From positions 62,001-126,000 of the forward strand of contig NZ_FWFR01000004.1 of NCBI RefSeq assembly GCF_900172325.1: DNA of 64,000 nucleotides. Reading direction: 5' to 3'. This stretch comes from Oceanibacterium hippocampi (GTDB lineage Bacteria; Pseudomonadota; Alphaproteobacteria; Sneathiellales; Sneathiellaceae). Positions within the stretch are counted from its first letter, which is position 1; every line of letters begins with the position of its first letter. The notes under the pieces are model-generated. The model worked only from the letters and a program-made list of their open reading frames with translations. It made no database searches and had not been told where the DNA came from. A program made the position numbers and the translations under genes. Positions 1 through 64,000 of the stretch are shown here, piece after piece.

Positions 1-1
1 C

Positions 2-1315
2 TGGTCGGCGCTCGATACGGCCGAGCGCGCGCGGCACATGAACGCGCTCGCGGCGATCATGCGGGAGCGGATGCAGGATCTCGCCGAGCTCGAATCGCTG
101 GTGACCGGGCGGGCAATCCGGGAGATGCGGGCACAAATGTCCCGGATCCCCGAATGGCTGGAGTATTTCGCGGCCATTGCCCAGGGCCTGGAGGGTGAAG
201 CCAACCGCGTCAAGGGCGGTCTCGTGACGCTGACGCAGTACGAGCCGCTGGGCGTGGTCGGCCTGCTCACATCCTGGAACCACCCGGCCCTGATCCTCGT
301 CAAGAAGCTCTCGGTTGCACTTGCCGCGGGCAATGCCTGCCTGGTCAAGCCGTCCGAGCTCGCGCCGCTGTCGCCGCTCCTCATCGCCGAATGGTGCGTC
401 GAGGCGGGCCTTCCGGACGGCGTCGTCAACGTGGTGACCGGCGACGGCCGAGCCGGCGCGGCCGTCTGCGCTGCCAGGGAAGTCGGCATGGTCGACCTGA
501 CCGGCGGGACGGCGACCGGTCGCAAGGTCGCGGCGGTCGCGGCGGAACGCCTGATCCCCTGCACGCTGGAACTCGGCGGCAAGGCGCCGGTGATCGTCTG
601 GGACGACGTCCCGGTCGAGGAAGCGGCTGCCGGCGCGGTCTTTTCGGCCTTCGTCGCCTCCGGTCAGACCTGCGTCTCGGGCTCCCGCTTTCTCGTCAAG
701 CGGAGCATCCACGACGCTTTCGTCGCGGCTCTGAAGGCCCGGGCCGACGCACTCCGCGTCGGCGATCCCGCCGATCCGGCAACCGACATGGGGCCGGTCA
801 TCTCGGCGGCCTCGGCGGAACGATGCTTCGCCTATATCGAAAGCGCGAAGGCAGACGGCGCCCGGCTCGTCGCCGGTGGCGCGAAGCCGTCACTGCCGGC
901 GCCGTTCGACGCGGGTCATTTCGTCCCGCCCACGGTGTTCGCGGATGTCGATCCGGCGCACAGGCTGTTCCGCGAGGAAATCTTCGGGCCGGTGATCGCG
1001 GTGACGCCCTTCGACGATGAGGATGACGCGATCCGGCTCGCGAACGACAGCCCGTTCGGACTCGGCGCCAGCATCTGGACCCGTGATATCGGCCGGGCCC
1101 ATCGCCTCGCGGCAACGGTCCGCGCCGGCGTGATCTGGATCAACGATCATCACAAGAACGACCCGCGGTCGATCTGGGGCGGCTTCGGCGAAAGCGGCTA
1201 TGGCAAGGAAAACGGCTGGGACGCCCTCAGGAGCCGGATGCGGAAGCGGAGCGTGGTCATCCGCACCGCGTCCCGGTTCGACGACTGGTTCGCCGGTGGC
1301 GCGCGCTATGGCTGA
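2..1315 (+). CDS. Aldehyde dehydrogenase family protein, 5'-truncated
   Basis: NAD(P)-dependent aldehyde dehydrogenase that would oxidise an aldehyde to its acid. The reading frame is open to the left edge, so the N-terminus lies outside the window; the first in-window ATG (38) is internal. Visible ALDH marks are the general-base Glu in LELGGKAP (codon at 569), the catalytic Cys in ASGQTC (codon at 671), the substrate/cofactor segment TSWNHPAL, and the C-terminal EEIFGPV and NDSPFGLGAS blocks. It ends 312 bp before the ABC importer. It could supply an aldehyde-oxidation step to that cluster (a hydratase-lyase would release an aldehyde), but this is inferred from position only. Substrate unknown. 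Confidence 0.93.
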   Translation, partial: WSALDTAERARHMNALAAIMRERMQDLAELESLVTGRAIREMRAQMSRIPEWLEYFAAIAQGLEGEANRVKGGLVTLTQYEPLGVVGLLTSWNHPALILVKKLSVALAAGNACLVKPSELAPLSPLLIAEWCVEAGLPDGVVNVVTGDGRAGAAVCAAREVGMVDLTGGTATGRKVAAVAAERLIPCTLELGGKAPVIVWDDVPVEEAAAGAVFSAFVASGQTCVSGSRFLVKRSIHDAFVAALKARADALRVGDPADPATDMGPVISAASAERCFAYIESAKADGARLVAGGAKPSLPAPFDAGHFVPPTVFADVDPAHRLFREEIFGPVIAVTPFDDEDDAIRLANDSPFGLGASIWTRDIGRAHRLAATVRAGVIWINDHHKNDPRSIWGGFGESGYGKENGWDALRSRMRKRSVVIRTASRFDDWFAGGARYG

Positions 1316-1627
1316 CCGGGGAGGATCTATTGCGGGTATCTGTTCGACCTCAGTTTGTATGCAATTCTTTCAAAATTGTGCATCAAAAGAATTGTTCTGA
1401 ACACGATGACCGCGTAAGCTTTTGTTTAAGCAGGCAAGCCTGTCTCGGAAAAGCCGGAAACGAAAAATATTCCCGGCCCGACACGGCAAAAGACAGAAGC
1501 GGCCTGCAGGGGGCCGAACAGGCAAGCGATGCGACAGGATCCGGACGCATCGGTCGATCCTGGCCGACAGGAAACTGGCGGTCGGAGAAGGCAGATCCGG
1601 GGCTGTCCTAACCAGGGAGACAGGGTG
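1316..1627. promoter_or_regulatory. Intergenic region with paired inverted repeats upstream of the ABC importer
   Basis: This gene-free stretch holds the likely promoter of the downstream import operon. CAATTCTTT (1362-1370) and AAAGAATTG (1386-1394) form a perfect 9-bp inverted repeat with a 15-nt spacer. It overlaps two short dyads, TTGTATGCAA (1355-1364) and TTGTGCATCAA (1376-1386), that resemble GntR/FCD-type operators (TTGTATACAA-like, from memory). It is AT-rich compared with its surroundings. I see no convincing -35/-10 pair and no riboswitch consensus. Confidence 0.45.
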
Positions 1628-2656
1628 ATGCGAGTATCGGAGCGGAAGATATCCAGGCGGTTCATGATGACCGTTCTGGGGGGAGTTGCCACGGCGGCGG
1701 TCATGGTGTCGGGAATCAGCAGCGCGATGGCGCTCGAGAAAGTCTCGATGCGGCTGAAATGGCTGACGCAGGCCCAGTTCGTCGGCTTCTATGTGGCCAA
1801 GGCGAAGGGATTCTACGAGGAAGAAGGTCTCGACCTCACGATCAATCCCGGCGGACCGAACCTGAACGGCGAGTCGCTCGTCGCGTCGGGCGCGGAGAAC
1901 TTCGCGGTCGCTGGCGGCGCCGAGAACATGCTGAAGAGCCGCGCCAAGGGATTGCCGAACGTGGGCATTGGCATGATGCTGCAGCGGACCCCGTCCGCCT
2001 ATATCGCGCATGCGGATTCGGGCATCAAGTCGCCGCAGGATTTCAAGGGCAAGACCGTTTCCACCTTCTTTACCGGCGCCCACAACACGCTTTACGCGGT
2101 GCTCTCGAAGGAGGGCGTCGCAGCGGATGACGTCAAGGTCGTCCCGCAGGCGGTCTCGCTTGCCCCGTTCGTCGACCGGCAGGTCGATGTCGCAACGGTG
2201 ATGATGTTCAACGAACTGATCGTCCTGAAGAATCGCGGCGTCGACATCACGGTGTTCGAGGCGGAAGAGTATGGCGTCAGCTTCCCGAGCGACACGATCA
2301 TCACCAACGAAACGATGATCAAGGACAAGCCGAAGGTCGTTCAGGGCTTCCTCAATGCCTCGATCCGCGGTTGGAAATACGCCCATGAGAATCCCGAGGA
2401 GACGATCGACATTCTCATGGAAGCGGCGCCGAGCCTCGATCGGGCGCATCAGGCCGCCATGCTCGAGGGGGTCAGCAAGCTGATGGTTGCCGACAAGGGT
2501 ACGTCCGAGGGGATCGCTGTCCTCGACCGGGAGAAACTGGAAGGTGTGCGCGCCTACCTGATCGAAAAGGGTGAACTGCCCGAAACGGTGAAGCTCGACG
2601 ATGCGATGAATACGAGCTTCTGGGCTGCCGTCCCGGATGCCTACAAGAAGCCGTAA
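1628..2656 (+). CDS. ABC transporter substrate-binding protein, NMT1/SsuA-like
   Basis: Periplasmic binding protein of the NMT1/THI5-like (SsuA/TauA) superfamily, 342 aa. The start at 1628 follows a purine-rich stretch (gggagacagg) and gives a signal peptide with KISRRFMM followed by a hydrophobic segment ending near AMA. The mature part opens with VSMRLKWLTQAQFVGFYVA, typical of the family, whose members bind pyrimidine precursors, sulfonates, nitrate or aromatic acids. The family includes importers for phthalate-like compounds. The ATPase and two permeases follow directly. No TPP riboswitch consensus lies upstream, so a thiamine-precursor role is not supported. Substrate unknown. Confidence 0.92.
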   Translation: MRVSERKISRRFMMTVLGGVATAAVMVSGISSAMALEKVSMRLKWLTQAQFVGFYVAKAKGFYEEEGLDLTINPGGPNLNGESLVASGAENFAVAGGAENMLKSRAKGLPNVGIGMMLQRTPSAYIAHADSGIKSPQDFKGKTVSTFFTGAHNTLYAVLSKEGVAADDVKVVPQAVSLAPFVDRQVDVATVMMFNELIVLKNRGVDITVFEAEEYGVSFPSDTIITNETMIKDKPKVVQGFLNASIRGWKYAHENPEETIDILMEAAPSLDRAHQAAMLEGVSKLMVADKGTSEGIAVLDREKLEGVRAYLIEKGELPETVKLDDAMNTSFWAAVPDAYKKP

Positions 2657-2677
2657 GCATCTGGACCGAATATCAAA

Positions 2678-3565
2678 ATGGCTGGGAGCGCGCTGGACCG
2701 TGTTGAGACCGACAAGCCTTACGAGGCCCTTGCCGTGACGGGCAAAGCCGAAGCATCGGCCGGTTCGCCCATCATCGAGCTGGCGCAGCTCACGAAAACC
2801 TTCGATAGCAGCGGCCAGAAGGTCGTCGCTATCGAGGGGGTCGATCTCGCGGTCCGGCCGGGTGAGTTCGTCACCCTCGTCGGGCCGAGCGGCTGCGGCA
2901 AGAGCACGCTGTTCAATATCGTTTCAGGGCTGCTCGACGCGGACACCGGCGGCAAGATCCATTTCAAGGGCGAGGAACGCCAGGGAAAGGAGTTGCTCGG
3001 AACGGTGTCGTTCATGCCGCAGCGCGACCTGCTGCTGCCCTGGCGCCGGGTCATCGACAATGCCGTGATCGCGCTCGAGGTCGAAGGCATGCGCCGGAAG
3101 GAGGCGCGCGAGAAGGCGCAGGTGATGTTCCAGGAATTCGGCCTCGCCGGATTCGAGCGGCATTATCCACACCAGCTGTCCGGCGGCATGCGCCAGCGCG
3201 TCGCCCTGATGCGTACCTTCCTGTTCGAACGCGACCTGATGCTGCTGGACGAGCCGTTCGGCGCGCTGGACGCGCTGACCCGTGTCATGATGCAGCGCTG
3301 GCTGCTCGGGATCTGGCAACGGCACCGGCGATCGATCCTGTTCATCACCCATGACGTGGACGAGGCGATCTTCCTCGGCGACCGAGTTGTCGTCATGACT
3401 GCCCGTCCGGGCCGGATAAAGCTCAGCCGGGAAATCGACCTGCCGCGTCCGCGCGATCCGCATGTGACGACGACGCCGGAGTTCCTCGCGATCAAGGCCG
3501 ACCTCATGGAAGCGATCGAGGAAGAGAGCATGAAGTCGTTCATGTCCCAGGACGAGCGGGGATGA
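2678..3565 (+). CDS. ABC transporter ATP-binding protein, nitrate/sulfonate/taurine type
   Basis: ATPase subunit of the NMT1-type importer, 295 aa. Walker A is GPSGCGKST (residues 69-77), the signature is LSGGMRQR, Walker B is LMLLDEPFGALD, and the H-loop is FITHDVDEA. A roughly 30-residue N-terminal extension precedes the ABC domain, so the true start might lie slightly later. It sits 21 nt after the binding-protein gene and overlaps the first permease by 4 nt (ATGA), indicating translational coupling. Confidence 0.94.
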   Translation: MAGSALDRVETDKPYEALAVTGKAEASAGSPIIELAQLTKTFDSSGQKVVAIEGVDLAVRPGEFVTLVGPSGCGKSTLFNIVSGLLDADTGGKIHFKGEERQGKELLGTVSFMPQRDLLLPWRRVIDNAVIALEVEGMRRKEAREKAQVMFQEFGLAGFERHYPHQLSGGMRQRVALMRTFLFERDLMLLDEPFGALDALTRVMMQRWLLGIWQRHRRSILFITHDVDEAIFLGDRVVVMTARPGRIKLSREIDLPRPRDPHVTTTPEFLAIKADLMEAIEEESMKSFMSQDERG

Positions 3566-4314
3566 CGTCCTGGCGGAATCAGGCGACGCCGGTCGCCGCG
3601 ATTGTCATCGTTCTGATCGCGTGGGAGCTGCTGGCCCGGGCCAATGCCTCGCCGAACATGCTGCTGCCGCCGATTACCGCGGTTCTGGCGGACATCTGGG
3701 CGAATCTCGAAATCCTTCTCAGGGGCGTCCGAAGAACGCTGACCGAGACCCTGCTTGGCCTCGTGTTCGGCGCTGCCTTCGGTTTCGTGGCCGGGGCTGT
3801 CTTCGCGCAGGTTCGGATATTCGAGAAGATGTTCTTTCCGCTGTTCGTGGTGTCGCAGACCGTGCCGGTGATCGCCTTCGGCGCGCTCGTCGTCATGTGG
3901 TTCGGAAACGGCATCATGTCGAAAGTGGTGATCGCCTTCTACCTCACCTTCTTCCCGGTGACGGTGAACACCCATCGCGGCCTGCTGTCCGTCGATCAGC
4001 AGCGGGTCGATCTCCTGCGAGCCTTCGGTGCCTCGTCCTGGAAGATCTTCTGGAGCCTGCGGCTGCCCGCGGCGCTGCCGAGCATCATGGCATCGCTGCT
4101 GCTGGGCGTCAGCCTCAGCCTGATCGGCGCCATCGTCGGCGAGTGGTTCGGTGATACCGTCGGCCTCGGGATCCTGCTCGTGCAGGCGATGTATGCCGAG
4201 GACATGGTGCGGCTCTGGTCGATTATCGTCTTCTGCGGGCTTCTCGGAACCGGGCTCTACGGCATCGTCGCCTGGTTCGCCCGGCGGTATGTCTGGTGGG
4301 GAACGGAGTACTGA
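3562..4314 (+). CDS. ABC transporter permease, SsuC/TauC-like (first of two)
   Basis: Inner-membrane permease of the BPD_transp_1 fold, 250 aa, with about six hydrophobic segments. The cytoplasmic EAA-type loop that contacts the ATPase is LLRAFGASSWKIFWSLRLPA, followed by LPSIMASLLLG. Its ATG overlaps the ATPase stop by 4 nt. A second, different permease gene follows at once, so the channel is probably a heterodimer rather than the homodimer usual for SsuC or TauC. Confidence 0.93.
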   Translation: MTSWRNQATPVAAIVIVLIAWELLARANASPNMLLPPITAVLADIWANLEILLRGVRRTLTETLLGLVFGAAFGFVAGAVFAQVRIFEKMFFPLFVVSQTVPVIAFGALVVMWFGNGIMSKVVIAFYLTFFPVTVNTHRGLLSVDQQRVDLLRAFGASSWKIFWSLRLPAALPSIMASLLLGVSLSLIGAIVGEWFGDTVGLGILLVQAMYAEDMVRLWSIIVFCGLLGTGLYGIVAWFARRYVWWGTEY

Positions 4315-4316
4315 TC

Positions 4317-5051
4317 GTGGCACGGGCCGGCTACCTCGCTCTCGGGATTTTCATCATCGGCTGCCTCTGGGAAGCGGCGATCGCGATATTCGCACTGCCG
4401 CCGTTCATCCTGCCGCCGCTGGCCAGCATCGGTGGCGCGATCTGGAGCGAGTTCCCGTTCCTGATGCGCGGGCTTCGGGCGACGCTCACGGTCGCCGGTG
4501 CCGGCTACGCCGTGGGCGCCGTCGCCGCCATCCTGCTCGCCCTTTCGATGGTCCTGGTCCCGACGATCGAGCGCGTCGTGAAGCCCGTCATCGTGGCGAT
4601 CAACTCGGTTCCCGTCGTCGCCTACGCACCGCTCTGCCTTGTTTGGTTCGGCATGGGCCCGGCCTCGAAGATCGCGATGGTCATCCTCGCGGCCGGCTTC
4701 ACCGTGTTCGTCAACGCCCTTCAGGGGCTGCAGTCCGTCGATGCGGCGGGCGTCAATCTGCTGCGAAGCTTCGGCGCCGGGCCGTTCCGGATCGCCTGGA
4801 TGCTCCGCTTGCCGGCGGCACTGCCGGCGATCATCACCGGCCTCCGGGTCGCCGTCGTGCGCAGCATGATCATCGCCATCGTGGCCGAGATGCTGGGCGC
4901 TTACGAAGGCCTCGGCCGAATCATCTACGAATCCACCCAGCAGATCGAGTTCCTGACCCTGTGGGCCGCGATCATCGTGGCCTCCACGGCGAGCATGATC
5001 GCCTACGGCATACTCGTCGTCATCGATCGCCGTCTGGTCTGGTGGAAATAG
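4317..5051 (+). CDS. ABC transporter permease, SsuC/TauC-like (second of two)
   Basis: Second permease of the same importer, 244 aa from the chosen start. The frame is open from an earlier GTG at 4296, but the GTG at 4317 lies just after the upstream stop and has a GGAG-type Shine-Dalgarno (about 4305-4308) at good spacing, so I prefer it. The EAA loop reads LLRSFGAGPFRIAWMLRLPA. Similarity to the first permease suggests a duplication that diverged into a two-permease channel. Confidence 0.9.
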   Translation: MARAGYLALGIFIIGCLWEAAIAIFALPPFILPPLASIGGAIWSEFPFLMRGLRATLTVAGAGYAVGAVAAILLALSMVLVPTIERVVKPVIVAINSVPVVAYAPLCLVWFGMGPASKIAMVILAAGFTVFVNALQGLQSVDAAGVNLLRSFGAGPFRIAWMLRLPAALPAIITGLRVAVVRSMIIAIVAEMLGAYEGLGRIIYESTQQIEFLTLWAAIIVASTASMIAYGILVVIDRRLVWWK

Positions 5052-5067
5052 ACCGCGTACCGAAACC

Positions 5068-5086
5068 GGCCGCAACGGCCAACCTT
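5068..5086 (+). terminator. Short hairpin with T-run between importer and hydratase genes
   Basis: GGCCG (5068-5072), loop CAA, CGGCC (5076-5080), then AACCTTTTT. The stem is only 5 bp, so this is a weak or partial terminator or attenuator, or a site that protects the 3' end of the importer message. The hydratase gene begins 24 nt later, so expression probably continues past it. Confidence 0.4.
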
Positions 5087-5109
5087 TTTCAGTCTGGGAG
5101 CTAAATCCG

Positions 5110-5952
5110 ATGAGTGCACCGAAGCGTGAATTTGTGAAGGTCGAGAAGCAGGACGGCATTGCCTGGACCTATCTGAACCGGCCGCACAAGAAGAACGCCA
5201 TGAGCCCCGGCTTGCATCTGGAGATGCACGCGACGCTCGACGAGCTGGAAGCGGATCCGGAAACCAAGGTCGTCGTCATTGCCGGCGCGGACGGCGTGTT
5301 CTCCGCCGGCCAGGATCTCAAGGAATATTTCCGCGATCTCGACGAGAACCCTGCCGAGGCCAAGCGCATCCGGGGTATTTCCAACCGCTGGCAGTGGGAT
5401 CGGCTTTACATGTTCGACAAGCCGACGATCGCGATGGTCGAGGGCTTCTGCGTCGGCGGCGCCTTCACGCACATGCTGGCGACCGACTTCGCCATTGCCT
5501 GCGAGGACACCACCTTCTCGTTGTCCGAGGTGAACTGGGGCATTCTGCCGGGTGGCATGGTCAGCAAGGCGCTGGCCGACGCGGTGCCGCTGCGCCAGGC
5601 GCTCTACTATGCCTGCCTCGGCGATCCCTTCGACGGCAAGGAAGCGGCCCGCATCGGCCTCATCACCTACGCCGTTCCGAAGGAACTGATCCGCGAGGAA
5701 GTGACCAAGCTGGCGCACAAGCTGATGTCGAAGAGCCCTGCCGCGCTGCGTGCGACGAAGCAGGTCATCCGCCAGGTCCGGCAGATGGATTTCGGTCAGG
5801 CGGCCGATTACATGCAGGTCAAGAAGGACGCCATTCGCGTTTCCGACCCCGAGAACTCTTACAACACGGGGCTGCAACAGTTCATCGACGAGAAGAGCTA
5901 CAAGCCGGTCTACGCCCCGTTCAAGAAGCGCGACGAGCGCGAGAAGGGCTGA
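5110..5952 (+). CDS. Enoyl-CoA hydratase family protein resembling p-hydroxycinnamoyl-CoA hydratase/lyase
   Basis: Crotonase-fold enzyme of 280 aa with a GGAG Shine-Dalgarno (5097-5100). It shares the HCHL (feruloyl-CoA hydratase/aldolase) pattern: NRPHKKNAMSP, AGQDLKEYFR, WQW, LSEVNWGI with the catalytic Glu at residue 140, and a C-terminal FIDEKSYKP. Compared from memory with Pseudomonas HCHL, Glu143 is kept (E140), but Ser123 is Thr (T120) and the phenol-contacting Tyr239 appears to be Gln (Q236). HCHL splits a hydroxycinnamoyl-CoA into an aromatic aldehyde and acetyl-CoA. With these changes the substrate may differ or the reaction may stop at hydration. Neighbours (CoA-transferase, CoA ligase, ALDH) fit a CoA-dependent acid pathway. 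Confidence 0.88.
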   Translation: MSAPKREFVKVEKQDGIAWTYLNRPHKKNAMSPGLHLEMHATLDELEADPETKVVVIAGADGVFSAGQDLKEYFRDLDENPAEAKRIRGISNRWQWDRLYMFDKPTIAMVEGFCVGGAFTHMLATDFAIACEDTTFSLSEVNWGILPGGMVSKALADAVPLRQALYYACLGDPFDGKEAARIGLITYAVPKELIREEVTKLAHKLMSKSPAALRATKQVIRQVRQMDFGQAADYMQVKKDAIRVSDPENSYNTGLQQFIDEKSYKPVYAPFKKRDEREKG

Positions 5953-5995
5953 GACAGACCGTCCTGAATCGAGCCTGATGCGGGGGAGAAGCGCG

Positions 5996-7144
5996 ATGCC
6001 GGGGCCATTGGCGGGATTTCGTGTGGTTGAGTTGTCGACGATGATAACGGGTCCGTTGACCGGCATGCTTCTGGCCGACATGGGCGCGGACGTCATCAAG
6101 ATCGAGAATCCGGAAGGCGGCGATCCGTTCCGCAGTTACGGGGGCGGCGAGTACAGCGCGCAGTTCTGTTCCTACAACCGGAACAAGCGGAGCGTTGCCA
6201 TCTCGCTGAAATCGGAAACGGGGCGCCGGCTTCTGGAGAAACTCGTGACCGGCAGCGATGTCCTGATCGAGAATTTCCGCCCCGGGGTGATGGAGCGGCT
6301 GGGATTCGGGGACGAGCGCCTGCGGGCGCTCAACCCGCGCCTGATCCGCTGCTCGATCACCGGCTTCGGTCGGGGCGGACCCTACTCGTCCCGGCCCTGT
6401 TACGACGCCATCGCGCAGGGCCTGAGCGGCATGTCGAGCCAGTTCCTCGATCCCGACAAGCCGCGCCTGGCGGGCACGACGATCTCCGACAACGTGACCG
6501 GGCAATATGCCTGCTACGGCATCATGGCCGCGTTGCTGGAGCGCGAGCGGACCGGCGTCGCGCGCAGCGTCGACGTCAACATGCTCGACGCGACGATGGC
6601 CTTCATGCCCGAGCCGTTCGCCTATTACACCCAGAACGGCGAGGTCGCTGACGCCTATCTGCGGATCAAGAATTCGCAGGCCTATGCCTTCCGATGCGCT
6701 GACGGCAAGATGCTCGCCACGCACATGGCGTCGCAGCAGAAGTTCTGGATGCAGTTCTCCGAGGCGATCGGCCGGCCCGACCTCGTTGACGACCCGAGAT
6801 TCGCGACCCTTGTCGGACGGGTCGAAAACTACGAGGCGTTGCTCGATATCGCCGGCGGAATCTTCGCCGAGCATCCCCGTCTCCACTGGATACAGCGGCT
6901 CGAGCAGTTCGACATTCCCTTCACGCCGGTGAACTCGATCCCCGAGGTTTTCGAGGATCCGCAGGTGCAGCATCTGTCGAGTTTCATGACGCTGTCGCAC
7001 CGGGAGAAGGGCGACCTCACCGCCCTGCGCCGTCCCGTCACGTTCGACGGATCGCGCGCCGACCAGCCGACCGTGGCGCCGCCGACACTCGGCGAACATA
7101 CCGCCGAGGTGCTGCGCGAGTGCGGGCTCGAGACTGGCGACTAG
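5996..7144 (+). CDS. CaiB/BaiF (family III) CoA-transferase
   Basis: Moves CoA between carboxylic acids, here about 382 aa. Start choice: ATG 5996 has a GGGGGA Shine-Dalgarno (around 5981-5987) at good spacing and begins MPGPLAGFRVVELS, the usual family start; ATG 5978 in the same frame is possible. The expected nucleophile Asp is in SDNVTGQYA (D165). Other family blocks are GADVIKIENPEGGDPFR, NRNKRSVAI, IENFRPGVMERLG and ITGFGRGGPY. It lies 43 nt after the hydratase gene and before a strong hairpin terminator, so it is probably the last gene of the first transcription unit. It would load CoA onto the acid that the hydratase uses. Confidence 0.94.
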   Translation: MPGPLAGFRVVELSTMITGPLTGMLLADMGADVIKIENPEGGDPFRSYGGGEYSAQFCSYNRNKRSVAISLKSETGRRLLEKLVTGSDVLIENFRPGVMERLGFGDERLRALNPRLIRCSITGFGRGGPYSSRPCYDAIAQGLSGMSSQFLDPDKPRLAGTTISDNVTGQYACYGIMAALLERERTGVARSVDVNMLDATMAFMPEPFAYYTQNGEVADAYLRIKNSQAYAFRCADGKMLATHMASQQKFWMQFSEAIGRPDLVDDPRFATLVGRVENYEALLDIAGGIFAEHPRLHWIQRLEQFDIPFTPVNSIPEVFEDPQVQHLSSFMTLSHREKGDLTALRRPVTFDGSRADQPTVAPPTLGEHTAEVLRECGLETGD

Positions 7145-7181
7145 CGGTCCGGGCCCGGACTACCGCCCGACTTGTCGACAC

Positions 7182-7210
7182 AAAGGCCGCCTCAAGGGGC
7201 GGCCTTTCCT
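7182..7210 (+). terminator. Rho-independent terminator after the CoA-transferase gene
   Basis: A perfect 10-bp stem, AAAGGCCGCC (7182-7191) and GGCGGCCTTT (7198-7207), with a 6-nt loop, followed by CCTTTGTTTG. It lies 38 nt past the CoA-transferase stop and separates that operon from the acyl-CoA ligase gene. Confidence 0.8.
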
Positions 7211-7357
7211 TTGTTTGAAGGAAGTGCGGGTTGATCGCTGGTGTCGCGTGCTCGCGATTTAGGGCTGAAACCAGTTTGGCCGACGGGCGATATCGATTGG
7301 CGCTGCCCCGCGAGATGCGTCCCGAGGTCGGGAGGTAGGCTGGTTCCCGTACTGGCA

Positions 7358-8926
7358 ATGGACTGGCATCTCATGGAATTTCCGACCCTGCACGACTGGC
7401 CCGGCTACGGCGATCTTGTCCGGACCGCGCTGGCCCGCTTTCCCGAACGCGTGGCGTTGGTCGAAGGCGACCGTCAATTATCCTATCGCGAGCTTGGCCA
7501 ACGGATTTTGGCAGCCGGGTCGGCACTTGAGCGTCTGGGACTACGCAGGGGTGAGGCAGTCGCGCAGCTCTCGCAGAACTCGATCGACGCAGTCGTTCTC
7601 CAGTTGGCGGCCTATGCTCGAGGTTTCCGCTTCATTCCACTCCACCCGCTGGGGGCGGAAGACGACCATGCCTATATCCTGCAGGATTCCGAGGCGAGGA
7701 TTCTCGTCTTCCAGGCGGGGCGCTATTCCGCCAATGCGGACTATCTGCGGAGCCATGTCGAGGGTCTCTCCAAGGTACTGAGCCTTTCCGACATCTTCGA
7801 ACTGGCGAACGACGCCGACGAAGAGTCAGAGGTGGTGCCCCCCAACATCCCGGAACCCGAACATGTAGTCACGATGCTCTATACCGGCGGGACCACCGGA
7901 AAACCCAAGGGCGTGGTCCTGACGAACCGGTGCATGGTTCTCAACGCCATGCTTTGCCTGTCGGAATGGGAATGGCCGGCGGACATCCGCTTCCTGTGCG
8001 CGACGCCGATTACGCACGCCTCCGGATGCATGATCGTGCCGATCCTCCTGCGCGGCGGCACGGTTTATCTGCACGCTGGTTTCGACGCGGAGAAATTTTA
8101 CGAAGATGCGCGGCGGCATCGGATTACCGCGACGTTCCTCGTGCCGACAATGATCTACCTGTTGCTCGATCAGGCCAGCGACCGGACGCTGCCCGACCTG
8201 GAACTCGTGATCTACGGCGGCTCGGCGATCTCACCCAGCCGGCTCGACGAGGCGCTTCGGCGCTTCGGGCCGATCTTCATGCAGATCTATTCGCAGTCGG
8301 AGGCGCCGAATTTCGCCTGCGCGATGCGCCGAGGCGAACATGTTGCCGGCGACCTCGCCCGCCTTGCCTCGTGCGGCCGTCCGCTGGCCGGGATCACCGT
8401 CCGGCTTCTTGACGAGGACGGTGTTCCGGTCCGGCAGGGCGAGATCGGCGAGATCTGTTTCCGCGGCCCGTCGATCATGCAGCATTACTGGAAGAGGCCC
8501 GGGGAATCGTCGGAAGCGCTCAAGGATGGATGGCTTCACACCGGAGACCTCGCGCATCAGGACGAAGCCGGCTTCATCTATATCGTCGACCGGCGCAAGG
8601 ACATGATCGTTTCCGGCGGATTCAATGTCTATCCGCGCGAGATCGAGGATGTCCTGACAGCGCACGAGGCAGTCCTGGCGGCAGCCGTGATTGGCATTCC
8701 CGACCCGAAATGGGGCGAAGCGGTGAAGGCAATCGTCGTGCGCAGGCCCGGTGGCATTGTGACCGGGCAGGCTCTCACCGACCTCGTCAAGCAGAAGAAA
8801 GGTTCGGTCGCGGCGCCGAAATCGGTGGATTTCGTGGACGAATTGCCGCTCACGCCGCTCGGAAAACCCGACAAGAAGGTGCTGAGGGAACGTTACTGGC
8901 AGGGCCAGTCCCGCCGCGTCGGTTGA
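7358..8926 (+). CDS. AMP-binding acyl-CoA ligase
   Basis: ANL-superfamily CoA ligase, 522 aa, which adenylates a carboxylic acid and transfers it to CoA. The ATP loop YTGGTTGKPKG is at 175-185, the A5-type motif is YSQSE, the hinge-region block GWLHTGD is at 391-397, the DRRKDMIVSGGFNVYPREIE block follows, and the C-terminal catalytic Lys lies in PLTPLGKPDKK. Start uncertain: the frame is open from 7241, and ATG 7358 or ATG 7373 are both possible. The nearest GGAGGT (7331-7336) is farther from either than usual. It is the first gene after the terminator and probably starts its own unit with the two GST genes. Confidence 0.92.
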   Translation: MDWHLMEFPTLHDWPGYGDLVRTALARFPERVALVEGDRQLSYRELGQRILAAGSALERLGLRRGEAVAQLSQNSIDAVVLQLAAYARGFRFIPLHPLGAEDDHAYILQDSEARILVFQAGRYSANADYLRSHVEGLSKVLSLSDIFELANDADEESEVVPPNIPEPEHVVTMLYTGGTTGKPKGVVLTNRCMVLNAMLCLSEWEWPADIRFLCATPITHASGCMIVPILLRGGTVYLHAGFDAEKFYEDARRHRITATFLVPTMIYLLLDQASDRTLPDLELVIYGGSAISPSRLDEALRRFGPIFMQIYSQSEAPNFACAMRRGEHVAGDLARLASCGRPLAGITVRLLDEDGVPVRQGEIGEICFRGPSIMQHYWKRPGESSEALKDGWLHTGDLAHQDEAGFIYIVDRRKDMIVSGGFNVYPREIEDVLTAHEAVLAAAVIGIPDPKWGEAVKAIVVRRPGGIVTGQALTDLVKQKKGSVAAPKSVDFVDELPLTPLGKPDKKVLRERYWQGQSRRVG

Positions 8927-8977
8927 ACTGGCGCTGCTTTCGACCGTTCCTTGAAACAATTTTAATCAGGAGCAGAC

Positions 8978-10012
8978 ATGCACGCTGATCGATATCGCCT
9001 ATACGGTGTTCTGGGGTCCCCCTATGCCGCCAAGGTTCGCGCCCTGCTGCGTTATCGGCATCTGCCGTTCGACTGGATCGGGGCGGGCTATGACTGGGCA
9101 CCCGATTATGTCGAGGTCCGCGACGAACTGCGCGACGTGAAGCCGCCGGTTATCCCGGTCCTGCGGTTTCCGCACGACGGCAGCTATCGGACCGACTCAA
9201 CGGTCCTGGCCTATCAGCTGGAAGACCTGCATCCCGGCCACCGGTCCGTCATCCCCGACGGCGCGGCGAGAGCGTTCCTGTCTCATTTGCTCGAAGACAT
9301 GGCGGACGAGTGGGGCATGAAGATGGCCTTCTGGTATCGCTGGAGCAACGAGGCCGACGGCGAATTCAGAAGCCGCTTCATCATGGCCGAGATCATGGGC
9401 GGCGGCGTCCCCGATCAACTTCTCGGCGAGGCGGCGAAGCAGTTCCGTGAGCGGCAGGTGCATCGTATGGATCTGGTCGGCGTGACGCCGGAAAACGGGC
9501 CGCTGGTTATCGAGACCTACGACCGGGTTCTGGATATCACCAACCGGATGAACGAGCGCCAGTCGTTCCTGTTCGGAAGCAGACCGTCGCTTGCCGACTT
9601 CGGATGGTACGGAGCCCTGTTCACCTGCTGGAACGACCCGTCGCCGGGACGGATCATGACCGAACGGGCGCCGGGGACGATCTACTGGTTGCAGCGGCTG
9701 GACGAGGCGTCTGGCGTCTCCGGCGACTGGTATGACCCGGAGGATCCGCTCCCGGAGAGCGTGGTCGAACTCCTGGGTATGGTCGGCGACGTCTATCTAC
9801 CGTTCCTGGCCGCCAATGCGGCGGCGCTCGACGAAGGGCGGAAGACCTTCACCTTCAGTGCCTATGGCCGGCCCTACACGCAGGGCGTATTCCGCTATCA
9901 GCGGAAATGCCTGGAGTGGCTGCGCAGCGAGTTCGCCGGGCTCTCGGCGGATGATCGGGCTAGTATCGAGGAGGTGCTCAAGGATACGGGCTGCCTGAAC
10001 TACCTGGTGTAG
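8978..10012 (+). CDS. Glutathione S-transferase-like protein with long C-terminal region
   Basis: 344 aa, against about 200-230 for ordinary GSTs. The N-terminal thioredoxin-fold domain is clear: LYGVLGSPYAAKVRALLRYR is the GSH-site helix, and PVIPVLRF carries the cis-Pro, followed by DSTVLAYQLED. The helical C-terminal domain is extended and contains SFLFGSRPSLADFGWYGAL, a typical GST N-capping region. GGAG Shine-Dalgarno at 8968-8973. The catalytic Ser/Tyr/Cys position holds SPY, so Ser is a candidate. The role may be glutathione conjugation or thiolytic cleavage in the same pathway as the upstream ligase. Substrate unknown. Confidence 0.85.
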   Translation: MHADRYRLYGVLGSPYAAKVRALLRYRHLPFDWIGAGYDWAPDYVEVRDELRDVKPPVIPVLRFPHDGSYRTDSTVLAYQLEDLHPGHRSVIPDGAARAFLSHLLEDMADEWGMKMAFWYRWSNEADGEFRSRFIMAEIMGGGVPDQLLGEAAKQFRERQVHRMDLVGVTPENGPLVIETYDRVLDITNRMNERQSFLFGSRPSLADFGWYGALFTCWNDPSPGRIMTERAPGTIYWLQRLDEASGVSGDWYDPEDPLPESVVELLGMVGDVYLPFLAANAAALDEGRKTFTFSAYGRPYTQGVFRYQRKCLEWLRSEFAGLSADDRASIEEVLKDTGCLNYLV

Positions 10013-10023
10013 GGGCAGGGCTC

Positions 10024-10725
10024 ATGATCGATCTCTATTACTGGCCGACACCCAATGCCTGGAAGGTATCGATCCTGCTTGAGGAACTCGGCGTCCCCTA
10101 TCGTTTGAAGCCGGTTAGTATCGGCGAGGGCAAACAGTTCGCGCCCGAGTTTCTCAAGATCAGTCCGAACAACAAGATACCGGCGATCGTTGATCACGAC
10201 CCGGCCGGCTCCGGCGCGCCTCTCGCGATCTTCGAGTCGGGCGCGATCCTGACCTACCTGGCGGAGAAGCACGGTCGGTTCCTCCCGGCGGATGTCGAGG
10301 GGAAATTCCGGGTGCTCCAGTGGGTATTCTGGCAGGTCGGCGCTGTCGGTCCGACCGCGGGCCAGGTCCATCATTTCACCGACTACGCACCCGAGCGCAT
10401 CGCCTATGCTACCGAGCGTTTCACCAATGAACTGCACCGCCTCTACGGCGTTCTCGATCATGCCCTCGCGGGGGAAAGCCATATCGCCGGCGACTATTCG
10501 ATTGCGGACATGGCCTGCTGGCCATGGTTCCGGCTGCACCGTCAGGAAGGCATCCGGATCGCCGAATTTCCGAATGTCCAGCGATGGCTGGACGCTCTGG
10601 CCGCCCGGCCGGCGCTGAACCGGGGGTTTCGTCTCGGCACCGAATTGAAGGGCGGCAAGCCAACCATGACGGAAGAGGCGAAGAAGATCCTGCTGGGCCA
10701 GCGTGCTGTTGCCCGCCCTGAGTAG
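10024..10725 (+). CDS. Glutathione S-transferase, YfcG/Ure2-like
   Basis: 233 aa canonical two-domain GST. The N-terminus LYYWPTPNAWKVSILLEELG and NNKIPAIVD (cis-Pro) followed by FESGAILTYLAEK match the Nu-class YfcG/Ure2-like group, which uses a Thr/Asn pair to bind glutathione and can act as a disulfide reductase. The C-terminal domain has GDYSIADMACWPW. It starts 11 nt after the preceding GST gene, so the two are co-transcribed. Two GSTs after a CoA ligase are unusual and hint at glutathione-dependent chemistry on the pathway substrate. Confidence 0.9.
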   Translation: MIDLYYWPTPNAWKVSILLEELGVPYRLKPVSIGEGKQFAPEFLKISPNNKIPAIVDHDPAGSGAPLAIFESGAILTYLAEKHGRFLPADVEGKFRVLQWVFWQVGAVGPTAGQVHHFTDYAPERIAYATERFTNELHRLYGVLDHALAGESHIAGDYSIADMACWPWFRLHRQEGIRIAEFPNVQRWLDALAARPALNRGFRLGTELKGGKPTMTEEAKKILLGQRAVARPE

Positions 10726-10823
10726 CGCCTAAGAATTTTCCATCCGACTAGATCCGCCTGAACTCGATCCATGATCATCGATGTCCGCACTGAGCGAAAG
10801 GCCGGGTCTGTCGCGACCTGACT

Positions 10824-10840
10824 GGGCCGGCTTTCGGCCC
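10824..10840. terminator. Hairpin between convergent GST and TRAP operons
   Basis: GGGCCG (10824-10829), loop GCTTT, CGGCCC (10835-10840). It lies between the plus-strand GST stop and the minus-strand TRAP permease stop, where a two-way terminator is expected. The T-run is poor on both strands, so the call is weak. Confidence 0.35.
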
Positions 10841-10883
10841 GGATTTCGGATGCGACGAGCGTGTCTCGACCACCACTCGCCGG

Positions 10884-12173
10884 TCAGTAGACCAGGCGCG
10901 GGAGGAACAGGGCGATGCTCGGGAATGCGACCAGAAGGCCGGCACCGAACAGCAGGATTAGCCAGTAGGGGAGCGCCGCCAGGGCGATCGCCTCGACCGA
11001 TACTTCCCGCTTCGTGAGGGCCGCGATCACGTACAGATTCATGCCGATTGGCGGCGTGATGAGGCCGATCTCGATCATGATGGTCACGAAGACCCCGAAC
11101 CACACCGGGTCGAAGCCGAGCGATACGACGAGTGGAAACAGGAACGGCAGGCTCAGCAGCATCAGGGTGATACCGTCGAAGAAGCAACCCAGTATCAGGT
11201 AGAACAGGGCGACAAAGGTGATCATCTGGTAGGGGCCCAGACCCAGGCCGGTGGCGAGTTCGATGACCTGTCGCGGTAGGCCGAGAATGCTGATCGACTG
11301 GCCGAGGATGACCGCGCCGATCAGGACGAAGGCGATCGCGCTGATGCTGACGGTCGCCCGGTGCAGCGCCTGCGCAAGCTTGGAAACGGTGAGATCGCCG
11401 ATCGATACGCCGAGCAGGATCGACAGGATTACACCAAGGCCTGCCGCCTCGGTTGGGGTCGCCACGCCGAGATAGATCGTCCCGAGCACGCCGATCGCAA
11501 GGATGACCAGTGGCCAGAGCTTGACCAGGTGCCTGAGGGGATTGCCGTCGCTCTCCCGCGCCACTTCGGTGAGAGGGACGATGGCCTTGCGATGCGAGGC
11601 GACCACCACATAGATCATGAATAGAAGGCTCAGCACCAACCCGGGAACGATGCCGGCGAGGAAGAGCTGGCCGATCGAAACCTCCTGCCAGGCGCCGTAG
11701 AGCAGGAGTGACAGGCTCGGCGGAATGAGCAGCCCGAGTGTGCTTGCGCCGGCGATGCTGCCCAAGATGGCAGACTTGTCGTAGCCGCGCTTCGAGAGTT
11801 CCGGGTAGGAGACCGCGCAAACTGCAGCCGCCGTCGCGACGCTGGACCCGCTGACCGAGCCAAAGGCGGTGCAAACGGCGATATTCGTGTGCAGCAGCCT
11901 GCCCGGGACCCGGGAGAAGAGCGGTGCAAGCGCCGTGTAGATACGCTGGCTGAGGCCGCTGGCGACGAGAATTTCACCCATAATGATGAACATCGGCAGG
12001 GCACTCAGAGTAAAATTCCCGAGCGTGTTCTGAACGGCGAGAACGGCAAGGTCGGTGGCCCCGCCAACATAGACCTGCAGGATGATCATGCCGACGATAC
12101 CGAGTGCCGCGCCGACGGCCGCTCCGGCGCCGATCGATCCGAAGACGCCGACCGAAAGGATCCACCAGATCAT
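10884..12173 (-). CDS. dctM: TRAP transporter large permease, DctM (system 1)
   Basis: Large membrane subunit of a TRAP transporter (sodium-coupled uptake of organic acids), 429 aa with about 12 hydrophobic segments. Typical DctM signatures are FTLSALPMFIIMGEIL, SGSSVATAAAVCAVSYPEL, STLGLLIPPSLSLLLYG and TPPIGMNLYVI. It overlaps the small permease gene by 4 nt. Gene order on the minus strand is binding protein, small permease, large permease. The AraC gene beyond the binding protein is divergent and a likely regulator. Confidence 0.95.
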   Translation of the reverse strand: MIWWILSVGVFGSIGAGAAVGAALGIVGMIILQVYVGGATDLAVLAVQNTLGNFTLSALPMFIIMGEILVASGLSQRIYTALAPLFSRVPGRLLHTNIAVCTAFGSVSGSSVATAAAVCAVSYPELSKRGYDKSAILGSIAGASTLGLLIPPSLSLLLYGAWQEVSIGQLFLAGIVPGLVLSLLFMIYVVVASHRKAIVPLTEVARESDGNPLRHLVKLWPLVILAIGVLGTIYLGVATPTEAAGLGVILSILLGVSIGDLTVSKLAQALHRATVSISAIAFVLIGAVILGQSISILGLPRQVIELATGLGLGPYQMITFVALFYLILGCFFDGITLMLLSLPFLFPLVVSLGFDPVWFGVFVTIMIEIGLITPPIGMNLYVIAALTKREVSVEAIALAALPYWLILLFGAGLLVAFPSIALFLPRLVY

Positions 12174-12709
12174 GGCGTCGGCGCCTCGTTGTTCCGGTTG
12201 TCCGGATCATCGGCGCGTCGACCGGATGCCAGATGCACGAAATTGACGAGCGCGATCAGTCCGCCGCTGGCGATCAGGACGACGAGGAGCAACATCCAGG
12301 GCCAGATGAGGATTTCGGCCTGCTCGGTCCGTGTGTTGAACTGGAAGGCCGTGTAGGCATATTTGCCCAGTGCGTAGCAGAACCAGCCGGAGAAAATGCT
12401 GACGATCAGCGAACTGAATAGCCCGGAGAACATTCCCGCCCGTCGAGGCAGCATCTCCACGAACAGCGTCATGCGGATCTGGTCGCGGCTGGTCGCCGCA
12501 TGGGGGAATGTCAGAAATGTTCCGATCAGGAACAACAGGCCGACAAGCTCCTCGGTGAAATGAAAGGGGGCGCCAGCGATGTATCTGGCCGCCGCGCTTG
12601 CCACAACAAAGATCGCCATGGCCGAGAAGGCTACCGTTGCCAGAATCAGAAAGATTTGGCTCGGGGCTTCGCGCAATGTTGCCCCCCGGCCGGTTCCGTC
12701 GTCAGACAT
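12170..12709 (-). CDS. dctQ: TRAP transporter small permease, DctQ (system 1)
   Basis: 179 aa, four predicted membrane segments, the DctQ topology. The FTEELVGLLFLIGTFLTFP block is the family core, with AATSRDQIRMTL following. Translationally coupled to DctM by a 4-nt overlap. A gap of 141 bp separates it from the upstream binding-protein gene, within which I see no gene. Confidence 0.9.
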   Translation of the reverse strand: MSDDGTGRGATLREAPSQIFLILATVAFSAMAIFVVASAAARYIAGAPFHFTEELVGLLFLIGTFLTFPHAATSRDQIRMTLFVEMLPRRAGMFSGLFSSLIVSIFSGWFCYALGKYAYTAFQFNTRTEQAEILIWPWMLLLVVLIASGGLIALVNFVHLASGRRADDPDNRNNEAPTP

Positions 12710-12850
12710 TGGATAACTCCGCGTCCCGATTGTTGCTGTGGCCGGCCTGAAGACCGGGCGTCATCTCGCGGGTCCTTCGCTGTACGGCGGCGGGCAAGGC
12801 GTGGGGCTCCCACGCCTTGCCGCATCCCGACCGCAGGATCGCGTCCGATC

Positions 12851-13906
12851 TCAGTTGATCCTCGCACGTATTTCCTTCAGCGAGGTCATGATGTTGTTGC
12901 GGTTCGCGACCTGTTCATCGCCGGCCTTGCTCGTATTCTCGAGCCAGGTTTTCACGACTTCGTTGTAGAAGGCGTTCTTGTCCTCGGTGGAGAAGTCGTC
13001 GAGGACCTTAATTTCTCCGGTTTCATTGAACGTCTCGACGGCCTTCGTTTCGAGATCCCGGGAGACTTCCAGTCCGGCGGTTTCGGTCTTGGCGTAGAGC
13101 CACTCGCCAGCCTCATTGACGACTGCCTGCAGGTCGGCGGGCAAGGACTCCCAGTGACGCTTGCTCACGGCAACCGCGGAGAGGCCGGACAGGGTGAACA
13201 TGGGCGCCGCGTAGTTGGTAACTTCCTGAAGCGACAACGTCGACGCGATCGCCAGGCTGTGAATCGCGCAATCAACGACACCCGTCTGGATCGCCACGTA
13301 CAGCTCGTCCTGGGGCATGAGCTGTGCGCGAATGCCCAATGCGTTGAACGGTTCGATGACGTCCTTGACCCAGACCCGTAGCTTCTTGCCGGACAGCCCG
13401 GCGAGGCTCCGGATCGGTTCGTTACAGAAGATCGAAAGCCTGTAGGGCGGGGTGTTGAGCCAGCCGACCGTGACGGCGTTCCAGCGCTCATAACCCTTGC
13501 GATAAATGTCCATCAGGACCGGATTGAGGGCGACGGCCTCGCTGTCGCTGTAGACCGCACCGTTTGGCAAGGCGTTGGCGACCTCGGGCACGTCGCGGGC
13601 CAGGTATCCCGGATAGAGCACGGCCATCTGGACGGCGCCGCTCCGCAGCGCCTGCAAATGGTCGGCCGGCTTGATGCCAAGCGAGCCGCCGCTGAACACG
13701 GCGATCTTCAGTCGACCATTGGATTTCTCGTGAACTCTCTCCGCGAACTCGTTGAGCATTTTGGATTCCCAGCGGGTCTCCACCCAGTTGTTCTGGAAAC
13801 GCCAATCGAACTCGGCAGCGCGCGTTGAACTGAGAGTGATTGCCGAAAAAATCAGAACCAGCGGCAAGATGAAGATAGTAATGCATTTTGGAATACTATT
13901 AAGCAT
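12851..13906 (-). CDS. dctP: TRAP transporter substrate-binding protein, DctP family (system 1)
   Basis: Periplasmic solute receptor, 351 aa from the ATG at 13906, which has a strong GGGAGGAAA Shine-Dalgarno. The signal peptide has a long hydrophobic stretch (ITIFILPLVLIFSAITL) ending near TRAA. DctP marks: FAERVHEKSNGRLKIAVF, and GLSGKKLRVWVKDVIEPFNA with the conserved ligand-binding region. The gene and its upstream region look more AT-rich than the neighbouring enzyme genes. Substrate not predictable from sequence alone. Confidence 0.93.
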   Translation of the reverse strand: MLNSIPKCITIFILPLVLIFSAITLSSTRAAEFDWRFQNNWVETRWESKMLNEFAERVHEKSNGRLKIAVFSGGSLGIKPADHLQALRSGAVQMAVLYPGYLARDVPEVANALPNGAVYSDSEAVALNPVLMDIYRKGYERWNAVTVGWLNTPPYRLSIFCNEPIRSLAGLSGKKLRVWVKDVIEPFNALGIRAQLMPQDELYVAIQTGVVDCAIHSLAIASTLSLQEVTNYAAPMFTLSGLSAVAVSKRHWESLPADLQAVVNEAGEWLYAKTETAGLEVSRDLETKAVETFNETGEIKVLDDFSTEDKNAFYNEVVKTWLENTSKAGDEQVANRNNIMTSLKEIRARIN

Positions 13907-14071
13907 CGTTTCCTCCCACATTTGTAGGCACCGTGAATGTTGCGGTGCCGCATTCTCGACATTCCTTTGCCGATGTTATTTGCGCATCAGGTCGTCAATC
14001 GACGCCTTCCTGATATACTCAATTGTGCTAAACTTGTGCCCCGTGAATCTGCGTTGGGATTGCCAACTGAT
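13907..14071. promoter_or_regulatory. Divergent promoter with AraC-type direct repeats
   Basis: Region shared by the TRAP operon (minus) and the AraC gene (plus). Two TTGTGC direct repeats (14023-14028, 14034-14039) are 11 bp apart, one helical turn, as expected for an AraC-family monomer pair. An ATCAGG (13986-13991)/CCTGAT (14009-14014) inverted repeat lies just upstream. The segment is AT-rich. Promoter hexamers are not assigned. Confidence 0.45.
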
Positions 14072-14857
14072 ATGTCGAACAGGACAATTTCCGCGGAAGC
14101 TATCGCCGATCTCGAACGCAGAAAGGTCCCGGTGCCCGTCTCGGGCGTGGCGATGGACCTGCCGGCGCGCACTTCGGTCGAATTGCACCGGCACGATAAC
14201 GGGCAGCTGGTATTCTCCAGCAGTGGCGTGATGGCCGTCGATGTTGGCCACGGAAAATGGGTGTTACCGCCGCAGCGCGCGATGTGGATCCCGGCTCCGA
14301 TCGAACATCGCCTGGTCACTCTGACATCGGTTTCGCTTCGCAACCTGCTGATTTCGGACTCGATTTCAGGGAGCTTGCCGACGACATGCAGCGCGCTCCG
14401 AGTTAGCGGCCTGTTGCGCGAATTGATCATCCGTCTTGCGGAAGAACCAGAGCAGATTGCCACCGACACACAGCGTCAGGCGATCAACACATTGCTGTTC
14501 GAAGAGCTGCGCGATTTCTCCGACGGTCCGGTTTTTTTGCCCCAGCCGACGTCCGAGCGCATGCAGCGGGTCTGTGAGGCGTTGATGGAAAATCCGGCGG
14601 ACGTTCGGCCACTGGAATATTGGGCCTCGGTCGCCGCAGTCAGCTCCCGGACGTTGGCCCGGATGTTCATGCGCGAGACGGGGATGTCGTTCGCCATGTG
14701 GCGCCGCCAGTTGCGGCTGATCGAATCCCTCGCCTTGCTGGGCCAGGGAGAGTCGGTCACGAATGTGGCGCTGGACGTCGGGTACGAAAGCACGAGTGCC
14801 TTCATCGAGGCGTTCAAGAAGACCTTCGGCGAAACACCCGCCCGGTATTTCTGCTAG
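14072..14857 (+). CDS. AraC family transcriptional regulator
   Basis: 262 aa from ATG 14072 (the frame is open from 13937, but the extra residues look non-coding). The N-terminal half has a cupin-like sensing domain: VELHRHDNGQLVFSSSGVM and WVLPPQRAMWIPAPIEH, typical of AraC regulators with a His-based pocket. The C-terminal half has two helix-turn-helix motifs, WASVAAVSSRTLARMFMRE and VTNVALDVGYESTSAFIEAF, then the KKTFGETPARY ending. Divergent from the TRAP operon and likely its regulator. Confidence 0.93.
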   Translation: MSNRTISAEAIADLERRKVPVPVSGVAMDLPARTSVELHRHDNGQLVFSSSGVMAVDVGHGKWVLPPQRAMWIPAPIEHRLVTLTSVSLRNLLISDSISGSLPTTCSALRVSGLLRELIIRLAEEPEQIATDTQRQAINTLLFEELRDFSDGPVFLPQPTSERMQRVCEALMENPADVRPLEYWASVAAVSSRTLARMFMRETGMSFAMWRRQLRLIESLALLGQGESVTNVALDVGYESTSAFIEAFKKTFGETPARYFC

Positions 14858-14876
14858 CCGCCTACCTGGTCCGAGG

Positions 14877-15890
14877 TCACGCGGCGCGGGACTCCATGAT
14901 GGCGATCCCGGCGGCGGCGAAGATGTCGAGCAGGCTCCTCCGGTTCGCGCCGTCGAGGATGAAGACGAGCCTGGAACGGCGGCTCGCATCCGGCCATTCC
15001 TCGAGCGTTTCCGGCGGGTAGAAGATGTGGTGAACGCCGTGGATGACCACTGGCTTCTCCACTCCTGCGATGTTGATCACGCCCTTGCAGCGGAGCAGGG
15101 CCGGCGCCAGCTCGTCGACGATCCGTCCGAGGAAATCGGCGAGGCGCGGCCAGTCGAACGGTTCCGTCACCTCGAACGCGCAGGTTTCGACGCCGTGCGC
15201 GTGGTGATGGGCTGCCTGGGGTCCGGTCAGCAGGCGCGCCCAGCGCTCCGCCGGCAGCGCGCTCGGAATGCGCTCCCACAGCAGGTCGGCGGGACGCTCG
15301 GGGTCCTTGCCCGAAGTCCGGATCGGGGCATGCGGGTTCAGGCGGCGGATCTCGTCGGAAAGCGCCTGTAATCGTGACGGCTCGGCCTTGTCGGCCTTGG
15401 TGATCACGAGTTCGTCGGCGAAGACAACCTGGTGTACCGCTTCCTGATGCGCTTTCAGGGTTGCCTCGCCGAACTCGGCATCGACGGCGGCGGCGAGGCT
15501 CGCCAGGCGGAAGCGCGCCTTGACATTGCGCTCGGTCGCGAAGGTCCTGACGATCGGTGCCGGTGAGGCGAGCCCTGTGGTTTCGACCAGTACCGAGGGG
15601 ATCGTCCGGTTGTCCCGCGCGGCGGTCCGGTAGAGCCGCTCCAGCGCTTCCGACAGGTCGCTCCGCAACGCGCAGCAAAGGCAGCCGTTGTCGAGCAGCA
15701 CGATGTCCTCGCCCGGATAATCGATCAGCAGGTGATCGATCGGGATCTCGCCCATCTCGTTGACGATGACCGCGGCGCCGGCAAACTGCGGCGCCTGGAG
15801 GAGCGGCCTGAGCAGCGTCGACTTGCCGCTGCCGAGAAAGCCGGTCAGGACGAGGACGGGAATGCGGGGGTCGGTGTCGGGTATGCTCAC
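14877..15890 (-). CDS. CobW/COG0523-type GTPase, putative metal chaperone
   Basis: 337 aa P-loop GTPase of the G3E family. Walker A is GFLGSGKST (17-25), the metal-binding CLCC is at 70-73, followed by ETTGLASPAPI, and the base-specificity region is ITKADK. The C-terminal CobW_C domain includes VIHGVHHIFYP. Members load metals (Zn, Co) into target enzymes using GTP. It overlaps the importer ATPase gene by 4 nt, so it is the last gene of that operon. The metal-dependent ArgE-like deacetylase in the same operon and the amidohydrolase nearby are plausible clients (inference). Confidence 0.92.
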   Translation of the reverse strand: MSIPDTDPRIPVLVLTGFLGSGKSTLLRPLLQAPQFAGAAVIVNEMGEIPIDHLLIDYPGEDIVLLDNGCLCCALRSDLSEALERLYRTAARDNRTIPSVLVETTGLASPAPIVRTFATERNVKARFRLASLAAAVDAEFGEATLKAHQEAVHQVVFADELVITKADKAEPSRLQALSDEIRRLNPHAPIRTSGKDPERPADLLWERIPSALPAERWARLLTGPQAAHHHAHGVETCAFEVTEPFDWPRLADFLGRIVDELAPALLRCKGVINIAGVEKPVVIHGVHHIFYPPETLEEWPDASRRSRLVFILDGANRRSLLDIFAAAGIAIMESRAA

Positions 15891-17797
15891 GCGTTCCGCT
15901 CGGGTTCTTCGACGGCGTAGGCATGGTCGTCGCCGGCGCTCTCGAAATGCAGGGGCGGCGGGTTCCAGCCCGGTGGCCGCATCGCCGACCGGGGTACCTC
16001 GACCGAAAGCGCGGCATGATGGTTGCGCCGCCCCGGGTCGATCGTCGGGACCGCGGCCATCAGGCTTCGCGTGTAGGCATGCTTCGGGTCGGCAAGGACA
16101 TTCCCGCGCGCACCGATCTCGACGATCTGCCCGGCCCGCATGACCGCGATCCGGTGGCTCATCCGTTCGACCACGGCCATGTCGTGCGAGATGAAGAGAT
16201 AGGAGATGCCGAACTCCTCCTGCAGGTCGATCATCAGGTTGACGATCTGCGCCCGTATCGACACGTCAAGGGCCGAAACCGGCTCGTCGCCGACGATCAG
16301 TTTCGGCTTGAGCGCGATGGCGCGCGCAATGCCGATGCGCTGGCGCTGGCCGCCGGAGAATTCATGCGGGTAGCGGTCCCGGTGTTCGGGCAGCAGGCCG
16401 ACCCGGCGGAACAGGCTTTCGACCTGGTCGTCGAGCAGGCTGCCGCTCGCGCCCTGGTGGATCAGCAAAGGCTCGCCGACCAGGTCAGCTGCCGTCTTGC
16501 GCGGGTTGAGCGACGCATAGGGATCCTGGAAGACGATCTGCATGTCCCGGCGCCGGGCCGTCATCTCCCTGCCGGAGAGCGCCAGGATGTCGGTTCCGCC
16601 CATCGTGACCCGACCTGAATCCGGTTCGATCAGGCGGAGGATGCAGCGCCCGGTCGTCGATTTCCCGCTGCCGCTCTCGCCGACGAGGCTGAGTGTCTCG
16701 CCGGCGGCGATCTCGAAGCTGACGGATTCGACCGCGTGGGTGACGGCTGCGAGCTGCCGGAACGGCCCGCGCCGGATCTCGAAGCGCTTGGTCAGGTTCT
16801 CGACGCGCAGCAGGGGCTGCCCCGGCGCGGCCGACCCCGGCACGTCGGAGCGGTCGGTCGCATCATTGGCGGGACGTGACGCCGTCGGTACCCCCCCGGT
16901 CACCGCGATACGGACGGGGCCGGTCTTTCCGGCGGTCTCGCCAAGCCGCGGCACGGCGCTCAAAAGCATCTGCGTATAGGGCTCGTGCGGCCGCAGAAGG
17001 ACCTCTTCGGTCGTCCCTTCCTCGACCTTGCGGCCGTTCCGCATGATGATGATCTTGTCGCTGATCTCGCTGACCACGCTCAGGTCGTGGGAAATGAACA
17101 GGACGGCGGTCCCGGTCTCCTGCTGCAACTGCTTGATCAGAAGGAGTATCTCCGCCTGGACGGTGACGTCGAGCGCGGTCGTCGGCTCGTCGGCGATCAG
17201 GAGACGCGGATTGCAGGACAGGGCCGTCGCGATCATCACCCGCTGGCGCATGCCGCCGGACAGTTCGTGCGGATACTGGTCGAGCCGGCGTTCGGCGTCG
17301 GGAATGCGGACCCGTTTCAGCATCTCGATCGCGAGCGCCCGGCCCTGCCGCCGGGTAAGCCCCTGATGAAGGCGGGCCGCTTCCGATATCTGGTCGCCGA
17401 TCCGGAACAGCGGGTTCAGCGACGTCATCGGATCCTGGAAGATCATGCCGATCTCCAGGCCGCGCAGGCGGCGCAGCCTGCTGTCCGTGCCGCGCGCGAA
17501 ATCGACGCTCTCGCCTGACGTCGCGCTGTAATGCGCGCTGCCGGTCGCGACCCGGCCGCCGCGCGCCTCGATGAGACCGACGGCGGCGAGCGCCGAGACC
17601 GATTTGCCGGATCCGGATTCGCCGACGAGGGCGAGCGTCTCCCCCTCGTTGATCGAGAAGGAGAGTCCGTTCACGACCTCGACGGCGGACTTGCCGCGGC
17701 CGAAGGCGACCGCGAGGTCGTCGACGCGCAGTAGCGGCTGCGCCCCGGAATCCTTCGCGCCGTCAGAGATGACCGGCCGGCCGTCGTGCCCCGTCAT
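15887..17797 (-). CDS. Fused dipeptide/oligopeptide ABC ATPase (DppD-DppF type)
   Basis: 636 aa with two complete ABC domains, as in GsiA/YliA-type proteins. Each has a GESGSGKS Walker A; the signatures are LSGGMRQR in the N-terminal half and FSGGQRQR in the C-terminal half. Each half has the oligopeptide-importer C-terminal extension (PYTQMLLSAVPRL and AYTRSLMAAVPTI). It is not beside the membrane and binding-protein genes (21978-25431) but in the adjacent minus-strand operon. Both sets are incomplete alone and together make one importer. Confidence 0.94.
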   Translation of the reverse strand: MTGHDGRPVISDGAKDSGAQPLLRVDDLAVAFGRGKSAVEVVNGLSFSINEGETLALVGESGSGKSVSALAAVGLIEARGGRVATGSAHYSATSGESVDFARGTDSRLRRLRGLEIGMIFQDPMTSLNPLFRIGDQISEAARLHQGLTRRQGRALAIEMLKRVRIPDAERRLDQYPHELSGGMRQRVMIATALSCNPRLLIADEPTTALDVTVQAEILLLIKQLQQETGTAVLFISHDLSVVSEISDKIIIMRNGRKVEEGTTEEVLLRPHEPYTQMLLSAVPRLGETAGKTGPVRIAVTGGVPTASRPANDATDRSDVPGSAAPGQPLLRVENLTKRFEIRRGPFRQLAAVTHAVESVSFEIAAGETLSLVGESGSGKSTTGRCILRLIEPDSGRVTMGGTDILALSGREMTARRRDMQIVFQDPYASLNPRKTAADLVGEPLLIHQGASGSLLDDQVESLFRRVGLLPEHRDRYPHEFSGGQRQRIGIARAIALKPKLIVGDEPVSALDVSIRAQIVNLMIDLQEEFGISYLFISHDMAVVERMSHRIAVMRAGQIVEIGARGNVLADPKHAYTRSLMAAVPTIDPGRRNHHAALSVEVPRSAMRPPGWNPPPLHFESAGDDHAYAVEEPERNA

Positions 17798-17816
17798 AGT
17801 CCCGGTCCTTCAGCTG

Positions 17817-18980
17817 TCACAGGTCGTCGAGCCCACGCCGCCGGAGCCGACCCTCCAGCGCGTCGAGAAAGGCGAGTTGGGCGGTCATCTGGCTGACCTC
17901 GATGAACTCGTCGACAATATGCGCCTGTTCGGCGCTGCCGGGTCCGAAGACCACGGTCGGGATCCCGGTTTCCTGGAAGAAGCCGGCTTCCGTTCCGAAC
18001 GGGCAATGGCCGCCGTGGTTGATGCCGGTCAGTTCCGCGACCAGTCGGGCGGCGGCGCTTGCCGGGGCCGAGAAGACAGGCTCCGCCGCGACCGCTTTCG
18101 TGGTGATCCGCCCGTGCCCTGCCTTGTCGGCCAGATCGGGCGGCATGACCTCGGCGAGCAGTTCATCGAGGCGGACGAGCAGGGCCGCCACGTCGGTACC
18201 GGCCGCGGGGCGCGCTTCCCACTCGATGCGGCCACGCGCCGGCACGACATTGACGGCCTCGCCGCCGGCGATGCGTCCGATATTCAGCGTCGTGTAAGGC
18301 GGATCGATGCCGTCGCTGTCGATGCGCCGGACCGATAGCTCGCCGGCCAGCCGCTCGAGCGCCTGGATGAAGGCACCGGCCAGCCGGATCGCGCTCACGC
18401 CCTGTGCCGGCCGGCTTGAATGGGCCGGCTCGCCCTCGAAGGTTGTCACGAAGGTTCGGTAGCCCTTGTGCCCGACGATCGGCTGCATCCCGGTCGGTTC
18501 GCCGACGATGGCGAGCCGCGGTGTCGGCAAGGTGCGGCCGAACTCGGCGATCATGCCGGGGATGCCGAGGCAACCCAGTTCCTCGTCATAAGAGAGCGCG
18601 ACATGCACCGGAACCGGCAGGGTCCGGGCGTCGAGCCTGCTCATCCAGTCGAGAACGCAGGCGATGAAACCCTTCATGTCGGCTGAACCCCGGCCGTAGA
18701 GCCGGTCGTCGCGGCGGACGAGGCGGAACGGATCGCTCGTCCATTCGCCGGTATCCGCCGGCACGACGTCGGTATGGCCGGACAGCATGATCCCGCCCGT
18801 CTCGTCCGGCCCGAGCGTGGCGAACAGGTTCGCCTTCGGCTGGTCCGGGGCCCGCAATACCGAGACCCGGGCCCCGGCCCCGGACAGGAAGTCCGCCGAC
18901 CAGTCGATCAGGGCCATGTTGCTCTCGCTCGACACGGTGTTGAAACCGACCAGTCGCTCGAGAATGCCGATGCTGTCCAT
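17817..18980 (-). CDS. ArgE/DapE-family deacetylase (M20 peptidase)
   Basis: 387 aa from ATG 18980, chosen because GGGAG lies about 10 nt upstream; the longer frame beyond it is antisense to the dehydratase gene. Metal-binding residues of the two-zinc M20 centre are visible: GHTDVVPAD (H69), the bridging Asp in GRGSADMKG (D101), and catalytic/metal Glu in DEELGCLG (E133/E134). The VGEPTGM motif and the dimerisation domain follow. The enzyme hydrolyses an N-acyl amino acid or small amide. Together with a peptide-type importer this suggests use of imported N-acylated amino acids (inference). Confidence 0.93.
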   Translation of the reverse strand: MDSIGILERLVGFNTVSSESNMALIDWSADFLSGAGARVSVLRAPDQPKANLFATLGPDETGGIMLSGHTDVVPADTGEWTSDPFRLVRRDDRLYGRGSADMKGFIACVLDWMSRLDARTLPVPVHVALSYDEELGCLGIPGMIAEFGRTLPTPRLAIVGEPTGMQPIVGHKGYRTFVTTFEGEPAHSSRPAQGVSAIRLAGAFIQALERLAGELSVRRIDSDGIDPPYTTLNIGRIAGGEAVNVVPARGRIEWEARPAAGTDVAALLVRLDELLAEVMPPDLADKAGHGRITTKAVAAEPVFSAPASAAARLVAELTGINHGGHCPFGTEAGFFQETGIPTVVFGPGSAEQAHIVDEFIEVSQMTAQLAFLDALEGRLRRRGLDDL

Positions 18981-19012
18981 TGTCACGCTCCCAATCCCGG
19001 TTCGTCGTCCGG

Positions 19013-20044
19013 TCAGGCCATGCCGAAGGCTGGCGCGGCAAGCGCGCGCCCGATCATCTCGCTGCCGACATTCGCGCCGGAGGCGACGAGGACGACCCGC
19101 TTGCCGCGGATCTCGTCCCGGTCCACGTAGGCCCGGGCGAGCGGCGAGGCGGCGCCGGGCTCGACCAGCAGATGCCCCCAGATCAGCATCGTGTGCATGG
19201 CGGAAAGCAACTGGTCGTCGGTCACCAGCCGGCAATCGTTGATCCATTCGATGATCCCGCGCAATGCCAGGTCTGCGGGCACGCGGCAGACGATGCAGTC
19301 GGCGAAGGTGTCGATCGGCCGCTCGATCGCGGCACGGGCCCGGTAGCTTTCGACCATCGCGGGCGAACCTTCCGACTGCACGGCGATCACCTCCGCCGAC
19401 GGCTGTACCGTTCGCACCGAGAGGCCGATGCCGGTCGCCAGCGTGCCGCTTCCCATCGGTGTGTAGACGCGATCGATGTCCGGCAGGGCCTCGGCGATCT
19501 CCAACCCGACGGTTCCCGCGCCCTCGACGACGGCAATGGATTCGCCGTCATCGACGAAGGTCGCCTTGTGTTCGCCGGCAAAGCGTCGGGCATGGTCCTT
19601 GGCGGCGTCGATGTCATGGCCGATCTCGTGCACCGTACCGCCGAAGAGCTTGATCATGTGCTGCTTGATCGCGACGCTGCCGAGCGGCAGGAAGATGTCG
19701 GCGCGCAATCCGACCAGCGCCGAGGCATAGGCGACCCCCTGGCCGTGGTTGCCGGTCGACGAGGTGACGGCGGTCTCGCAGTCACCGGATTCGCGGGCCT
19801 GCAGAATGTGATTGAGCGCGCCGCGCGCCTTGAAACTCGCGATCGGCGAAACCGATTCCGCCTTGATCCAGACATCCGCACCGAGCAGGGCCGAGAGCGC
19901 GGCAGAGCGGACCAGGGGCGTCGTGTTGAGATGCCGGCTGATCCGATCGCGCGCGGCGAGGACGCCCGCGTAAGTCGGCGCCGGCGGCGAAGCCAACTTT
20001 TCGCCGGTTCCGATCGCGCCCGCTGATCCATGCTCGTTCGTCAT
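19013..20044 (-). CDS. PLP-dependent serine/threonine dehydratase family protein
   Basis: 343 aa, fold-type II PLP enzyme. The Schiff-base Lys is K72 in ASFKARG, the substrate loop is SSTGNHGQG (95-103), and the phosphate-binding Gly-rich loop is MGSGT (197-201). No C-terminal ACT regulatory domain, so it resembles the catabolic, unregulated type. It deaminates a beta-hydroxy amino acid (Ser, Thr or hydroxyaspartate) to a 2-oxo acid. It is the first gene of the minus-strand operon and divergent from the Lrp gene. It recalls EutB of hydroxyectoine operons, but the partner genes of that pathway are missing here. Confidence 0.9.
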   Translation of the reverse strand: MTNEHGSAGAIGTGEKLASPPAPTYAGVLAARDRISRHLNTTPLVRSAALSALLGADVWIKAESVSPIASFKARGALNHILQARESGDCETAVTSSTGNHGQGVAYASALVGLRADIFLPLGSVAIKQHMIKLFGGTVHEIGHDIDAAKDHARRFAGEHKATFVDDGESIAVVEGAGTVGLEIAEALPDIDRVYTPMGSGTLATGIGLSVRTVQPSAEVIAVQSEGSPAMVESYRARAAIERPIDTFADCIVCRVPADLALRGIIEWINDCRLVTDDQLLSAMHTMLIWGHLLVEPGAASPLARAYVDRDEIRGKRVVLVASGANVGSEMIGRALAAPAFGMA

Positions 20045-20188
20045 AATGCGATATCCATCATTTTTCTTGTGATTCTGGTGTTCATGGATCTGATTGGGCG
20101 GAGAGTTTGATCGCGCAATTCAAGATCGTGAAATATTCTGCGATTCTGATCACGGACAGAATTGCGCAACCGGAGGAGCGAAGGCGGC
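20045..20188. promoter_or_regulatory. Divergent promoter with Lrp-box-like site
   Basis: Lies between the dehydratase operon (minus) and the Lrp/AsnC gene (plus). The minus strand at 20126-20140 reads CAGAATATTTCACGA, matching the E. coli Lrp consensus YAGHAWATTWTDCTR (from memory) at 13 of 15 positions. It is flanked by a perfect 9-bp inverted repeat, GCGCAATTC (20113-20121) and GAATTGCGC (20159-20167). This suits control by the adjacent regulator. Confidence 0.5.
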
Positions 20189-20671
20189 ATGGCGGCGAAA
20201 CTGGACGAGCTTGACCTGCGCCTTCTCGGCGAGTTGCAGCAGAACAACCAGCTCTCGATGGCCGAACTGGCGGAACGCGTGAACTCTTCGCCTGCAACCT
20301 GCATTCGCCGGGTCAGGCGGCTGCGGGAGGAGAAGGTCATCATCGCCGACGTCTCGATCATCGATCCGGCCGCGCTCGGCCGCACGATGACCGTTATCGT
20401 CGAGGTCAATATCGAACGCGAGCGGGCGGACCTGATCGAGCTCTTCAAGAAATCGGTCCTGAAATGCGACCAGATCTCCCATTGCTACTACGTCACCGGG
20501 GACGCCGACTTCGTCCTCTTCGTCCATGTCGCGGACATGGAGGAATATGACGAGATCATCTCGCGGCTGTTCCACGACAACGGCAACATCAAGCAGTTCA
20601 AGACCCTGGTCGCGATCCGGCGGGTCAAGAACTCGACCCGCTTCCCGATCCGCCGCTTCGTCGACAGCTGA
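20189..20671 (+). CDS. Lrp/AsnC family transcriptional regulator
   Basis: 160 aa from ATG 20189 with a GGAGGAG Shine-Dalgarno (20172-20178, somewhat far). The N-terminal helix-turn-helix covers LDELDLRLLGELQQNNQLS then MAELAERVNSSPATCIRRV. The C-terminal RAM (amino-acid sensing) domain contains HCYYVTGDADFVLFVHVADM. The gene lies between two minus-strand operons of one peptide-import and amino-acid catabolic system and probably controls one or both in response to an amino acid. Confidence 0.94.
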   Translation: MAAKLDELDLRLLGELQQNNQLSMAELAERVNSSPATCIRRVRRLREEKVIIADVSIIDPAALGRTMTVIVEVNIERERADLIELFKKSVLKCDQISHCYYVTGDADFVLFVHVADMEEYDEIISRLFHDNGNIKQFKTLVAIRRVKNSTRFPIRRFVDS

Positions 20672-20688
20672 CCGCGCGTTCCGGCCGG

Positions 20689-21951
20689 TCAAATCTTCCA
20701 CTCGCCGTTGGCGATGACGGTGGCGCCCTCCTTGATCACGTAGCGGATGTTGTCCAGGTCCAGCACGGCCTCGATATCCGTCTCCAGGTCGGCCCGGACC
20801 ATCAGCACGTCGGCCAGTTTCCCGGGTACGAGGGTGCCGACCGTTCCGCCGATCCGGATCGATTCAGCGGCCGCGCCGGTCGCCCGATGGATCGCCTCCA
20901 CGGGCGATACGCCGAGAAGCCGGGAGAACAGGACGATCTCGCGGGCGTTCTCGCCATGGGGTGTCAGGCCCGGGATGCCGCTGTCGGAGCCGAGCGCGGT
21001 CTTCACGCCGCGGTCGATCGCCATGCGCAGGTTGCGCGGATAGACCTCCATGATCTCGGCCGAACGGGCCGCCGCATAGGGCGGATAGCCGAGCGCTGTC
21101 GCCCGTGTCGCCTGCCGGTCGTAGGGATGCAGCGTGGAGATCAGCCAGGTGCCGCGCTCGGCCATCAGCTCGGCGGCTTCCTCGTCGATGTAGCAGCCAT
21201 GCTCGATGGTATCGACGCCGGCCAATACGGCGCGCTTGATCCCCTCGGCGCCGACCGCGTGGGCGGCCGTGTGCTTTCCGCGCTGGCGGACCTCGTCGCA
21301 GATCACCTTCATCTCCTCGATGGAGAATTCCGGTCCGCCCGGGACCTCGCCGGCAAGCCCGGCGCGGGTCGCGAAGATCTTGATCACGTCGGCGCCGGCC
21401 TTGAGCTGCGTGCGGGCGGCCAGGCGCACGGCCTCGACACCGTCGGCCTCGACGACGCCGAGATCCCAGCCATGGCCGCCGGTCATCGCGATGCCGCCAC
21501 CCGAGGCAAGAATGCGCGGCCCGCCCAGGAAACCGTTCTTCACCGCCTCGCGCAGGACCACGTCGCTGTAGCCTGCGGCGACGCCCACGTCTCGCACCGT
21601 GGTGAACCCGGCGCGCAGCGTTTCGCGCCCGATATAGGCGCCCTCGGCGAATTGCCGGGCGGCCTTCGAGGTGACGTCGAGAAAGCCCGCCTCCTGCTCG
21701 GTCGTCAACGTCGAGAAAGCGGTCCAGGAGCGTGGGTTGGTGATGGTCTCGCCCCAGGTGATATGGACATGGGGATCGATCAGTCCCGGCAGGACGGTGT
21801 GGCCGGTGGCATCGACGACGGTGGCCCCCGGCGGGGTCTCGGCGGACGGGCCGACGGCCGAAATGCGGTCTTCGGTGATCACGAGGTCGCCGAGAAAGGG
21901 CGCGGCGCCGGTTCCGTCGATGATTTTTCCACCGCGAAGGATCAGGGTCAT
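20689..21951 (-). CDS. Amidohydrolase family protein (imidazolonepropionase/prolidase-like)
   Basis: 420 aa from ATG 21951, which begins MTLILRGGKIIDGTG, the usual beta-sandwich start of the family. The metal site is visible: HVH (61-63) in GLIDPHVHI, the probable bridging carboxylated Lys in ADVIKIFATRAG, His in HTAAHAVG and TIEHGC, and the final Asp in ALGSDSGIPG. It hydrolyses a cyclic amide or peptide bond, as in Xaa-Pro dipeptidases of this group. It is the last gene of the operon with the importer permeases, 26 nt after DppC, and convergent with the Lrp gene. Confidence 0.92.
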   Translation of the reverse strand: MTLILRGGKIIDGTGAAPFLGDLVITEDRISAVGPSAETPPGATVVDATGHTVLPGLIDPHVHITWGETITNPRSWTAFSTLTTEQEAGFLDVTSKAARQFAEGAYIGRETLRAGFTTVRDVGVAAGYSDVVLREAVKNGFLGGPRILASGGGIAMTGGHGWDLGVVEADGVEAVRLAARTQLKAGADVIKIFATRAGLAGEVPGGPEFSIEEMKVICDEVRQRGKHTAAHAVGAEGIKRAVLAGVDTIEHGCYIDEEAAELMAERGTWLISTLHPYDRQATRATALGYPPYAAARSAEIMEVYPRNLRMAIDRGVKTALGSDSGIPGLTPHGENAREIVLFSRLLGVSPVEAIHRATGAAAESIRIGGTVGTLVPGKLADVLMVRADLETDIEAVLDLDNIRYVIKEGATVIANGEWKI

Positions 21952-21977
21952 GTCGGCGAGAACTCCAGGCTGCAGGG

Positions 21978-22850
21978 TCAGGTGACGTTTCTGAGGCGCG
22001 GGTCGAGCGCGTCGCGCAGGCCGTCGCCCAGTTGGTTGAGGCTGAGCACGATCAGCATGATGCCGAGCCCGGGGAAGATCGTTATCCACGGCGCGATCGC
22101 CATGTAGGTCCGGCCGTCGCTGAGCATGCCGCCCCAGGACGGCGCGGGCGGCTGCACGCCGACCCCGAGGAAGCTGAGGCCGGCCTCGGCGATCACCGCA
22201 TAGGCGATGATGAAGCTCGACTGCACCAGGATTGCCGGCAGAAGCTGCGGCAGCATGTAGTGAATGACGATACGGAGCGGCCGGGCGCCGATCGAGCGGC
22301 CCGATTCCACGTAGAGCTCCTCGCGCAGGCTCAGCATCAGGCTGCGAACGATGCGGGCCAGCCGCGGCACGTAGGCGACCGTCAGGGCGATGACCAGGTT
22401 ACCGAGATTGTTGCCGAGGATCGCGATCAGGGCGATGGCGAGCAGGATCGCCGGGATCGCCATGAAGGCTTCCGTCAGCCGCATCAGGATCATGTCGAGG
22501 AGGCCGCCCAGGTAGCCCGAGACGATGCCGAGCGCGGTGCCGAAGAAGGTCGTGGTCAGCATCGTCAGCGCGCCGATGATGACCGAGTAGCGGGCACCAT
22601 GCACGACCCGGCTGAAGACGTCGCGGCCGAACGCGTCGGTGCCGAACAGGTGGGCCCAGCTCGGCGGCTTTAGCCGGTTCATAATGTTCGTCTCGGCCGG
22701 ACCGTAGGGGGCGATGAGCGGCGCGAAAAGGGCGGCGGCGACCAGCATGACGAGGACCACGACGCCGAACAGGATCTGGGGATTCCCGGCGACCAGGCGG
22801 CCGAACGCATGCAGCCGTCCCTTGCGCCCGGTCGTGCGCCCGCCGCTCAT
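21978..22850 (-). CDS. Peptide-type ABC transporter permease, DppC family
   Basis: 290 aa inner-membrane permease. The family N-terminal block is visible (FAPLIAPYGPAETN, HLFGTDAFGRDVFSRVVHGAR), as are the EAA loop RSIGARPLRIVIHYMLPQLL and a C-terminal FLGVGVQPPAPSWGGML. The start codon overlaps the DppB stop by 4 nt. Confidence 0.95.
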   Translation of the reverse strand: MSGGRTTGRKGRLHAFGRLVAGNPQILFGVVVLVMLVAAALFAPLIAPYGPAETNIMNRLKPPSWAHLFGTDAFGRDVFSRVVHGARYSVIIGALTMLTTTFFGTALGIVSGYLGGLLDMILMRLTEAFMAIPAILLAIALIAILGNNLGNLVIALTVAYVPRLARIVRSLMLSLREELYVESGRSIGARPLRIVIHYMLPQLLPAILVQSSFIIAYAVIAEAGLSFLGVGVQPPAPSWGGMLSDGRTYMAIAPWITIFPGLGIMLIVLSLNQLGDGLRDALDPRLRNVT

Positions 22851-23791
22851 TTCTCTCTCACCCGCGGGTCGATCACGCCATAGCCGACATCGGTGAGGGC
22901 GTTGATGATCACGTAGGAAATGCCGAGCACGACCAGGGAGCCCTGGATCACCGGGTAGTCCCGGTAGCCGACGGCGGTGATGATGAGTTGCCCGAGGCCG
23001 GGCAGGCTGAAGATCTGCTCCGTCACCAGCGCGCCGCCCAGGATCTCGGCGAAGATCAGCGCGATGACCGTGAGGATGCCGGTCATGCCGTTGCGCAGCG
23101 CATGGCTGAACAGGATCGTGAATTCGGAGACACCCTTGGCGTGGGCAACGAGGATATAGTCCTGGCGCAGCACCTCGAGCATGGCCGAGCGCGTCATTCG
23201 CGCGACCTGGGCCATCTGGATGAAGCCGAGGCTGAGCGAGGGAAGCAGCAGGTGGGTGAAGGCTTCCCAGGGGTTGTCGAATGGCGAGACATAGCCGCCG
23301 GTCGGCAGCAGCCCCAGCCAGACCCCGATCATCATGATCATGATCAGGCCGAGCCAGAAGCTCGGGATGGACATCCCGATCAGTGAGCTCAGCATGACCG
23401 TACGGTCGATCAGGCTGCCCCGACGGGCGGCTGCCCAGACGCCGGCCGGGATCCCGAGCAGGACCGCCCAGAACAGGCTCATGGCCGCGAGCAGCAGGCT
23501 GACCGGCAGTCTCGCGCCGATCGCCGACAGCACATCCTGGTTGAGGAAAGTGGAGCGGCCGAGGTCGCCGGTCGCGACCCCGGCCAGATAGGCGAGAAAC
23601 TGCTCGATCAGCGGACGGTCGAGGCCGAGCCGCTCGCGCATCGCCACCAGCCGCTCCGGCGTCGCGTCCACGCCCAGCATGACCACGGCGGGATCGCCGG
23701 GGATCAGTTGCAGGAGCGCGAACGCGATCAGGACGATCAGCACGCAGAGTGGCGTCAGCGAAACGACCCGATAGAAGATGAACTTCAGCAT
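22847..23791 (-). CDS. Peptide-type ABC transporter permease, DppB family
   Basis: 314 aa inner-membrane permease. The N-terminus is DppB-like (YRVVSLTPLCVLIVLIAFA, LIPGDPAVVMLG), with RLGLDRPLIEQFLAYLAG and the EAA-type loop HAKGVSEFTILFSHALRNGM. It lies 47 nt after the binding-protein gene and partners the adjacent DppC. Confidence 0.95.
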   Translation of the reverse strand: MLKFIFYRVVSLTPLCVLIVLIAFALLQLIPGDPAVVMLGVDATPERLVAMRERLGLDRPLIEQFLAYLAGVATGDLGRSTFLNQDVLSAIGARLPVSLLLAAMSLFWAVLLGIPAGVWAAARRGSLIDRTVMLSSLIGMSIPSFWLGLIMIMMIGVWLGLLPTGGYVSPFDNPWEAFTHLLLPSLSLGFIQMAQVARMTRSAMLEVLRQDYILVAHAKGVSEFTILFSHALRNGMTGILTVIALIFAEILGGALVTEQIFSLPGLGQLIITAVGYRDYPVIQGSLVVLGISYVIINALTDVGYGVIDPRVREK

Positions 23792-23838
23792 CGACCGGTC
23801 ACCCTCGGTGGATTCGCTTCACTGTCCGCCGCTGTCGA

Positions 23839-25431
23839 CTATGCGTCCAGCCAGACGTCCCAGAAGACGTAGCCGTTGAAGTTCTTGTATCCCTTCACGT
23901 GGCTGCGATGGGCATGCCAGGCGAAATAGTCGCCGCATTTGATGTTGACGACATCCTCGTGGAAGATCGTCTGGACGGTTTCGAAGGCCTCTTTCCGTTG
24001 CCCGAAATCGCGCAGCCTGGCGATCTTGTCGAGGGCGGCGTCCATGGCCGGATTGGCATAGGGCGTCCACTTGTCGGTACGGAAGTTCAGGTCCCAGCCG
24101 TAAGGGTCATGCCGGATGCTGTGCTCCATGCTGGACAGGTGCCATTTTGGCCGCAGTTCGTCCTTGCTGACATGGGCGAGCAGCGCGCCCCAGTCGAGAA
24201 CCTCGAGCCGGACATTGAGGCCGAGGCCCTGCAGTTCCTGCTGGATGATCACCGCGCTCTTGTAGAGATTGCTGATCGTCCGCGTCGTCATCAGGACGAT
24301 CTCCTGATTGGCGTAACCCGCGTCGCTGATGAGCTTGCGCGCCTCGTCCTTGGCGTTCTTGTTGTAGTACTGATCGCCGGCCCGGGAGAACCAGACCTGC
24401 TCCTCGAAGGCGAGGCCGGGTGACAGGCGGATCAGGTCGGGATCGCCGATGGTGCCGACCATCACCAGTGCCTGGTCGATGCCGATCTGGATGGCGCGCC
24501 GGATCCGGACGTCGTCGAGCGGCGGATTGTGATGGTTCACCATCATGTTCAGCCAGTTGAGTGGCTTGACCACCGTGCCGGAGTAGCCCGCCGTCGATTC
24601 CAGGCTGCCGCGCATCTCGATCGGCACATTGTCGGCGAAGTCGAAGCGATCGGTCTTCAGACCCGCCTCCTGTGCGCCGGCTTCCGAGATGAAGGTCCAG
24701 ACGACCTCGTCGACATGGGCCGTGCGCCGCCCGCCGAGACCGTCGGCGCCGGTGTAGCGCTCATCGACGCGATAGTCGTCGAAGCGGCCCATGGTCAGGC
24801 TCTCGCCGCGTTTCCATGCCTTCAGCAGGAAGGGGCCGGTACCGATTATTTCGCCGTCCTCGAGCGGCCGGTCCATCGCCGCCTGGGCGATTGCCCGCGG
24901 CAGGATCTTGAAGGCCGAATGAGGCGTGCTGATCTTCTCGAGGAAGGGGCCCGGATCGGACGAGAATTCGAAGACCACCGAATCCTTGCCGGCCGCCTTT
25001 ACCGACGTCACGTTGCCGCCCAGCGTCGCCGCGCGTGGCGAGATCTTCATGAAGCGCGCCCAGGTTGCGGCGACGTCCTCGGCCTCGAGCACGCTGCCGT
25101 CGTGGAAACGGGCGCCCTCGATGATGGTGAAGGTCCAGACCTTGCCGTCGTCGCTGACCGAATGACCGGCCGCCAGTTCGGGGATCAGGCCGTACTTGCC
25201 GTCATAGGTATAGAGCGATTCGAAGATGTGGCTGTGCATCGTGCGAACGATGGTCGCGTTCGTCGTGAATGGATCGAAGGTGTCGATCGTCTCGTTGACC
25301 GCAAGGCGCAGCGTGCCCCCGGATTTCGGCGTGGCCGCCATGAGGTCGGGTGAGAACCCGACCATGTTCGCGGCCACGAGCGCCGTGGTGCTGGCCAGAA
25401 AAGCTCGCCTGGATAGGGGCAACTTCAACAT
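23839..25431 (-). CDS. Peptide-type ABC transporter substrate-binding protein, family 5 (DppA/OppA-like)
   Basis: 530 aa extracytoplasmic binding protein. Two ATGs are possible: 25437 is only 2 nt from the GGGGAGG Shine-Dalgarno, 25431 is about 8 nt away and preferred. The N-terminus has a twin-arginine (Tat) motif, LSRRAFLAST, followed by a hydrophobic segment, so export may be through Tat. SBP_bac_5 blocks: GGTLRLAVNETIDTFDPF, FTIIEGARFHDGSVLEAEDV and IRRAIQIGIDQALV. First gene of the permease operon. The substrate is probably a peptide or an N-acylated or cyclic amino-acid derivative, given the neighbours. Confidence 0.94.
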   Translation of the reverse strand: MLKLPLSRRAFLASTTALVAANMVGFSPDLMAATPKSGGTLRLAVNETIDTFDPFTTNATIVRTMHSHIFESLYTYDGKYGLIPELAAGHSVSDDGKVWTFTIIEGARFHDGSVLEAEDVAATWARFMKISPRAATLGGNVTSVKAAGKDSVVFEFSSDPGPFLEKISTPHSAFKILPRAIAQAAMDRPLEDGEIIGTGPFLLKAWKRGESLTMGRFDDYRVDERYTGADGLGGRRTAHVDEVVWTFISEAGAQEAGLKTDRFDFADNVPIEMRGSLESTAGYSGTVVKPLNWLNMMVNHHNPPLDDVRIRRAIQIGIDQALVMVGTIGDPDLIRLSPGLAFEEQVWFSRAGDQYYNKNAKDEARKLISDAGYANQEIVLMTTRTISNLYKSAVIIQQELQGLGLNVRLEVLDWGALLAHVSKDELRPKWHLSSMEHSIRHDPYGWDLNFRTDKWTPYANPAMDAALDKIARLRDFGQRKEAFETVQTIFHEDVVNIKCGDYFAWHAHRSHVKGYKNFNGYVFWDVWLDA

Positions 25432-25437
25432 CTTCAT

Positions 25438-25723
25438 CTCCTCCCCGAGATACACAGTTGGGGCACCGGCGTCCGGCGCCGAGGCCTCCCTGTGTCGGCC
25501 TCGTTGTTGTTGATCGCACGGCACCACTATAGGCCCCCTGGAGCGATTGTTGAGGCCGTTTCAAACGCTGGAAGGGGTAAAATCAGTCAATTTTGATGGA
25601 GAAGTGACTAATTTTCGCCGCGGCGTTTTGAGCCTGCCGTCGCTGCCTGCCGCCGCCACAATGACGGGGCCGGTTTCATGGGTAGACGCGTGACGTATCG
25701 GGAGCCTGGCGACGGCGAAAAGG
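25438..25723. promoter_or_regulatory. Intergenic region with an 11-bp inverted repeat upstream of the peptide importer operon
   Basis: AAAATCAGTCA (25579-25589) and TGACTAATTTT (25605-25615) form an inverted repeat with one mismatch, spaced by 15 nt, about 150 bp upstream of the binding-protein start. The stretch is clearly AT-rich in a GC-rich neighbourhood, as expected for a promoter/operator. No gene is seen. A GC palindrome (CGCCGCGGCG, around 25616-25625) follows but has no T-run on the minus strand. Confidence 0.4.
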
Positions 25724-26737
25724 TCAGCGGAACGCGTCGATGACGGCCTGCGTTTCCGCGCCCGGCATGCCGCGGCTCACGAGGCACACGTCGAGATCGC
25801 GGTCCGCCATAATCCCGAGCGCGCGCCGCATCGCCCCGTGAATCCAGTCGATCTCGTTGCCGAAGGCGCCGCCGCCAAGCAGAGTCAGGAACACGACATT
25901 GGATCCGCCGCCTTGCGCGTTCAGCAGTGCCGCGCGCAGCGTCGCCTCGTAGGCGGCTTCGAGGACCAGTTTCGCGAACGGCGCCCACTCGGCGACCGGG
26001 TGCTTGCCATAGGCGACCGGCAGCGCCGAGCAGAATGCCTGCGAAACCCGTGGCCGATCCGGTCCAATCGCATCGGTGACCTCGACATCGCGGTGGAGCC
26101 CGATGCGGAGCTGTCCCCGTAACTCGTCGATCCGGGCCGGCGTCAAGGTCTCCAGATATCCGGCGATCGCCCGCAGTCCCGGCAGGGTCGCCAATGCGTA
26201 GCCGTTACGCATCGTCCAGAGATCGGCGACCGGCCGACCCGTGCCCTTTGCCAGGGCGTCGCCGAGCTCGGCAAGGCCATCGAGCTGTCGCGTCGCGGTC
26301 TGGCCCGAGCTGTCGCCGACGGGCGCGAAATAGTTCCGGTAGATGGTCGCCGCGCCGGCGGCGATGGCACAGGCCGGGCCTTGCGTATGGTCGTCCTTGT
26401 AAATCGTGACGCCCTGCTCCGGGGTCACGCCGGGGCCCGTCATTTCGAGCAGGTTGAATTGTGAGGCGACCTGGAAGAGCGCGCCGGCATTCTCGGGCAG
26501 GCGATGCAAGGAGCGGACATCGCCGCTCACGACGCTGGCCCGAAGCCGGCCGGGCAGCAGGGCGGGCGATCCTGTCCGCTCGCGCAGCGTCTGCAGCGAT
26601 GCCAGTTCGAGGTCGCCGATCCAGTAACGCGCGCCGTTGACCCGCGAGCGAAGCCAACCGCCCTCGACCTCGAGCCGGGAGCGGGTCTCCTCGTAGCCGG
26701 TTTCCCTGAACCCGGTGAGCTTCTCGAACCAGTCCAT
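25724..26737 (-). CDS. Divergent macrodomain-like protein (putative ADP-ribose-type hydrolase)
   Basis: 337 aa, no signal peptide. The order of blocks fits a macro fold: SGDVRSLH (71-78, like GDIT at the first strand), ASQFNLLEMTGPGVTPEQG (91-109, where macrodomains carry the ADP-ribose loop), a long helix LVLEAAYEATLRAALLNAQG (257-276), then NVVFLTLLGGGAFGNEIDW (280-298), which strongly resembles the sIAFPaIGtGvyG/GAWGCGvFGN strand-loop of macrodomain and PARG-like proteins. The usual ANAANxxLxGGGG sequence is absent, so it is a divergent group. It begins 15 nt after the phosphatase gene, with GAGGAGA as Shine-Dalgarno. Function is inferred, not shown. Confidence 0.65.
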   Translation of the reverse strand: MDWFEKLTGFRETGYEETRSRLEVEGGWLRSRVNGARYWIGDLELASLQTLRERTGSPALLPGRLRASVVSGDVRSLHRLPENAGALFQVASQFNLLEMTGPGVTPEQGVTIYKDDHTQGPACAIAAGAATIYRNYFAPVGDSSGQTATRQLDGLAELGDALAKGTGRPVADLWTMRNGYALATLPGLRAIAGYLETLTPARIDELRGQLRIGLHRDVEVTDAIGPDRPRVSQAFCSALPVAYGKHPVAEWAPFAKLVLEAAYEATLRAALLNAQGGGSNVVFLTLLGGGAFGNEIDWIHGAMRRALGIMADRDLDVCLVSRGMPGAETQAVIDAFR

Positions 26738-26752
26738 GGCCGTCTCCTCGAT

Positions 26753-27307
26753 TCAGACTCCGATCGGGCCGGCAAGCCCGAGGACATACTGTTCCTGCCT
26801 GCGGGTCTCGATCGCGCCCGGGCGTACCTGGCGGACTTGCCGGATTGCTGTCGCCGGCTCCGTGCCCATTTCGATCAGCAGGCGGGCAGCGATCGTGCCG
26901 GCCCGCCCCAACCCGCCGCGACAGTGGACGAGGACATCGCGCCCGTCCCGGAGCAGCCCGCGCAGCTGTTCGCCAGCGCCCTGCCAGTGCCGCTCGAAGT
27001 CCTTGTCCGGTGTGGATACATCGACGATCGGCAGATGAAACCACAGCATGTGCCGGCGGCGCACTTCATCGCCCATCCGCTCGACCCGTAGCAGGCTCAG
27101 TTCCTTCTGCTCGAGCAGAGTCACGACGGCGGCGGCACCCCAGGCGCGGACGGCGTCTAGGTCGAGGGCGATATCGCGATCCCAGTGGCCGCTCATCGCT
27201 CGCGGGTCGCATTTTCCCGGGCAGAAGGTGATACCGACCCGCCCGCAGGTGAGGCCAGCCGAAACCGCGGCGATCTCCAGGGGATGGGTCTCTGACGTTT
27301 TCCTCAT
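26753..27307 (-). CDS. CDKN3-like dual-specificity phosphatase
   Basis: 184 aa. The CX5R phosphatase loop is HCRGGLGRAG with Cys129 and Arg135; the likely general acid is Asp96 in PIVDVSTP. The N-terminal CPGKCDP and SGHWDRDIALDLDAVRAWGA, plus RPGAIETRRQEQYV at the end, match the bacterial CDKN3/kinase-associated-phosphatase-like family. I chose ATG 27307 over TTG 27313; the Shine-Dalgarno is weak. In other bacteria such phosphatases often neighbour ADP-ribosylglycohydrolases (from memory). Here the partner gene, 15 nt downstream, is macrodomain-like. Confidence 0.88.
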   Translation of the reverse strand: MRKTSETHPLEIAAVSAGLTCGRVGITFCPGKCDPRAMSGHWDRDIALDLDAVRAWGAAAVVTLLEQKELSLLRVERMGDEVRRRHMLWFHLPIVDVSTPDKDFERHWQGAGEQLRGLLRDGRDVLVHCRGGLGRAGTIAARLLIEMGTEPATAIRQVRQVRPGAIETRRQEQYVLGLAGPIGV

Positions 27308-27382
27308 CCCCAATTTCTAGCACCGCGATGGTTGTGCGTCAGCGGGATTATTCGCAGGATGTCGCCGGCGTATCGCCACCGC

Positions 27383-30300
27383 CTAGGCCGTCTTTTCCCT
27401 TGGCTTGCGCTTCGGCGAGAGCCGGCGGACGATGACGTAGAAGGCCGGCACGAAGAAGATGCCGAGAATCGTCGCCGAGAGCGTGCCTCCGAGCACGCCG
27501 TAGCCGATCGCGTTGCGCCCGGCCGAGCCCGCGCCGGAACTGAGCGCGAGCGGCAGGACGCCGAGCGAGAAAGCCATGGAGGTCATGATGATCGGCCGGA
27601 AACGGAGCCGTGCCGCCTCGCGGGCGGCGGTCAGCAGCGGCTCGCCGCCCTCTTCCCGGTCACGCGCGAACTCGACGATCAGGATGGCGTTCTTGCCGGT
27701 CAGGCCGATGACCGTGAGCAGGGCGACCTGGAAGAAAACCCCGTTGTCGAAGCCGCCGAGCATCGCCCCGAGCAGCGCGCCCAGTGCGCCGATCGGCATC
27801 GCCAGCATGACGGCAAATGGTATGGCCCAGCTTTCGTAGAGCGCGGCGAGACTGAGGAAGACCGCGGCAAGTGAGAGCGCGTAGAGCAGCGGCGCCTGGT
27901 CGCCCGACTGGCGCTCCTCCAGCGACAGCCCGGTCCAGGCGACGTCGAAGCCGACGGGGAGCTGGGCCGCCAGCCGCTCGATCTCGGCCATCGCCTCGCC
28001 GGTCGTCACGCCGGCGGCGGGCGTGCCCTGGATCTGCATCGCCGGCACGCCGTTGTAACGCCGCAGGCCCTGGGGACCGAAGCGCCATTCGCCCTTGGCG
28101 AAATTGGAGAAGGGGACCAGGCCGCCGCTCGCGTTCTTGACCCGCCAGCGCTCGATATCCTCCGGCGTCGATCGCGCCGACGGTTCACCCTGGACATAGA
28201 CCCGCTTGATCCGGCCGCGATTGATGAAGTCGTTCACGTAGGAGCCGGCCCAGGCGACCGAGAGCAGGCTGTCGACATCGGCGGCGCTGACCCCCATGGC
28301 GCCGGCCGCGCGCCAGTCGATATCGAGATTGTACTGGGCGGCGTCCTCCAGCCCGTTCGGCCGGGCGGAGCCGATCAGCGGGCTTTGCGCTGCCATGCCG
28401 AGAAGCTGGTTACGCGCCTCGAGCAGCTGCTCGTGAGTCTGGCCGCCACGCGCCTGCAGAAAGAAATCGAAACCGCTGACATTGCCGAGCTCGATCACCG
28501 CCGGCGGCACGATCGGGAAGACCATGGCATCGCGGATCCGGCTGAGCGCGCCGAAAGCCCTTCCTGCCAGCGCCTGGACGCTTTGACCGGGGTCCTCGCG
28601 CTCGCTCCAGTCCTTCAGGCGGACGAAGGCAAGACCCATGTTCTGCCCGGATCCGGCGAAGGAAAAACCGACGACGGAGAACATCGAGGCGACGTTGTCT
28701 TTCTCGGTGTCGAGGAAATAATCCTCGACCTTCTTCATGGATTCGAGTGTCCGACCGGCGGTGGCGCCGGTCGGCGCCTGCGCGAAGGTGAACAGGATCC
28801 CCTGGTCCTCGTTCGGCAGGAAACCGGTCGGCGTCTGGACGAAGAGCCAGCCCATGCCGGCGGTCAGGAGCAGGAAGACGAGGCCGACCCGGACCGGCCG
28901 GCGGACCATCCCGCCAACGCCGCCGGAATAGCCGCGCAGGCTCGATTCGAAGAGCCGGTTGAACCAGCCGAACGGGCCGCGCCGGGCGCCGTGCGCGTCC
29001 TGCTTCTTGAGAAGGGTCGCGCAGAGCGCCGGGGTGAGGGTGAGGGCGACCACGACCGAGAGCGTCATGGCCGAGACGATGGCGACGGCGAACTGGCGGT
29101 AGATCACGCCGGTCGAGCCGCCGAAGAAGGCCATCGGCACGAACACGGCGGAGAGCACGAGGGCGATGCCGATCAGGGCCCCGGTGATCTGCCCCATCGA
29201 TTTCCGCGTCGCCTCTGCCGGAGACAGGCCTTCCTCGGCCATGATCCGCTCGACATTCTCGACCACGACGATGGCATCGTCGACAAGCAGGCCGATCGCC
29301 AGCACCATCGCCAGCATGGTGAGGGTGTTGATCGTGAACCCCGCGGCTGCGAGCACGCCGAAGGTGCCGAGGAGGACGATCGGCACGGCGAGCGTCGGGA
29401 TCAGCGTCGCGCGGATATTCTGCAGGAACAGCAGCATCACTAGGAAGACGAGGACGATCGCCTCGATCAGTGTCTGGACGACCTCCTCGATCGAGATCCG
29501 CACGAACGGCGTCGTGTCGTAGGGAATGACATAGGCGACGCCTTCCGGGAAGAAGGCGGAGAGCTCGTCGACGCGGGCGCGGACCATATCGGCGGTGTCG
29601 AGCGCGTTCGCCCCGGTCGCGAGGCGGATCGCCATGCCGGCCGCCGGCTGCCGGTTGTAGCGGCCGATGGTCTGGTAGGCCTGGGCGCCTATCTCGATCC
29701 GGGCGACATCCTTCAGCAGGACCAGCCCGCCGTCGGTTTCGGCCCGGAGCACGATCTGCTCGAAATCCTCCGGCGTCTGCAGCAGCGACTGGGCGGTGAT
29801 GGTCGCGTTGAGCTGCTGGTTCGCGACCGCCGGCAGATCGCCGAAGGCGCCGGCCGAGATCTGCGCGTTCTCCGACGATACGGCGGCGACGACCTCGCGC
29901 GGTGAAATCTCGAAGGCGGCGAGTTTCGACGGGTCGAGCCAGATCCGCATCGCATATTGCGAACCGAAGACCTGGACCTCGCCGACGCCTTCGATACGGC
30001 TGAGCTCGTCGACCATGTTCGAGGTCAGATAGTCGGCCAGGTCGACCTGGTTGAGCGAGCCGTCCTCGGAAATCAGCCCGACCACCATCAGGAATCCGGC
30101 CGAGGTCTTGCGGACCGTCACGCCCTGGCGCTGCACCGGTTCCGGCAACAGCGGCGTCGCCTGGGCCAGCTTGTTCTGCACCTGGACCTGGGCGATGTCC
30201 GGGTCCGTGCCGGTCTCGAAGGTGATGTTGATTTCGGCCCGCCCGGCCGAGGTCGAGTTGGAGGCGATGTAGCGCATCCCGTCGAGGCCGGTCAGCTGCT

Positions 30301-30499
30301 GTTCGATCACCTGTGTCACGGTGTTGGCGATGGTCTCGGCCGAGGCGCCGGGATAGGTCGCCGTCACCACGACCGCGGGCGGTGCGATCTGCGGGTATTG
30401 CGCGACCGGCAGGATAAGGATCGCGAGGATGCCGATCCCCATGATCACGATCGAGATCACCCATGCGAAGACGGGTCTGTCGATGAAGAAGCGTGGCAT
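27383..30499 (-). CDS. RND efflux transporter, HAE1 family (AcrB/MexB-like)
   Basis: 1038 aa, full length for the family. The N-terminus MPRFFIDRPVFAWVISIVIM is diagnostic. The proton-relay Asp pair lies in TM4 (GLLVDDAIVVVENVERI) and the TM10 Lys in LTGKNAILIVEFARD. Two large periplasmic loops carry the porter and docking domains. It pumps hydrophobic drugs, detergents or aromatic compounds out with a membrane fusion protein and an outer-membrane channel. No TolC/OprM-type channel gene is adjacent, so the channel must come from elsewhere. It follows the fusion-protein gene by 31 nt. Confidence 0.97.
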   Translation of the reverse strand: MPRFFIDRPVFAWVISIVIMGIGILAILILPVAQYPQIAPPAVVVTATYPGASAETIANTVTQVIEQQLTGLDGMRYIASNSTSAGRAEINITFETGTDPDIAQVQVQNKLAQATPLLPEPVQRQGVTVRKTSAGFLMVVGLISEDGSLNQVDLADYLTSNMVDELSRIEGVGEVQVFGSQYAMRIWLDPSKLAAFEISPREVVAAVSSENAQISAGAFGDLPAVANQQLNATITAQSLLQTPEDFEQIVLRAETDGGLVLLKDVARIEIGAQAYQTIGRYNRQPAAGMAIRLATGANALDTADMVRARVDELSAFFPEGVAYVIPYDTTPFVRISIEEVVQTLIEAIVLVFLVMLLFLQNIRATLIPTLAVPIVLLGTFGVLAAAGFTINTLTMLAMVLAIGLLVDDAIVVVENVERIMAEEGLSPAEATRKSMGQITGALIGIALVLSAVFVPMAFFGGSTGVIYRQFAVAIVSAMTLSVVVALTLTPALCATLLKKQDAHGARRGPFGWFNRLFESSLRGYSGGVGGMVRRPVRVGLVFLLLTAGMGWLFVQTPTGFLPNEDQGILFTFAQAPTGATAGRTLESMKKVEDYFLDTEKDNVASMFSVVGFSFAGSGQNMGLAFVRLKDWSEREDPGQSVQALAGRAFGALSRIRDAMVFPIVPPAVIELGNVSGFDFFLQARGGQTHEQLLEARNQLLGMAAQSPLIGSARPNGLEDAAQYNLDIDWRAAGAMGVSAADVDSLLSVAWAGSYVNDFINRGRIKRVYVQGEPSARSTPEDIERWRVKNASGGLVPFSNFAKGEWRFGPQGLRRYNGVPAMQIQGTPAAGVTTGEAMAEIERLAAQLPVGFDVAWTGLSLEERQSGDQAPLLYALSLAAVFLSLAALYESWAIPFAVMLAMPIGALGALLGAMLGGFDNGVFFQVALLTVIGLTGKNAILIVEFARDREEGGEPLLTAAREAARLRFRPIIMTSMAFSLGVLPLALSSGAGSAGRNAIGYGVLGGTLSATILGIFFVPAFYVIVRRLSPKRKPREKTA

Positions 30500-30530
30500 G
30501 GTGCTACTCCGGCCGCGGCCGCGGCTAGGC

Positions 30531-31703
30531 TCAGTTGCTGGACGGCGCGGTCGTCGCGGTCGTTTCCGGCGGTTTGCGTTCCTCGGGCGCGACCTTCATC
30601 TGCGGGCCGATTTTCTGCAGTCCCTCGATGATCAGCCGGTCGCCCGCCTTCAATCCGTCCGTGATGACCCAGTGCGATCCCTGCGCCTGCGCGATGGTCA
30701 GCTCGCGTTGCTCGACCACGTCGTCGGCGTTGGCGACGAAGGCGATCGGCCGGCCGCGGCGGTCGCGCGACACGCCCTGCTGCGGGGCCAGGACCACGTT
30801 CTTCAGAACCCGCTGGGGCATCTTCACCTGGACGTACATGCCCGGCAGCAGGAGATGTTCAGGATTGGCGAATTCCATGCGCAGCGTCACCACACCGGTC
30901 AGCTCATCGACATGCGGCTCGGCCGCCGTCATTTCGCCCGTGTGGGGGAAGACTTCGCCGTCGGCGAGGATCAGCGTGACTTCCGTGCTGCCGTCGCCGA
31001 GCTTCTCCCGGGTGCGGCCACGGCGCCATTCCAGAAGCTCGGCAGCCGACTGGGTGACATCGACATGTACCGGGTCGAGCGTCCGGATGACCGCGAGCGG
31101 CGTTGCCTGACCGGCCGTCACCAGCGCGCCCTGGGTCGTCAGCGAGCGTCCGACCACGCCGGCAAGGGGCGCCCGGATGGTGGTCCGTTTCAGGTCGATC
31201 TCGGCAGACTGCAGATCCGCCTTGGCGACCTTCAGCGCCGCCGCGTCGGCATCGCGGACAGCCGCGGCGTTCTCGAGACGCTGTTCGGTCGAGACACCGC
31301 GACCGATCAGCTCGGCGGCCCGCTCGGCCTCCTTCCTCGAGGCGGTGTACTTCGCCTCGGCCTGCGCGACCTGCGCCCTGGCCGCCGCGACGCGTGCCTC
31401 ATAGCTGTCGGGATCGATGCGATACATCGGGTCGCCCAGGGCGACGTTCGCTCCTTCCTCGAACGTGCGCCGGATGATGATACCGTTCACCTGCGGCCGG
31501 ACCTCGGCGAGCGCCGAGGCGACGATCCTGCCCGGCAAGGTCGCGGTCAGCGTGATGTCCTGCTCGGCGAGGGTCACGACGGTCACCGCCTGCGGCGGCC
31601 TTTCGCCCGGCGCTGCCGATTGGGCGAAGGCGACCGGCATCGCCATGAGCAGCATTGCGCCCGCCAGAACTACGCGTCGGAACTTGATGCCCAGATAACT
31701 CAT
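30531..31703 (-). CDS. RND efflux membrane fusion protein (AcrA/MexA-like)
   Basis: 390 aa from ATG 31703; the longer frame upstream lacks coding character. A signal peptide is visible (FRRVVLAGAMLLMAMPVAFAQ). Domain order: barrel-sandwich half with VRPQVNGIIIRRTFEEGANV, a coiled-coil hairpin rich in Ala/Glu (AAARAQVAQAEAKYTASR), then IRAPLAGVVGRSL and the beta-barrel. It links the RND pump to an outer-membrane channel. No lipobox Cys is seen at the signal cleavage site. Confidence 0.95.
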   Translation of the reverse strand: MSYLGIKFRRVVLAGAMLLMAMPVAFAQSAAPGERPPQAVTVVTLAEQDITLTATLPGRIVASALAEVRPQVNGIIIRRTFEEGANVALGDPMYRIDPDSYEARVAAARAQVAQAEAKYTASRKEAERAAELIGRGVSTEQRLENAAAVRDADAAALKVAKADLQSAEIDLKRTTIRAPLAGVVGRSLTTQGALVTAGQATPLAVIRTLDPVHVDVTQSAAELLEWRRGRTREKLGDGSTEVTLILADGEVFPHTGEMTAAEPHVDELTGVVTLRMEFANPEHLLLPGMYVQVKMPQRVLKNVVLAPQQGVSRDRRGRPIAFVANADDVVEQRELTIAQAQGSHWVITDGLKAGDRLIIEGLQKIGPQMKVAPEERKPPETTATTAPSSN

Positions 31704-32187
31704 GCTCTGACCTTCTCGGTTCGCCGGGGTCCGGCGTCGCACGGACCGGAGCCCGCCTCGTGGTATCCGCCCGGGCTCGCCGATCGCCGCCCGAACGATG
31801 TTCCGGTTAGTCATGTTGCGATGCAACAAGGCGATGGCAGGCGTGGCAGCAAAGCAGAAGAGGGACGCATCGGCAAGAGCCTCGGGCGTTCGCCTGCAGC
31901 TGCCGGATTCCGGGGGTGGGCGCCGGCATCCATGCCGGTCAAGTTCGTACTGTTGACATTCCTAAAAGGATGATGGCAGCATTCCTTTTCGCGACAGGTT
32001 CACGCCTCGGCCTGAAACAGGGAATTGGCACAGACCGGCGCATGGAGCAACCATGCTGTCCCGGCGACCCGCCGCAACGCAGGCGGATAACGACCAGGAG
32101 GTTCGGTCTTCGCATGGCGCAGTTTGCCGACAGTAGCCGCCGGGCACTTCTCGCGTCCCGGCCCGGGTTTCTGAATCGAACGGGGCC
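31704..32187. promoter_or_regulatory. Divergent intergenic region between RND pump and TRAP system 2, with two dyads
   Basis: No gene seen in 484 bp. A GTTGC-GAT-GCAAC dyad (31815-31827) lies about 112 bp upstream of the efflux operon and resembles a TetR-type efflux operator. A perfect palindrome CCGGCAT-CC-ATGCCGG (31923-31938) lies nearer the TRAP operon, with a TTGACA (31953-31958) just after it that could be a -35 box; no good -10 was found at 17 nt. No regulator gene flanks this region. Confidence 0.4.
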
Positions 32188-33474
32188 ATGGACAGCATTC
32201 TTCTCCTAGCGGGGTTGATCGGGCTGATCCTTGCCGGTGCGCCGATCGCGCTCGCCATGATCATCCTGCCAACGATCTACATTCTCATCACCGACGCCGC
32301 GCCGTTGCTGACGGTACCGCACCAGATGTACGAGGCGCTGGCCAAGTTTCCGCTGGTCGCCATTCCCTTCTTCATGCTGACCGGGGAACTGATGAACAGT
32401 TCCACCGTGACCGAGCGCATCCTTCGCCTCAGCAGCGCCATCGTCGGCCGCATGCGCGGCGGGCTGGCACAGGTCAATGTCGTGGCGAGCATGTTCTTTG
32501 CCGGCATGAACGGCTCGGCTGTCGCCGATACCGCGACCATCGGCACGATCATGATCCCGCAGATGAAGCGCCGCGGCTACGGTGCCGACTTCGCCGCGGC
32601 GATCACCGCGATCGGCTCGACGATCGGCGGCATCATCCCGCCCAGCATCGCAATGATCATCCTGGCGAGCGGCGCCAATCTGTCGGTCGGCGCGCTGTTT
32701 GCCGGCGGTGTCCTGCCCGGCCTGGCGATCGGCGGGCTGCTCATGCTCGCCTGCTGGTTCATCGCCCGGATCCGCGGCTACGAGCGGGGCGAGGAGGCCT
32801 TCTCGATCGCGGGCCTCCTCAAGGCATTGAAGGATGCCGTCTTCGCCCTGATCGTTCCGCTGGTATTGGTGGCCGGCATCCTGGGCGGCTGGTTCAGCTC
32901 GGTCGAGGCCGGCGCGATTACCGCCGCCGTGGCGCTCGCCGTCGGCTGCCTGGTCTATCGTTCGATCTCGCTGCGTGGCCTGTTCGGCGCGTTCGACAGG
33001 ACGCTCCGGATGAGCGCCTCTGTCTTCGTCATCATCGCCGCCGCCGGCCCCTTCACCTGGCTGCTGACGCGGATCGGCACGCTGGCGCAGCTCGAAAGCT
33101 GGCTCACCTCGCTGGCCGGCAGCCCGCTGATCTTCGCCATGGCGCTGCTCGGCCTGATCCTCGTTGCCGGCATGTTGATGGACGCCACCGCCAACATCAT
33201 CGTTCTCGGGCCCATGCTGGTGGCGACGAGCGAGGCCGCCGGTTTCGAGCCAGTGCAAGCGGCGATGGTGGTCGTCGTCGGGTTCCTGCTCGGAATCGTC
33301 ACGCCGCCGGTCGGCGTCTGCTATTTTACCGCCAGTGCCATCGCCGGCGCTCCGCTGGAACGGGTGGCGATCCAGCTTGTTCCGTTTCTCGCGATCGAAC
33401 TGCTGGTCCTGATTCTCATGCTGGCGATCGCGCCGTTCACCCTGGCACTGCCCAGGGTGCTCGGCTTCATCTAA
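32188..33474 (+). CDS. dctM: TRAP transporter large permease, DctM (system 2)
   Basis: 428 aa, about 12 hydrophobic segments. DctM marks: PLVAIPFFMLTGELMNSS, FAGMNGSAVADTATIGTIMIP, GSTIGGIIPPSIAMIILASG and TPPVGVCYFTASAIAG. The Shine-Dalgarno is weak. Gene order here is M-Q-P, unlike P-Q-M in systems 1 and 4, so this is a separate lineage. The small permease starts 10 nt later. Confidence 0.95.
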   Translation: MDSILLLAGLIGLILAGAPIALAMIILPTIYILITDAAPLLTVPHQMYEALAKFPLVAIPFFMLTGELMNSSTVTERILRLSSAIVGRMRGGLAQVNVVASMFFAGMNGSAVADTATIGTIMIPQMKRRGYGADFAAAITAIGSTIGGIIPPSIAMIILASGANLSVGALFAGGVLPGLAIGGLLMLACWFIARIRGYERGEEAFSIAGLLKALKDAVFALIVPLVLVAGILGGWFSSVEAGAITAAVALAVGCLVYRSISLRGLFGAFDRTLRMSASVFVIIAAAGPFTWLLTRIGTLAQLESWLTSLAGSPLIFAMALLGLILVAGMLMDATANIIVLGPMLVATSEAAGFEPVQAAMVVVVGFLLGIVTPPVGVCYFTASAIAGAPLERVAIQLVPFLAIELLVLILMLAIAPFTLALPRVLGFI

Positions 33475-33484
33475 GAGGGCTGTC

Positions 33485-33997
33485 GTGCGGCTGCTCCGAC
33501 TGTTCGACTGGATCCTGACGCGGGGAATTTCCACCGTCTGCGGTCTGCTGCTCGCGGTCATGGTCGGCTTCACCGTCTACACGGTCGTGATGCGGACGGT
33601 CTTCCTCGATCCGCCGTTCTGGGGCGATACGCTGACCCTCTTCGCCAATGTCTGGCTGGTGATGCTGGCCTTCGCGATGGCGGTGCGTACCGAGACGAAC
33701 ATCGCGATCGAGTCGGTCTACGGGATCCTGCCGGCTCGTTTCACGAGGGTGCTGCGCCTGCTCTGGCTGGTGCTGTTCGCCGCGGTCGGCGCGATCATGG
33801 CGATTTTCGGCTACCAGGCCGCGGATCGCATTCTTGGCGCTTTCTGGGAACTCGGCAACATGCCGAAGTCCTACCCGATGATGATCCTGCCGATAGCCGG
33901 CTTGCTTATCTTTCTGGCCGCGAGCCTCACCATCGCCGAACATGTCGGCGTGCTCGAAAGACGCGGCCAAGGCGACGATCCACAAAAGCAAAACTGA
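33485..33997 (+). CDS. dctQ: TRAP transporter small permease, DctQ (system 2)
   Basis: 170 aa with a GTG start and about four membrane segments. The family core is seen in VVMRTVFLDPPFWGDTLTLF and AFAMAVRTETNIAIESVYGI. It sits between the DctM and DctP genes of the same operon. The tail is hydrophilic (RRGQGDDPQKQN). Confidence 0.9.
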   Translation: MRLLRLFDWILTRGISTVCGLLLAVMVGFTVYTVVMRTVFLDPPFWGDTLTLFANVWLVMLAFAMAVRTETNIAIESVYGILPARFTRVLRLLWLVLFAAVGAIMAIFGYQAADRILGAFWELGNMPKSYPMMILPIAGLLIFLAASLTIAEHVGVLERRGQGDDPQKQN

Positions 33998-34015
33998 AAA
34001 CGGGGAGGTAGTGCG

Positions 34016-35059
34016 ATGAACTTACGTATGCTGACAGGCCTGCTGGCGCTCGCGGCGGCGATCAACCTCGGCTCCGCGCCGGCGTCCGCGCAGGAAAAGA
34101 TCACCTTGCAGCTCGGCACCGCGTCGGCCCCGGCGTGGTCGCTCGGGCAGGTGATCGACCAGGTGCTGAAACCCAAGGTCGCGGAATATTCGGACGGCCG
34201 GATCGACATCGTGGTCCATAACGGCGGCTCGCTCTGCAGCGAACATGCCTGCGTCGAGCAGCTCGGTCTCGGCCAGATCGACATCGCGACCGTTTCCAGC
34301 GGCAATGTCGGGGCCTTCGGAACCACTTTCGACCTCATCAACCTGCCCTTCGTGTTCAAGGACCAGGACGCGGCGAGCGACATTCTCAACGGCTGGCTCG
34401 CCGAGGAACTCGGGAAGCGGACGGTGAAGGAGATGAAGATGCATCTCATCGCCCTCGTCCCGGTTGGCGGCTTCCGCCAGATCGTCAATACCCAGCGCGA
34501 GGTTCGCGTACCCGCCGACCTGGCCGGCCTGAAGATCCGCGTCACCAAGAGCCCGACCGAGTTCAACCTGGTGAAGGCCTGGGGGGCGGCGCCGGTGCCC
34601 TATGACTGGTCGTCGCTCTACGAGGGCCTGCAATCCGGCGTCGTGCAGGGGATGTACCTGCAGAATACCTTCACCGCCGCCGGCAAGTTCTACGAGGTGG
34701 TGAGCAATATCACCACGGTCAGCGCGGCCTGGAGCGCACACCCGATCCTGATGAGCCAGAAACGCTACGAGGCGTTGCCCGACTGGGCGCGGGAGGCGAT
34801 CGACAAGGCCGGGGCGGATGTCCAGCGCGAGGCTTTCCGTTACGATATCGACTGGCAGGACACGGTGGTGAAAGCCATGGAGGGCAAGGTCGCCGTCTAT
34901 GATCCGACCGAGGCGGAGATGGATCTCTGGCGGGCCGGGGCTCGCGATGCCTGGGTTGCCGTCAAGGGAGCCTATGACCCCGCGCTGGCTCGGCGCATCC
35001 TGGCCGAACAGGGACAGGACAAGCTGATCGCCGACCTGGAAGCTGCCGGCGCGCTCTGA
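34016..35059 (+). CDS. dctP: TRAP transporter substrate-binding protein, DctP family (system 2)
   Basis: 347 aa with a GGGGAGG Shine-Dalgarno. The signal peptide (LTGLLALAAAINLGSAPASAQ) has a clear AxA-like cleavage site. DctP blocks: QVLKPKVAEYSDGRIDIVVH, NLPFVFKDQDAA and PADLAGLKIRVTKSPTEF, with the ligand-carboxylate Arg expected in the last (KIRV). The amidohydrolase gene follows after 68 nt and may process the imported acid. Confidence 0.94.
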   Translation: MNLRMLTGLLALAAAINLGSAPASAQEKITLQLGTASAPAWSLGQVIDQVLKPKVAEYSDGRIDIVVHNGGSLCSEHACVEQLGLGQIDIATVSSGNVGAFGTTFDLINLPFVFKDQDAASDILNGWLAEELGKRTVKEMKMHLIALVPVGGFRQIVNTQREVRVPADLAGLKIRVTKSPTEFNLVKAWGAAPVPYDWSSLYEGLQSGVVQGMYLQNTFTAAGKFYEVVSNITTVSAAWSAHPILMSQKRYEALPDWAREAIDKAGADVQREAFRYDIDWQDTVVKAMEGKVAVYDPTEAEMDLWRAGARDAWVAVKGAYDPALARRILAEQGQDKLIADLEAAGAL

Positions 35060-35127
35060 CGTCGCCGGGCCGGGCCGGAGGCGCGTCCTTCGGCCCGGCA
35101 TCGCGTCAACCACCGAAGGTGAGCAGC

Positions 35128-36024
35128 ATGATCCCGTTCGTCGACCCCCACCACCATCTGTGGGACGTGGAGCGCAACCGTTATCCCTGGCTGCAGGACG
35201 TCGATCACGACCGCGGCTGGGGCGACTGGTCGGCGCTCAGGCGCAACTATCTCGCCGCCGACTTCATGGCCGACGCGGACGGTCTCGAACTGGTCAAATC
35301 CGTCCACGTCCAGGCCAACTACGATCCGTCCGACCCGGTCGGGGAAACGCGCTGGCTGCACGAAATCGCCGCCGACCCGGCCGCTCGCGGTATCCCCCAT
35401 GGCATCGTCGCCTTCGCCGACCTGTCCGCGCCCGACGCGGCCCGGACGCTCGACGCCCATCTGGAATGGCCACGGGTGCGCGGCATCAGACAGGTGCTGA
35501 ACCGCCATCCCGATCCGAAGCTGAACCGTGCACCGCGGGACTTCCTGGGTGATCCGCGCTGGCGCGACAATCTCGGCCTGCTGGCCGGGCGCGGCCTGTC
35601 CTTCGATGCGCAGGTCTATCATCATCAGATGAAGGATCTCGCGGAACTTGCCCGGCGTTACCCTGACCTCGCCATCGTCCTCGACCACGCCGGCATGCCG
35701 GCGGAGCGAGACCCGGAGAACCTGGAGGGCTGGCGGCAGGCGATGGCGCGCCTCGCCGAGGCGCCGAACGTGGTCGTCAAGCTGAGTGGCTTCGGCATGG
35801 TCGATCTCACCTGGACGCCTGACAGCATCCGGCCCTTCGTCCTCCACTGCATCGACTGCTTCGGGCCGTCACGCTCGATGTTCGCCTCCAACTTCCCGGT
35901 CGACAAGCTGATGAGCGGGTATCGGCGGCTCTGGGAGGCGTTCGACTCCCTCACCGAGGACTTCTCCGACGACGAACGTCGCGAGATGTTCCGGGGAACG
36001 GCCGAGCGCATTTACCGCATCTGA
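35128..36024 (+). CDS. Amidohydrolase-2 family hydrolase (lactonase/decarboxylase-like)
   Basis: 298 aa from ATG 35128, which has AAGGTGAG at good spacing; an in-frame GTG at 35119 is also possible. Single TIM-barrel with the start DPHHHLWD (metal His pair), KSVHVQANYDPSD, RGIRQVLN, the metal-ligand His in VLDHAGMP and a late Asp in FASNFPVDK. This group includes 2-pyrone-4,6-dicarboxylate lactonase, fuconolactonase and related enzymes. It probably opens a lactone or hydrolyses an imported acid derivative delivered by TRAP system 2. Substrate unknown. Confidence 0.88.
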   Translation: MIPFVDPHHHLWDVERNRYPWLQDVDHDRGWGDWSALRRNYLAADFMADADGLELVKSVHVQANYDPSDPVGETRWLHEIAADPAARGIPHGIVAFADLSAPDAARTLDAHLEWPRVRGIRQVLNRHPDPKLNRAPRDFLGDPRWRDNLGLLAGRGLSFDAQVYHHQMKDLAELARRYPDLAIVLDHAGMPAERDPENLEGWRQAMARLAEAPNVVVKLSGFGMVDLTWTPDSIRPFVLHCIDCFGPSRSMFASNFPVDKLMSGYRRLWEAFDSLTEDFSDDERREMFRGTAERIYRI

Positions 36025-36049
36025 CGCCGTCTGCTGTCGGCGGTCGCCG

Positions 36050-37972
36050 TCAGCTCTGGGCCTGCAGAACGGCTTCGCGCCGCTTCCGCGGAATCTGGAT
36101 CGCCGTGACCAGCGCCGTCACGGCGACGCCGGCGGCTGTCCAGATTGGTCCGAAGCCGATCACCGTAGCGAGCAGCGCGATGCCGGCGCCGCCGAGCAGC
36201 AGGCGTTCCGTCGTGCGGGTCTGGACGAGCCAGAAACCTTGCGTCGCCGAGGCCGCCAGGACCGCCGCGCCGGTGCTCAGGACCGCGGCCATGGCCGAAT
36301 CCGATGCCGATCCGCCGCGCAGCAGCAAGGCACCCTGATAGACGAAAAGGAAGGGCAGGATATAGAGCATGATCGACAGTCGCGTCGCCTCCCACGCAGT
36401 GCGGAAATAGCCGCATCCGGCGATCGCGCTCGCCGCAAGTGCGGCCGCCGCAACCGGCGGCGTGACGGCGGACATGACGGCGAAATAGAGGATGAAGAAA
36501 TTCGCCGCGAACAGGTCGACCCCGCTCTCGACGAGGATGGGGCCGGCGATCGCGCTGACCAGGATATAGGCGCCGACAGTCGGGATCCCGGCGCCGAGGA
36601 TGACGCACATCACGGCCGTCATGACGAGGACCAGGACCATCGATCCGCCGGACAGGAAGTCGATGGCGGAGCCGAGCGGCACCGCCGCCCCGGTCGCGGT
36701 AACCGATTCCGCGAGCAGGCCGATGGTGCCGATGACGACGGCGATCGTCGCCCCCATCTTGGCACCGGCGACGAGGCCCTGGAAAAGCTTCACCACGAAG
36801 TCACGCAGCTCGGTCGCCAGCGTGGCGAGCGGCCGGTCCGGCCGGGCCAGCATCAGGTCGATCGGGATCATTGCCAGGCGGGTCGCGACCAGCGTGACGA
36901 TCGCCCAGAAACCGGCGAAGGAAACCGAGTAGAGGTTGATCAGGAAATAGACGAGCGCGCCGGTCGGGATCACGAAGACGGGCAGGAAACGGATCAGGAT
37001 GCGCAGGTCCGGCGCGATTTCCTGGCGCTGGATGTTGAGCCGGCGCGACTTGAAATAGACGCTCGCGAGCAGCGCGATATAGAACAGCGCGGCCGGGATC
37101 ACGGCCGCTGCCGCGACCTCGAGATAGCCGACCGAGAGGACCGCCGCCATGATGAAGGCGACCGAACCCATGATCGGCGGGACGAGCTGTCCGCCTGTCG
37201 AGGCGGCGGCCTCGATGGCGCCGGCGATGGCGGGGGGATAGCCCTCGCGCTTCATGATCGGGATGGTGTAGCTGCCGGTGATCGCGACATTGGCGACCGC
37301 GGCTCCGGTCACCGTGCCCATGAGGCTGGAGCTGACGACCGCGCTCAGCCCGGCGCCGCCCGGGAAAGCCCGACTGATCGCCTTGCCGATCTCGATGAAG
37401 GCGCGGTTGCCGTCCATCGACTGCAACAGCGCGCCGAACACCATGAACAGGAATATGAAGTTGGCGGAGATCGCCATGAACTGTCCGTACAGCCCGCTGT
37501 AGAGGCCGATCGACAGGTTCGAAACGACGGTATCGAACGGGATGCGGCTGGCGGCCGCCTCGGTGGGCAGCATGTAGCCCCAGAAATTGTAGATCACCGC
37601 GATAAGCGCGATGATCGGCAGCGCCGGCCCCCAATGCTGGCGGGTCGCCTCCAGCACCAGCAGCATCATCGCCACGCCGACCCAGACGTCGAACTGTTCG
37701 GGGAAACCCTGGCTGACGATCAGGTCGTCGTAATAGAACTGGACGTAGAGCGAGCAGAAGAGCGACAGCGCGGCGAGCAGCACAAGCCATGTCCGGCGCA
37801 GCGCGCTCGGCGTCTCGATCGCGGCGCCGAGCAGGACAAGCAGCATGGCCAGTCCGAGATGGGTATTCTGAACGAGGACGGATGGCTGGAGCGGCGTCTG
37901 CGTCGCCGTGAGCTGATACAGCGTCATGGCAAGCGCGAGAACCGAGAGCAGGCGGGCCGCAAAGCTGCGCAT
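36050..37972 (-). CDS. TRAP transporter fused permease, 4TM/12TM type (system 3)
   Basis: 640 aa from ATG 37972 with AGGAGA just upstream; DctQ and DctM are fused, the form that pairs with TAXI binding proteins. Many hydrophobic segments. The 12TM half shows AFIEIGKAISRAFPGGAGLS, GTVTGAAVANVAITGSYTIP, EAAASTGGQLVPPIMGSVAF and GAGIPTVGAYILVSAIAGP. The TAXI gene is 67 nt upstream in the same operon. Confidence 0.95.
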   Translation of the reverse strand: MRSFAARLLSVLALAMTLYQLTATQTPLQPSVLVQNTHLGLAMLLVLLGAAIETPSALRRTWLVLLAALSLFCSLYVQFYYDDLIVSQGFPEQFDVWVGVAMMLLVLEATRQHWGPALPIIALIAVIYNFWGYMLPTEAAASRIPFDTVVSNLSIGLYSGLYGQFMAISANFIFLFMVFGALLQSMDGNRAFIEIGKAISRAFPGGAGLSAVVSSSLMGTVTGAAVANVAITGSYTIPIMKREGYPPAIAGAIEAAASTGGQLVPPIMGSVAFIMAAVLSVGYLEVAAAAVIPAALFYIALLASVYFKSRRLNIQRQEIAPDLRILIRFLPVFVIPTGALVYFLINLYSVSFAGFWAIVTLVATRLAMIPIDLMLARPDRPLATLATELRDFVVKLFQGLVAGAKMGATIAVVIGTIGLLAESVTATGAAVPLGSAIDFLSGGSMVLVLVMTAVMCVILGAGIPTVGAYILVSAIAGPILVESGVDLFAANFFILYFAVMSAVTPPVAAAALAASAIAGCGYFRTAWEATRLSIMLYILPFLFVYQGALLLRGGSASDSAMAAVLSTGAAVLAASATQGFWLVQTRTTERLLLGGAGIALLATVIGFGPIWTAAGVAVTALVTAIQIPRKRREAVLQAQS

Positions 37973-38039
37973 GGTGTCTCCTGGGGACACGCGAGAACCC
38001 CGCCGCCGGTTGGCGACGGGGTCTCCGCGTCCTACTGAC

Positions 38040-39050
38040 TTACTGAATCAGGCCTGCTTCCCGATAGGCGCGCGCCGCGCCCGGATGCAGCTTCTCCGTC
38101 AGCCCGTACGGCAGGAAGGCCGGCGTGAACAGCACGCCGAGCCCGCCGGCTGCGTTGATCTCCTTGAGATGCGCCAGGGTCTGGCGAACGAACTCGTAGG
38201 CCAGGTCTTCGGGGAACGTGGCGTCGACCGCGACGAAGTCCGGGTTCGCGTAAAGCGTCACGTCGCCGTCCTGAATCGGCAGCGTTCCGGCCGGAATCTT
38301 GAGGATGTGATAGGGCACGCCGCGTTCGTCATGAGTCTTGCGCAGCGCTTCCTCGGTCCAGGGGACGATGTGGAAGTTGCGGCCGGTCTGTTCGAGATTG
38401 AGGATGCCCGGCACGACGCCGACCTTCTTGTCGGCGGCATTGTACCAGCTCAGCACCAGTCCGACGTCGATGGTGCCGTCCTGCAGGCCCGAGAAAATAT
38501 CGCCGAACGAGAGATACTGCAGGTTCACCTTGTCGAAGATGCCGAGCGCCTTCAAGGTTTCCTCGGCCATGACGGTCGCGGTACCGGCCTTCGGGCCGAG
38601 CGCCACGGTGTGACCGACGAGGTCTTCCGGCGTGTTGATGTCCGGATCGGCGGTGGCGAGCATCCAGATCGGCCAGGTGGCGTTCATCAGCGCCCTGATT
38701 TCCAGCGTACCAAGCCCGTCCTTGAACGGCGACTGCTTCGTGGAGGCGAGCCACGGGCTGATCGGATCGGTGTTGAAGACCAGGTTCTGACGCTGATCGG
38801 CGCCGATCGCGAAACGCAGGTTGTAGACATAGCCCTGGGTGGGCTGTGGCTTGCTGCGCAGGATCTCGGAATTCTTCTCAAGAATGCGCCCGATGCCGAG
38901 AGCCCATTCGTATTCGCCGATTCCCGCCGGCGCGGTCAGGTGATCGACCGTCGTCTGGGCGGCGCTGCCCCCTGTCACCGCGATCAGTGACAGGCCGGCC
39001 AGCGTGAGCGTGGCCATTTTTCGCACCAAGGCGCGCGCGGTTATCTGCAT
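38040..39050 (-). CDS. TAXI family TRAP transporter solute-binding protein (system 3)
   Basis: 336 aa. GAGGA Shine-Dalgarno next to the start. The signal peptide is MATLTLAGLSLIAVTGGSAAQ-like. TAXI/NMT1-like periplasmic fold: TAPAGIGEYEWALGIGRILE, then NTPEDLVGHTVALGPKAGTA, the characteristic ALGPKAGTAT-type loop. It partners the fused permease directly downstream. Divergent from the SMP-30-like gene. Confidence 0.93.
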   Translation of the reverse strand: MQITARALVRKMATLTLAGLSLIAVTGGSAAQTTVDHLTAPAGIGEYEWALGIGRILEKNSEILRSKPQPTQGYVYNLRFAIGADQRQNLVFNTDPISPWLASTKQSPFKDGLGTLEIRALMNATWPIWMLATADPDINTPEDLVGHTVALGPKAGTATVMAEETLKALGIFDKVNLQYLSFGDIFSGLQDGTIDVGLVLSWYNAADKKVGVVPGILNLEQTGRNFHIVPWTEEALRKTHDERGVPYHILKIPAGTLPIQDGDVTLYANPDFVAVDATFPEDLAYEFVRQTLAHLKEINAAGGLGVLFTPAFLPYGLTEKLHPGAARAYREAGLIQ

Positions 39051-39222
39051 AGGAATCCTCCCGTTGTGTCACCCGGCCCCCGCCACGGGCAGGGGCCTAT
39101 ATTATGTCGCCGGAATTTCTGTCGCCCGACGTTGACATACTGATTGCCGACAATCTTAATTATGGATTGGCAGGGATACGGTGTCCAGTGCCGTGAACTG
39201 CGGAGAAGGGGAAATCCAGGCG
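39051..39222. promoter_or_regulatory. Divergent promoter region between TAXI-TRAP operon and SMP-30 gene
   Basis: On the plus strand TTGACA (39132-39137), a 17-nt spacer and CTTAAT (39155-39160) look like a sigma-70 promoter for the SMP-30-like gene. A GGCCCC (39075-39080)/GGGGCC (39092-39097) dyad lies between that and the TAXI start, followed by an AT-rich TATATTATG. The GntR gene downstream of the SMP-30 gene is the likeliest regulator. Confidence 0.5.
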
Positions 39223-40113
39223 ATGGCGACGATCGATTACAAGGTTCCGCTCGGGCGGCTTGACCATGTGGGGCAGGGCCTCAGCCGGCCCGAATGCATT
39301 CTCGCGCAGCAGAACGGCGTACTCTGGATTTCCGACGACAAGAGCGGCGTCGTGAAGCTGTCGCCCGACGGAACGCAGGAGCGGATCGGCGAGCTCGGCG
39401 GGGCGCCGAACGGCATCGCCATGGACCGCGACGGGTCTTTCGTCGTCGCGAACATCGAACACGGGACCCTGCAGCGGCTGAACCGTGACGGGTCAAGCGA
39501 GATCATGCTGTTGGAACTCGACGGCACGCCGCTCGGCGCGGTCAATTTCGCGATCTTCGACAGCGCCTGGCGCCTCTGGGTTTCGGTTTCGACCCGCACC
39601 GTTCCGCGCCGGGAGGCGATCACCGATCCGCGGCCGGACGGCTACGTGATGCTGATCGACCGGGGTGTCGCCAGGATCGTCGCCGACGGCTTCTATTTCA
39701 CCAACGAGGTGCGCCTGAGCCTGGACGAGAAGATTCTCTACGTTGCCGAGACCACGCGCGGGCGCGTGACCGCCTTCGACATCGACGGCGCGGGCAACCT
39801 GTCGAACCGCCGCATTCACGGGCCGGACGGTTTCTTTTCCGGGGCGCTGGTGGACGGCGTGACCGTCGATGCGGACGGCGCGCTCTGGATCACCGAGATC
39901 AGCCGGAACGCGCTGATCGTCGCGCCGCCCGAAGGCGATCCGGTCATCGCGGTCGAGGATCCGACGAGCGGTCCGATGCATTTCCCCACATCGATCACCT
40001 TCGGTGGGCCCGAACTGCGCGATGCCTACGTGGGTTCGTTGAAGATGGACCGGCTGGCGCATTTCCGCGCACCGGTCGCCGGCCCGCCCCCGGTGCACTG
40101 GCGGATCGGCTGA
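39223..40113 (+). CDS. SMP-30/gluconolactonase-like protein
   Basis: 296 aa six-bladed beta-propeller. ATG 39223 is preferred to the in-frame GTG 39181 because the extra residues do not look conserved. Expected single-metal residues are visible: Glu in RPECILAQQNG, Asn in GAPNGIAMD, Asn in FYFTNEVRLS and Asp in LVDGVTVDADG. The family hydrolyses sugar or other lactones. Its place beside a TAXI-TRAP operon and a GntR gene suggests it acts on the imported compound. The exact lactone is not predictable. Confidence 0.88.
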   Translation: MATIDYKVPLGRLDHVGQGLSRPECILAQQNGVLWISDDKSGVVKLSPDGTQERIGELGGAPNGIAMDRDGSFVVANIEHGTLQRLNRDGSSEIMLLELDGTPLGAVNFAIFDSAWRLWVSVSTRTVPRREAITDPRPDGYVMLIDRGVARIVADGFYFTNEVRLSLDEKILYVAETTRGRVTAFDIDGAGNLSNRRIHGPDGFFSGALVDGVTVDADGALWITEISRNALIVAPPEGDPVIAVEDPTSGPMHFPTSITFGGPELRDAYVGSLKMDRLAHFRAPVAGPPPVHWRIG

Positions 40114-40128
40114 CGCTGAGGGGCGGGG

Positions 40129-40872
40129 TCAGTCGGGCGTCCCGTTCCTGCGGTTCTCTTCCTTCAGAAGCTTGATGGCCATGTTCTTGGATCGCTCGAC
40201 CAGCGTGTGAACGGCCGCTTCGGCGCCGTCGCCGTCGCCCTTCTCGATCAGCTTGAGAAGTCGGGTCCAGTTCTGGACCGATTGCCGCCTGCGTTCGTTG
40301 GTCGAGAGGCCGAGACGGGAATAGCGCAAGGTCTGGTGCAGCAGGGACAGGATGATGGAGGTCAGCCGCTCGCTCCCTGTGCGCGCGCAGAGCAGAAGGT
40401 TGAGTTCCTGCACTTCCGCCAGGTAGCTGTCGGTGACGTCCTCGGTTTCGTCCTTCTCCAGCAGGCTGCTCAGATGTCGCAGCCCGGCCCACAACTCTTC
40501 GACGAGTGCCTTGTCGCCCTTCAGCGCGGCGCGGCGCCCGGCGAGGCCGAGCAGCATGGACCGGATCTCGAAGACATCCTCGACCTCCTGCACGGTCAGT
40601 TTCGTGACGATGGCGCCCCGACGCGGCTGGATGCGGACCAGCCCCTCCTTCTCGAGGATGCGCAAGGCCTCGCGTACCGGGCCGCGGCTGACCTGAAACC
40701 GTTCGGAGACGGCGATCTCGTGGATGCGATCCCCCGGTTCGTACTCCCCATGGACAATGGACTCGGCGAGTTGCGCAGCGATCTGTTCGGAGAGTGACAG
40801 CGCCTCGCTGCCGGATATCGCCGGGCGAATGGCGCTGATCGACTTGGTCGTGCGCGTCGACATATTAGCCAT
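40129..40872 (-). CDS. GntR family transcriptional regulator, FadR/FCD subfamily
   Basis: 247 aa; ATG 40872 and ATG 40863 are both possible. The winged helix-turn-helix covers GEYEPGDRIHEIAVSERF then QVSRGPVREALRILEKEGLV and IQPRRGAIV. The C-terminal all-helical FCD domain starts at EVEDVFEIRSMLLGLAGRRA and binds an organic acid, often with a metal. It converges with the SMP-30-like gene, 15 nt apart, and probably controls that gene and the TAXI-TRAP operon. Confidence 0.94.
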   Translation of the reverse strand: MANMSTRTTKSISAIRPAISGSEALSLSEQIAAQLAESIVHGEYEPGDRIHEIAVSERFQVSRGPVREALRILEKEGLVRIQPRRGAIVTKLTVQEVEDVFEIRSMLLGLAGRRAALKGDKALVEELWAGLRHLSSLLEKDETEDVTDSYLAEVQELNLLLCARTGSERLTSIILSLLHQTLRYSRLGLSTNERRRQSVQNWTRLLKLIEKGDGDGAEAAVHTLVERSKNMAIKLLKEENRRNGTPD

Positions 40873-41060
40873 CTTTTATCCTGTTATTTGACCCTGTCTT
40901 GCAAAGGTCAGCATAGAAATGACTTGGTCAACGTCAAAATGCCGTATGCGACTAAAAGTTGTCGCCTCCTGGCGGGCCATTTTCTTCGGTATCCAGGAGT
41001 TTGTCCGAAGCCGAACGATGCCGTTCTGGGGCGGGGGGCGAGGGGATAACCGATCTGCTG

Positions 41061-41954
41061 CTATTGCAGGGCACGGAGCTCGCGGAACTTGCCGGCCACG
41101 AAGTTTCCGATGAACTCGACTTCCTCGGACCATGTTTCCTTCAGCGCGGCGATCGCCATCAGGCGCGATTGTATCGGCGGGTCCGCGTCGAAGCGACGGA
41201 TAAGATTCACCATGTCCGGGCGAATGATCGACGGAGTGATGACGGCGAATCCCAGGCCGGCGGCGACCAGTTCGCTGGTGACCAGAAGCGAATTGCAGCA
41301 GTTCAGGGAATTCGGCACCAGTCCGCCGGTATCGAACCATTCCCGGATCGCGCTGCCGATGGTCGATCGATCCGATTGGGCGAAGATCGCCTGGTCGACC
41401 AGCTTGGCCGGGGTCAGGGTCTGCCCGGCAAGCGGGTGGGAGACCGGACCCATCCAGGCGAGATCGACGTCGCCAAGCGGCCGGATGACGATACCGGCCG
41501 AGGCGACGGCGCCCGTGGTGATCGCGACGTCGAGCTGCCGGTCGTCAAGCTGTCGCAGCAGTTCCGCGCCGACGTCGACCGCCAGTTCGACCCGCAACCG
41601 GGGCCGGTTCCGATTGAGTTCCCGGATCAGGCCGGGGAGCGCGAGGTGAGCGACGGTTTCGACCACGCCGAGACGGAGCAGCCCGCGCAGCTTGTCGCTG
41701 CTGCCCTCGTTCTGGATCTCCCGGGCGAGCGTCAGCATCTGTTCCGCCTGGGCCTGGATCGCCTTGCCGGATTCGGTCAGGCGGACCTTCGCGCCCGAGC
41801 GGTCGAACAGGGGATAGCCGAGGTCGCGTTCCATCTCGCGTATGCGGCCCGAGACAGAGGGCTGGGTGACGCAAAGTTGCCGCGCGGCGGCGTGGAACGA
41901 GCCCAGCCGTGCGATCCAGTAGAAGGTCTCTATCTGGGCCAGCGTCAGTCTCAT
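41061..41954 (-). CDS. LysR family transcriptional regulator
   Basis: 297 aa. The N-terminal helix-turn-helix is classical: LTLAQIETFYWIARLGSFHA then AARQLCVTQPSVSGRIREME, RDLGYPLFDRSG. The C-terminal half has the two-lobed effector domain, with LRLGVVETVAHLALPGLIRE. It is divergent from the TRAP system 4 / hydantoinase run and probably regulates it. A perfect ATAG-N7-CTAT dyad abuts its start codon. Confidence 0.95.
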   Translation of the reverse strand: MRLTLAQIETFYWIARLGSFHAAARQLCVTQPSVSGRIREMERDLGYPLFDRSGAKVRLTESGKAIQAQAEQMLTLAREIQNEGSSDKLRGLLRLGVVETVAHLALPGLIRELNRNRPRLRVELAVDVGAELLRQLDDRQLDVAITTGAVASAGIVIRPLGDVDLAWMGPVSHPLAGQTLTPAKLVDQAIFAQSDRSTIGSAIREWFDTGGLVPNSLNCCNSLLVTSELVAAGLGFAVITPSIIRPDMVNLIRRFDADPPIQSRLMAIAALKETWSEEVEFIGNFVAGKFRELRALQ

Positions 41955-42070
41955 GATAGGAAAAACCTATCAGGCGAGGCGAAAAAATCAATTAGATACG
42001 ATCATGAGCCGCCGTGTAGCGTTTCAGTGCCGCTGTCGTCGGCAGTGGAATCAACAGGGGAAGCAGAACC
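41955..42070. promoter_or_regulatory. Divergent promoter with OxyR-like ATAG-N7-CTAT dyad
   Basis: GATAGG (41955-41960), AAAAA, CCTATC (41966-41971) is a perfect dyad starting one base upstream of the LysR start codon. It matches the ATAG-N7-CTAT half-motif known for OxyR-like LysR regulators (from memory). A site this close to the LysR gene would fit negative autoregulation. The rest of the region is AT-rich and holds the TRAP promoter; hexamers not assigned. Confidence 0.55.
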
Positions 42071-43126
42071 ATGAAAAAAATCGTTCCGGCACTGATGTCA
42101 CTAGCGTTCGTGGCGGCTGCCGCGAATCCGGTGGGCGCCGAAGAGCTTCAGAGGCTTCAATTGAAGGTCATCGGCGGCTGGACCAATGTCGCGATGACGA
42201 CTGCCCTGGAACAGCCGTTCTGGGAAAAGCGACTGCCTGAAATGTCAGGGGGCAAGATCACAGCGGATTTCAACAGCCTCGACACGCTGGGGCTCAAGGG
42301 TAACGAGACGCTGCGGCTGCTCAGCCTCAAGATCGCCGACGTGGTGACGGGGCCGGTGAGCTTCGTCGCCGGTGATTTCAAGCTCTATGACGGCCTCGAC
42401 CTGTCGGGCGCGATCCTCGACATCGGCACGATGCGAAAGGCTGCGAACGCCTATCGCCCGGTGATCGAGAAGAACATGCAGGAGAACTTCAAGGCGCATC
42501 TCCTCATGATGTGGCCGTCGCCGCCGCAGGTCCTGTTCTGCAAGGGCGAGATCAAGGGCGTTGCCGACCTCGCCGGCAAGAAGATCCGCACCTTCAACCA
42601 GACGCTGTCGGACTTCGTTGAGGCGGTCGGCGGGACGCCGGTCAACATCTCGTTCGCCGAAGTGGTTCCGGCGCTGCAGCGCGGCACGGCCGATTGCGGC
42701 ATCACCGGCACGGGCTCGGGCAACACCGCCAAATGGTGGGAAGTGACCGACCATCTGTATCCCCTCGTGCTCGGCTGGGCGCCCTGGTTCAGCGCCATGA
42801 ACAACGACACCTGGAACAGCCTCGACGAGCCCACGAAGGCATTCCTGACCGACGCCTTCGCCAAGCTCGAGGACGATCTCTGGGCCCTGGTCGACGACAT
42901 TGCGACGGAGGCCGTCAACTGCAACATCGGCGTCGGCGAGTGCAAGACCGGCATCAAGGCGAACATGAAGCTCGTAGAGGTATCGGAGGCGGACCGCGCC
43001 CTGCTGGCCGGCATGGTAACCGAGACCATCCTGCCGCGCTGGGCCGAACGCTGCGGCGAGGCCTGTGCTGCCGACTGGAATGCGACGGTCGGCAAGACGC
43101 TCGGCTTCGAAGCCAAGGCCAACTGA
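42071..43126 (+). CDS. dctP: TRAP transporter substrate-binding protein, DctP family (system 4)
   Basis: 351 aa with a GGGGAAG Shine-Dalgarno. A short signal peptide (VPALMSLAFVAAAANPVGAE) precedes the mature part. DctP blocks: QPFWEKRLPEMSGGKITADF, VADLAGKKIRTFNQTLSDFV (ligand-binding region) and VPALQRGTADCGITGTGSG. It has several Cys (NCNIGVGECKTG and RCGEACAADW) that could form disulfides. First gene of a long co-directional run with enzymes for amide/hydantoin chemistry. Confidence 0.94.
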   Translation: MKKIVPALMSLAFVAAAANPVGAEELQRLQLKVIGGWTNVAMTTALEQPFWEKRLPEMSGGKITADFNSLDTLGLKGNETLRLLSLKIADVVTGPVSFVAGDFKLYDGLDLSGAILDIGTMRKAANAYRPVIEKNMQENFKAHLLMMWPSPPQVLFCKGEIKGVADLAGKKIRTFNQTLSDFVEAVGGTPVNISFAEVVPALQRGTADCGITGTGSGNTAKWWEVTDHLYPLVLGWAPWFSAMNNDTWNSLDEPTKAFLTDAFAKLEDDLWALVDDIATEAVNCNIGVGECKTGIKANMKLVEVSEADRALLAGMVTETILPRWAERCGEACAADWNATVGKTLGFEAKAN

Positions 43127-43128
43127 CG

Positions 43129-43758
43129 ATGACGGAGCGCAGCACACAGGCAGCACGTCCGGTACTTGATGTGCTGCGCGCCGTTTCGTCGGCTCTGCTG
43201 CTCGCCGGCGGCCTGCTGATGGTCGTGGCGACAGTGGCGATCATCGTCGAGATCGCGATGCGTCAGATGTTCAACGCGTCGCTGGGCGGTGTCGACGAGC
43301 TGGCCGGCTTCGCCCTTGCGGTCGGGACGTCCTGGAGCTTCGGTTCCGTCCTGTTCGACAAGGCGCATGTCCGCATCGATACGCTCTATCGCCGGATGGG
43401 CGAGCGTAACCGCGCCCTCTTCGACATCGTCGGTCTCGTCGGCACGGCGATCTTTGCCGGCACGCTCCTGATCTTTGCCGTCGAGGTCGTGCAGTCCAGC
43501 ATGCGCTTCGGAGCGACATCGCAGAGTTCGCTGGCCATACCGGTCGCCCTGCCCCAGGCGCTCTGGCTTGGCGGCCTGGCCTGGTTCCTCGTTGTGACCC
43601 TGGCGTTGCTGGTCGCGAGCCTCAACGCGGTACGCAAGCGGAACTGGCGCGAGGTCGGCCAGATTGCCGGGACCCGTGGTCTGAACGACGAGATCCGGGC
43701 GGAACTGGAAGATTCGGGAAGTCGCCTCGGCGACCTGCAGCGGGAGACAGGGAAATGA
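43129..43758 (+). CDS. dctQ: TRAP transporter small permease, DctQ (system 4)
   Basis: 209 aa from ATG 43129, two bases after the DctP stop. Four membrane segments; the family core MRQMFNASLGGVDELAGFAL then AVGTSWSFGSVLFDKAHVRI is clear. A hydrophilic C-terminal tail of about 45 residues. It overlaps the DctM gene by 4 nt. Confidence 0.92.
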   Translation: MTERSTQAARPVLDVLRAVSSALLLAGGLLMVVATVAIIVEIAMRQMFNASLGGVDELAGFALAVGTSWSFGSVLFDKAHVRIDTLYRRMGERNRALFDIVGLVGTAIFAGTLLIFAVEVVQSSMRFGATSQSSLAIPVALPQALWLGGLAWFLVVTLALLVASLNAVRKRNWREVGQIAGTRGLNDEIRAELEDSGSRLGDLQRETGK

Positions 43759-45038
43759 TCGGCTTTGCTGTCTCCGCGATGGCCCTGCTTCTGGCACTCG
43801 GTGTGCCGGTCGCGGTGGCTCTGGGGCTGCTCGGTATCGGCCTTTCGGAATTCTTCAGCACGCTGCCGCTGGTGCGGGCGATCGGCGAAGTGGCCTGGTC
43901 CTCGTCGACCGGGTTCCTCATGGTCAGCGTGCCGCTCTTCGTTCTTCTCGGCGAGATCCTGTTGCGCGCCGGGATCGCGGACCGGATGTACTCGGCCGTC
44001 GCGGCGTGGCTGTCCTGGATGCCCGGCGGCCTGATGCATGCCAATGTCGGATCGAGCGGACTGTTCGCGGCGATGTCCGGGTCGAGCGTAGCGACCGCGG
44101 CGACCATCGGCACCACCGCCATGCCGCAGATGGAGAAATACGGCTACAGCCCGAAACTGTTCCTCGGCACGCTCGCTGCCGGCGGCACGCTCGGCATCCT
44201 CATCCCGCCCTCGATCAACCTGATCGTCTACGGTCTGATCACCAACGCCTCAATCCCGCAGCTGTACCTGGCCGGCATCGTGCCGGGGCTGCTCCTGATG
44301 CTGCTGTTCATGACGATCGTCGCGATCGCCTGCACGATCTGGCCGAGCCTCGGTGGCCGGAAGGTCGATGTCGGCTGGAACGAACGGCTGGCGCTGCTCG
44401 GCGAATTCATCCCGCCGACCTTCATCTTCGTCGTGGTCATCGGCTCGATTTATCTCGGCTGGGCGACGGCGACGGAATCGGCGGCGCTCGGGGTCGGGGC
44501 GGCAACCCTGCTGACCGTTCTCAAGGGGCGGTTCACCATCGCGATGTTCCGCTCCGCCGTCGAGAACACCATGCGGACGACCGGCATGATCATGCTGATC
44601 GTGGTGGCGGCGTTCTTCCTGAATTTCGTCATGACCGCGCAGGGCCTGACCACGAAGGTCGTCAACCTGGTCACGACGCTGGAACTGTCGTCCGCCGGGC
44701 TGATGCTCGCGGTGATCGTTTTCTATCTCGTCCTCGGTTGTTTCATGGAGACCATGGCGATGATGATCGCGACGATCCCGATCGTCGCGCCGGTCGTGTT
44801 CGCCGCCGGTTTCGACAGCGTCTGGTTCGGTGTCGTCGTCGTGGTGCTCATGGAGGCGGCGATGATTACCCCGCCGGTCGGCATCAACCTGTTTGTCATT
44901 CAAGGCATGCGTGCCAGGGGCGGAATAAGCGACGTGGCGTACGGCACCCTGCCGTTCCTGCTCGCGATTTTCGCCCTGCTTGGCCTGCTCATGGCCTTTC
45001 CTGAAATAGCACTGTTCCTGCCGTCGCTTCTGAGGTGA
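43755..45038 (+). CDS. dctM: TRAP transporter large permease, DctM (system 4)
   Basis: 427 aa with about 12 hydrophobic segments. DctM marks: MVSVPLFVLLGEILLRAG, AAMSGSSVATAATIGTTAMP, GGTLGILIPPSINLIVYGL and TPPVGINLFVIQGM. The start overlaps the DctQ stop by 4 nt, so the three TRAP genes are translated together. The hydantoinase A gene follows after 82 nt. Confidence 0.95.
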   Translation: MIGFAVSAMALLLALGVPVAVALGLLGIGLSEFFSTLPLVRAIGEVAWSSSTGFLMVSVPLFVLLGEILLRAGIADRMYSAVAAWLSWMPGGLMHANVGSSGLFAAMSGSSVATAATIGTTAMPQMEKYGYSPKLFLGTLAAGGTLGILIPPSINLIVYGLITNASIPQLYLAGIVPGLLLMLLFMTIVAIACTIWPSLGGRKVDVGWNERLALLGEFIPPTFIFVVVIGSIYLGWATATESAALGVGAATLLTVLKGRFTIAMFRSAVENTMRTTGMIMLIVVAAFFLNFVMTAQGLTTKVVNLVTTLELSSAGLMLAVIVFYLVLGCFMETMAMMIATIPIVAPVVFAAGFDSVWFGVVVVVLMEAAMITPPVGINLFVIQGMRARGGISDVAYGTLPFLLAIFALLGLLMAFPEIALFLPSLLR

Positions 45039-45071
45039 AGCGCTTCGGACGGGTCGTATTTCGTCTTCGGT

Positions 45072-45087
45072 AGCAGCCGACGCTGCT
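45072..45087 (+). other. Small hairpin in the leader of the hydantoinase gene
   Basis: AGCAGC (45072-45077), loop CGAC, GCTGCT (45082-45087), in the 82-nt gap between DctM and the hydantoinase A gene. No T-run follows, so it is not a terminator. It may stabilise one of the two message parts or slow read-through. The stem is short and could be chance. Confidence 0.3.
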
Positions 45088-45120
45088 TGCCCCGGCTTCG
45101 TGACGTTGAGAGACCATGAA

Positions 45121-47196
45121 ATGAGTAAGACCTATCGCATCGGCATCGATATCGGCGGGACCTTCACCGACATTGCGCTCGTCGACGACGAGGGTACCGT
45201 GGAGATCCGGAAAGTTGCCTCGACGCCGGACGACTACAGCCGAGGCATTGCACTCGGCCTGAAGGCGATCATCGATGATTTCGGGATCGATCCGGGGCGC
45301 GTCGCCGGCATCGTCCATGCGACGACGGTGGCCACGAATACCATCCTGGAATTCAAGGGCGCGGTGACCGGCCTGATTACGACCGCGGGCTTCCGCGATG
45401 TTCTCGAGATCCGCCGGCTGCGGATCCCCGTTCTCTACGACCTGCAGTACGACAAGCCGCAACCGCTGGTGCCGCGGCGCCTGCGGCTCGAGGCCCGCGA
45501 ACGGCTCCGTCCCGACGGCAGCGTCAAGACCCCGCTCAACGAAGACGATGTCGCGCGCGCGGCGGAGGTTTTCCGCCGGGAGAAGGTCGAGGCGGTCGCG
45601 ATCAGCTATCTGCACGCCTACGCCAACCAGGCGCACGAGATACGGACCGAGGAGATTCTCCGCGATGCGCTTGGAGACGGGGTCTATATCTGCCGTGGCG
45701 CGGAGATCCTGCCCGAGATCCGGGAATACGAACGGACCTCGACGGCGGTCGTGAATGCCTATGTCGGCCCGGTGATCCGGAATTACGCCGACGCGCTGGC
45801 CGGGCGGCTGGCGGAAATCGGCATCGACGCGCCGATCGAGATGATGCATTCCGGCGGCGGCATCATGCGCCTCGCGGCATCGGTCAGGCGCGCCGCCGCG
45901 CTGGTCGAATCCGGGCCCGCCGCCGGCGTCATCGCCTGCGCCCGCCTCGTGCGCGGTGAGGGCCGGGGCGCCAACATCATTTCCTTCGACATGGGTGGCA
46001 CGACCGCCAAGGCGGCGCTGATCGAGAATGGCGCGGCGGCCCGGACCGACGAGTACGAGGTCGGCGCCGGCATCAACCTGTCGAGCAAGCTGGTCAAGGG
46101 CGGCGGCTACCCGATCAAGATGCCGTTCATCGACGTTTCCGAGATCGGTGCCGGCGGCGGCAGCATCGTGTCGCTGGACAGCCTCGGGCGGGTCGCGGTC
46201 GGGCCGGAAAGCGCGGGCTCGATGCCTGGGCCGGTCTGCTACGGCCGCGGCGGTACGCAGGCGACGCTGACCGACGTGTTCGTCACGCTCGGCTACATCA
46301 ACGACGTGACGCTGGCCGGCGGCTCGATCGAGGTCGATGCCGAAGCCGGCCGCGCCGCCCTGCGGCAACAGATATCCGACCCGCTGGGACAGGATCTCGC
46401 GGTCGCCGCCCGCGGCATCCTCATGCTCGCGGTCTCGACCATGACCCGGGCGGTCAAGGCGGTCTCCACCTATCGCGGCCGCGATCCGCGCGATTTCTCG
46501 CTCATCGCCTTCGGCGGCAACGGCCCGGTGGTCGCGGCCGATATCGCCTCGGCGCTCGGGATCCAGCACATCATCGTGCCGCTGGCGGCAGGCGTGTTTT
46601 CGGGCTTCGGCCTGCTGCGCTCCGACGTCGAGCAGGAATTCGTGCAGCCGCTCCTGGTCGATACCAAGCAGATGCCGGCGGACATGCTGCCGGGCATCAA
46701 GGCCAGGTTGCGCGACCGCGCGATGGATGCGCTCAGGGCCGACGGATACGACACCGGGCTCGCGGATTATCATTTCAGTGCCGACCTGCGGTATTTCGGC
46801 CAGGCCTACGAACTCAACATCCCCGGTGACATGAACGGCGGCGATATCGGTGCGCTGGAAGAGGGTTTCCATTGCGAGCACGAGCGGACGAACGGCCATC
46901 GCTCGACCACCGATCCCGTGCAACTGGTCAACGCGCGGCTTTCCGTGACGGTCCCGATGGCCTCGAAGATCGCGCGCTTCGCCCCGGCCCCGCGCTTCGA
47001 ACGGACCGACCGGCCGGTCAATTTCGGCGAGGGCCCGGTCATGACGGCGGTTGTCGGCCGTGAGGCGCTCAAGTCCAGCTACCGCCCCGGCCCGTTCATC
47101 ATCGAGGATTATGACTGCACCTGCGTGGTGCCACCCAATGCCTCGGCGCGGCTGGATGCCCTTGGCAACATCGAGATTGAGGTAACCCCGGCATGA
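45121..47196 (+). CDS. hyuA: Hydantoinase/oxoprolinase subunit A (HyuA-type)
   Basis: 691 aa from ATG 45121 (a GTG at 45100 is in frame, but no Shine-Dalgarno supports it). ASKHA-fold ATPase subunit: IGIDIGGTFTDIALVDDEG at the start, HATTVATNTILEFKGA, then SFDMGGTTAKAALIENG and GGGYPIKMPFIDVSEIGAGG. It pairs with the B subunit encoded next, with which it overlaps by 4 nt. Such A/B enzymes open cyclic imides or lactams (N-methylhydantoin, 5-oxoproline) or carboxylate ketones (acetone/acetophenone) with ATP. The TRAP transporter upstream probably supplies the substrate. Confidence 0.95.
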   Translation: MSKTYRIGIDIGGTFTDIALVDDEGTVEIRKVASTPDDYSRGIALGLKAIIDDFGIDPGRVAGIVHATTVATNTILEFKGAVTGLITTAGFRDVLEIRRLRIPVLYDLQYDKPQPLVPRRLRLEARERLRPDGSVKTPLNEDDVARAAEVFRREKVEAVAISYLHAYANQAHEIRTEEILRDALGDGVYICRGAEILPEIREYERTSTAVVNAYVGPVIRNYADALAGRLAEIGIDAPIEMMHSGGGIMRLAASVRRAAALVESGPAAGVIACARLVRGEGRGANIISFDMGGTTAKAALIENGAAARTDEYEVGAGINLSSKLVKGGGYPIKMPFIDVSEIGAGGGSIVSLDSLGRVAVGPESAGSMPGPVCYGRGGTQATLTDVFVTLGYINDVTLAGGSIEVDAEAGRAALRQQISDPLGQDLAVAARGILMLAVSTMTRAVKAVSTYRGRDPRDFSLIAFGGNGPVVAADIASALGIQHIIVPLAAGVFSGFGLLRSDVEQEFVQPLLVDTKQMPADMLPGIKARLRDRAMDALRADGYDTGLADYHFSADLRYFGQAYELNIPGDMNGGDIGALEEGFHCEHERTNGHRSTTDPVQLVNARLSVTVPMASKIARFAPAPRFERTDRPVNFGEGPVMTAVVGREALKSSYRPGPFIIEDYDCTCVVPPNASARLDALGNIEIEVTPA

Positions 47197-48932
47197 ACCG
47201 CGTCGATCCGATTACGCTTGAAGTCATTCGAAACGGGCTTTCGTCGATCGCCGACGAAATGGCGCTCATCCTCATGCGCAGCGCCTATTCGCCGGTTGTC
47301 CGCGACATCATGGACTACTCGACCGGGCTCTGCGACACCGAGGGCCGGATCATTGCCCAGGGCCTGACCCTGCCGATCCAGCTCTGCTCATTCCCGCGCG
47401 TCATGCGTTTCATCCGGAAACGCTTCGGCAACGACATGGCGCCGGGCGATGTCTTCATCACCAACGACCCCTACGGGTCGGGCGGCCAGCATCTTCCCGA
47501 CATCTACGTGCTCAAGCCGATTTTCCAGGGGGCCCGCCTGGCCGGCTACGCCGCGACGGTCGCGCATCACACCGATCTGGGCGGCATCGTGCCGGGCAGC
47601 GTGGCGATCTACGCGACCGAGATCCAGCAGGAGGGGCTGCGCATCCCGCTGATGAAGATGTACGAGGCGGGTAAGCCCAACCGGGCGCTGTTCGAACTGA
47701 TCGAGGCCAACACCCGCCAGCCCGTCGAGGTGCTGGGCGATCTCCGGGCCCAGATCGCGGCCTGCCGGACGGCGGAGAAGGGCTTGTTGTCGCTGGTCGA
47801 ACGCTACGGCGCCGAGGACTTCGGAACCTATATCGACGCCCTGCACGACTATGCCGAGGCGATGATGCGCGAAACCATCCGCGAACTGCCGAACGGCGTT
47901 TTCGTTGGCGAGGACTATCTCGACGGCCTCGGCGACCATCCGGAGGCGATCAAGATACGCGCCACCGTCACCATCGCGGACGACACGATCGACATCGACT
48001 TCTCCGGCACGTCCGGACAGGTCGCGGCCAGTATCAACTGTCCTATCTCGTTGCCGGAATCGGCCGCCTTCACCGCCATTCGCTGCCTGTCGCATCGCGA
48101 TATCCCGAACTGTGATGGCTATCTCAAGCCGATTACCGTGCGGGCGCCGGAAGGCTGCCTGCTCAATCCCCTGTTCCCGGCCGCCTGCGGCGCGCGCGGG
48201 GTCGTCGGCTATCGCGTCTTCGACACCATCATGCAGGCGCTCGCCAAGGTCATTCCGGCCCGTGCCATCGGCGGCTCGGAAGGCGGGCCGTTCCTGCTGG
48301 CCGCCGGCGGTACCTACCAGGGCCGGCAGTTCGTGCTCAACGAGATGCTCGTCGGGACCTGGGGCGCGCGGGCCGATCGCGACGGCATCGAGGGCATATC
48401 GAACCCGGCCGCCAACATCTCCAACCAGCCGATCGAGATGATCGAGGCGGAAATGCCGATCGAGGTGGTGCGCTACGGTTTCGTGCCGGATTCAGGCGGG
48501 GCCGGGCGCAATCGCGGCGGCCTCGCCTTCGTTCGCGAGTTCCTGTTCCACCAGGACGCCACTTTCACGCTGCGCGGCGACCGGCGTGATCATCCGCCCT
48601 ACGGCATCGAGGGCGGCGGCGCCGGCGCGCCGTCAGGGCATGTCCTGATAGCGCGCGACGGCTCGGAACGGCTGTTGCCCGCCATGCCGATGCACAATTT
48701 CACCGCCAGGGCGGGCGAGATCTTCCGCCTGGTCGGCGCCGGCGGCGGCGGCTTCGGGAACGCGCTGGAACGCGAGCCGGCGCGGGTGCTGGCCGACGTC
48801 ATGGAAGAGAAGGTGACGGTCGAGGGCGCGGCGCGCGATTATGGCGTCGTGATCGATGCCGAGACCCTGTGCGTCGATCATGACGCGACGCGTATGCTGC
48901 GCGAGTCCAGTGCGAAGGAGGCCGTGATATGA
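47193..48932 (+). CDS. hyuB: Hydantoinase/oxoprolinase subunit B (HyuB-type)
   Basis: 579 aa. Starts with DPITLEVIRNGLSSIADEMA then LMRSAYSPVVRDIMDYSTGL, the family N-terminal block. Further blocks are FITNDPYGSGGQHLPDIYVL, RGGLAFVREF and GAGGGGFGNALEREP. It forms the catalytic partner of subunit A. The start overlaps the A stop and its own stop overlaps the next gene, each by 4 nt. Confidence 0.95.
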   Translation: MNRVDPITLEVIRNGLSSIADEMALILMRSAYSPVVRDIMDYSTGLCDTEGRIIAQGLTLPIQLCSFPRVMRFIRKRFGNDMAPGDVFITNDPYGSGGQHLPDIYVLKPIFQGARLAGYAATVAHHTDLGGIVPGSVAIYATEIQQEGLRIPLMKMYEAGKPNRALFELIEANTRQPVEVLGDLRAQIAACRTAEKGLLSLVERYGAEDFGTYIDALHDYAEAMMRETIRELPNGVFVGEDYLDGLGDHPEAIKIRATVTIADDTIDIDFSGTSGQVAASINCPISLPESAAFTAIRCLSHRDIPNCDGYLKPITVRAPEGCLLNPLFPAACGARGVVGYRVFDTIMQALAKVIPARAIGGSEGGPFLLAAGGTYQGRQFVLNEMLVGTWGARADRDGIEGISNPAANISNQPIEMIEAEMPIEVVRYGFVPDSGGAGRNRGGLAFVREFLFHQDATFTLRGDRRDHPPYGIEGGGAGAPSGHVLIARDGSERLLPAMPMHNFTARAGEIFRLVGAGGGGFGNALEREPARVLADVMEEKVTVEGAARDYGVVIDAETLCVDHDATRMLRESSAKEAVI

Positions 48933-50077
48933 CCGGCGGAGTAGCCGAACTGAACGAACCGCTCGTTGCCGTGCAAGGGGGGCGGGCGCGGCTTGAGACA
49001 CCGGCCCTGCTGCTCGATGCGACCGCGTTCGAGGCGAATGTCGCCGCCCTCGCCGAGATGGCCCGGGCGAGCGGCATGGGATTGCGCCCACATGCCAAGA
49101 CCCACAAATGCGCGGCCATCGCGAAGGCCCAACTGGCCGCCGGCGCACTCGGCATCGCCTGTGCGAAGCCGGGGGAACTGCTGGCCCTGTTCGAGGCCGG
49201 CGTCACGCCGCTGATGCTGACCGCCCCGGTCGCGAGCCGGCGCAAGATCGATCGGCTGGTCGAAGCCGCGGCCAGGGGTGCCGAGCTGACCGTCGTGGTC
49301 GACCGCGCCGATCTTGTCGCCGCGTATGCCACCGCGGCACGGGCGGCCGGGACGACGGTGGCGGTCCTCGTCGACATCGATACCGGGCTCGGACGCACCG
49401 GCGTCGTCACGCCCGAGGACGCGGTCGCCCTCGCCCGGGCGATCGATGCCGAGCAGGGCCTCGCCTATGCCGGCGTCCAGGCCTATGCGGGCAACGTCCA
49501 GCATGTCTTCGGGCACGGCGAGCGGCGTGCGGCGAACCAGGCGGCGAATGACCGCCTGCGGTCGGCGCTCGAGGCGCTGAAGGCCGCCGGCTTGCCCGCG
49601 GAAATCATCAGCGGTGGCGGCTCGGGCAGCCATCGGCTCGATTTCGAGGCAGATCTGCTGACCGAGGTCCAGGCCGGGTCTTACGTGTTCATGGACGAGG
49701 GCTACCGGCCCGTCGACATGCACGGCGCCGGGCAGGAGGTCTTCCACTTCTCGCTGTTCGTCGCTGTCACCGTCATCGCGCACAGTGCCAACGGCGAGGC
49801 GATCACCGACGGCGGAACCAAGAGTTTCGCGGTCGATGGCCCGCCGCCGCGCGCCTTCCTGAACGGTATCGAGATCGGCCAGATCGTCTGGGCCGGCGAC
49901 GAGTTCGGTCGCCTGAAGACCCATCCCGGTCACACGCCGCCGCCGGCCGGGAGCCGCCTGGAATGCACGGTCCCCCATTGTGACCCGACGGCCAACCTCC
50001 ACGATGTCATTCACCTGGTGCGCGACGATGTGCTGGAAGCGATCTGGCCGATCGAGGGCCGTGGCCTGTCGGACTGA
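48929..50077 (+). CDS. D-threonine aldolase-like PLP enzyme (DSD1/alanine-racemase N-terminal fold)
   Basis: 382 aa fold-type III PLP enzyme. The Schiff-base Lys is expected in RPHAKTHK (first Lys, K57). The C-terminal metal pair reads VPHCDPTANLHD: His350 and Asp352, the H-x-D arrangement of D-threonine/D-3-hydroxyaspartate aldolases rather than the H-x-C of D-serine dehydratases (remembered). GGGSGSH (229-235) is the phosphate loop. It splits a D-beta-hydroxy amino acid to glycine plus an aldehyde, or a related reaction. Coupled to HyuB by a 4-nt overlap, so it probably acts on the hydantoinase product or substrate side. Confidence 0.88.
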   Translation: MTGGVAELNEPLVAVQGGRARLETPALLLDATAFEANVAALAEMARASGMGLRPHAKTHKCAAIAKAQLAAGALGIACAKPGELLALFEAGVTPLMLTAPVASRRKIDRLVEAAARGAELTVVVDRADLVAAYATAARAAGTTVAVLVDIDTGLGRTGVVTPEDAVALARAIDAEQGLAYAGVQAYAGNVQHVFGHGERRAANQAANDRLRSALEALKAAGLPAEIISGGGSGSHRLDFEADLLTEVQAGSYVFMDEGYRPVDMHGAGQEVFHFSLFVAVTVIAHSANGEAITDGGTKSFAVDGPPPRAFLNGIEIGQIVWAGDEFGRLKTHPGHTPPPAGSRLECTVPHCDPTANLHDVIHLVRDDVLEAIWPIEGRGLSD

Positions 50078-50098
50078 ACCAGTACCCTGCATCACCGC

Positions 50099-50111
50099 CC
50101 GGACAGTCCGG
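50099..50111. promoter_or_regulatory. Palindrome between the aldolase and thiolase genes
   Basis: CCGGAC-A-GTCCGG, 6-bp arms around one base, in the 97-nt gap before the thiolase gene. The loop is too small for a hairpin terminator, so if functional it would be an operator. It could be chance in GC-rich DNA. Confidence 0.25.
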
Positions 50112-50174
50112 CCCGCGAGAGGATAGACCGAACGATCCGGTACCGATTACCGCCAGACAAGGGAGTGTCGCTGA

Positions 50175-51341
50175 ATGTCGGTTTGTATAACGGGATGGGC
50201 TCACGGGAAATTCGGAAAATGGCCGAAGAAGGATTCGGAAATCCTGATCGCCGAAGTGGTGGAGGCCGCCCTGGCCCACGCCGCAATCGACCCGGCCGAT
50301 ATCGACGCGATCTACCTGGGAACGATGAACAACGGGTTCCAGAAGCAGGATTTCCAGGCATCGCTCCCGGGCCTGACGTCGAGCGCGTTGCGTTACGTGC
50401 CGGCCACGCGGGTGGAGAATGCCTGCGCCACCGGTTCGGCCGCCATTCACGCCGGAATCAACGCGATCGAAGCGCGCAAGGCGCGGAACGTGCTGGTCGT
50501 CGGCGTCGAGAAGATGACGGCGGTCTCGACCGAGACGGCGGGCGACCTGCTTCTCGGTGCGAGCTACCGGAAGGAGGAGGCCGACATCGAAGGCGGCTTC
50601 GCCGGGGTGTTCGCCTCCATTGCGGAATCCTACTTCCAGGCATTCGGCGACAAGCGTGAAAGCATGGCGCGTATCGCCGCCAAGAATCACCGGAACGGGC
50701 TCGCCAATCCCTTCGCGCATATGCGAAAGGATTTCGACTTCGATTTCTGCAACACGGTTTCGGAGAAGAATCCGACCGTGGCGGGGCCGCTCCGGCGGAC
50801 CGACTGTTCGCTGATTTCCGACGGGGCGGCGGCGGCCGTGCTGTCGGAAGCGGCGCATGCGTTGGCTTTTCCGCGTGCCGTCGCGTTCCGTTCGGCCGTG
50901 CAGGTCAACGACTGGCTGCCGCTCAGCCGGCGCAGCAAGACCCATTTCGCGGGCGCGGAGATGGCCTGGACGCGGGCGCTGGCCGATGCCCGGATCGGCC
51001 TGGACGATCTTTCGCTCGTCGAGACCCACGACTGCTTCACCATCGCCGAACTCATGGAATACGAGGCGATGGGACTGACGGAATCGGGCCAGGGATTCCG
51101 CGCCATCGATGAGGGCTGGACCGAGAAGGACGGCCGGCTGCCGGTCAATCCGTCCGGCGGGCTCAAGTCCAAGGGTCACCCGGTCGGAGCCACCGGCGTG
51201 TCGCAGCATGTGATGGCGGCGATGCAACTCGCCGGGGAGGCGGGTGACATGCAGGTGCCCGACGCCCGGCTGGCCGGGATCTTCAACATGGGCGGGGCGG
51301 CGGTCGCGAACTTCGTATCGATCCTCGAGCGCGTAAAATGA
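50175..51341 (+). CDS. Thiolase family protein, SCP-x/acetyl-CoA acetyltransferase-like
   Basis: 388 aa with a GGGAG Shine-Dalgarno. The nucleophile Cys is C84 in VENACATGS. The SCP-x-type block ETHDCFTIAELMEYEAMGL has the His that many degradative thiolases carry elsewhere. The late catalytic region is GGLKSKGHPVGATGVSQ, with the His expected there, whereas the final Cys of classical thiolases (CxGG) is not evident (FNMGGAA). It cleaves or condenses acyl-CoAs. The acyl-CoA ligase gene overlaps its stop by 4 nt, suggesting activation followed by thiolysis. Confidence 0.91.
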   Translation: MSVCITGWAHGKFGKWPKKDSEILIAEVVEAALAHAAIDPADIDAIYLGTMNNGFQKQDFQASLPGLTSSALRYVPATRVENACATGSAAIHAGINAIEARKARNVLVVGVEKMTAVSTETAGDLLLGASYRKEEADIEGGFAGVFASIAESYFQAFGDKRESMARIAAKNHRNGLANPFAHMRKDFDFDFCNTVSEKNPTVAGPLRRTDCSLISDGAAAAVLSEAAHALAFPRAVAFRSAVQVNDWLPLSRRSKTHFAGAEMAWTRALADARIGLDDLSLVETHDCFTIAELMEYEAMGLTESGQGFRAIDEGWTEKDGRLPVNPSGGLKSKGHPVGATGVSQHVMAAMQLAGEAGDMQVPDARLAGIFNMGGAAVANFVSILERVK

Positions 51342-52945
51342 CCGGCCGGAACCCCGCGGGCGGTATTGCGCTCCGCTCGACGCGCGTGATGAATCTCGCC
51401 AGCTTCCTCACGCAGGCGTCGCGCCGCCATGGCGATGAGATCGCTCTCGTCTGGCGCGACCGGACATGGTCATGGGCGGACCTCGAGGCCCGCGTCGAGG
51501 CGATGGCTGCGGCGCTCAGGGAGAGGTTCGGTGTCGTCAAGGGCGACCGGATCCTGGTGCAGTCCCAGAATTGCAACCAGCTCTTCGAATCCATGTTCGC
51601 CTGCTTCCGCCTGGGCGCCGTCTGGGTCCCGGCCAATTTCCGCCAGACGCCGGACGAGGTCGCCTATCTGGCCCAGTCGAGCGGCGCGGTCGGGATGATC
51701 TGCAACGCGGCCTTTCCGGATCATGCGGCGGCCGCGCGCCGGCAGTCGAACGCGCTCCGCTTCCTGGTCTCGATCGAGCCTTCGGCGTTCGGCGAGAGCT
51801 ACGACGCGCTCGTCGATAGCCATCGCGGCCAGCCGGTCGCGGCCGCACCCGTCGACCGGGACGATCCGTGCTGGTTCTTCTACACCTCGGGGACCACCGG
51901 CCGGCCCAAGGCGGCGGTCCTGACGCACGGGCAAATGGCCTTCGTCGTCACCAACCATCTCTGCGACCTGATGCCCGGCACGACGAACCGTGATGCGTCG
52001 CTGGTCGTCGCGCCGCTCTCGCACGGCGCGGGCATCCACCAGCTCGTGCAGGTGGCGAAAGGAGCCAAGACCGTTCTCCTGCCGACCGAGAAGCTCGACG
52101 TCCCGGCCGCCTGGGCGCTGGTCGAGCGGTGGCGGGTCTCCAACATGTTCACCGTCCCCACCATCCTGAAGATGCTGGTCGAGGATCCCTCCGTCTCGCA
52201 CGCCGATAGGTCGTCGCTGCGTTACGTGATCTATGCCGGGGCGCCGATGTATCGCGCCGACCAGAAGCGCATTCTCGAGGTTCTGGGACCGGTCATCGTG
52301 CAGTATTACGGGCTCGGCGAAGTGACCGGGAACATCACGGTCTTTCCGGCGTCGATGCATGCGGCAGACGACAGCCGGGACCTGAGGCCCGGAACCTGCG
52401 GCCTGGAGCGGGTCGGCATGTCGGTCTCCATTCAGGATGCCGACGGTCGCGAAGTCGCGCCTGGCGAAACCGGCGAGATCTGCGTGATCGGGCCGGCGGT
52501 CTTCGCTGGGTATTACGATAATCCCGAAGCGAACGCGCAGGCCTTCCGCAACGGCTGGTTCCGCACCGGGGATCTCGGTCGGATGGATGCCGAAGGATTT
52601 CTCTACATCACTGGCCGCAACAGCGACATGTACATCTCGGGCGGCTCGAACATCTATCCGCGTGAGATCGAGGAAAAGATTCTCATGCATCCCGCGATCC
52701 GTGAGGTCGCGGTCGTCGGCGTTCCGCATGAGAAATGGGGCGAGGCGGGCGCCGCCGCGATCGTGCTCAACGACGGATGCGCCTTGACCGGCGACGAATT
52801 GAAGGACTGGCTCAAGGGGCAGATCGCCGCCTACAAGATGCCTTCCCATGTCGAGATCTTCGACGAGCTTCCGAAGTCGGGCTACGGAAAGATCACCAAG
52901 AAACTGGTGAAAGAGGCGCTCGATGCGAGACGGGCAGGGTCATGA
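51338..52945 (+). CDS. AMP-binding acyl-CoA ligase
   Basis: 535 aa ANL enzyme; ATG 51389 is an alternative start. Motifs: ATP loop YTSGTTGRPKA, YYGLGEVTG (A5-like), GWFRTGDLG, GRNSDMYISGGSNIYPREIE and the C-terminal Lys region KSGYGKITKK. It activates the carboxylic acid handled by the thiolase beside it. It differs from the ligases at 7358 and 59586, which argues for three substrate-specific ligases in this window. Confidence 0.94.
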   Translation: MTGRNPAGGIALRSTRVMNLASFLTQASRRHGDEIALVWRDRTWSWADLEARVEAMAAALRERFGVVKGDRILVQSQNCNQLFESMFACFRLGAVWVPANFRQTPDEVAYLAQSSGAVGMICNAAFPDHAAAARRQSNALRFLVSIEPSAFGESYDALVDSHRGQPVAAAPVDRDDPCWFFYTSGTTGRPKAAVLTHGQMAFVVTNHLCDLMPGTTNRDASLVVAPLSHGAGIHQLVQVAKGAKTVLLPTEKLDVPAAWALVERWRVSNMFTVPTILKMLVEDPSVSHADRSSLRYVIYAGAPMYRADQKRILEVLGPVIVQYYGLGEVTGNITVFPASMHAADDSRDLRPGTCGLERVGMSVSIQDADGREVAPGETGEICVIGPAVFAGYYDNPEANAQAFRNGWFRTGDLGRMDAEGFLYITGRNSDMYISGGSNIYPREIEEKILMHPAIREVAVVGVPHEKWGEAGAAAIVLNDGCALTGDELKDWLKGQIAAYKMPSHVEIFDELPKSGYGKITKKLVKEALDARRAGS

Positions 52946-53496
52946 CGATCACCCGCTCGACCAGCCACTCCCGCCGGAGGACACTCGTTCATCCGGGAAA
53001 GTTCAATCCGGTCCGTATCCAGAGCCTCTATTCCGATACCGCGCGGCATGTCCGGCTGGCGCTGATGCCGGGCTTGAGCCTGTTCGACGGACTAGTCGGG
53101 CCGCTTGCCGAGATCGGCATCCACAATGCCTCGACGACGATACTGGGCGGCGCTTTCGACAGTATTCACTATTGCGTGGCGCCGCCCGACCCGACGAGAC
53201 AGGCGGTGATCGCCTATGGCGATCCGATCGACGCCGGCCGCAGTTACATGATCTTCGGCAACGCGACGCTGGGCCGGGACGCCGACAGAAAACCGCTCGT
53301 CCATTGCCATGCCGCCTTCCGGCGCGAGGACGGGCGGGTCAAGGGCGGGCATATCCTGACCGAAAGATGCATCGTCGGGCCCGAACCGGTCTGCGTGCTT
53401 GTCACCTCGCTCGACAATTTCGAGCTTCGGCTCGCCTTCGATCCGGAGACGAACATCCTTCTTCTGCAGCCATTCGAGGAGCGGGACCATGACTGA
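52942..53496 (+). CDS. PPC/DUF296 domain protein with intact metal site (first of tandem pair)
   Basis: 184 aa. The PPC/DUF296 domain runs from about residue 20 to the end. The metal-binding His cluster of bacterial members is seen in LVHCHAAFRREDG (H121, H123) and KGGHIL (H137). Bacterial PPC proteins form trimers; the function is unclear. The start overlaps the ligase stop by 4 nt and the stop overlaps the next PPC gene by 8 nt, so both are co-translated with the ligase. Residues 1-20 (Arg/Ser/Thr-rich) are an extra N-terminal tail. Confidence 0.85.
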   Translation: MTITRSTSHSRRRTLVHPGKFNPVRIQSLYSDTARHVRLALMPGLSLFDGLVGPLAEIGIHNASTTILGGAFDSIHYCVAPPDPTRQAVIAYGDPIDAGRSYMIFGNATLGRDADRKPLVHCHAAFRREDGRVKGGHILTERCIVGPEPVCVLVTSLDNFELRLAFDPETNILLLQPFEERDHD

Positions 53497-53884
53497 GATG
53501 ACGTCGGTGACCAACGGCACGATGGGTCGCGTTGCCTATGCGCGGATCGCGCCCAACGAGGACCTGGTGATCGGCGTCGAGAAACTTTGCCTGGCGCACG
53601 GTTTCAGGAACGCCTTCGTGCGCGGCGCGCTCGGCAGCCTGGTCGATGCCTGCCTGGGTGCGAACGACGACAAGTTCATCGAGGTCAAGGGTCCCGCGGT
53701 AGAGATCGTCAGCCTCGCGGGCGAGGTGCGGTCGGACGAGGATGGCGCGATCAAGGCCGCCCTGTCCGGGGTGGTCGCCGATCCCCAGGGCGAGATCTAT
53801 GGCGGGCTGTTCGTCGCCGGCTCGAACGCGATCTGCATGACGCTCGAGGTGACGCTGGAGGAGTGGCTGCCAGCCGGCGATTGA
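53489..53884 (+). CDS. PPC/DUF296-like protein without metal ligands (second of tandem pair)
   Basis: 131 aa. It has the same domain outline (AFVRGALGSLVDACLG, IVSLAGEVRSDEDG, YGGLFVAGSNA), but the positions that hold HxH and GGH in the first protein read KAA (around 89-91) and GGL (105-107). The three metal His residues are therefore missing. It overlaps the first PPC gene by 8 nt, so a hetero-oligomer with that protein is plausible. Last gene of the long plus-strand run. Confidence 0.8.
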   Translation: MTEMTSVTNGTMGRVAYARIAPNEDLVIGVEKLCLAHGFRNAFVRGALGSLVDACLGANDDKFIEVKGPAVEIVSLAGEVRSDEDGAIKAALSGVVADPQGEIYGGLFVAGSNAICMTLEVTLEEWLPAGD

Positions 53885-53886
53885 TC

Positions 53887-53901
53887 CCGCGGCATCCGCG
53901 G
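53887..53901. other. GC dyad between convergent PPC and TetR genes
   Basis: CCGCGG-CAT-CCGCGG in the 25-nt gap between two convergent genes. It could form a small stem with a 3-nt loop and act as a bidirectional terminator, but there is no T-run. Low weight. Confidence 0.25.
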
Positions 53902-53909
53902 CGAAGCGC

Positions 53910-54662
53910 CTAGGGCTTCGAGCGGCGAACTCGGTTGCCCGGCAACGCCGAGGGGAGGATCTCCTTGGCCTCCGGCGGTTGCGCGCCGTAAAGCGCGCGG
54001 AACCAGAGGGTGGTCAGCACTTCCGCGACATTTTCCTCGTCCCGCGCCACATTCACCAGGCGCGGACTCGCCCTGACGAATATCTCGCGCAGCAGTTCGT
54101 CGGCCATGCCGATGATTGCGCGCACCGCGAGGATCGACTGCGGCTTGTCGAGGAGAGCCGGCGGCGCATCGATCCGGCGCGACAGATCCCGCAGGACGAC
54201 CTTTGCCCAGCGATGGTTGAGAAAATCCATCGAGCGGGAGAGTTCCGGCCGCTCGTGCATCAGCGCCTCGTGCCCGACCCGGATGCGGGCGTTGCGCGCG
54301 TAGCAGGCCACGTAGAATCGATTCATGCGGTAGATCGTCTGAAAGGCGCTGTCTCCGGGCCGCGCGCGCGGGCGGTATCGCCGCATCAGCGCGGTGAAGG
54401 CACGGCTCACCGCGATTGCCGCGTCCGACCGGTTCGGAAAATACAGATAGAAGGTGCCACGGGCCACCCGGGCATGCTCGACGATTTTCTCGATTGTCAG
54501 CTTTTCGTAGCCGACCCGGTCCATCTCCGCCGCGGTCGCGGCGATCAGCCCGAGCCGCGTGCGCGCACGCTTGGGTAGCGAACGCGCATTGTCGGCCCGC
54601 TCCCGCAACAGGTCAGGCAGATAGAAAACCGGAATGTCGGAACGCTGGATCTTCGTCACCAC
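53910..54662 (-). CDS. TetR/AcrR family transcriptional regulator
   Basis: 250 aa from one of two adjacent GTG codons (54662 or 54659); the frame stays open to 55766, but that part is antisense to the ABC ATPase gene. Helix-turn-helix: LTIEKIVEHARVARGTFYLYF, preceded by KRARTRLGLIAATAAEMDRVG. The C-terminal all-helical ligand domain has FYVACYARNARIRVGHEALM. No Shine-Dalgarno is evident, which is odd, and the leader carries operator-like repeats. Divergent from the Pot-type importer operon, which it probably represses. Confidence 0.87.
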   Translation of the reverse strand: MVTKIQRSDIPVFYLPDLLRERADNARSLPKRARTRLGLIAATAAEMDRVGYEKLTIEKIVEHARVARGTFYLYFPNRSDAAIAVSRAFTALMRRYRPRARPGDSAFQTIYRMNRFYVACYARNARIRVGHEALMHERPELSRSMDFLNHRWAKVVLRDLSRRIDAPPALLDKPQSILAVRAIIGMADELLREIFVRASPRLVNVARDEENVAEVLTTLWFRALYGAQPPEAKEILPSALPGNRVRRSKP

Positions 54663-54664
54663 AG

Positions 54665-54717
54665 GATGTTGACATGCGTCAAAAATGACGTCAACATCAT
54701 AACTGACATCAGCGTCA
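54665..54717. promoter_or_regulatory. Cluster of TGAC/GTCA inverted repeats in the TetR/ABC divergent promoter
   Basis: GATGTTGAC (54665-54673) and GTCAACATC (54690-54698) form a perfect 9-bp inverted repeat. Inside it are TTGAC-N4-GTCAA (54669-54682) and TGACGTCA (54686-54693). Next to it is TGAC-N6-GTCA (54704-54717). This stacking of TGAC half-sites in an AT-rich leader right beside a TetR start is a strong operator candidate. Confidence 0.65.
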
Positions 54718-54794
54718 TAAATAATAAAAGTGCAACCGTAAAGAACGGCGCCGGGTGTCTCGATCGCGACGAGGTCAGTAGGAATGGGGGAAGG

Positions 54795-55883
54795 ATGTCT
54801 GGAGCAGCCGTCAGTTTTCGCGGTGTGAGCAAGCGCTACGGCCCGGTGGACGCGCTCGCCGACTTCGATCTCGAGGTCAAGCCGGGCGAGTTCATGACTT
54901 TCCTCGGGCCGAGTGGCTCGGGCAAGACAACCGCGCTCAATGTTCTCGCCGGCTTCACCCATGCGACCGCCGGCGAGGTCATGATCGACGGACGCTCGGT
55001 CGGCGGGCTGCCGCCGGAACAGCGCAACGTCGGCATGGTCTTCCAGAGCTACTCGCTCTTCCCGCACATGAACGTTTTCGAGAATGTCGCTTTCCCGCTG
55101 CGCCTGCGCGGTGTGGCGAAGGCGGAGGTGGCGCGCCGCGTCGGCGAATCGCTGGACATGGTACGGCTGGCCGATCTTGGCGGGCGGATGCCGAAGGAGC
55201 TGTCGGGCGGCCAGCGTCAGCGCGTGGCCTTTGCCCGCGCCGTGGTGTTCGAGCCGCCGGTCCTGCTGATGGACGAGCCGCTGGGCGCGCTCGACCTGAA
55301 GCTCCGGCAGGCCATGCAACTCGAGATCAAGCGCTATCACGCGCAACTGGGGTGCACGATCGTTTTCGTCACGCACGACCAGGGAGAGGCGCTGGCGCTC
55401 TCCGACCGGATTGCCGTGATGGGCGAGGGGCGGATCGCCCAGGTCGATACGCCCGACCGGATCTATGACTATCCGAAGAGCCGCTACGTGGCCGAGTTCA
55501 TCGGCAAGACCAACATCCTGACGCTGGAACCGGGCAATGCCGGTGCCGTCCGCATCGTCGAACTCGGCTGCGACGTGCCCGCCCAGGGTGCGTTGGCCGA
55601 GGCGCGGATGATCAGCGTGCGGCCGGAGAAGATCGAGCGCGCGGCCGGTCGCCGCGAGGGGCTGATCGACTTCACCGCCCGCATCGACGAGGTGCTGTTT
55701 CTCGGCGACCTCGTTCACTACAGCGCCGTGCTGCCTGGCGGGGGGGCGCTTCTCTTCCAGGAACATCGCGGGCCGGGGGCAACCGTGCTTGCCCGCGGCG
55801 ACACCATCGAACTCGGCTTTCTGCTGAGCGACGCCTTGCCGGTCTCCGGCAGGGAAGCGGCGGCGACTGCGGTCGGCGCCTGA
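54795..55883 (+). CDS. ABC transporter ATP-binding protein, PotA family
   Basis: 362 aa from ATG 54795 (GGGGGAAGG Shine-Dalgarno); the longer frame upstream runs through the operator. Walker A GPSGSGKTT, signature LSGGQRQR, Walker B VLLMDEPLGALDLKLRQ and H-loop FVTHDQGEA. A TOBE-type regulatory domain fills the last ~110 residues. ATPase of the spermidine/putrescine-like importer encoded next. Confidence 0.95.
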   Translation: MSGAAVSFRGVSKRYGPVDALADFDLEVKPGEFMTFLGPSGSGKTTALNVLAGFTHATAGEVMIDGRSVGGLPPEQRNVGMVFQSYSLFPHMNVFENVAFPLRLRGVAKAEVARRVGESLDMVRLADLGGRMPKELSGGQRQRVAFARAVVFEPPVLLMDEPLGALDLKLRQAMQLEIKRYHAQLGCTIVFVTHDQGEALALSDRIAVMGEGRIAQVDTPDRIYDYPKSRYVAEFIGKTNILTLEPGNAGAVRIVELGCDVPAQGALAEARMISVRPEKIERAAGRREGLIDFTARIDEVLFLGDLVHYSAVLPGGGALLFQEHRGPGATVLARGDTIELGFLLSDALPVSGREAAATAVGA

Positions 55884-55909
55884 GACAGGGATACTAACGG
55901 GAGGTCTAC

Positions 55910-56974
55910 ATGACGAGACGCAGACACATCTTCAGTGCCGTGCTCACCGGCGCGGTCCTCGGCCTTGCCACGCTCGGTACCGCCGTTGCCGACGAAATCG
56001 CGGTCAGCGGTTCGGGCGGCGTGGTCGCCGAGGTGAACGAGAAATACTTCTTCCCGGCCTTTACCGAAGACACCGGCTGGACGATCAAGCAGGTCGGTGC
56101 CGAAGCCAAGCGGATGGCCGAAATCGAAGCCATGGTGCGGGCCGGCAACACGGTATGGGACGTTTCGGAAATTTCCGCGTCCGATTACCCGCTTGCGGTG
56201 AAGAAGGGGCTTCTGGAGCCGATCGACTACGCGCTGGTCGATCCGGACAACAAGCTGCCGGAAATGGCCCGCAAGGAGTTCGGCGTCGTGGCGGCGAGCT
56301 ATTCGACCGTGCTGGTCCAGCGCCTCGACAAGAATCCCGACGGCAAGAAGATGGAATCCTGGGCGGATTTCTGGGACGTCGAAACCTTCCCGGGTCCGCG
56401 TTCACTGCGCGGCCGTCCGGAATACAATCTGGAGTTCGCCCTCCTCGCTGAAGGGGTGGCCAAGGAAGATCTCTACAAGATCCTCTCGACCAAGGAAGGC
56501 GTCGAGCGCGCCTTCGCCAAGCTCGACGAGATCAAGGAGCATATCCCGGTCTGGTGGACCTCGGGCGCCCAGTCGGTGCAGCTTCTCTCGGACGGCGAGG
56601 TGTTCTACTCGACCACCTACAACGGCCGGGTCGGCAAGCTGCAGGAAAGCGGCATCCCGGCCGAGATCATCTGGAACGGCGGCGCGCTGCACGTGTCCCA
56701 CGTCAGCATCGTCAAGGGCAGTAAGCATATCGAGAAGGCGCACGACTATATCCGCATCCGCACCACGCGCCCGGATCTCGAGCTCGAGTATCTGAAGGTC
56801 CTGCCCTATCCGAACTTCGCGCCCGGTCTGTTCGACCAACTCGACGAGGCGCAGGCGAAACAGATGCCGACCTATCCGGCGAATGCCGAGATGCAGTTCA
56901 GTGCGAACGAGGAGTTCTGGGCTGACAACATCGACTGGATCAACGAGCGCTGGAACGAATGGCTGCTCGAATAG
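55910..56974 (+). CDS. ABC transporter substrate-binding protein, PotD-like (family 1)
   Basis: 354 aa with a strong GGGAGG Shine-Dalgarno. The signal peptide (HIFSAVLTGAVLGLATLGTA) ends near VADE. Family features: EKYFFPAFTEDTGWTIKQVG, GNTVWDVSEISASDYPLA and FWDVETFPGPRSLRGRPEYN, as in PotD/POTRA-like binding proteins of ABC family 1. The acidic residues expected for polyamine binding cannot be assigned with confidence, and the enzymes downstream (a crotonase and a CoA ligase) suggest an acid rather than a polyamine. Confidence 0.92.
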   Translation: MTRRRHIFSAVLTGAVLGLATLGTAVADEIAVSGSGGVVAEVNEKYFFPAFTEDTGWTIKQVGAEAKRMAEIEAMVRAGNTVWDVSEISASDYPLAVKKGLLEPIDYALVDPDNKLPEMARKEFGVVAASYSTVLVQRLDKNPDGKKMESWADFWDVETFPGPRSLRGRPEYNLEFALLAEGVAKEDLYKILSTKEGVERAFAKLDEIKEHIPVWWTSGAQSVQLLSDGEVFYSTTYNGRVGKLQESGIPAEIIWNGGALHVSHVSIVKGSKHIEKAHDYIRIRTTRPDLELEYLKVLPYPNFAPGLFDQLDEAQAKQMPTYPANAEMQFSANEEFWADNIDWINERWNEWLLE

Positions 56975-57075
56975 TCCACTAGCAAGACGCGGCGGGGCGC
57001 GCCGTTCGAGGCGCGCCCCGGTTCCGCCTGCCCCGGCCCGTGCCGACCTCGCCCAAGACAGCACAAGGCTTCCCG

Positions 57076-57900
57076 ATGCTCGCGTTCATCCGCCGTACCT
57101 GGCTTCTCTGGCCCGCCATCGGTCTGCTGCTCGTGTTCTTTCTCGTGCCCAGCCTGGACCTCATCCAGGCGAGCGTGATGAACCCCGATTTCACGCTGGA
57201 GCATTTCGAGCGGATCGCCGATCGCAAGGTCTACTTGGCGGTGTTCTGGCGAACCCTGCAGGTCTCTCTGATTGTCGCTTTCCTGGCCGCCCTGGTCGGC
57301 TACCCGATCGCCTATTTCATCAATCTGCAGCCGCGCAAGACCCAGTTCCTGCTGATCTTCCTGATCTTCATCCCGCTCTGGATGAGCGTGCTGATCCGCT
57401 CCTATGCGTGGATGATCGTGCTCGGGCGCGACGGCATCATCAACACGGCGCTGCTCGGACTCGGCCTGACCGAGGAGCCGGTGCGGCTGCTCTTCACCAG
57501 CGGCGCGGTCTATTTTGCCATGCTGCAGATCCTGCTGCCGGTACAGATCGTCACCGCCTACAGCGCGATGACCGAGATCGACATGGACCTGATGCGCGCC
57601 GCCCGGGTGCTCGGCGCCAGGCCCTGGCAGGCGCTGCGCCGGGTCTTTATCCCGCTCAGCCTCGACGGCACCATCACCGGCGCGATCATCGTCTTCATGC
57701 TGTCGATGGGCTTCTTCATCACCCCCGCGCTGGTCGGCGGACGGCAGGACATGATGCTCGCCAACCTGATCGAGTTCCAGGTCGAGCGCCTGAACTGGAG
57801 TTTCGCCTCGGCGCTCGCGATCCTTCTGCTGCTCGGCACGGTGCTGACGGTGATCGTCATCCGCCGGCTCGGCAATCTCATCACCCGCCGGATCGCGTGA
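57076..57900 (+). CDS. ABC transporter permease, PotB-like
   Basis: 274 aa from ATG 57076 (in-frame GTG 57040 is the alternative). About six hydrophobic segments. Family core: WMSVLIRSYAWMIVLGRDGI, then the EAA-type loop RAARVLGARPWQALRRVFIP. The second permease gene starts 8 nt after its stop. Confidence 0.93.
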   Translation: MLAFIRRTWLLWPAIGLLLVFFLVPSLDLIQASVMNPDFTLEHFERIADRKVYLAVFWRTLQVSLIVAFLAALVGYPIAYFINLQPRKTQFLLIFLIFIPLWMSVLIRSYAWMIVLGRDGIINTALLGLGLTEEPVRLLFTSGAVYFAMLQILLPVQIVTAYSAMTEIDMDLMRAARVLGARPWQALRRVFIPLSLDGTITGAIIVFMLSMGFFITPALVGGRQDMMLANLIEFQVERLNWSFASALAILLLLGTVLTVIVIRRLGNLITRRIA

Positions 57901-57908
57901 GGCCTCTG

Positions 57909-58712
57909 ATGGACATGCAACGCACAGGTTTCTCCCGCTTCGCTCTCAGCGCCTATTTCTGGGGCGTGATCGCCTTCCTCGCCTTCCCGATCTTCGTGAT
58001 CATCCCGATCTCGTTCAGCAACAGCCAGTTCCTGCGCTTTCCGCCGCAGGATCTCGGCATCCGCTGGTACGAGACCTACTTCAACGATGCCGTCTGGGTC
58101 TCGGCGACGATCCTGTCCTTCAAGGTCGCCCTGCTGGCCAGCCTGGTCGCGACGATCGTCGGCACGATGGCCGTGATTTCCCTCGACCGCGGCGCGGCGC
58201 GAACCCGGCAGATGCTGACCTACCTGATCACCGCGCCGATCATCATTCCGCACATCTTCATCGCCCTCGGCGTGTTCATCCTGGCGATCCGTTTCGGTTT
58301 CGCGGACAGCGAGATCGCGCTTGCCGGCGCGCATGCGACGATCGCCATGCCCTTCGTCGTGCTGATCGTCGGCGCCGCGATGCGGCAGATGGATCCGACC
58401 ATCGAACGCGCGGCCCGCGTCCTCGGCGCCGGGCCGGTGCGGGCCTTCTTCTCGGCGACCTTCCCGAGCCTGCTGCCGGCGATCGTCGCGGCCGGGGTGT
58501 TCGCTTTCTTCGTCTCCTTCGACGAACTGATCATCGCCCAGTTCATGCTGAGCGGGAAGGAGACGCTGCCCATGCGCATCTGGGCCGATCTCAAGCTGGA
58601 GGTCAGCCCGACGGTCGCGGCGGTATCCAGCCTTCTCATTGTCGTCACCACCATTGCCATGGTCGGCGCCGAGCTTCTCCGCCGCCGTGCGGCGGGCGTG
58701 CGCGGCGACTGA
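57909..58712 (+). CDS. ABC transporter permease, PotC-like
   Basis: 267 aa from ATG 57909 (ATG 57915 also possible). About six hydrophobic segments, with PISFSNSQFLRFPPQDLGIR in the PotC-type periplasmic loop and the EAA loop RAARVLGAGPVRAFFSATFP. Together with PotB-, PotA- and PotD-like proteins it completes one importer in the order A-D-B-C. Confidence 0.93.
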   Translation: MDMQRTGFSRFALSAYFWGVIAFLAFPIFVIIPISFSNSQFLRFPPQDLGIRWYETYFNDAVWVSATILSFKVALLASLVATIVGTMAVISLDRGAARTRQMLTYLITAPIIIPHIFIALGVFILAIRFGFADSEIALAGAHATIAMPFVVLIVGAAMRQMDPTIERAARVLGAGPVRAFFSATFPSLLPAIVAAGVFAFFVSFDELIIAQFMLSGKETLPMRIWADLKLEVSPTVAAVSSLLIVVTTIAMVGAELLRRRAAGVRGD

Positions 58713-58749
58713 ACCCATCAAACGAACCCGTATCAAGGAGTGAACCCCG

Positions 58750-59550
58750 ATGACCATCCGCTACGAGCGCAACGGCAAGATCGCCGTCTTCACCATCGAG
58801 AACGCGCCGGTGAACCAGCTGACCCCGGCGATGCACCAGCAATTCCATGACCAGATGAAGGCCTTCATGGCCGACCAGTCGGTTCATGTCGGCATCCTGA
58901 CCGGCGCCGGCGATCGGGCCTTCTGCGGCGGCGACGACATCAAGAACGACTGGGGCTACCCGTCGATGGAAGAGAACCTGAACGCGCATTTCTGGCCGTC
59001 GGATCCGGAGCATCCGGAACTCCGTCCGGGCTGGGAGCGCGAGCTGAAGGAGATCGAGCGTTTCAAGCCGATCATCGGCGCCATCAACGGCCCGGCGATG
59101 GGCATGGGCCTGATCTACCTGCTCTGCCACACCGACATCCGCATCGCCGTGCCGAATGCCCGTCTCGGCTTTCCGGAGATCGCCTACGGCATGGGCGGCG
59201 CCGGCGGTTCCACCCAGCTCGCCCGGCATCTGCCGCAGGCGGTCGCCTACTGGATGCTGCTGACCGGCGACCCGCTGTCGGCCCAGGACGCGCTCCGTCA
59301 TGACATGATCAACGAGATCGTGGAGCCGGAGAATCTGATGGAACGCGCCATGGAGGTGGCCGAGAAGATCGCCGCCCATCCGCCGCTCGCCATCCGTGTC
59401 GAGATGGAAGTGTTCAAGCGCTCGATGGAGCTGCCGCGGCGGGATGCGGTCGCCTTCACCAGCCACATGTACCGGCTGCAGCGGGCCGCCTACCTGGCCA
59501 AGCCCGGCACCTCGGCGACCCCGCTCGGCGGCAAGCCGACCTTCGAGTAA
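58750..59550 (+). CDS. Enoyl-CoA hydratase/isomerase family protein
   Basis: 266 aa crotonase with an AAGGAG Shine-Dalgarno. The oxyanion-hole loops are AFCGGDDIKND and NGPAMGMGLIY. Of the two Glu of classical hydratases, only one is kept (E143, in GFPEIAYGMGGAGGS); the other position appears to be Tyr123. The reaction may therefore differ from plain hydration (isomerase, hydrolase or dehydratase are possible). It lies 37 nt after the PotC-like gene and before a CaiC-like ligase, recalling carnitine or crotonobetaine-type metabolism. Confidence 0.9.
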   Translation: MTIRYERNGKIAVFTIENAPVNQLTPAMHQQFHDQMKAFMADQSVHVGILTGAGDRAFCGGDDIKNDWGYPSMEENLNAHFWPSDPEHPELRPGWERELKEIERFKPIIGAINGPAMGMGLIYLLCHTDIRIAVPNARLGFPEIAYGMGGAGGSTQLARHLPQAVAYWMLLTGDPLSAQDALRHDMINEIVEPENLMERAMEVAEKIAAHPPLAIRVEMEVFKRSMELPRRDAVAFTSHMYRLQRAAYLAKPGTSATPLGGKPTFE

Positions 59551-59585
59551 ACCCGTCAGCCATCCGATCACAGGATTCCGACATC

Positions 59586-61223
59586 ATGGCCAACGATCCC
59601 GGCGTTACGGAAATAATTCCCATGCGGGAGGAGATGGAAGCCCTGACCCTGCCCGAAAGCCTCGGCGCCTTCGTTCGCGAACGCGCCGATGCAATGGGCC
59701 ATGCCACTCTCGGCATCTGGTTCGACGAGGGCGAAACGTTTACCTATCGCCAGCTCGACGAGGCGGCCGACCGGCTCGCCTCCAGCCTGCTTCTGCAGGG
59801 TGTCCGCAAGGGCACCCATGTCGCGGTGATGCTGCCGAACGTGCCGGCATTTCCGATTACCTGGGTCGCGCTCGGCCGGATCGGGGCGATCATGATCCCG
59901 GTCAACACGGCCTATACCGGCGAGGAACTGCATTTCGTGCTGTCCGACTCCGACAGCCAGTTCCTGGTGATAGGCGAGGAATATCTGGAAACCTTCCTCG
60001 GCATGGACGAGCGCCCGCCGCTGGTCGAGGATCCGCGCGTGATCGTGCATGGCAAGCCGGTCGAGGGCCACACCCATTGGCAGGCGCTGCGTGATGCGGG
60101 GGCGGCACCGTTCACGCCGCCGACCCCGGTGATGCGCAGCGACCTGCTCAATATCCAGTACACCTCGGGCACGACCGGGTTCCCGAAGGGCTGCATGCTG
60201 ACCCATGACTACTGGATGCTGATCGGTCATTACGCAGCGCGTTTCAGGGACAACAACCGGGGTGACATCAAGCACACGCTGATCTGGGCGCCGTTCTTCT
60301 ACATGGATCCCATGTGGCAGTTCCTGATGACCATGAAGCTCGGGGCGACGGCCCATGTCGCGCGGCGGATCAGCCTGACCCGCTTCTACGACTGGCTGAA
60401 GGACTACCGGATCAACTATTGCATCTTCCCGGAGCCGGCGCTCAAGGCGCGTGAGCCGTCGCCGGCCGACGGCGAGCTGTTCCTGAAATATGTCAGCATC
60501 TACGGCTGGCGGCGCGAGGCCCGCGAGGAGGTCCAGCGGCGCTTCAGCGTGGTCGCGCGCGAAGGCTACGGCATGACCGAGATCGGCGGCGCGACCATCG
60601 TCCCGACCGCGGCGACGGAGAAGGCGCTGATCCCGACCTGTGGCCTTCCCGGGCCGTTCCGGGAGCTTCGCATCGTCGACGAGGAAGGCAACGACGTCCC
60701 CGACGGGGAAACCGGCGAACTCTGGGTTGCCGGCCGATCGATCCTGCTCGGCTACTACAAGCGCCCGGAAGCCAACAAGGATTCCTTCCGCGGACGCTGG
60801 TTCCGCACCGGCGATGTCTTCCGCCGCGACGAGGACGGCTACTACTACATCGTCGGCCGTATCAAGGACATGATCAAGCGGGCCGGCGAGAATATCGCCG
60901 CCGCCGAGGTCGAGGCGGCCTTGCGGGCGATGGACGAGATCGAGGAAGCGGCCGTCATCCCGGTTCCCGACCCGATGCGGAAGGAGGAGGTCAAGGCCTA
61001 CCTCCTGCTGCGCGAGGGCGTGACGAAGGATGACGTGCCGCCGGAAAAGGTCATTGCCCACTGCGAGAAGCGGCTCGCGGCCTTCAAGATCCCGCGCTTC
61101 GTGACCTATGTGACGGACTTCCCGCGCACTCCAAGCCGCAAAATCCAGAAACGGCACCTGATCGCGGCGTCCGACGACCTGCGCGCCGGCGCCTGGGACC
61201 GGCAGGACGGCACCTGGCACTGA
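59586..61223 (+). CDS. AMP-binding acyl-CoA ligase, CaiC-like
   Basis: 545 aa ANL enzyme. Motifs: ATP loop YTSGTTGFPKG, EGYGMTE, WFRTGDVFRRDEDGYYY, GRIKDMIKRAGENIAAAEVE and the C-terminal Lys in RTPSRKIQK. Layout resembles crotonobetaine/carnitine-CoA ligase. It would activate the acid imported by the Pot-type transporter before the crotonase acts. It is the last gene of this operon; a long hairpin lies 50 nt downstream. Confidence 0.93.
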   Translation: MANDPGVTEIIPMREEMEALTLPESLGAFVRERADAMGHATLGIWFDEGETFTYRQLDEAADRLASSLLLQGVRKGTHVAVMLPNVPAFPITWVALGRIGAIMIPVNTAYTGEELHFVLSDSDSQFLVIGEEYLETFLGMDERPPLVEDPRVIVHGKPVEGHTHWQALRDAGAAPFTPPTPVMRSDLLNIQYTSGTTGFPKGCMLTHDYWMLIGHYAARFRDNNRGDIKHTLIWAPFFYMDPMWQFLMTMKLGATAHVARRISLTRFYDWLKDYRINYCIFPEPALKAREPSPADGELFLKYVSIYGWRREAREEVQRRFSVVAREGYGMTEIGGATIVPTAATEKALIPTCGLPGPFRELRIVDEEGNDVPDGETGELWVAGRSILLGYYKRPEANKDSFRGRWFRTGDVFRRDEDGYYYIVGRIKDMIKRAGENIAAAEVEAALRAMDEIEEAAVIPVPDPMRKEEVKAYLLLREGVTKDDVPPEKVIAHCEKRLAAFKIPRFVTYVTDFPRTPSRKIQKRHLIAASDDLRAGAWDRQDGTWH

Positions 61224-61670
61224 CGGTTCCCCGGGGCGGCCCGCTGCGCCGCCGGTACACCGACCCGCAACAGCATGACGGAGCAGGAGGGTCTTCCCCT
61301 GCTGCTCTGTCACGCTGCCCGGCGTTCGTGTCTCCATGACGCAAGCCGTCGGATTTGCAAAGCAGTCGGGCGGCCAAACTGCAATTCGATCCTTCCCTTC
61401 GGCGACGCCATGTCGATAAAGTTGTGACCGGCTGTCCATATGCACGCATGTCTCTGCCGGTCCCGGCGCACGCTTGCGGCTGGGCGGAGTTTTCGGCGGC
61501 TGAAACTTGTCGCCGGTCCGCTGTATGATCTGGTCCTATGTTCGAACGCGCCGCTTTATCCTTCTTGCCGGAACCTCGTAGCCGCCTTTTCCGTTGGTCG
61601 GGGTCGCGTGGCCGCATGATCTCGTCCGGTCCGGCTTCTGTCGTCGTGACCGGGAGGGGGTACTAGCCTC
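61224..61670. other. Intergenic region with a long imperfect hairpin
   Basis: 447 bp without a convincing gene. An imperfect hairpin with about 19-bp arms runs from 61273 (GCATGACGGAGCAGGAGGG) through loop TCTT to about 61315. The rest shows no clear promoter; it presumably contains the start of the repair gene message, whose leader is AT-poor and lacks an obvious -10. Confidence 0.4.
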
Positions 61671-62939
61671 ATGGGTGGGTCGTTCCGCTTTCTCCATGCC
61701 GCCGATGTGCATCTGGACAGCCCGTTGCGCGGGCTGTCCCGGCTCGAGGGTATCGCGGTCGAGCGCATCCGCACGGCGACCCGGGCGGCCCTGTCGCGAA
61801 TGGTGTCGATCGCGATCGAGGAAGCGGTCGCCTTCGTGGTGATTGCCGGCGATCTCTATGACGGCGACTGGCGGGACTTCAGGACGGGGCTTTTCTTCGC
61901 GGCCGAAATGGGCCGGCTGAACGAGGCGGGTATCGCCGTCTATCTGCTGCACGGCAACCACGATGCGGAAAGCCAGATCACCCGACAGCTCACGCTGCCG
62001 GCCAACGTCCATGTCTTCGACACCCGCCGGCCGCAGAGCTTTCGCCATGGCGGGCTTGACGTTGCGCTGCACGGCCAGAGCTTCGCGACCCGCGACGTCA
62101 CCGACAACCTGGCGCTCGACTATCCCGCCCCCGACGCCGGGCTGTTCAATATCGGCGTTCTCCATACCGGTCTTGGCGGGATGGGCGGCCATGCGAATTA
62201 CGCGCCCTGCGCGATTCAGGACCTCGAGAACAGGGGCTACGACTACTGGGCGCTCGGCCATGTGCATCAGGCCGCGGTGCTGCGCGAGAAGCCGCATGTG
62301 GTTTTTCCGGGCAACCTGCAGGGCCGCCATATCCGCGAGACCGGGCCCAAGGGCGCGATGCTGGTCAGCGTCGAGGATGGCGAGGTCAGCAGTCTCGAAA
62401 CGGTGCCGTGCGACACGGTTCGCTGGGCCCTCGTGCCGGTCGCCGTCGACGGCGCGAGCAGCTTCGGCGCGGTTCTCGACCGGATCGGCCGGGCGCTCGA
62501 CGAGGCGGTGCGCGCGGCGGCTGACGGCCGGCTCCTCGCCTGCCGCGTGGTGCTCGGCGGCCGGACGGAGGCGCATCCGGAACTGATCGTTGCCGGCGAG
62601 AAGCTGCTGACCGAGGCACAGGCGCTGGCGCTCGGCCTCGGCAACGAGGTCGCCTGGGTCGAGAAAGTGATGATCGAAACGGCGACCGTGCAGGCGCCCG
62701 TCGAGCGCGCCGACGCCATCGGCGAGCTCCGCTCGATGCTGGAGGCCGGTGTCGCGAGCGGCGAGTTGCCGACCCTTCTCGGCGACGATCTGCGCGATTT
62801 CATGCGCGCCTTGCCGCACGACCTTCGGGCCGGGACCGAGGATCCCGTCCTTAGGGCGATCCTCGATGACGATCCCGGCGCCCTGATCCGCGAGATCGGT
62901 CCCTACCTGGCGGCGCGCCTTGCCGAAGGCGAGGGCTGA
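61671..62939 (+). CDS. DNA repair exonuclease, SbcD/YhaO-like metallophosphoesterase
   Basis: 422 aa. Metal-binding motifs of Mre11/SbcD-type nucleases appear in order: HAADVHLDSPL (DxH), AGDLYDGDWRD (GDxxD), LHGNHDAES (GNHD), VLHTGLGG and GHVHQ. The length and following gene match the bacterial YhaO-YhaN pair. The C-terminal ~130 residues would bind the ATPase partner. Stop and partner start are adjacent (TGA then ATG), so the two are translated together. Role: processing DNA ends at breaks, inferred from the family. Confidence 0.9.
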   Translation: MGGSFRFLHAADVHLDSPLRGLSRLEGIAVERIRTATRAALSRMVSIAIEEAVAFVVIAGDLYDGDWRDFRTGLFFAAEMGRLNEAGIAVYLLHGNHDAESQITRQLTLPANVHVFDTRRPQSFRHGGLDVALHGQSFATRDVTDNLALDYPAPDAGLFNIGVLHTGLGGMGGHANYAPCAIQDLENRGYDYWALGHVHQAAVLREKPHVVFPGNLQGRHIRETGPKGAMLVSVEDGEVSSLETVPCDTVRWALVPVAVDGASSFGAVLDRIGRALDEAVRAAADGRLLACRVVLGGRTEAHPELIVAGEKLLTEAQALALGLGNEVAWVEKVMIETATVQAPVERADAIGELRSMLEAGVASGELPTLLGDDLRDFMRALPHDLRAGTEDPVLRAILDDDPGALIREIGPYLAARLAEGEG

Positions 62940-64000
62940 ATGCGGATCGCCCGGCTCGATCTCCTCCGCTACGGCCATTTCACCGACCGCCTGCTGGAAT
63001 TTCCCCGTGGCGAAGTCGATCTGCATGTCGTCTTCGGGCCGAACGAGGCGGGCAAATCGACCTCGCTCGCGGCGATCGGGGATCTCCTGTTCGGCATCCC
63101 GAAGAACTCCCCGTTCAATTTCCTGCATGCCAATAAGGACATGCGGATCGCCGCCACGCTCGAGCAGAATGGCGACATCCTGTCGTTCGCCCGACGCAAG
63201 GGCAACAAGGACACGCTGCTGGGCGATGACGGCCTTGCCTGGCCGGCGGGCGAAACGGCGCTCGCGGCCTTCCTGCTCGGCACCGACCGGGCATTCTTCG
63301 AGCGCATGTTCAGCCTCGATCACGGCCGGCTGGAAGAGGGCGGCCGGGCGATTCTGGAGGCGAAGGACGACGAGGTCGGCCAGGTGATGTTCTCGGCGGG
63401 CTCAGGAATTTCCGGCCTGCGGCGGATCCAGCAAACCCTCGACCAGGAGGCGGACGGTCTGTGGGGCCCGCGGAAGGCGGAGAAGCGGGAGTTCTACCGG
63501 GTCAGGGAGCGGCTGGAGGAGGCGGAGCGGGCACTTCGCGAGCATACTCTGTCGGCGAAGAGGTGGGAGGATCTGCAGAAGGCCCGCGAGGCCGCGGAGG
63601 AGGCCTGCGAGACCATCGACGCAGAGCAGCGCGCGGCCATGGCCGAACGCAATCGCCTGAGCCGGATTCGGCGGGTTCACGGGCATGTCCGGCGCAAGGC
63701 GGCGATCGAGACGGCGATTGCAGCCGAAAGTGAAACGGTGCGCCTGCCCGCTGATGCTGCCGCGGACCTGGAGCGCGCGATCCGGGATATCGGCGAGGCC
63801 GCGACGCGGATCGAAACCCTTGCCGCGCAGCGCGACGAGGCGGCGGGTGCTTTGGAATCGCTCGCGTTCGACGAGAAACTGGTCAGGCGTGCCGATGATG
63901 TGCGGCGCCTGGACGAACGGCGTATCGAGATCGGGCAGGAGCGCCGGGACCTGCCCAAGCGGGAGGCCGAGCTGACCGCGACCGCGATCGATGTCGTGAA
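62940..64000 (+). CDS. YhaN-like AAA/SMC-type ATPase, 3'-truncated
   Basis: The first ~353 codons are in the window and the gene continues beyond it. An ABC-type Walker A lies at 33-41 (GPNEAGKST). After the N-terminal ATPase lobe (up to about 170) come long charged helices (EEAERALREHTLSAKRWED onward), the start of the coiled-coil arm of Rad50/SbcC-type proteins. It is the partner of the nuclease encoded directly upstream. The Cys hook and C-terminal Walker B are outside the window. Confidence 0.9.
   Translation, partial: MRIARLDLLRYGHFTDRLLEFPRGEVDLHVVFGPNEAGKSTSLAAIGDLLFGIPKNSPFNFLHANKDMRIAATLEQNGDILSFARRKGNKDTLLGDDGLAWPAGETALAAFLLGTDRAFFERMFSLDHGRLEEGGRAILEAKDDEVGQVMFSAGSGISGLRRIQQTLDQEADGLWGPRKAEKREFYRVRERLEEAERALREHTLSAKRWEDLQKAREAAEEACETIDAEQRAAMAERNRLSRIRRVHGHVRRKAAIETAIAAESETVRLPADAAADLERAIRDIGEAATRIETLAAQRDEAAGALESLAFDEKLVRRADDVRRLDERRIEIGQERRDLPKREAELTATAIDVV

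Follow-up and report, generated by a model that had tools for sequence, protein, structure and literature searches.

The DNA analysed here is a stretch of 64,000 nucleotides from Oceanibacterium hippocampi (hereafter the window). On its minus strand lie two closely spaced genes, the first encoding a 184-aa phosphatase (P0002) and the second, 15 nt further on, a 337-aa protein (P0001). A first-pass annotation of the window had placed two open reading frames at this distance from each other, and both were found. The genes and the features discussed below are as follows.

26753..27307, minus strand: P0002, 184-aa CDKN3/KAP-like Cys-based dual-specificity phosphatase (open reading frame from its ATG; Pfam and fold match)
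26903..26926, minus strand: P-loop HCRGGLGR of P0002, residues 128-135 (H128, C129, R135); HC-x5-R in 24/24 aligned partner phosphatases
26738..26752, minus strand: 15-nt gap with GAGGAG, ribosome-binding-site-like on direct reading by eye
25724..26737, minus strand: P0001, predicted 337-aa macro-fold protein of an unnamed family (open reading frame, AF2, Foldseek)
26441..26473, minus strand: family loop 1 of P0001, QVASQFNLLEM, residues 89-99; in 83/83 relatives, with invariant columns
26366..26386, minus strand: TQGPACA of P0001, residues 118-124; in 83/83 relatives, with QEE in 0/83
25856..25876, minus strand: GGGAFGN of P0001, residues 288-294, phosphate-loop-like, with the macrodomain loop-2 signature G[VIA][YF]G; exact signature in 73/83 relatives, and aligned by hhalign

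The GAGGAG in the gap, as seen by eye, precedes the second ATG, that of the P0001 gene. To one side of the pair are genes for an ABC dipeptide transporter, and to the other is an RND pump. The two genes had been described as having no other partner, and this held in that the immediate neighbours are indeed the ABC and RND genes; however, the RND gene, on the same strand, ends about 75 nt before the ATG of the phosphatase, so the pair may be co-transcribed with it. The GC content of the pair did not differ from that of its surroundings. A terminator-like site was detected beyond the pair (25405-25422, minus strand), and similar sites arise in shuffled sequences as well.

P0002 gave Pfam matches above the cut-offs to PTP-SAK (7.4e-14), CDKN3 (1.2e-10), Tc-R-P and DSPc, and no match to a PADLOC family. 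The nearest PDB structure to its AF2 model (pLDDT 93.5) was human KAP/CDKN3 (1FPZ, E 9.3e-15, TM 0.80), followed by archaeal PTPs. H128, C129 and R135 are in place, so that the HC-X5-R loop was correctly reported as intact, and D96, which is invariant in the 24 aligned partner phosphatases, is the candidate general-acid Asp. P0002 thereby has the P-loop, the acid and the fold of a CDKN3-like dual-specificity phosphatase, in agreement with the identity first proposed for it. It shares these three features with CDKN3/KAP and the archaeal PTPs (PDB 1FPZ, 2I6I), but the identity is only 27%, and P0002 is bacterial and has an ADP-ribose-type protein as its apparent partner.

The P0001 family was matched by no model in Pfam, NCBIfam, PADLOC or PHROG, and sequence searches of the PDB (phmmer and a profile search) returned nothing meaningful, the one weak match being to a CRISPR-associated protein (E 0.43). 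Nevertheless, 58 homologues at 47-70% identity aligned with P0001 over nearly its full length and shared about 50 invariant residues, which rules out chance. Across 85 sequences there is essentially no variation at Q89, S92, Q93, N95, E98, Y113, D116, Q119, C123, R134, N135, N178, Y180, F292 and N294. The loops QxASQFNxLEM and TQGPxCA are common to all 83 relatives, and a GG[AV]FxN loop is likewise a common property of the family.

The AF2 model of P0001, computed from an alignment of 59 sequences, was of high quality (pLDDT 94.7, pTM 0.93). When it was compared with the PDB by Foldseek, the best 13 matches were without exception microbial PARGs (E 1.5e-6 to 2.5e-5, probability 1.00), and those that followed were mostly macrodomains, among them coronavirus and alphavirus domains and E. 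coli YmdB. The TM-scores against PARG were modest (0.40-0.45 by query, 0.48-0.58 by target), as would be expected from the large insertions in P0001. The predicted structure thus places P0001 in the macrodomain superfamily, with its alpha/beta/alpha macro fold, and supports the macro- or PARG-like fold that had been suspected from the GGGAFGN loop and the GDV start. Both elements are present, the latter as SGDV around residues 71-74. The GAFG at residue 290 conforms to the MacroD-type loop-2 motif G[V/I/A][Y/F]G, and hhalign set GGGAFGN against the GCGVFxND loop of PARG.

Outside the phosphate loop, the likeness to known macrodomains was much reduced. The alignment of the family with microbial PARG by hhalign was limited to that loop, and the PARG catalytic motif GGGx6-8QEE was found in 0/83 relatives. 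The usual ANAANxxLxGGGG loop is absent, as had been noted; its apparent counterpart is QVASQFNLLEM, which would correspond to the macrodomain catalytic loop and could share its function. TQGPACA seems to stand where PARGs carry QEE, in a register that was set by eye and that hhalign did not confirm: LNFASARNPGGG...AQEE of PARG can be matched by eye to FQVASQFNLLEM...TQGP of the P0001 family, which would put G120-P121 at the positions of the PARG glutamates. The microbial PARGs (DUF2263/TIGR02452, PF10021; PDB 3SIH, 5ZDB) therefore resemble P0001 in predicted fold and in the GxG[AV]F.N phosphate loop, but P0001 and its relatives lack GGGx6-8QEE, are about 60-70 residues longer and fall below detection by Pfam. 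The MacroD-type loop-1 Nx(6)GG[V/L/I] was present in 7/83 relatives and absent from P0001.

We also considered the arginine-specific MavL/DUF4804 macrodomains (PMC10951314), which, like the P0001 family, form a divergent PARG-like class without both of the classical signatures. The two motifs defined for DUF4804/MavL in PMC10951314, [VIL]xGxGxGx[FWY] and WDxx[SA]xPGN[DE][FY][FWY], each occurred in 0/83 relatives, there was no Pfam match, and structures of the MavL class were absent from the top 50 fold matches listed; membership of P0001 in this class was ruled out by the absent motifs. The ARPP protein, which likewise has an invariant Cys and Gln, was set apart by its fold, which as described in PMC9503650 is unlike the macro fold. 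Judged by its motifs, P0001 is a macrodomain of no known catalytic class among those whose signatures were sought (PARG, MavL/DUF4804, MacroD).

We then asked how constant the pairing is. In 85 loci, all open reading frames, rather than annotated genes, were searched with phosphatase seeds. A phosphatase lay within 1.5 kb of the macro-fold gene in 26 of them, the window included (239 kb searched), and the remaining 543 kb of the same loci contained none. It was found upstream, downstream or on the opposite strand; one locus, that of Mycolicibacterium litorale F4, encodes the two proteins as a single 523-aa fusion. The partner phosphatases fall into two subfamilies that are about 25% identical: one, of the GITFCPGK type, is proteobacterial and the other, of the PGRLLAGEYPG type, mainly actinobacterial. 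When presence or absence of the phosphatase was mapped on the family tree, at least 13 changes of state were required. These results bear out the suggestion that the pair may be an autonomous module and support its being mobile and recurrent, and the survey of neighbours showed that it recurs in many unrelated bacteria rather than in this species only.

The other 59 loci, among them every locus of the cyanobacterial/planctomycete/chloroflexota group, had no detectable phosphatase within 1.5 kb, which indicates that the macro-fold protein does not need a phosphatase beside it in order to act. This absence from most homologous loci, together with the fact that the closest solved structure is that of a protein phosphatase, KAP/CDKN3, would accord with P0002 being a protein phosphatase with a separate role, co-inherited with P0001 on mobile or defence-associated DNA and sharing no pathway with it. 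The tight coupling on one strand, the fusion, the recruitment of two subfamilies and the fact that these phosphatases are also found fused with an ADP-ribose enzyme, described below, all make such an arrangement improbable.

Some further observations were made in these loci. The M. litorale fusion (L076:4698-8746) is flanked by an NrtR-type regulator and an AAA_28-domain protein that by eye resembles NadR, in what looks like a cluster for NAD metabolism. A TPR-like protein lies immediately upstream of one homologue (L005:108-1511), and DUF7229 is fused to a phosphatase reading frame in another locus (L064:4635-5999). In L002 (G059), L081 and L088 a frameshift or stop interrupts the macro-fold gene, and the phosphatase gene beside it is apparently intact; this suggests that some lineages are losing the macro-fold gene, unless the breaks are errors of sequencing.

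Several other genomes of the host's class encode phosphatases that share 46-53% identity with P0002 and are fused to an ADP-ribosylglycohydrolase (PF03747, E 4e-65 to 1e-69), the CDKN3-like phosphatase being the N-terminal part of the fusion (L097-L100). The same phosphatase thus has two structurally unrelated partners, the macro-fold protein and a known ADP-ribosyl hydrolase, and this is the strongest clue to function. Section 3.8 of PMC9503650 (2022) predicts bacterial systems in which an ADP-ribosylglycohydrolase is combined with a phosphatase of the rhodanese/DSP kind and with a regulator, either Nudix or WYL; some also include a calcineurin-type phosphatase. The systems are proposed there to undo phage ADP-ribosylation. 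Compared with these systems as outlined there, the P0001 loci are alike in the adjacent or fused rhodanese/DSP-type phosphatase (the 26 loci counted above), and a minority of them, the window not included, also have NrtR-like or WYL regulators or metallophosphatases nearby. They differ in that the core ADP-ribosylglycohydrolase, of which the host genome has none, is exchanged for the macro-fold protein, although two related loci (L043, L079) hold both, and in that no chaperone gene was identified other than that of a J-domain protein, carried by a single Klebsiella plasmid.

The wider surroundings agreed with the ADP-ribose context that had been proposed. Within 1.5 kb, among the 85 loci, we found NrtR/Nudix-type regulators in 7, WYL regulators in 3, ADP-ribosylglycohydrolase in 2, metallophosphatase in 2 and Sir2 in 2 (L020, L037); an apparent Sir2 fusion in L067 looked like a frame artefact when the reading frame was inspected. 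A Nudix (NrtR) or WYL regulator was present in 10/85 loci within 1.5 kb and in 13 when the whole of each locus is counted; the window has none. The host genome, which is 99% complete so that absences are near-certain rather than absolute, yielded one Sir2, no other Macro match, no Pfam match to ADP-ribosylglycohydrolase (ARH), and no DarT match.

Tpt1/KptA RNA 2'-phosphotransferase is the usual source of ADP-ribose-1''-phosphate. The host genome contained no match to it, so that ADP-ribose-1''-phosphate from RNA repair is unlikely in this organism, and RNA-repair genes were not among the recurrent neighbours. This tells against the version of the original proposal in which the pair processes ADP-ribose-1''-phosphate or RNA phosphates. 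Some macrodomains do act on ADP-ribose-1''-phosphate, according to PMC9503650, and RNA 5'-phosphatases were among the weaker fold matches of P0002; even so, we regard a clean-up pair for ADP-ribose-1''-phosphate or RNA ends, in which one enzyme acts on the side product formed when an RNA 2'-phosphate is removed, as very improbable.

Based on the pairing and the predicted fold, the reading we favour, with moderate confidence, is a two-gene module for reversal or salvage of ADP-ribose, in which P0001, a macrodomain of a new class, acts as an ADP-ribosyl hydrolase in place of an ADP-ribosylglycohydrolase. The ADP-ribosyl linkage hydrolysed by P0001 would be on a protein, or else on a soluble conjugate of ADP-ribose, and P0001 would fill the role taken in other genomes by the unrelated ADP-ribosylglycohydrolase (ARH/ARG); P0002 would then take a phosphate monoester off the released material or the modified target. 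ADP-ribose itself has no phosphate monoester, and a Cys phosphatase cannot act on it. The scheme therefore needs either a substrate with an extra phosphate or a Nudix step; a Nudix enzyme may first split ADP-ribose into AMP and ribose-5-phosphate for P0002. That one enzyme of the pair uses the product of the other, as was originally suggested, is plausible. Both genes, the predicted folds, the conservation and the repeated pairing are what the analysis shows; we infer the hydrolase activity of P0001, ADP-ribose as its ligand, the order of the steps and any action against toxins or phage enzymes that ADP-ribosylate their targets.

Several findings run against the module. The TM-scores against PARG are modest, sequence profiles tie the family to PARG at the phosphate loop only, most loci have no phosphatase nearby, and a third step is required. 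P0001 also has no known catalytic signature (PARG, MavL/DUF4804), and for this reason it could be a binder of ADP-ribose that leaves its ligand uncut. P0001 might thus be a reader, or a metabolite enzyme that cleaves a soluble derivative such as Sir2-made O-acetyl-ADP-ribose or signalling cyclic ADP-ribose; the Sir2 genes adjoining two homologues and the Sir2 of the host genome would fit such a role. However, the very strong conservation of polar residues in P0001 suggests catalysis, and the partner phosphatases are interchangeably fused to ADP-ribosylglycohydrolases, so that we consider a reader or metabolite enzyme a possible but unlikely alternative.

The distribution of the macro-fold family was patchy. 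From a species-level genome collection, 138 relatives were confirmed and the best 80 kept, which makes the set one of closest relatives and not a random sample; the 83 tree sequences drawn from closest relatives span 11 named phyla. In the host's class it occurred in only 4/385 genomes, and 25 genomes of the host's taxonomic family lacked it; it was therefore probably moved horizontally. It was carried by 338 plasmid records (260 Klebsiella, 58 Escherichia), of which 288 were predicted to be conjugative, and one E. coli allele was found in 28/5,426 genomes, on a plasmid every time. Annotated phage records contained none. A single-sequence scan of viral contigs also gave none, and an alignment search of IMG/VR contigs gave four loci: a two-gene copy with the phosphatase on a 119-kb contig (L088) and solo copies in L089-L091. 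Foldseek against viral models recovered A0A5K0UBT0 (Yasminevirus) and A0A2H4UVR4 (Bodo saltans virus) at 32-33% identity and TM 0.85-0.92; these giant-virus proteins clearly belong to the P0001 family but are longer (526-539 aa).

These plasmid, viral-contig and giant-virus homologues, and the anti-ADP-ribosylation systems predicted in the section of PMC9503650 discussed above, are what one might see if the pair served in defence or counter-defence, destroying ADP-ribose-type immune signals or undoing an invader's ADP-ribosylation. Such a role is compatible with the chemistry of the module, but PADLOC matched neither protein, and we hold it to be rather unlikely. More doubtful still is a further reading in which a new catalytic class, with E98, D116 or the invariant C123 replacing the PARG glutamate pair, would work with the Cys phosphatase to reverse an ADP-ribose modification bearing an extra phosphate, for example from NADP, and would be common to bacteria, conjugative plasmids, phages and giant viruses.

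Which ADP-ribose signals can be reversed depends on macrodomain hydrolases. If the class holds, it would add a broadly spread enzyme type that the models of Pfam, NCBIfam, PADLOC and PHROG miss, and would point to a linkage or conjugate so far without an assigned eraser; the family would also explain a hypothetical protein on hundreds of plasmids sequenced from Klebsiella and E. coli. Since phosphatases of one and the same subfamily either adjoin a P0001-type protein or form a fusion with an ADP-ribosyl hydrolase unrelated to it, the pair offers a direct route to asking what the phosphatase does in the predicted anti-ADP-ribosylation systems.

On three Klebsiella and Shigella plasmids that were read (L006, L122, L123), the homologue had no adjoining phosphatase; its neighbours included the J-domain protein, an SRAP (SOS-associated) protein and HHA proteins, with RepA in the Shigella plasmid. 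A0A2H4UUF0 was also among the giant-virus structural matches, one of which is named as RING-finger domain containing.
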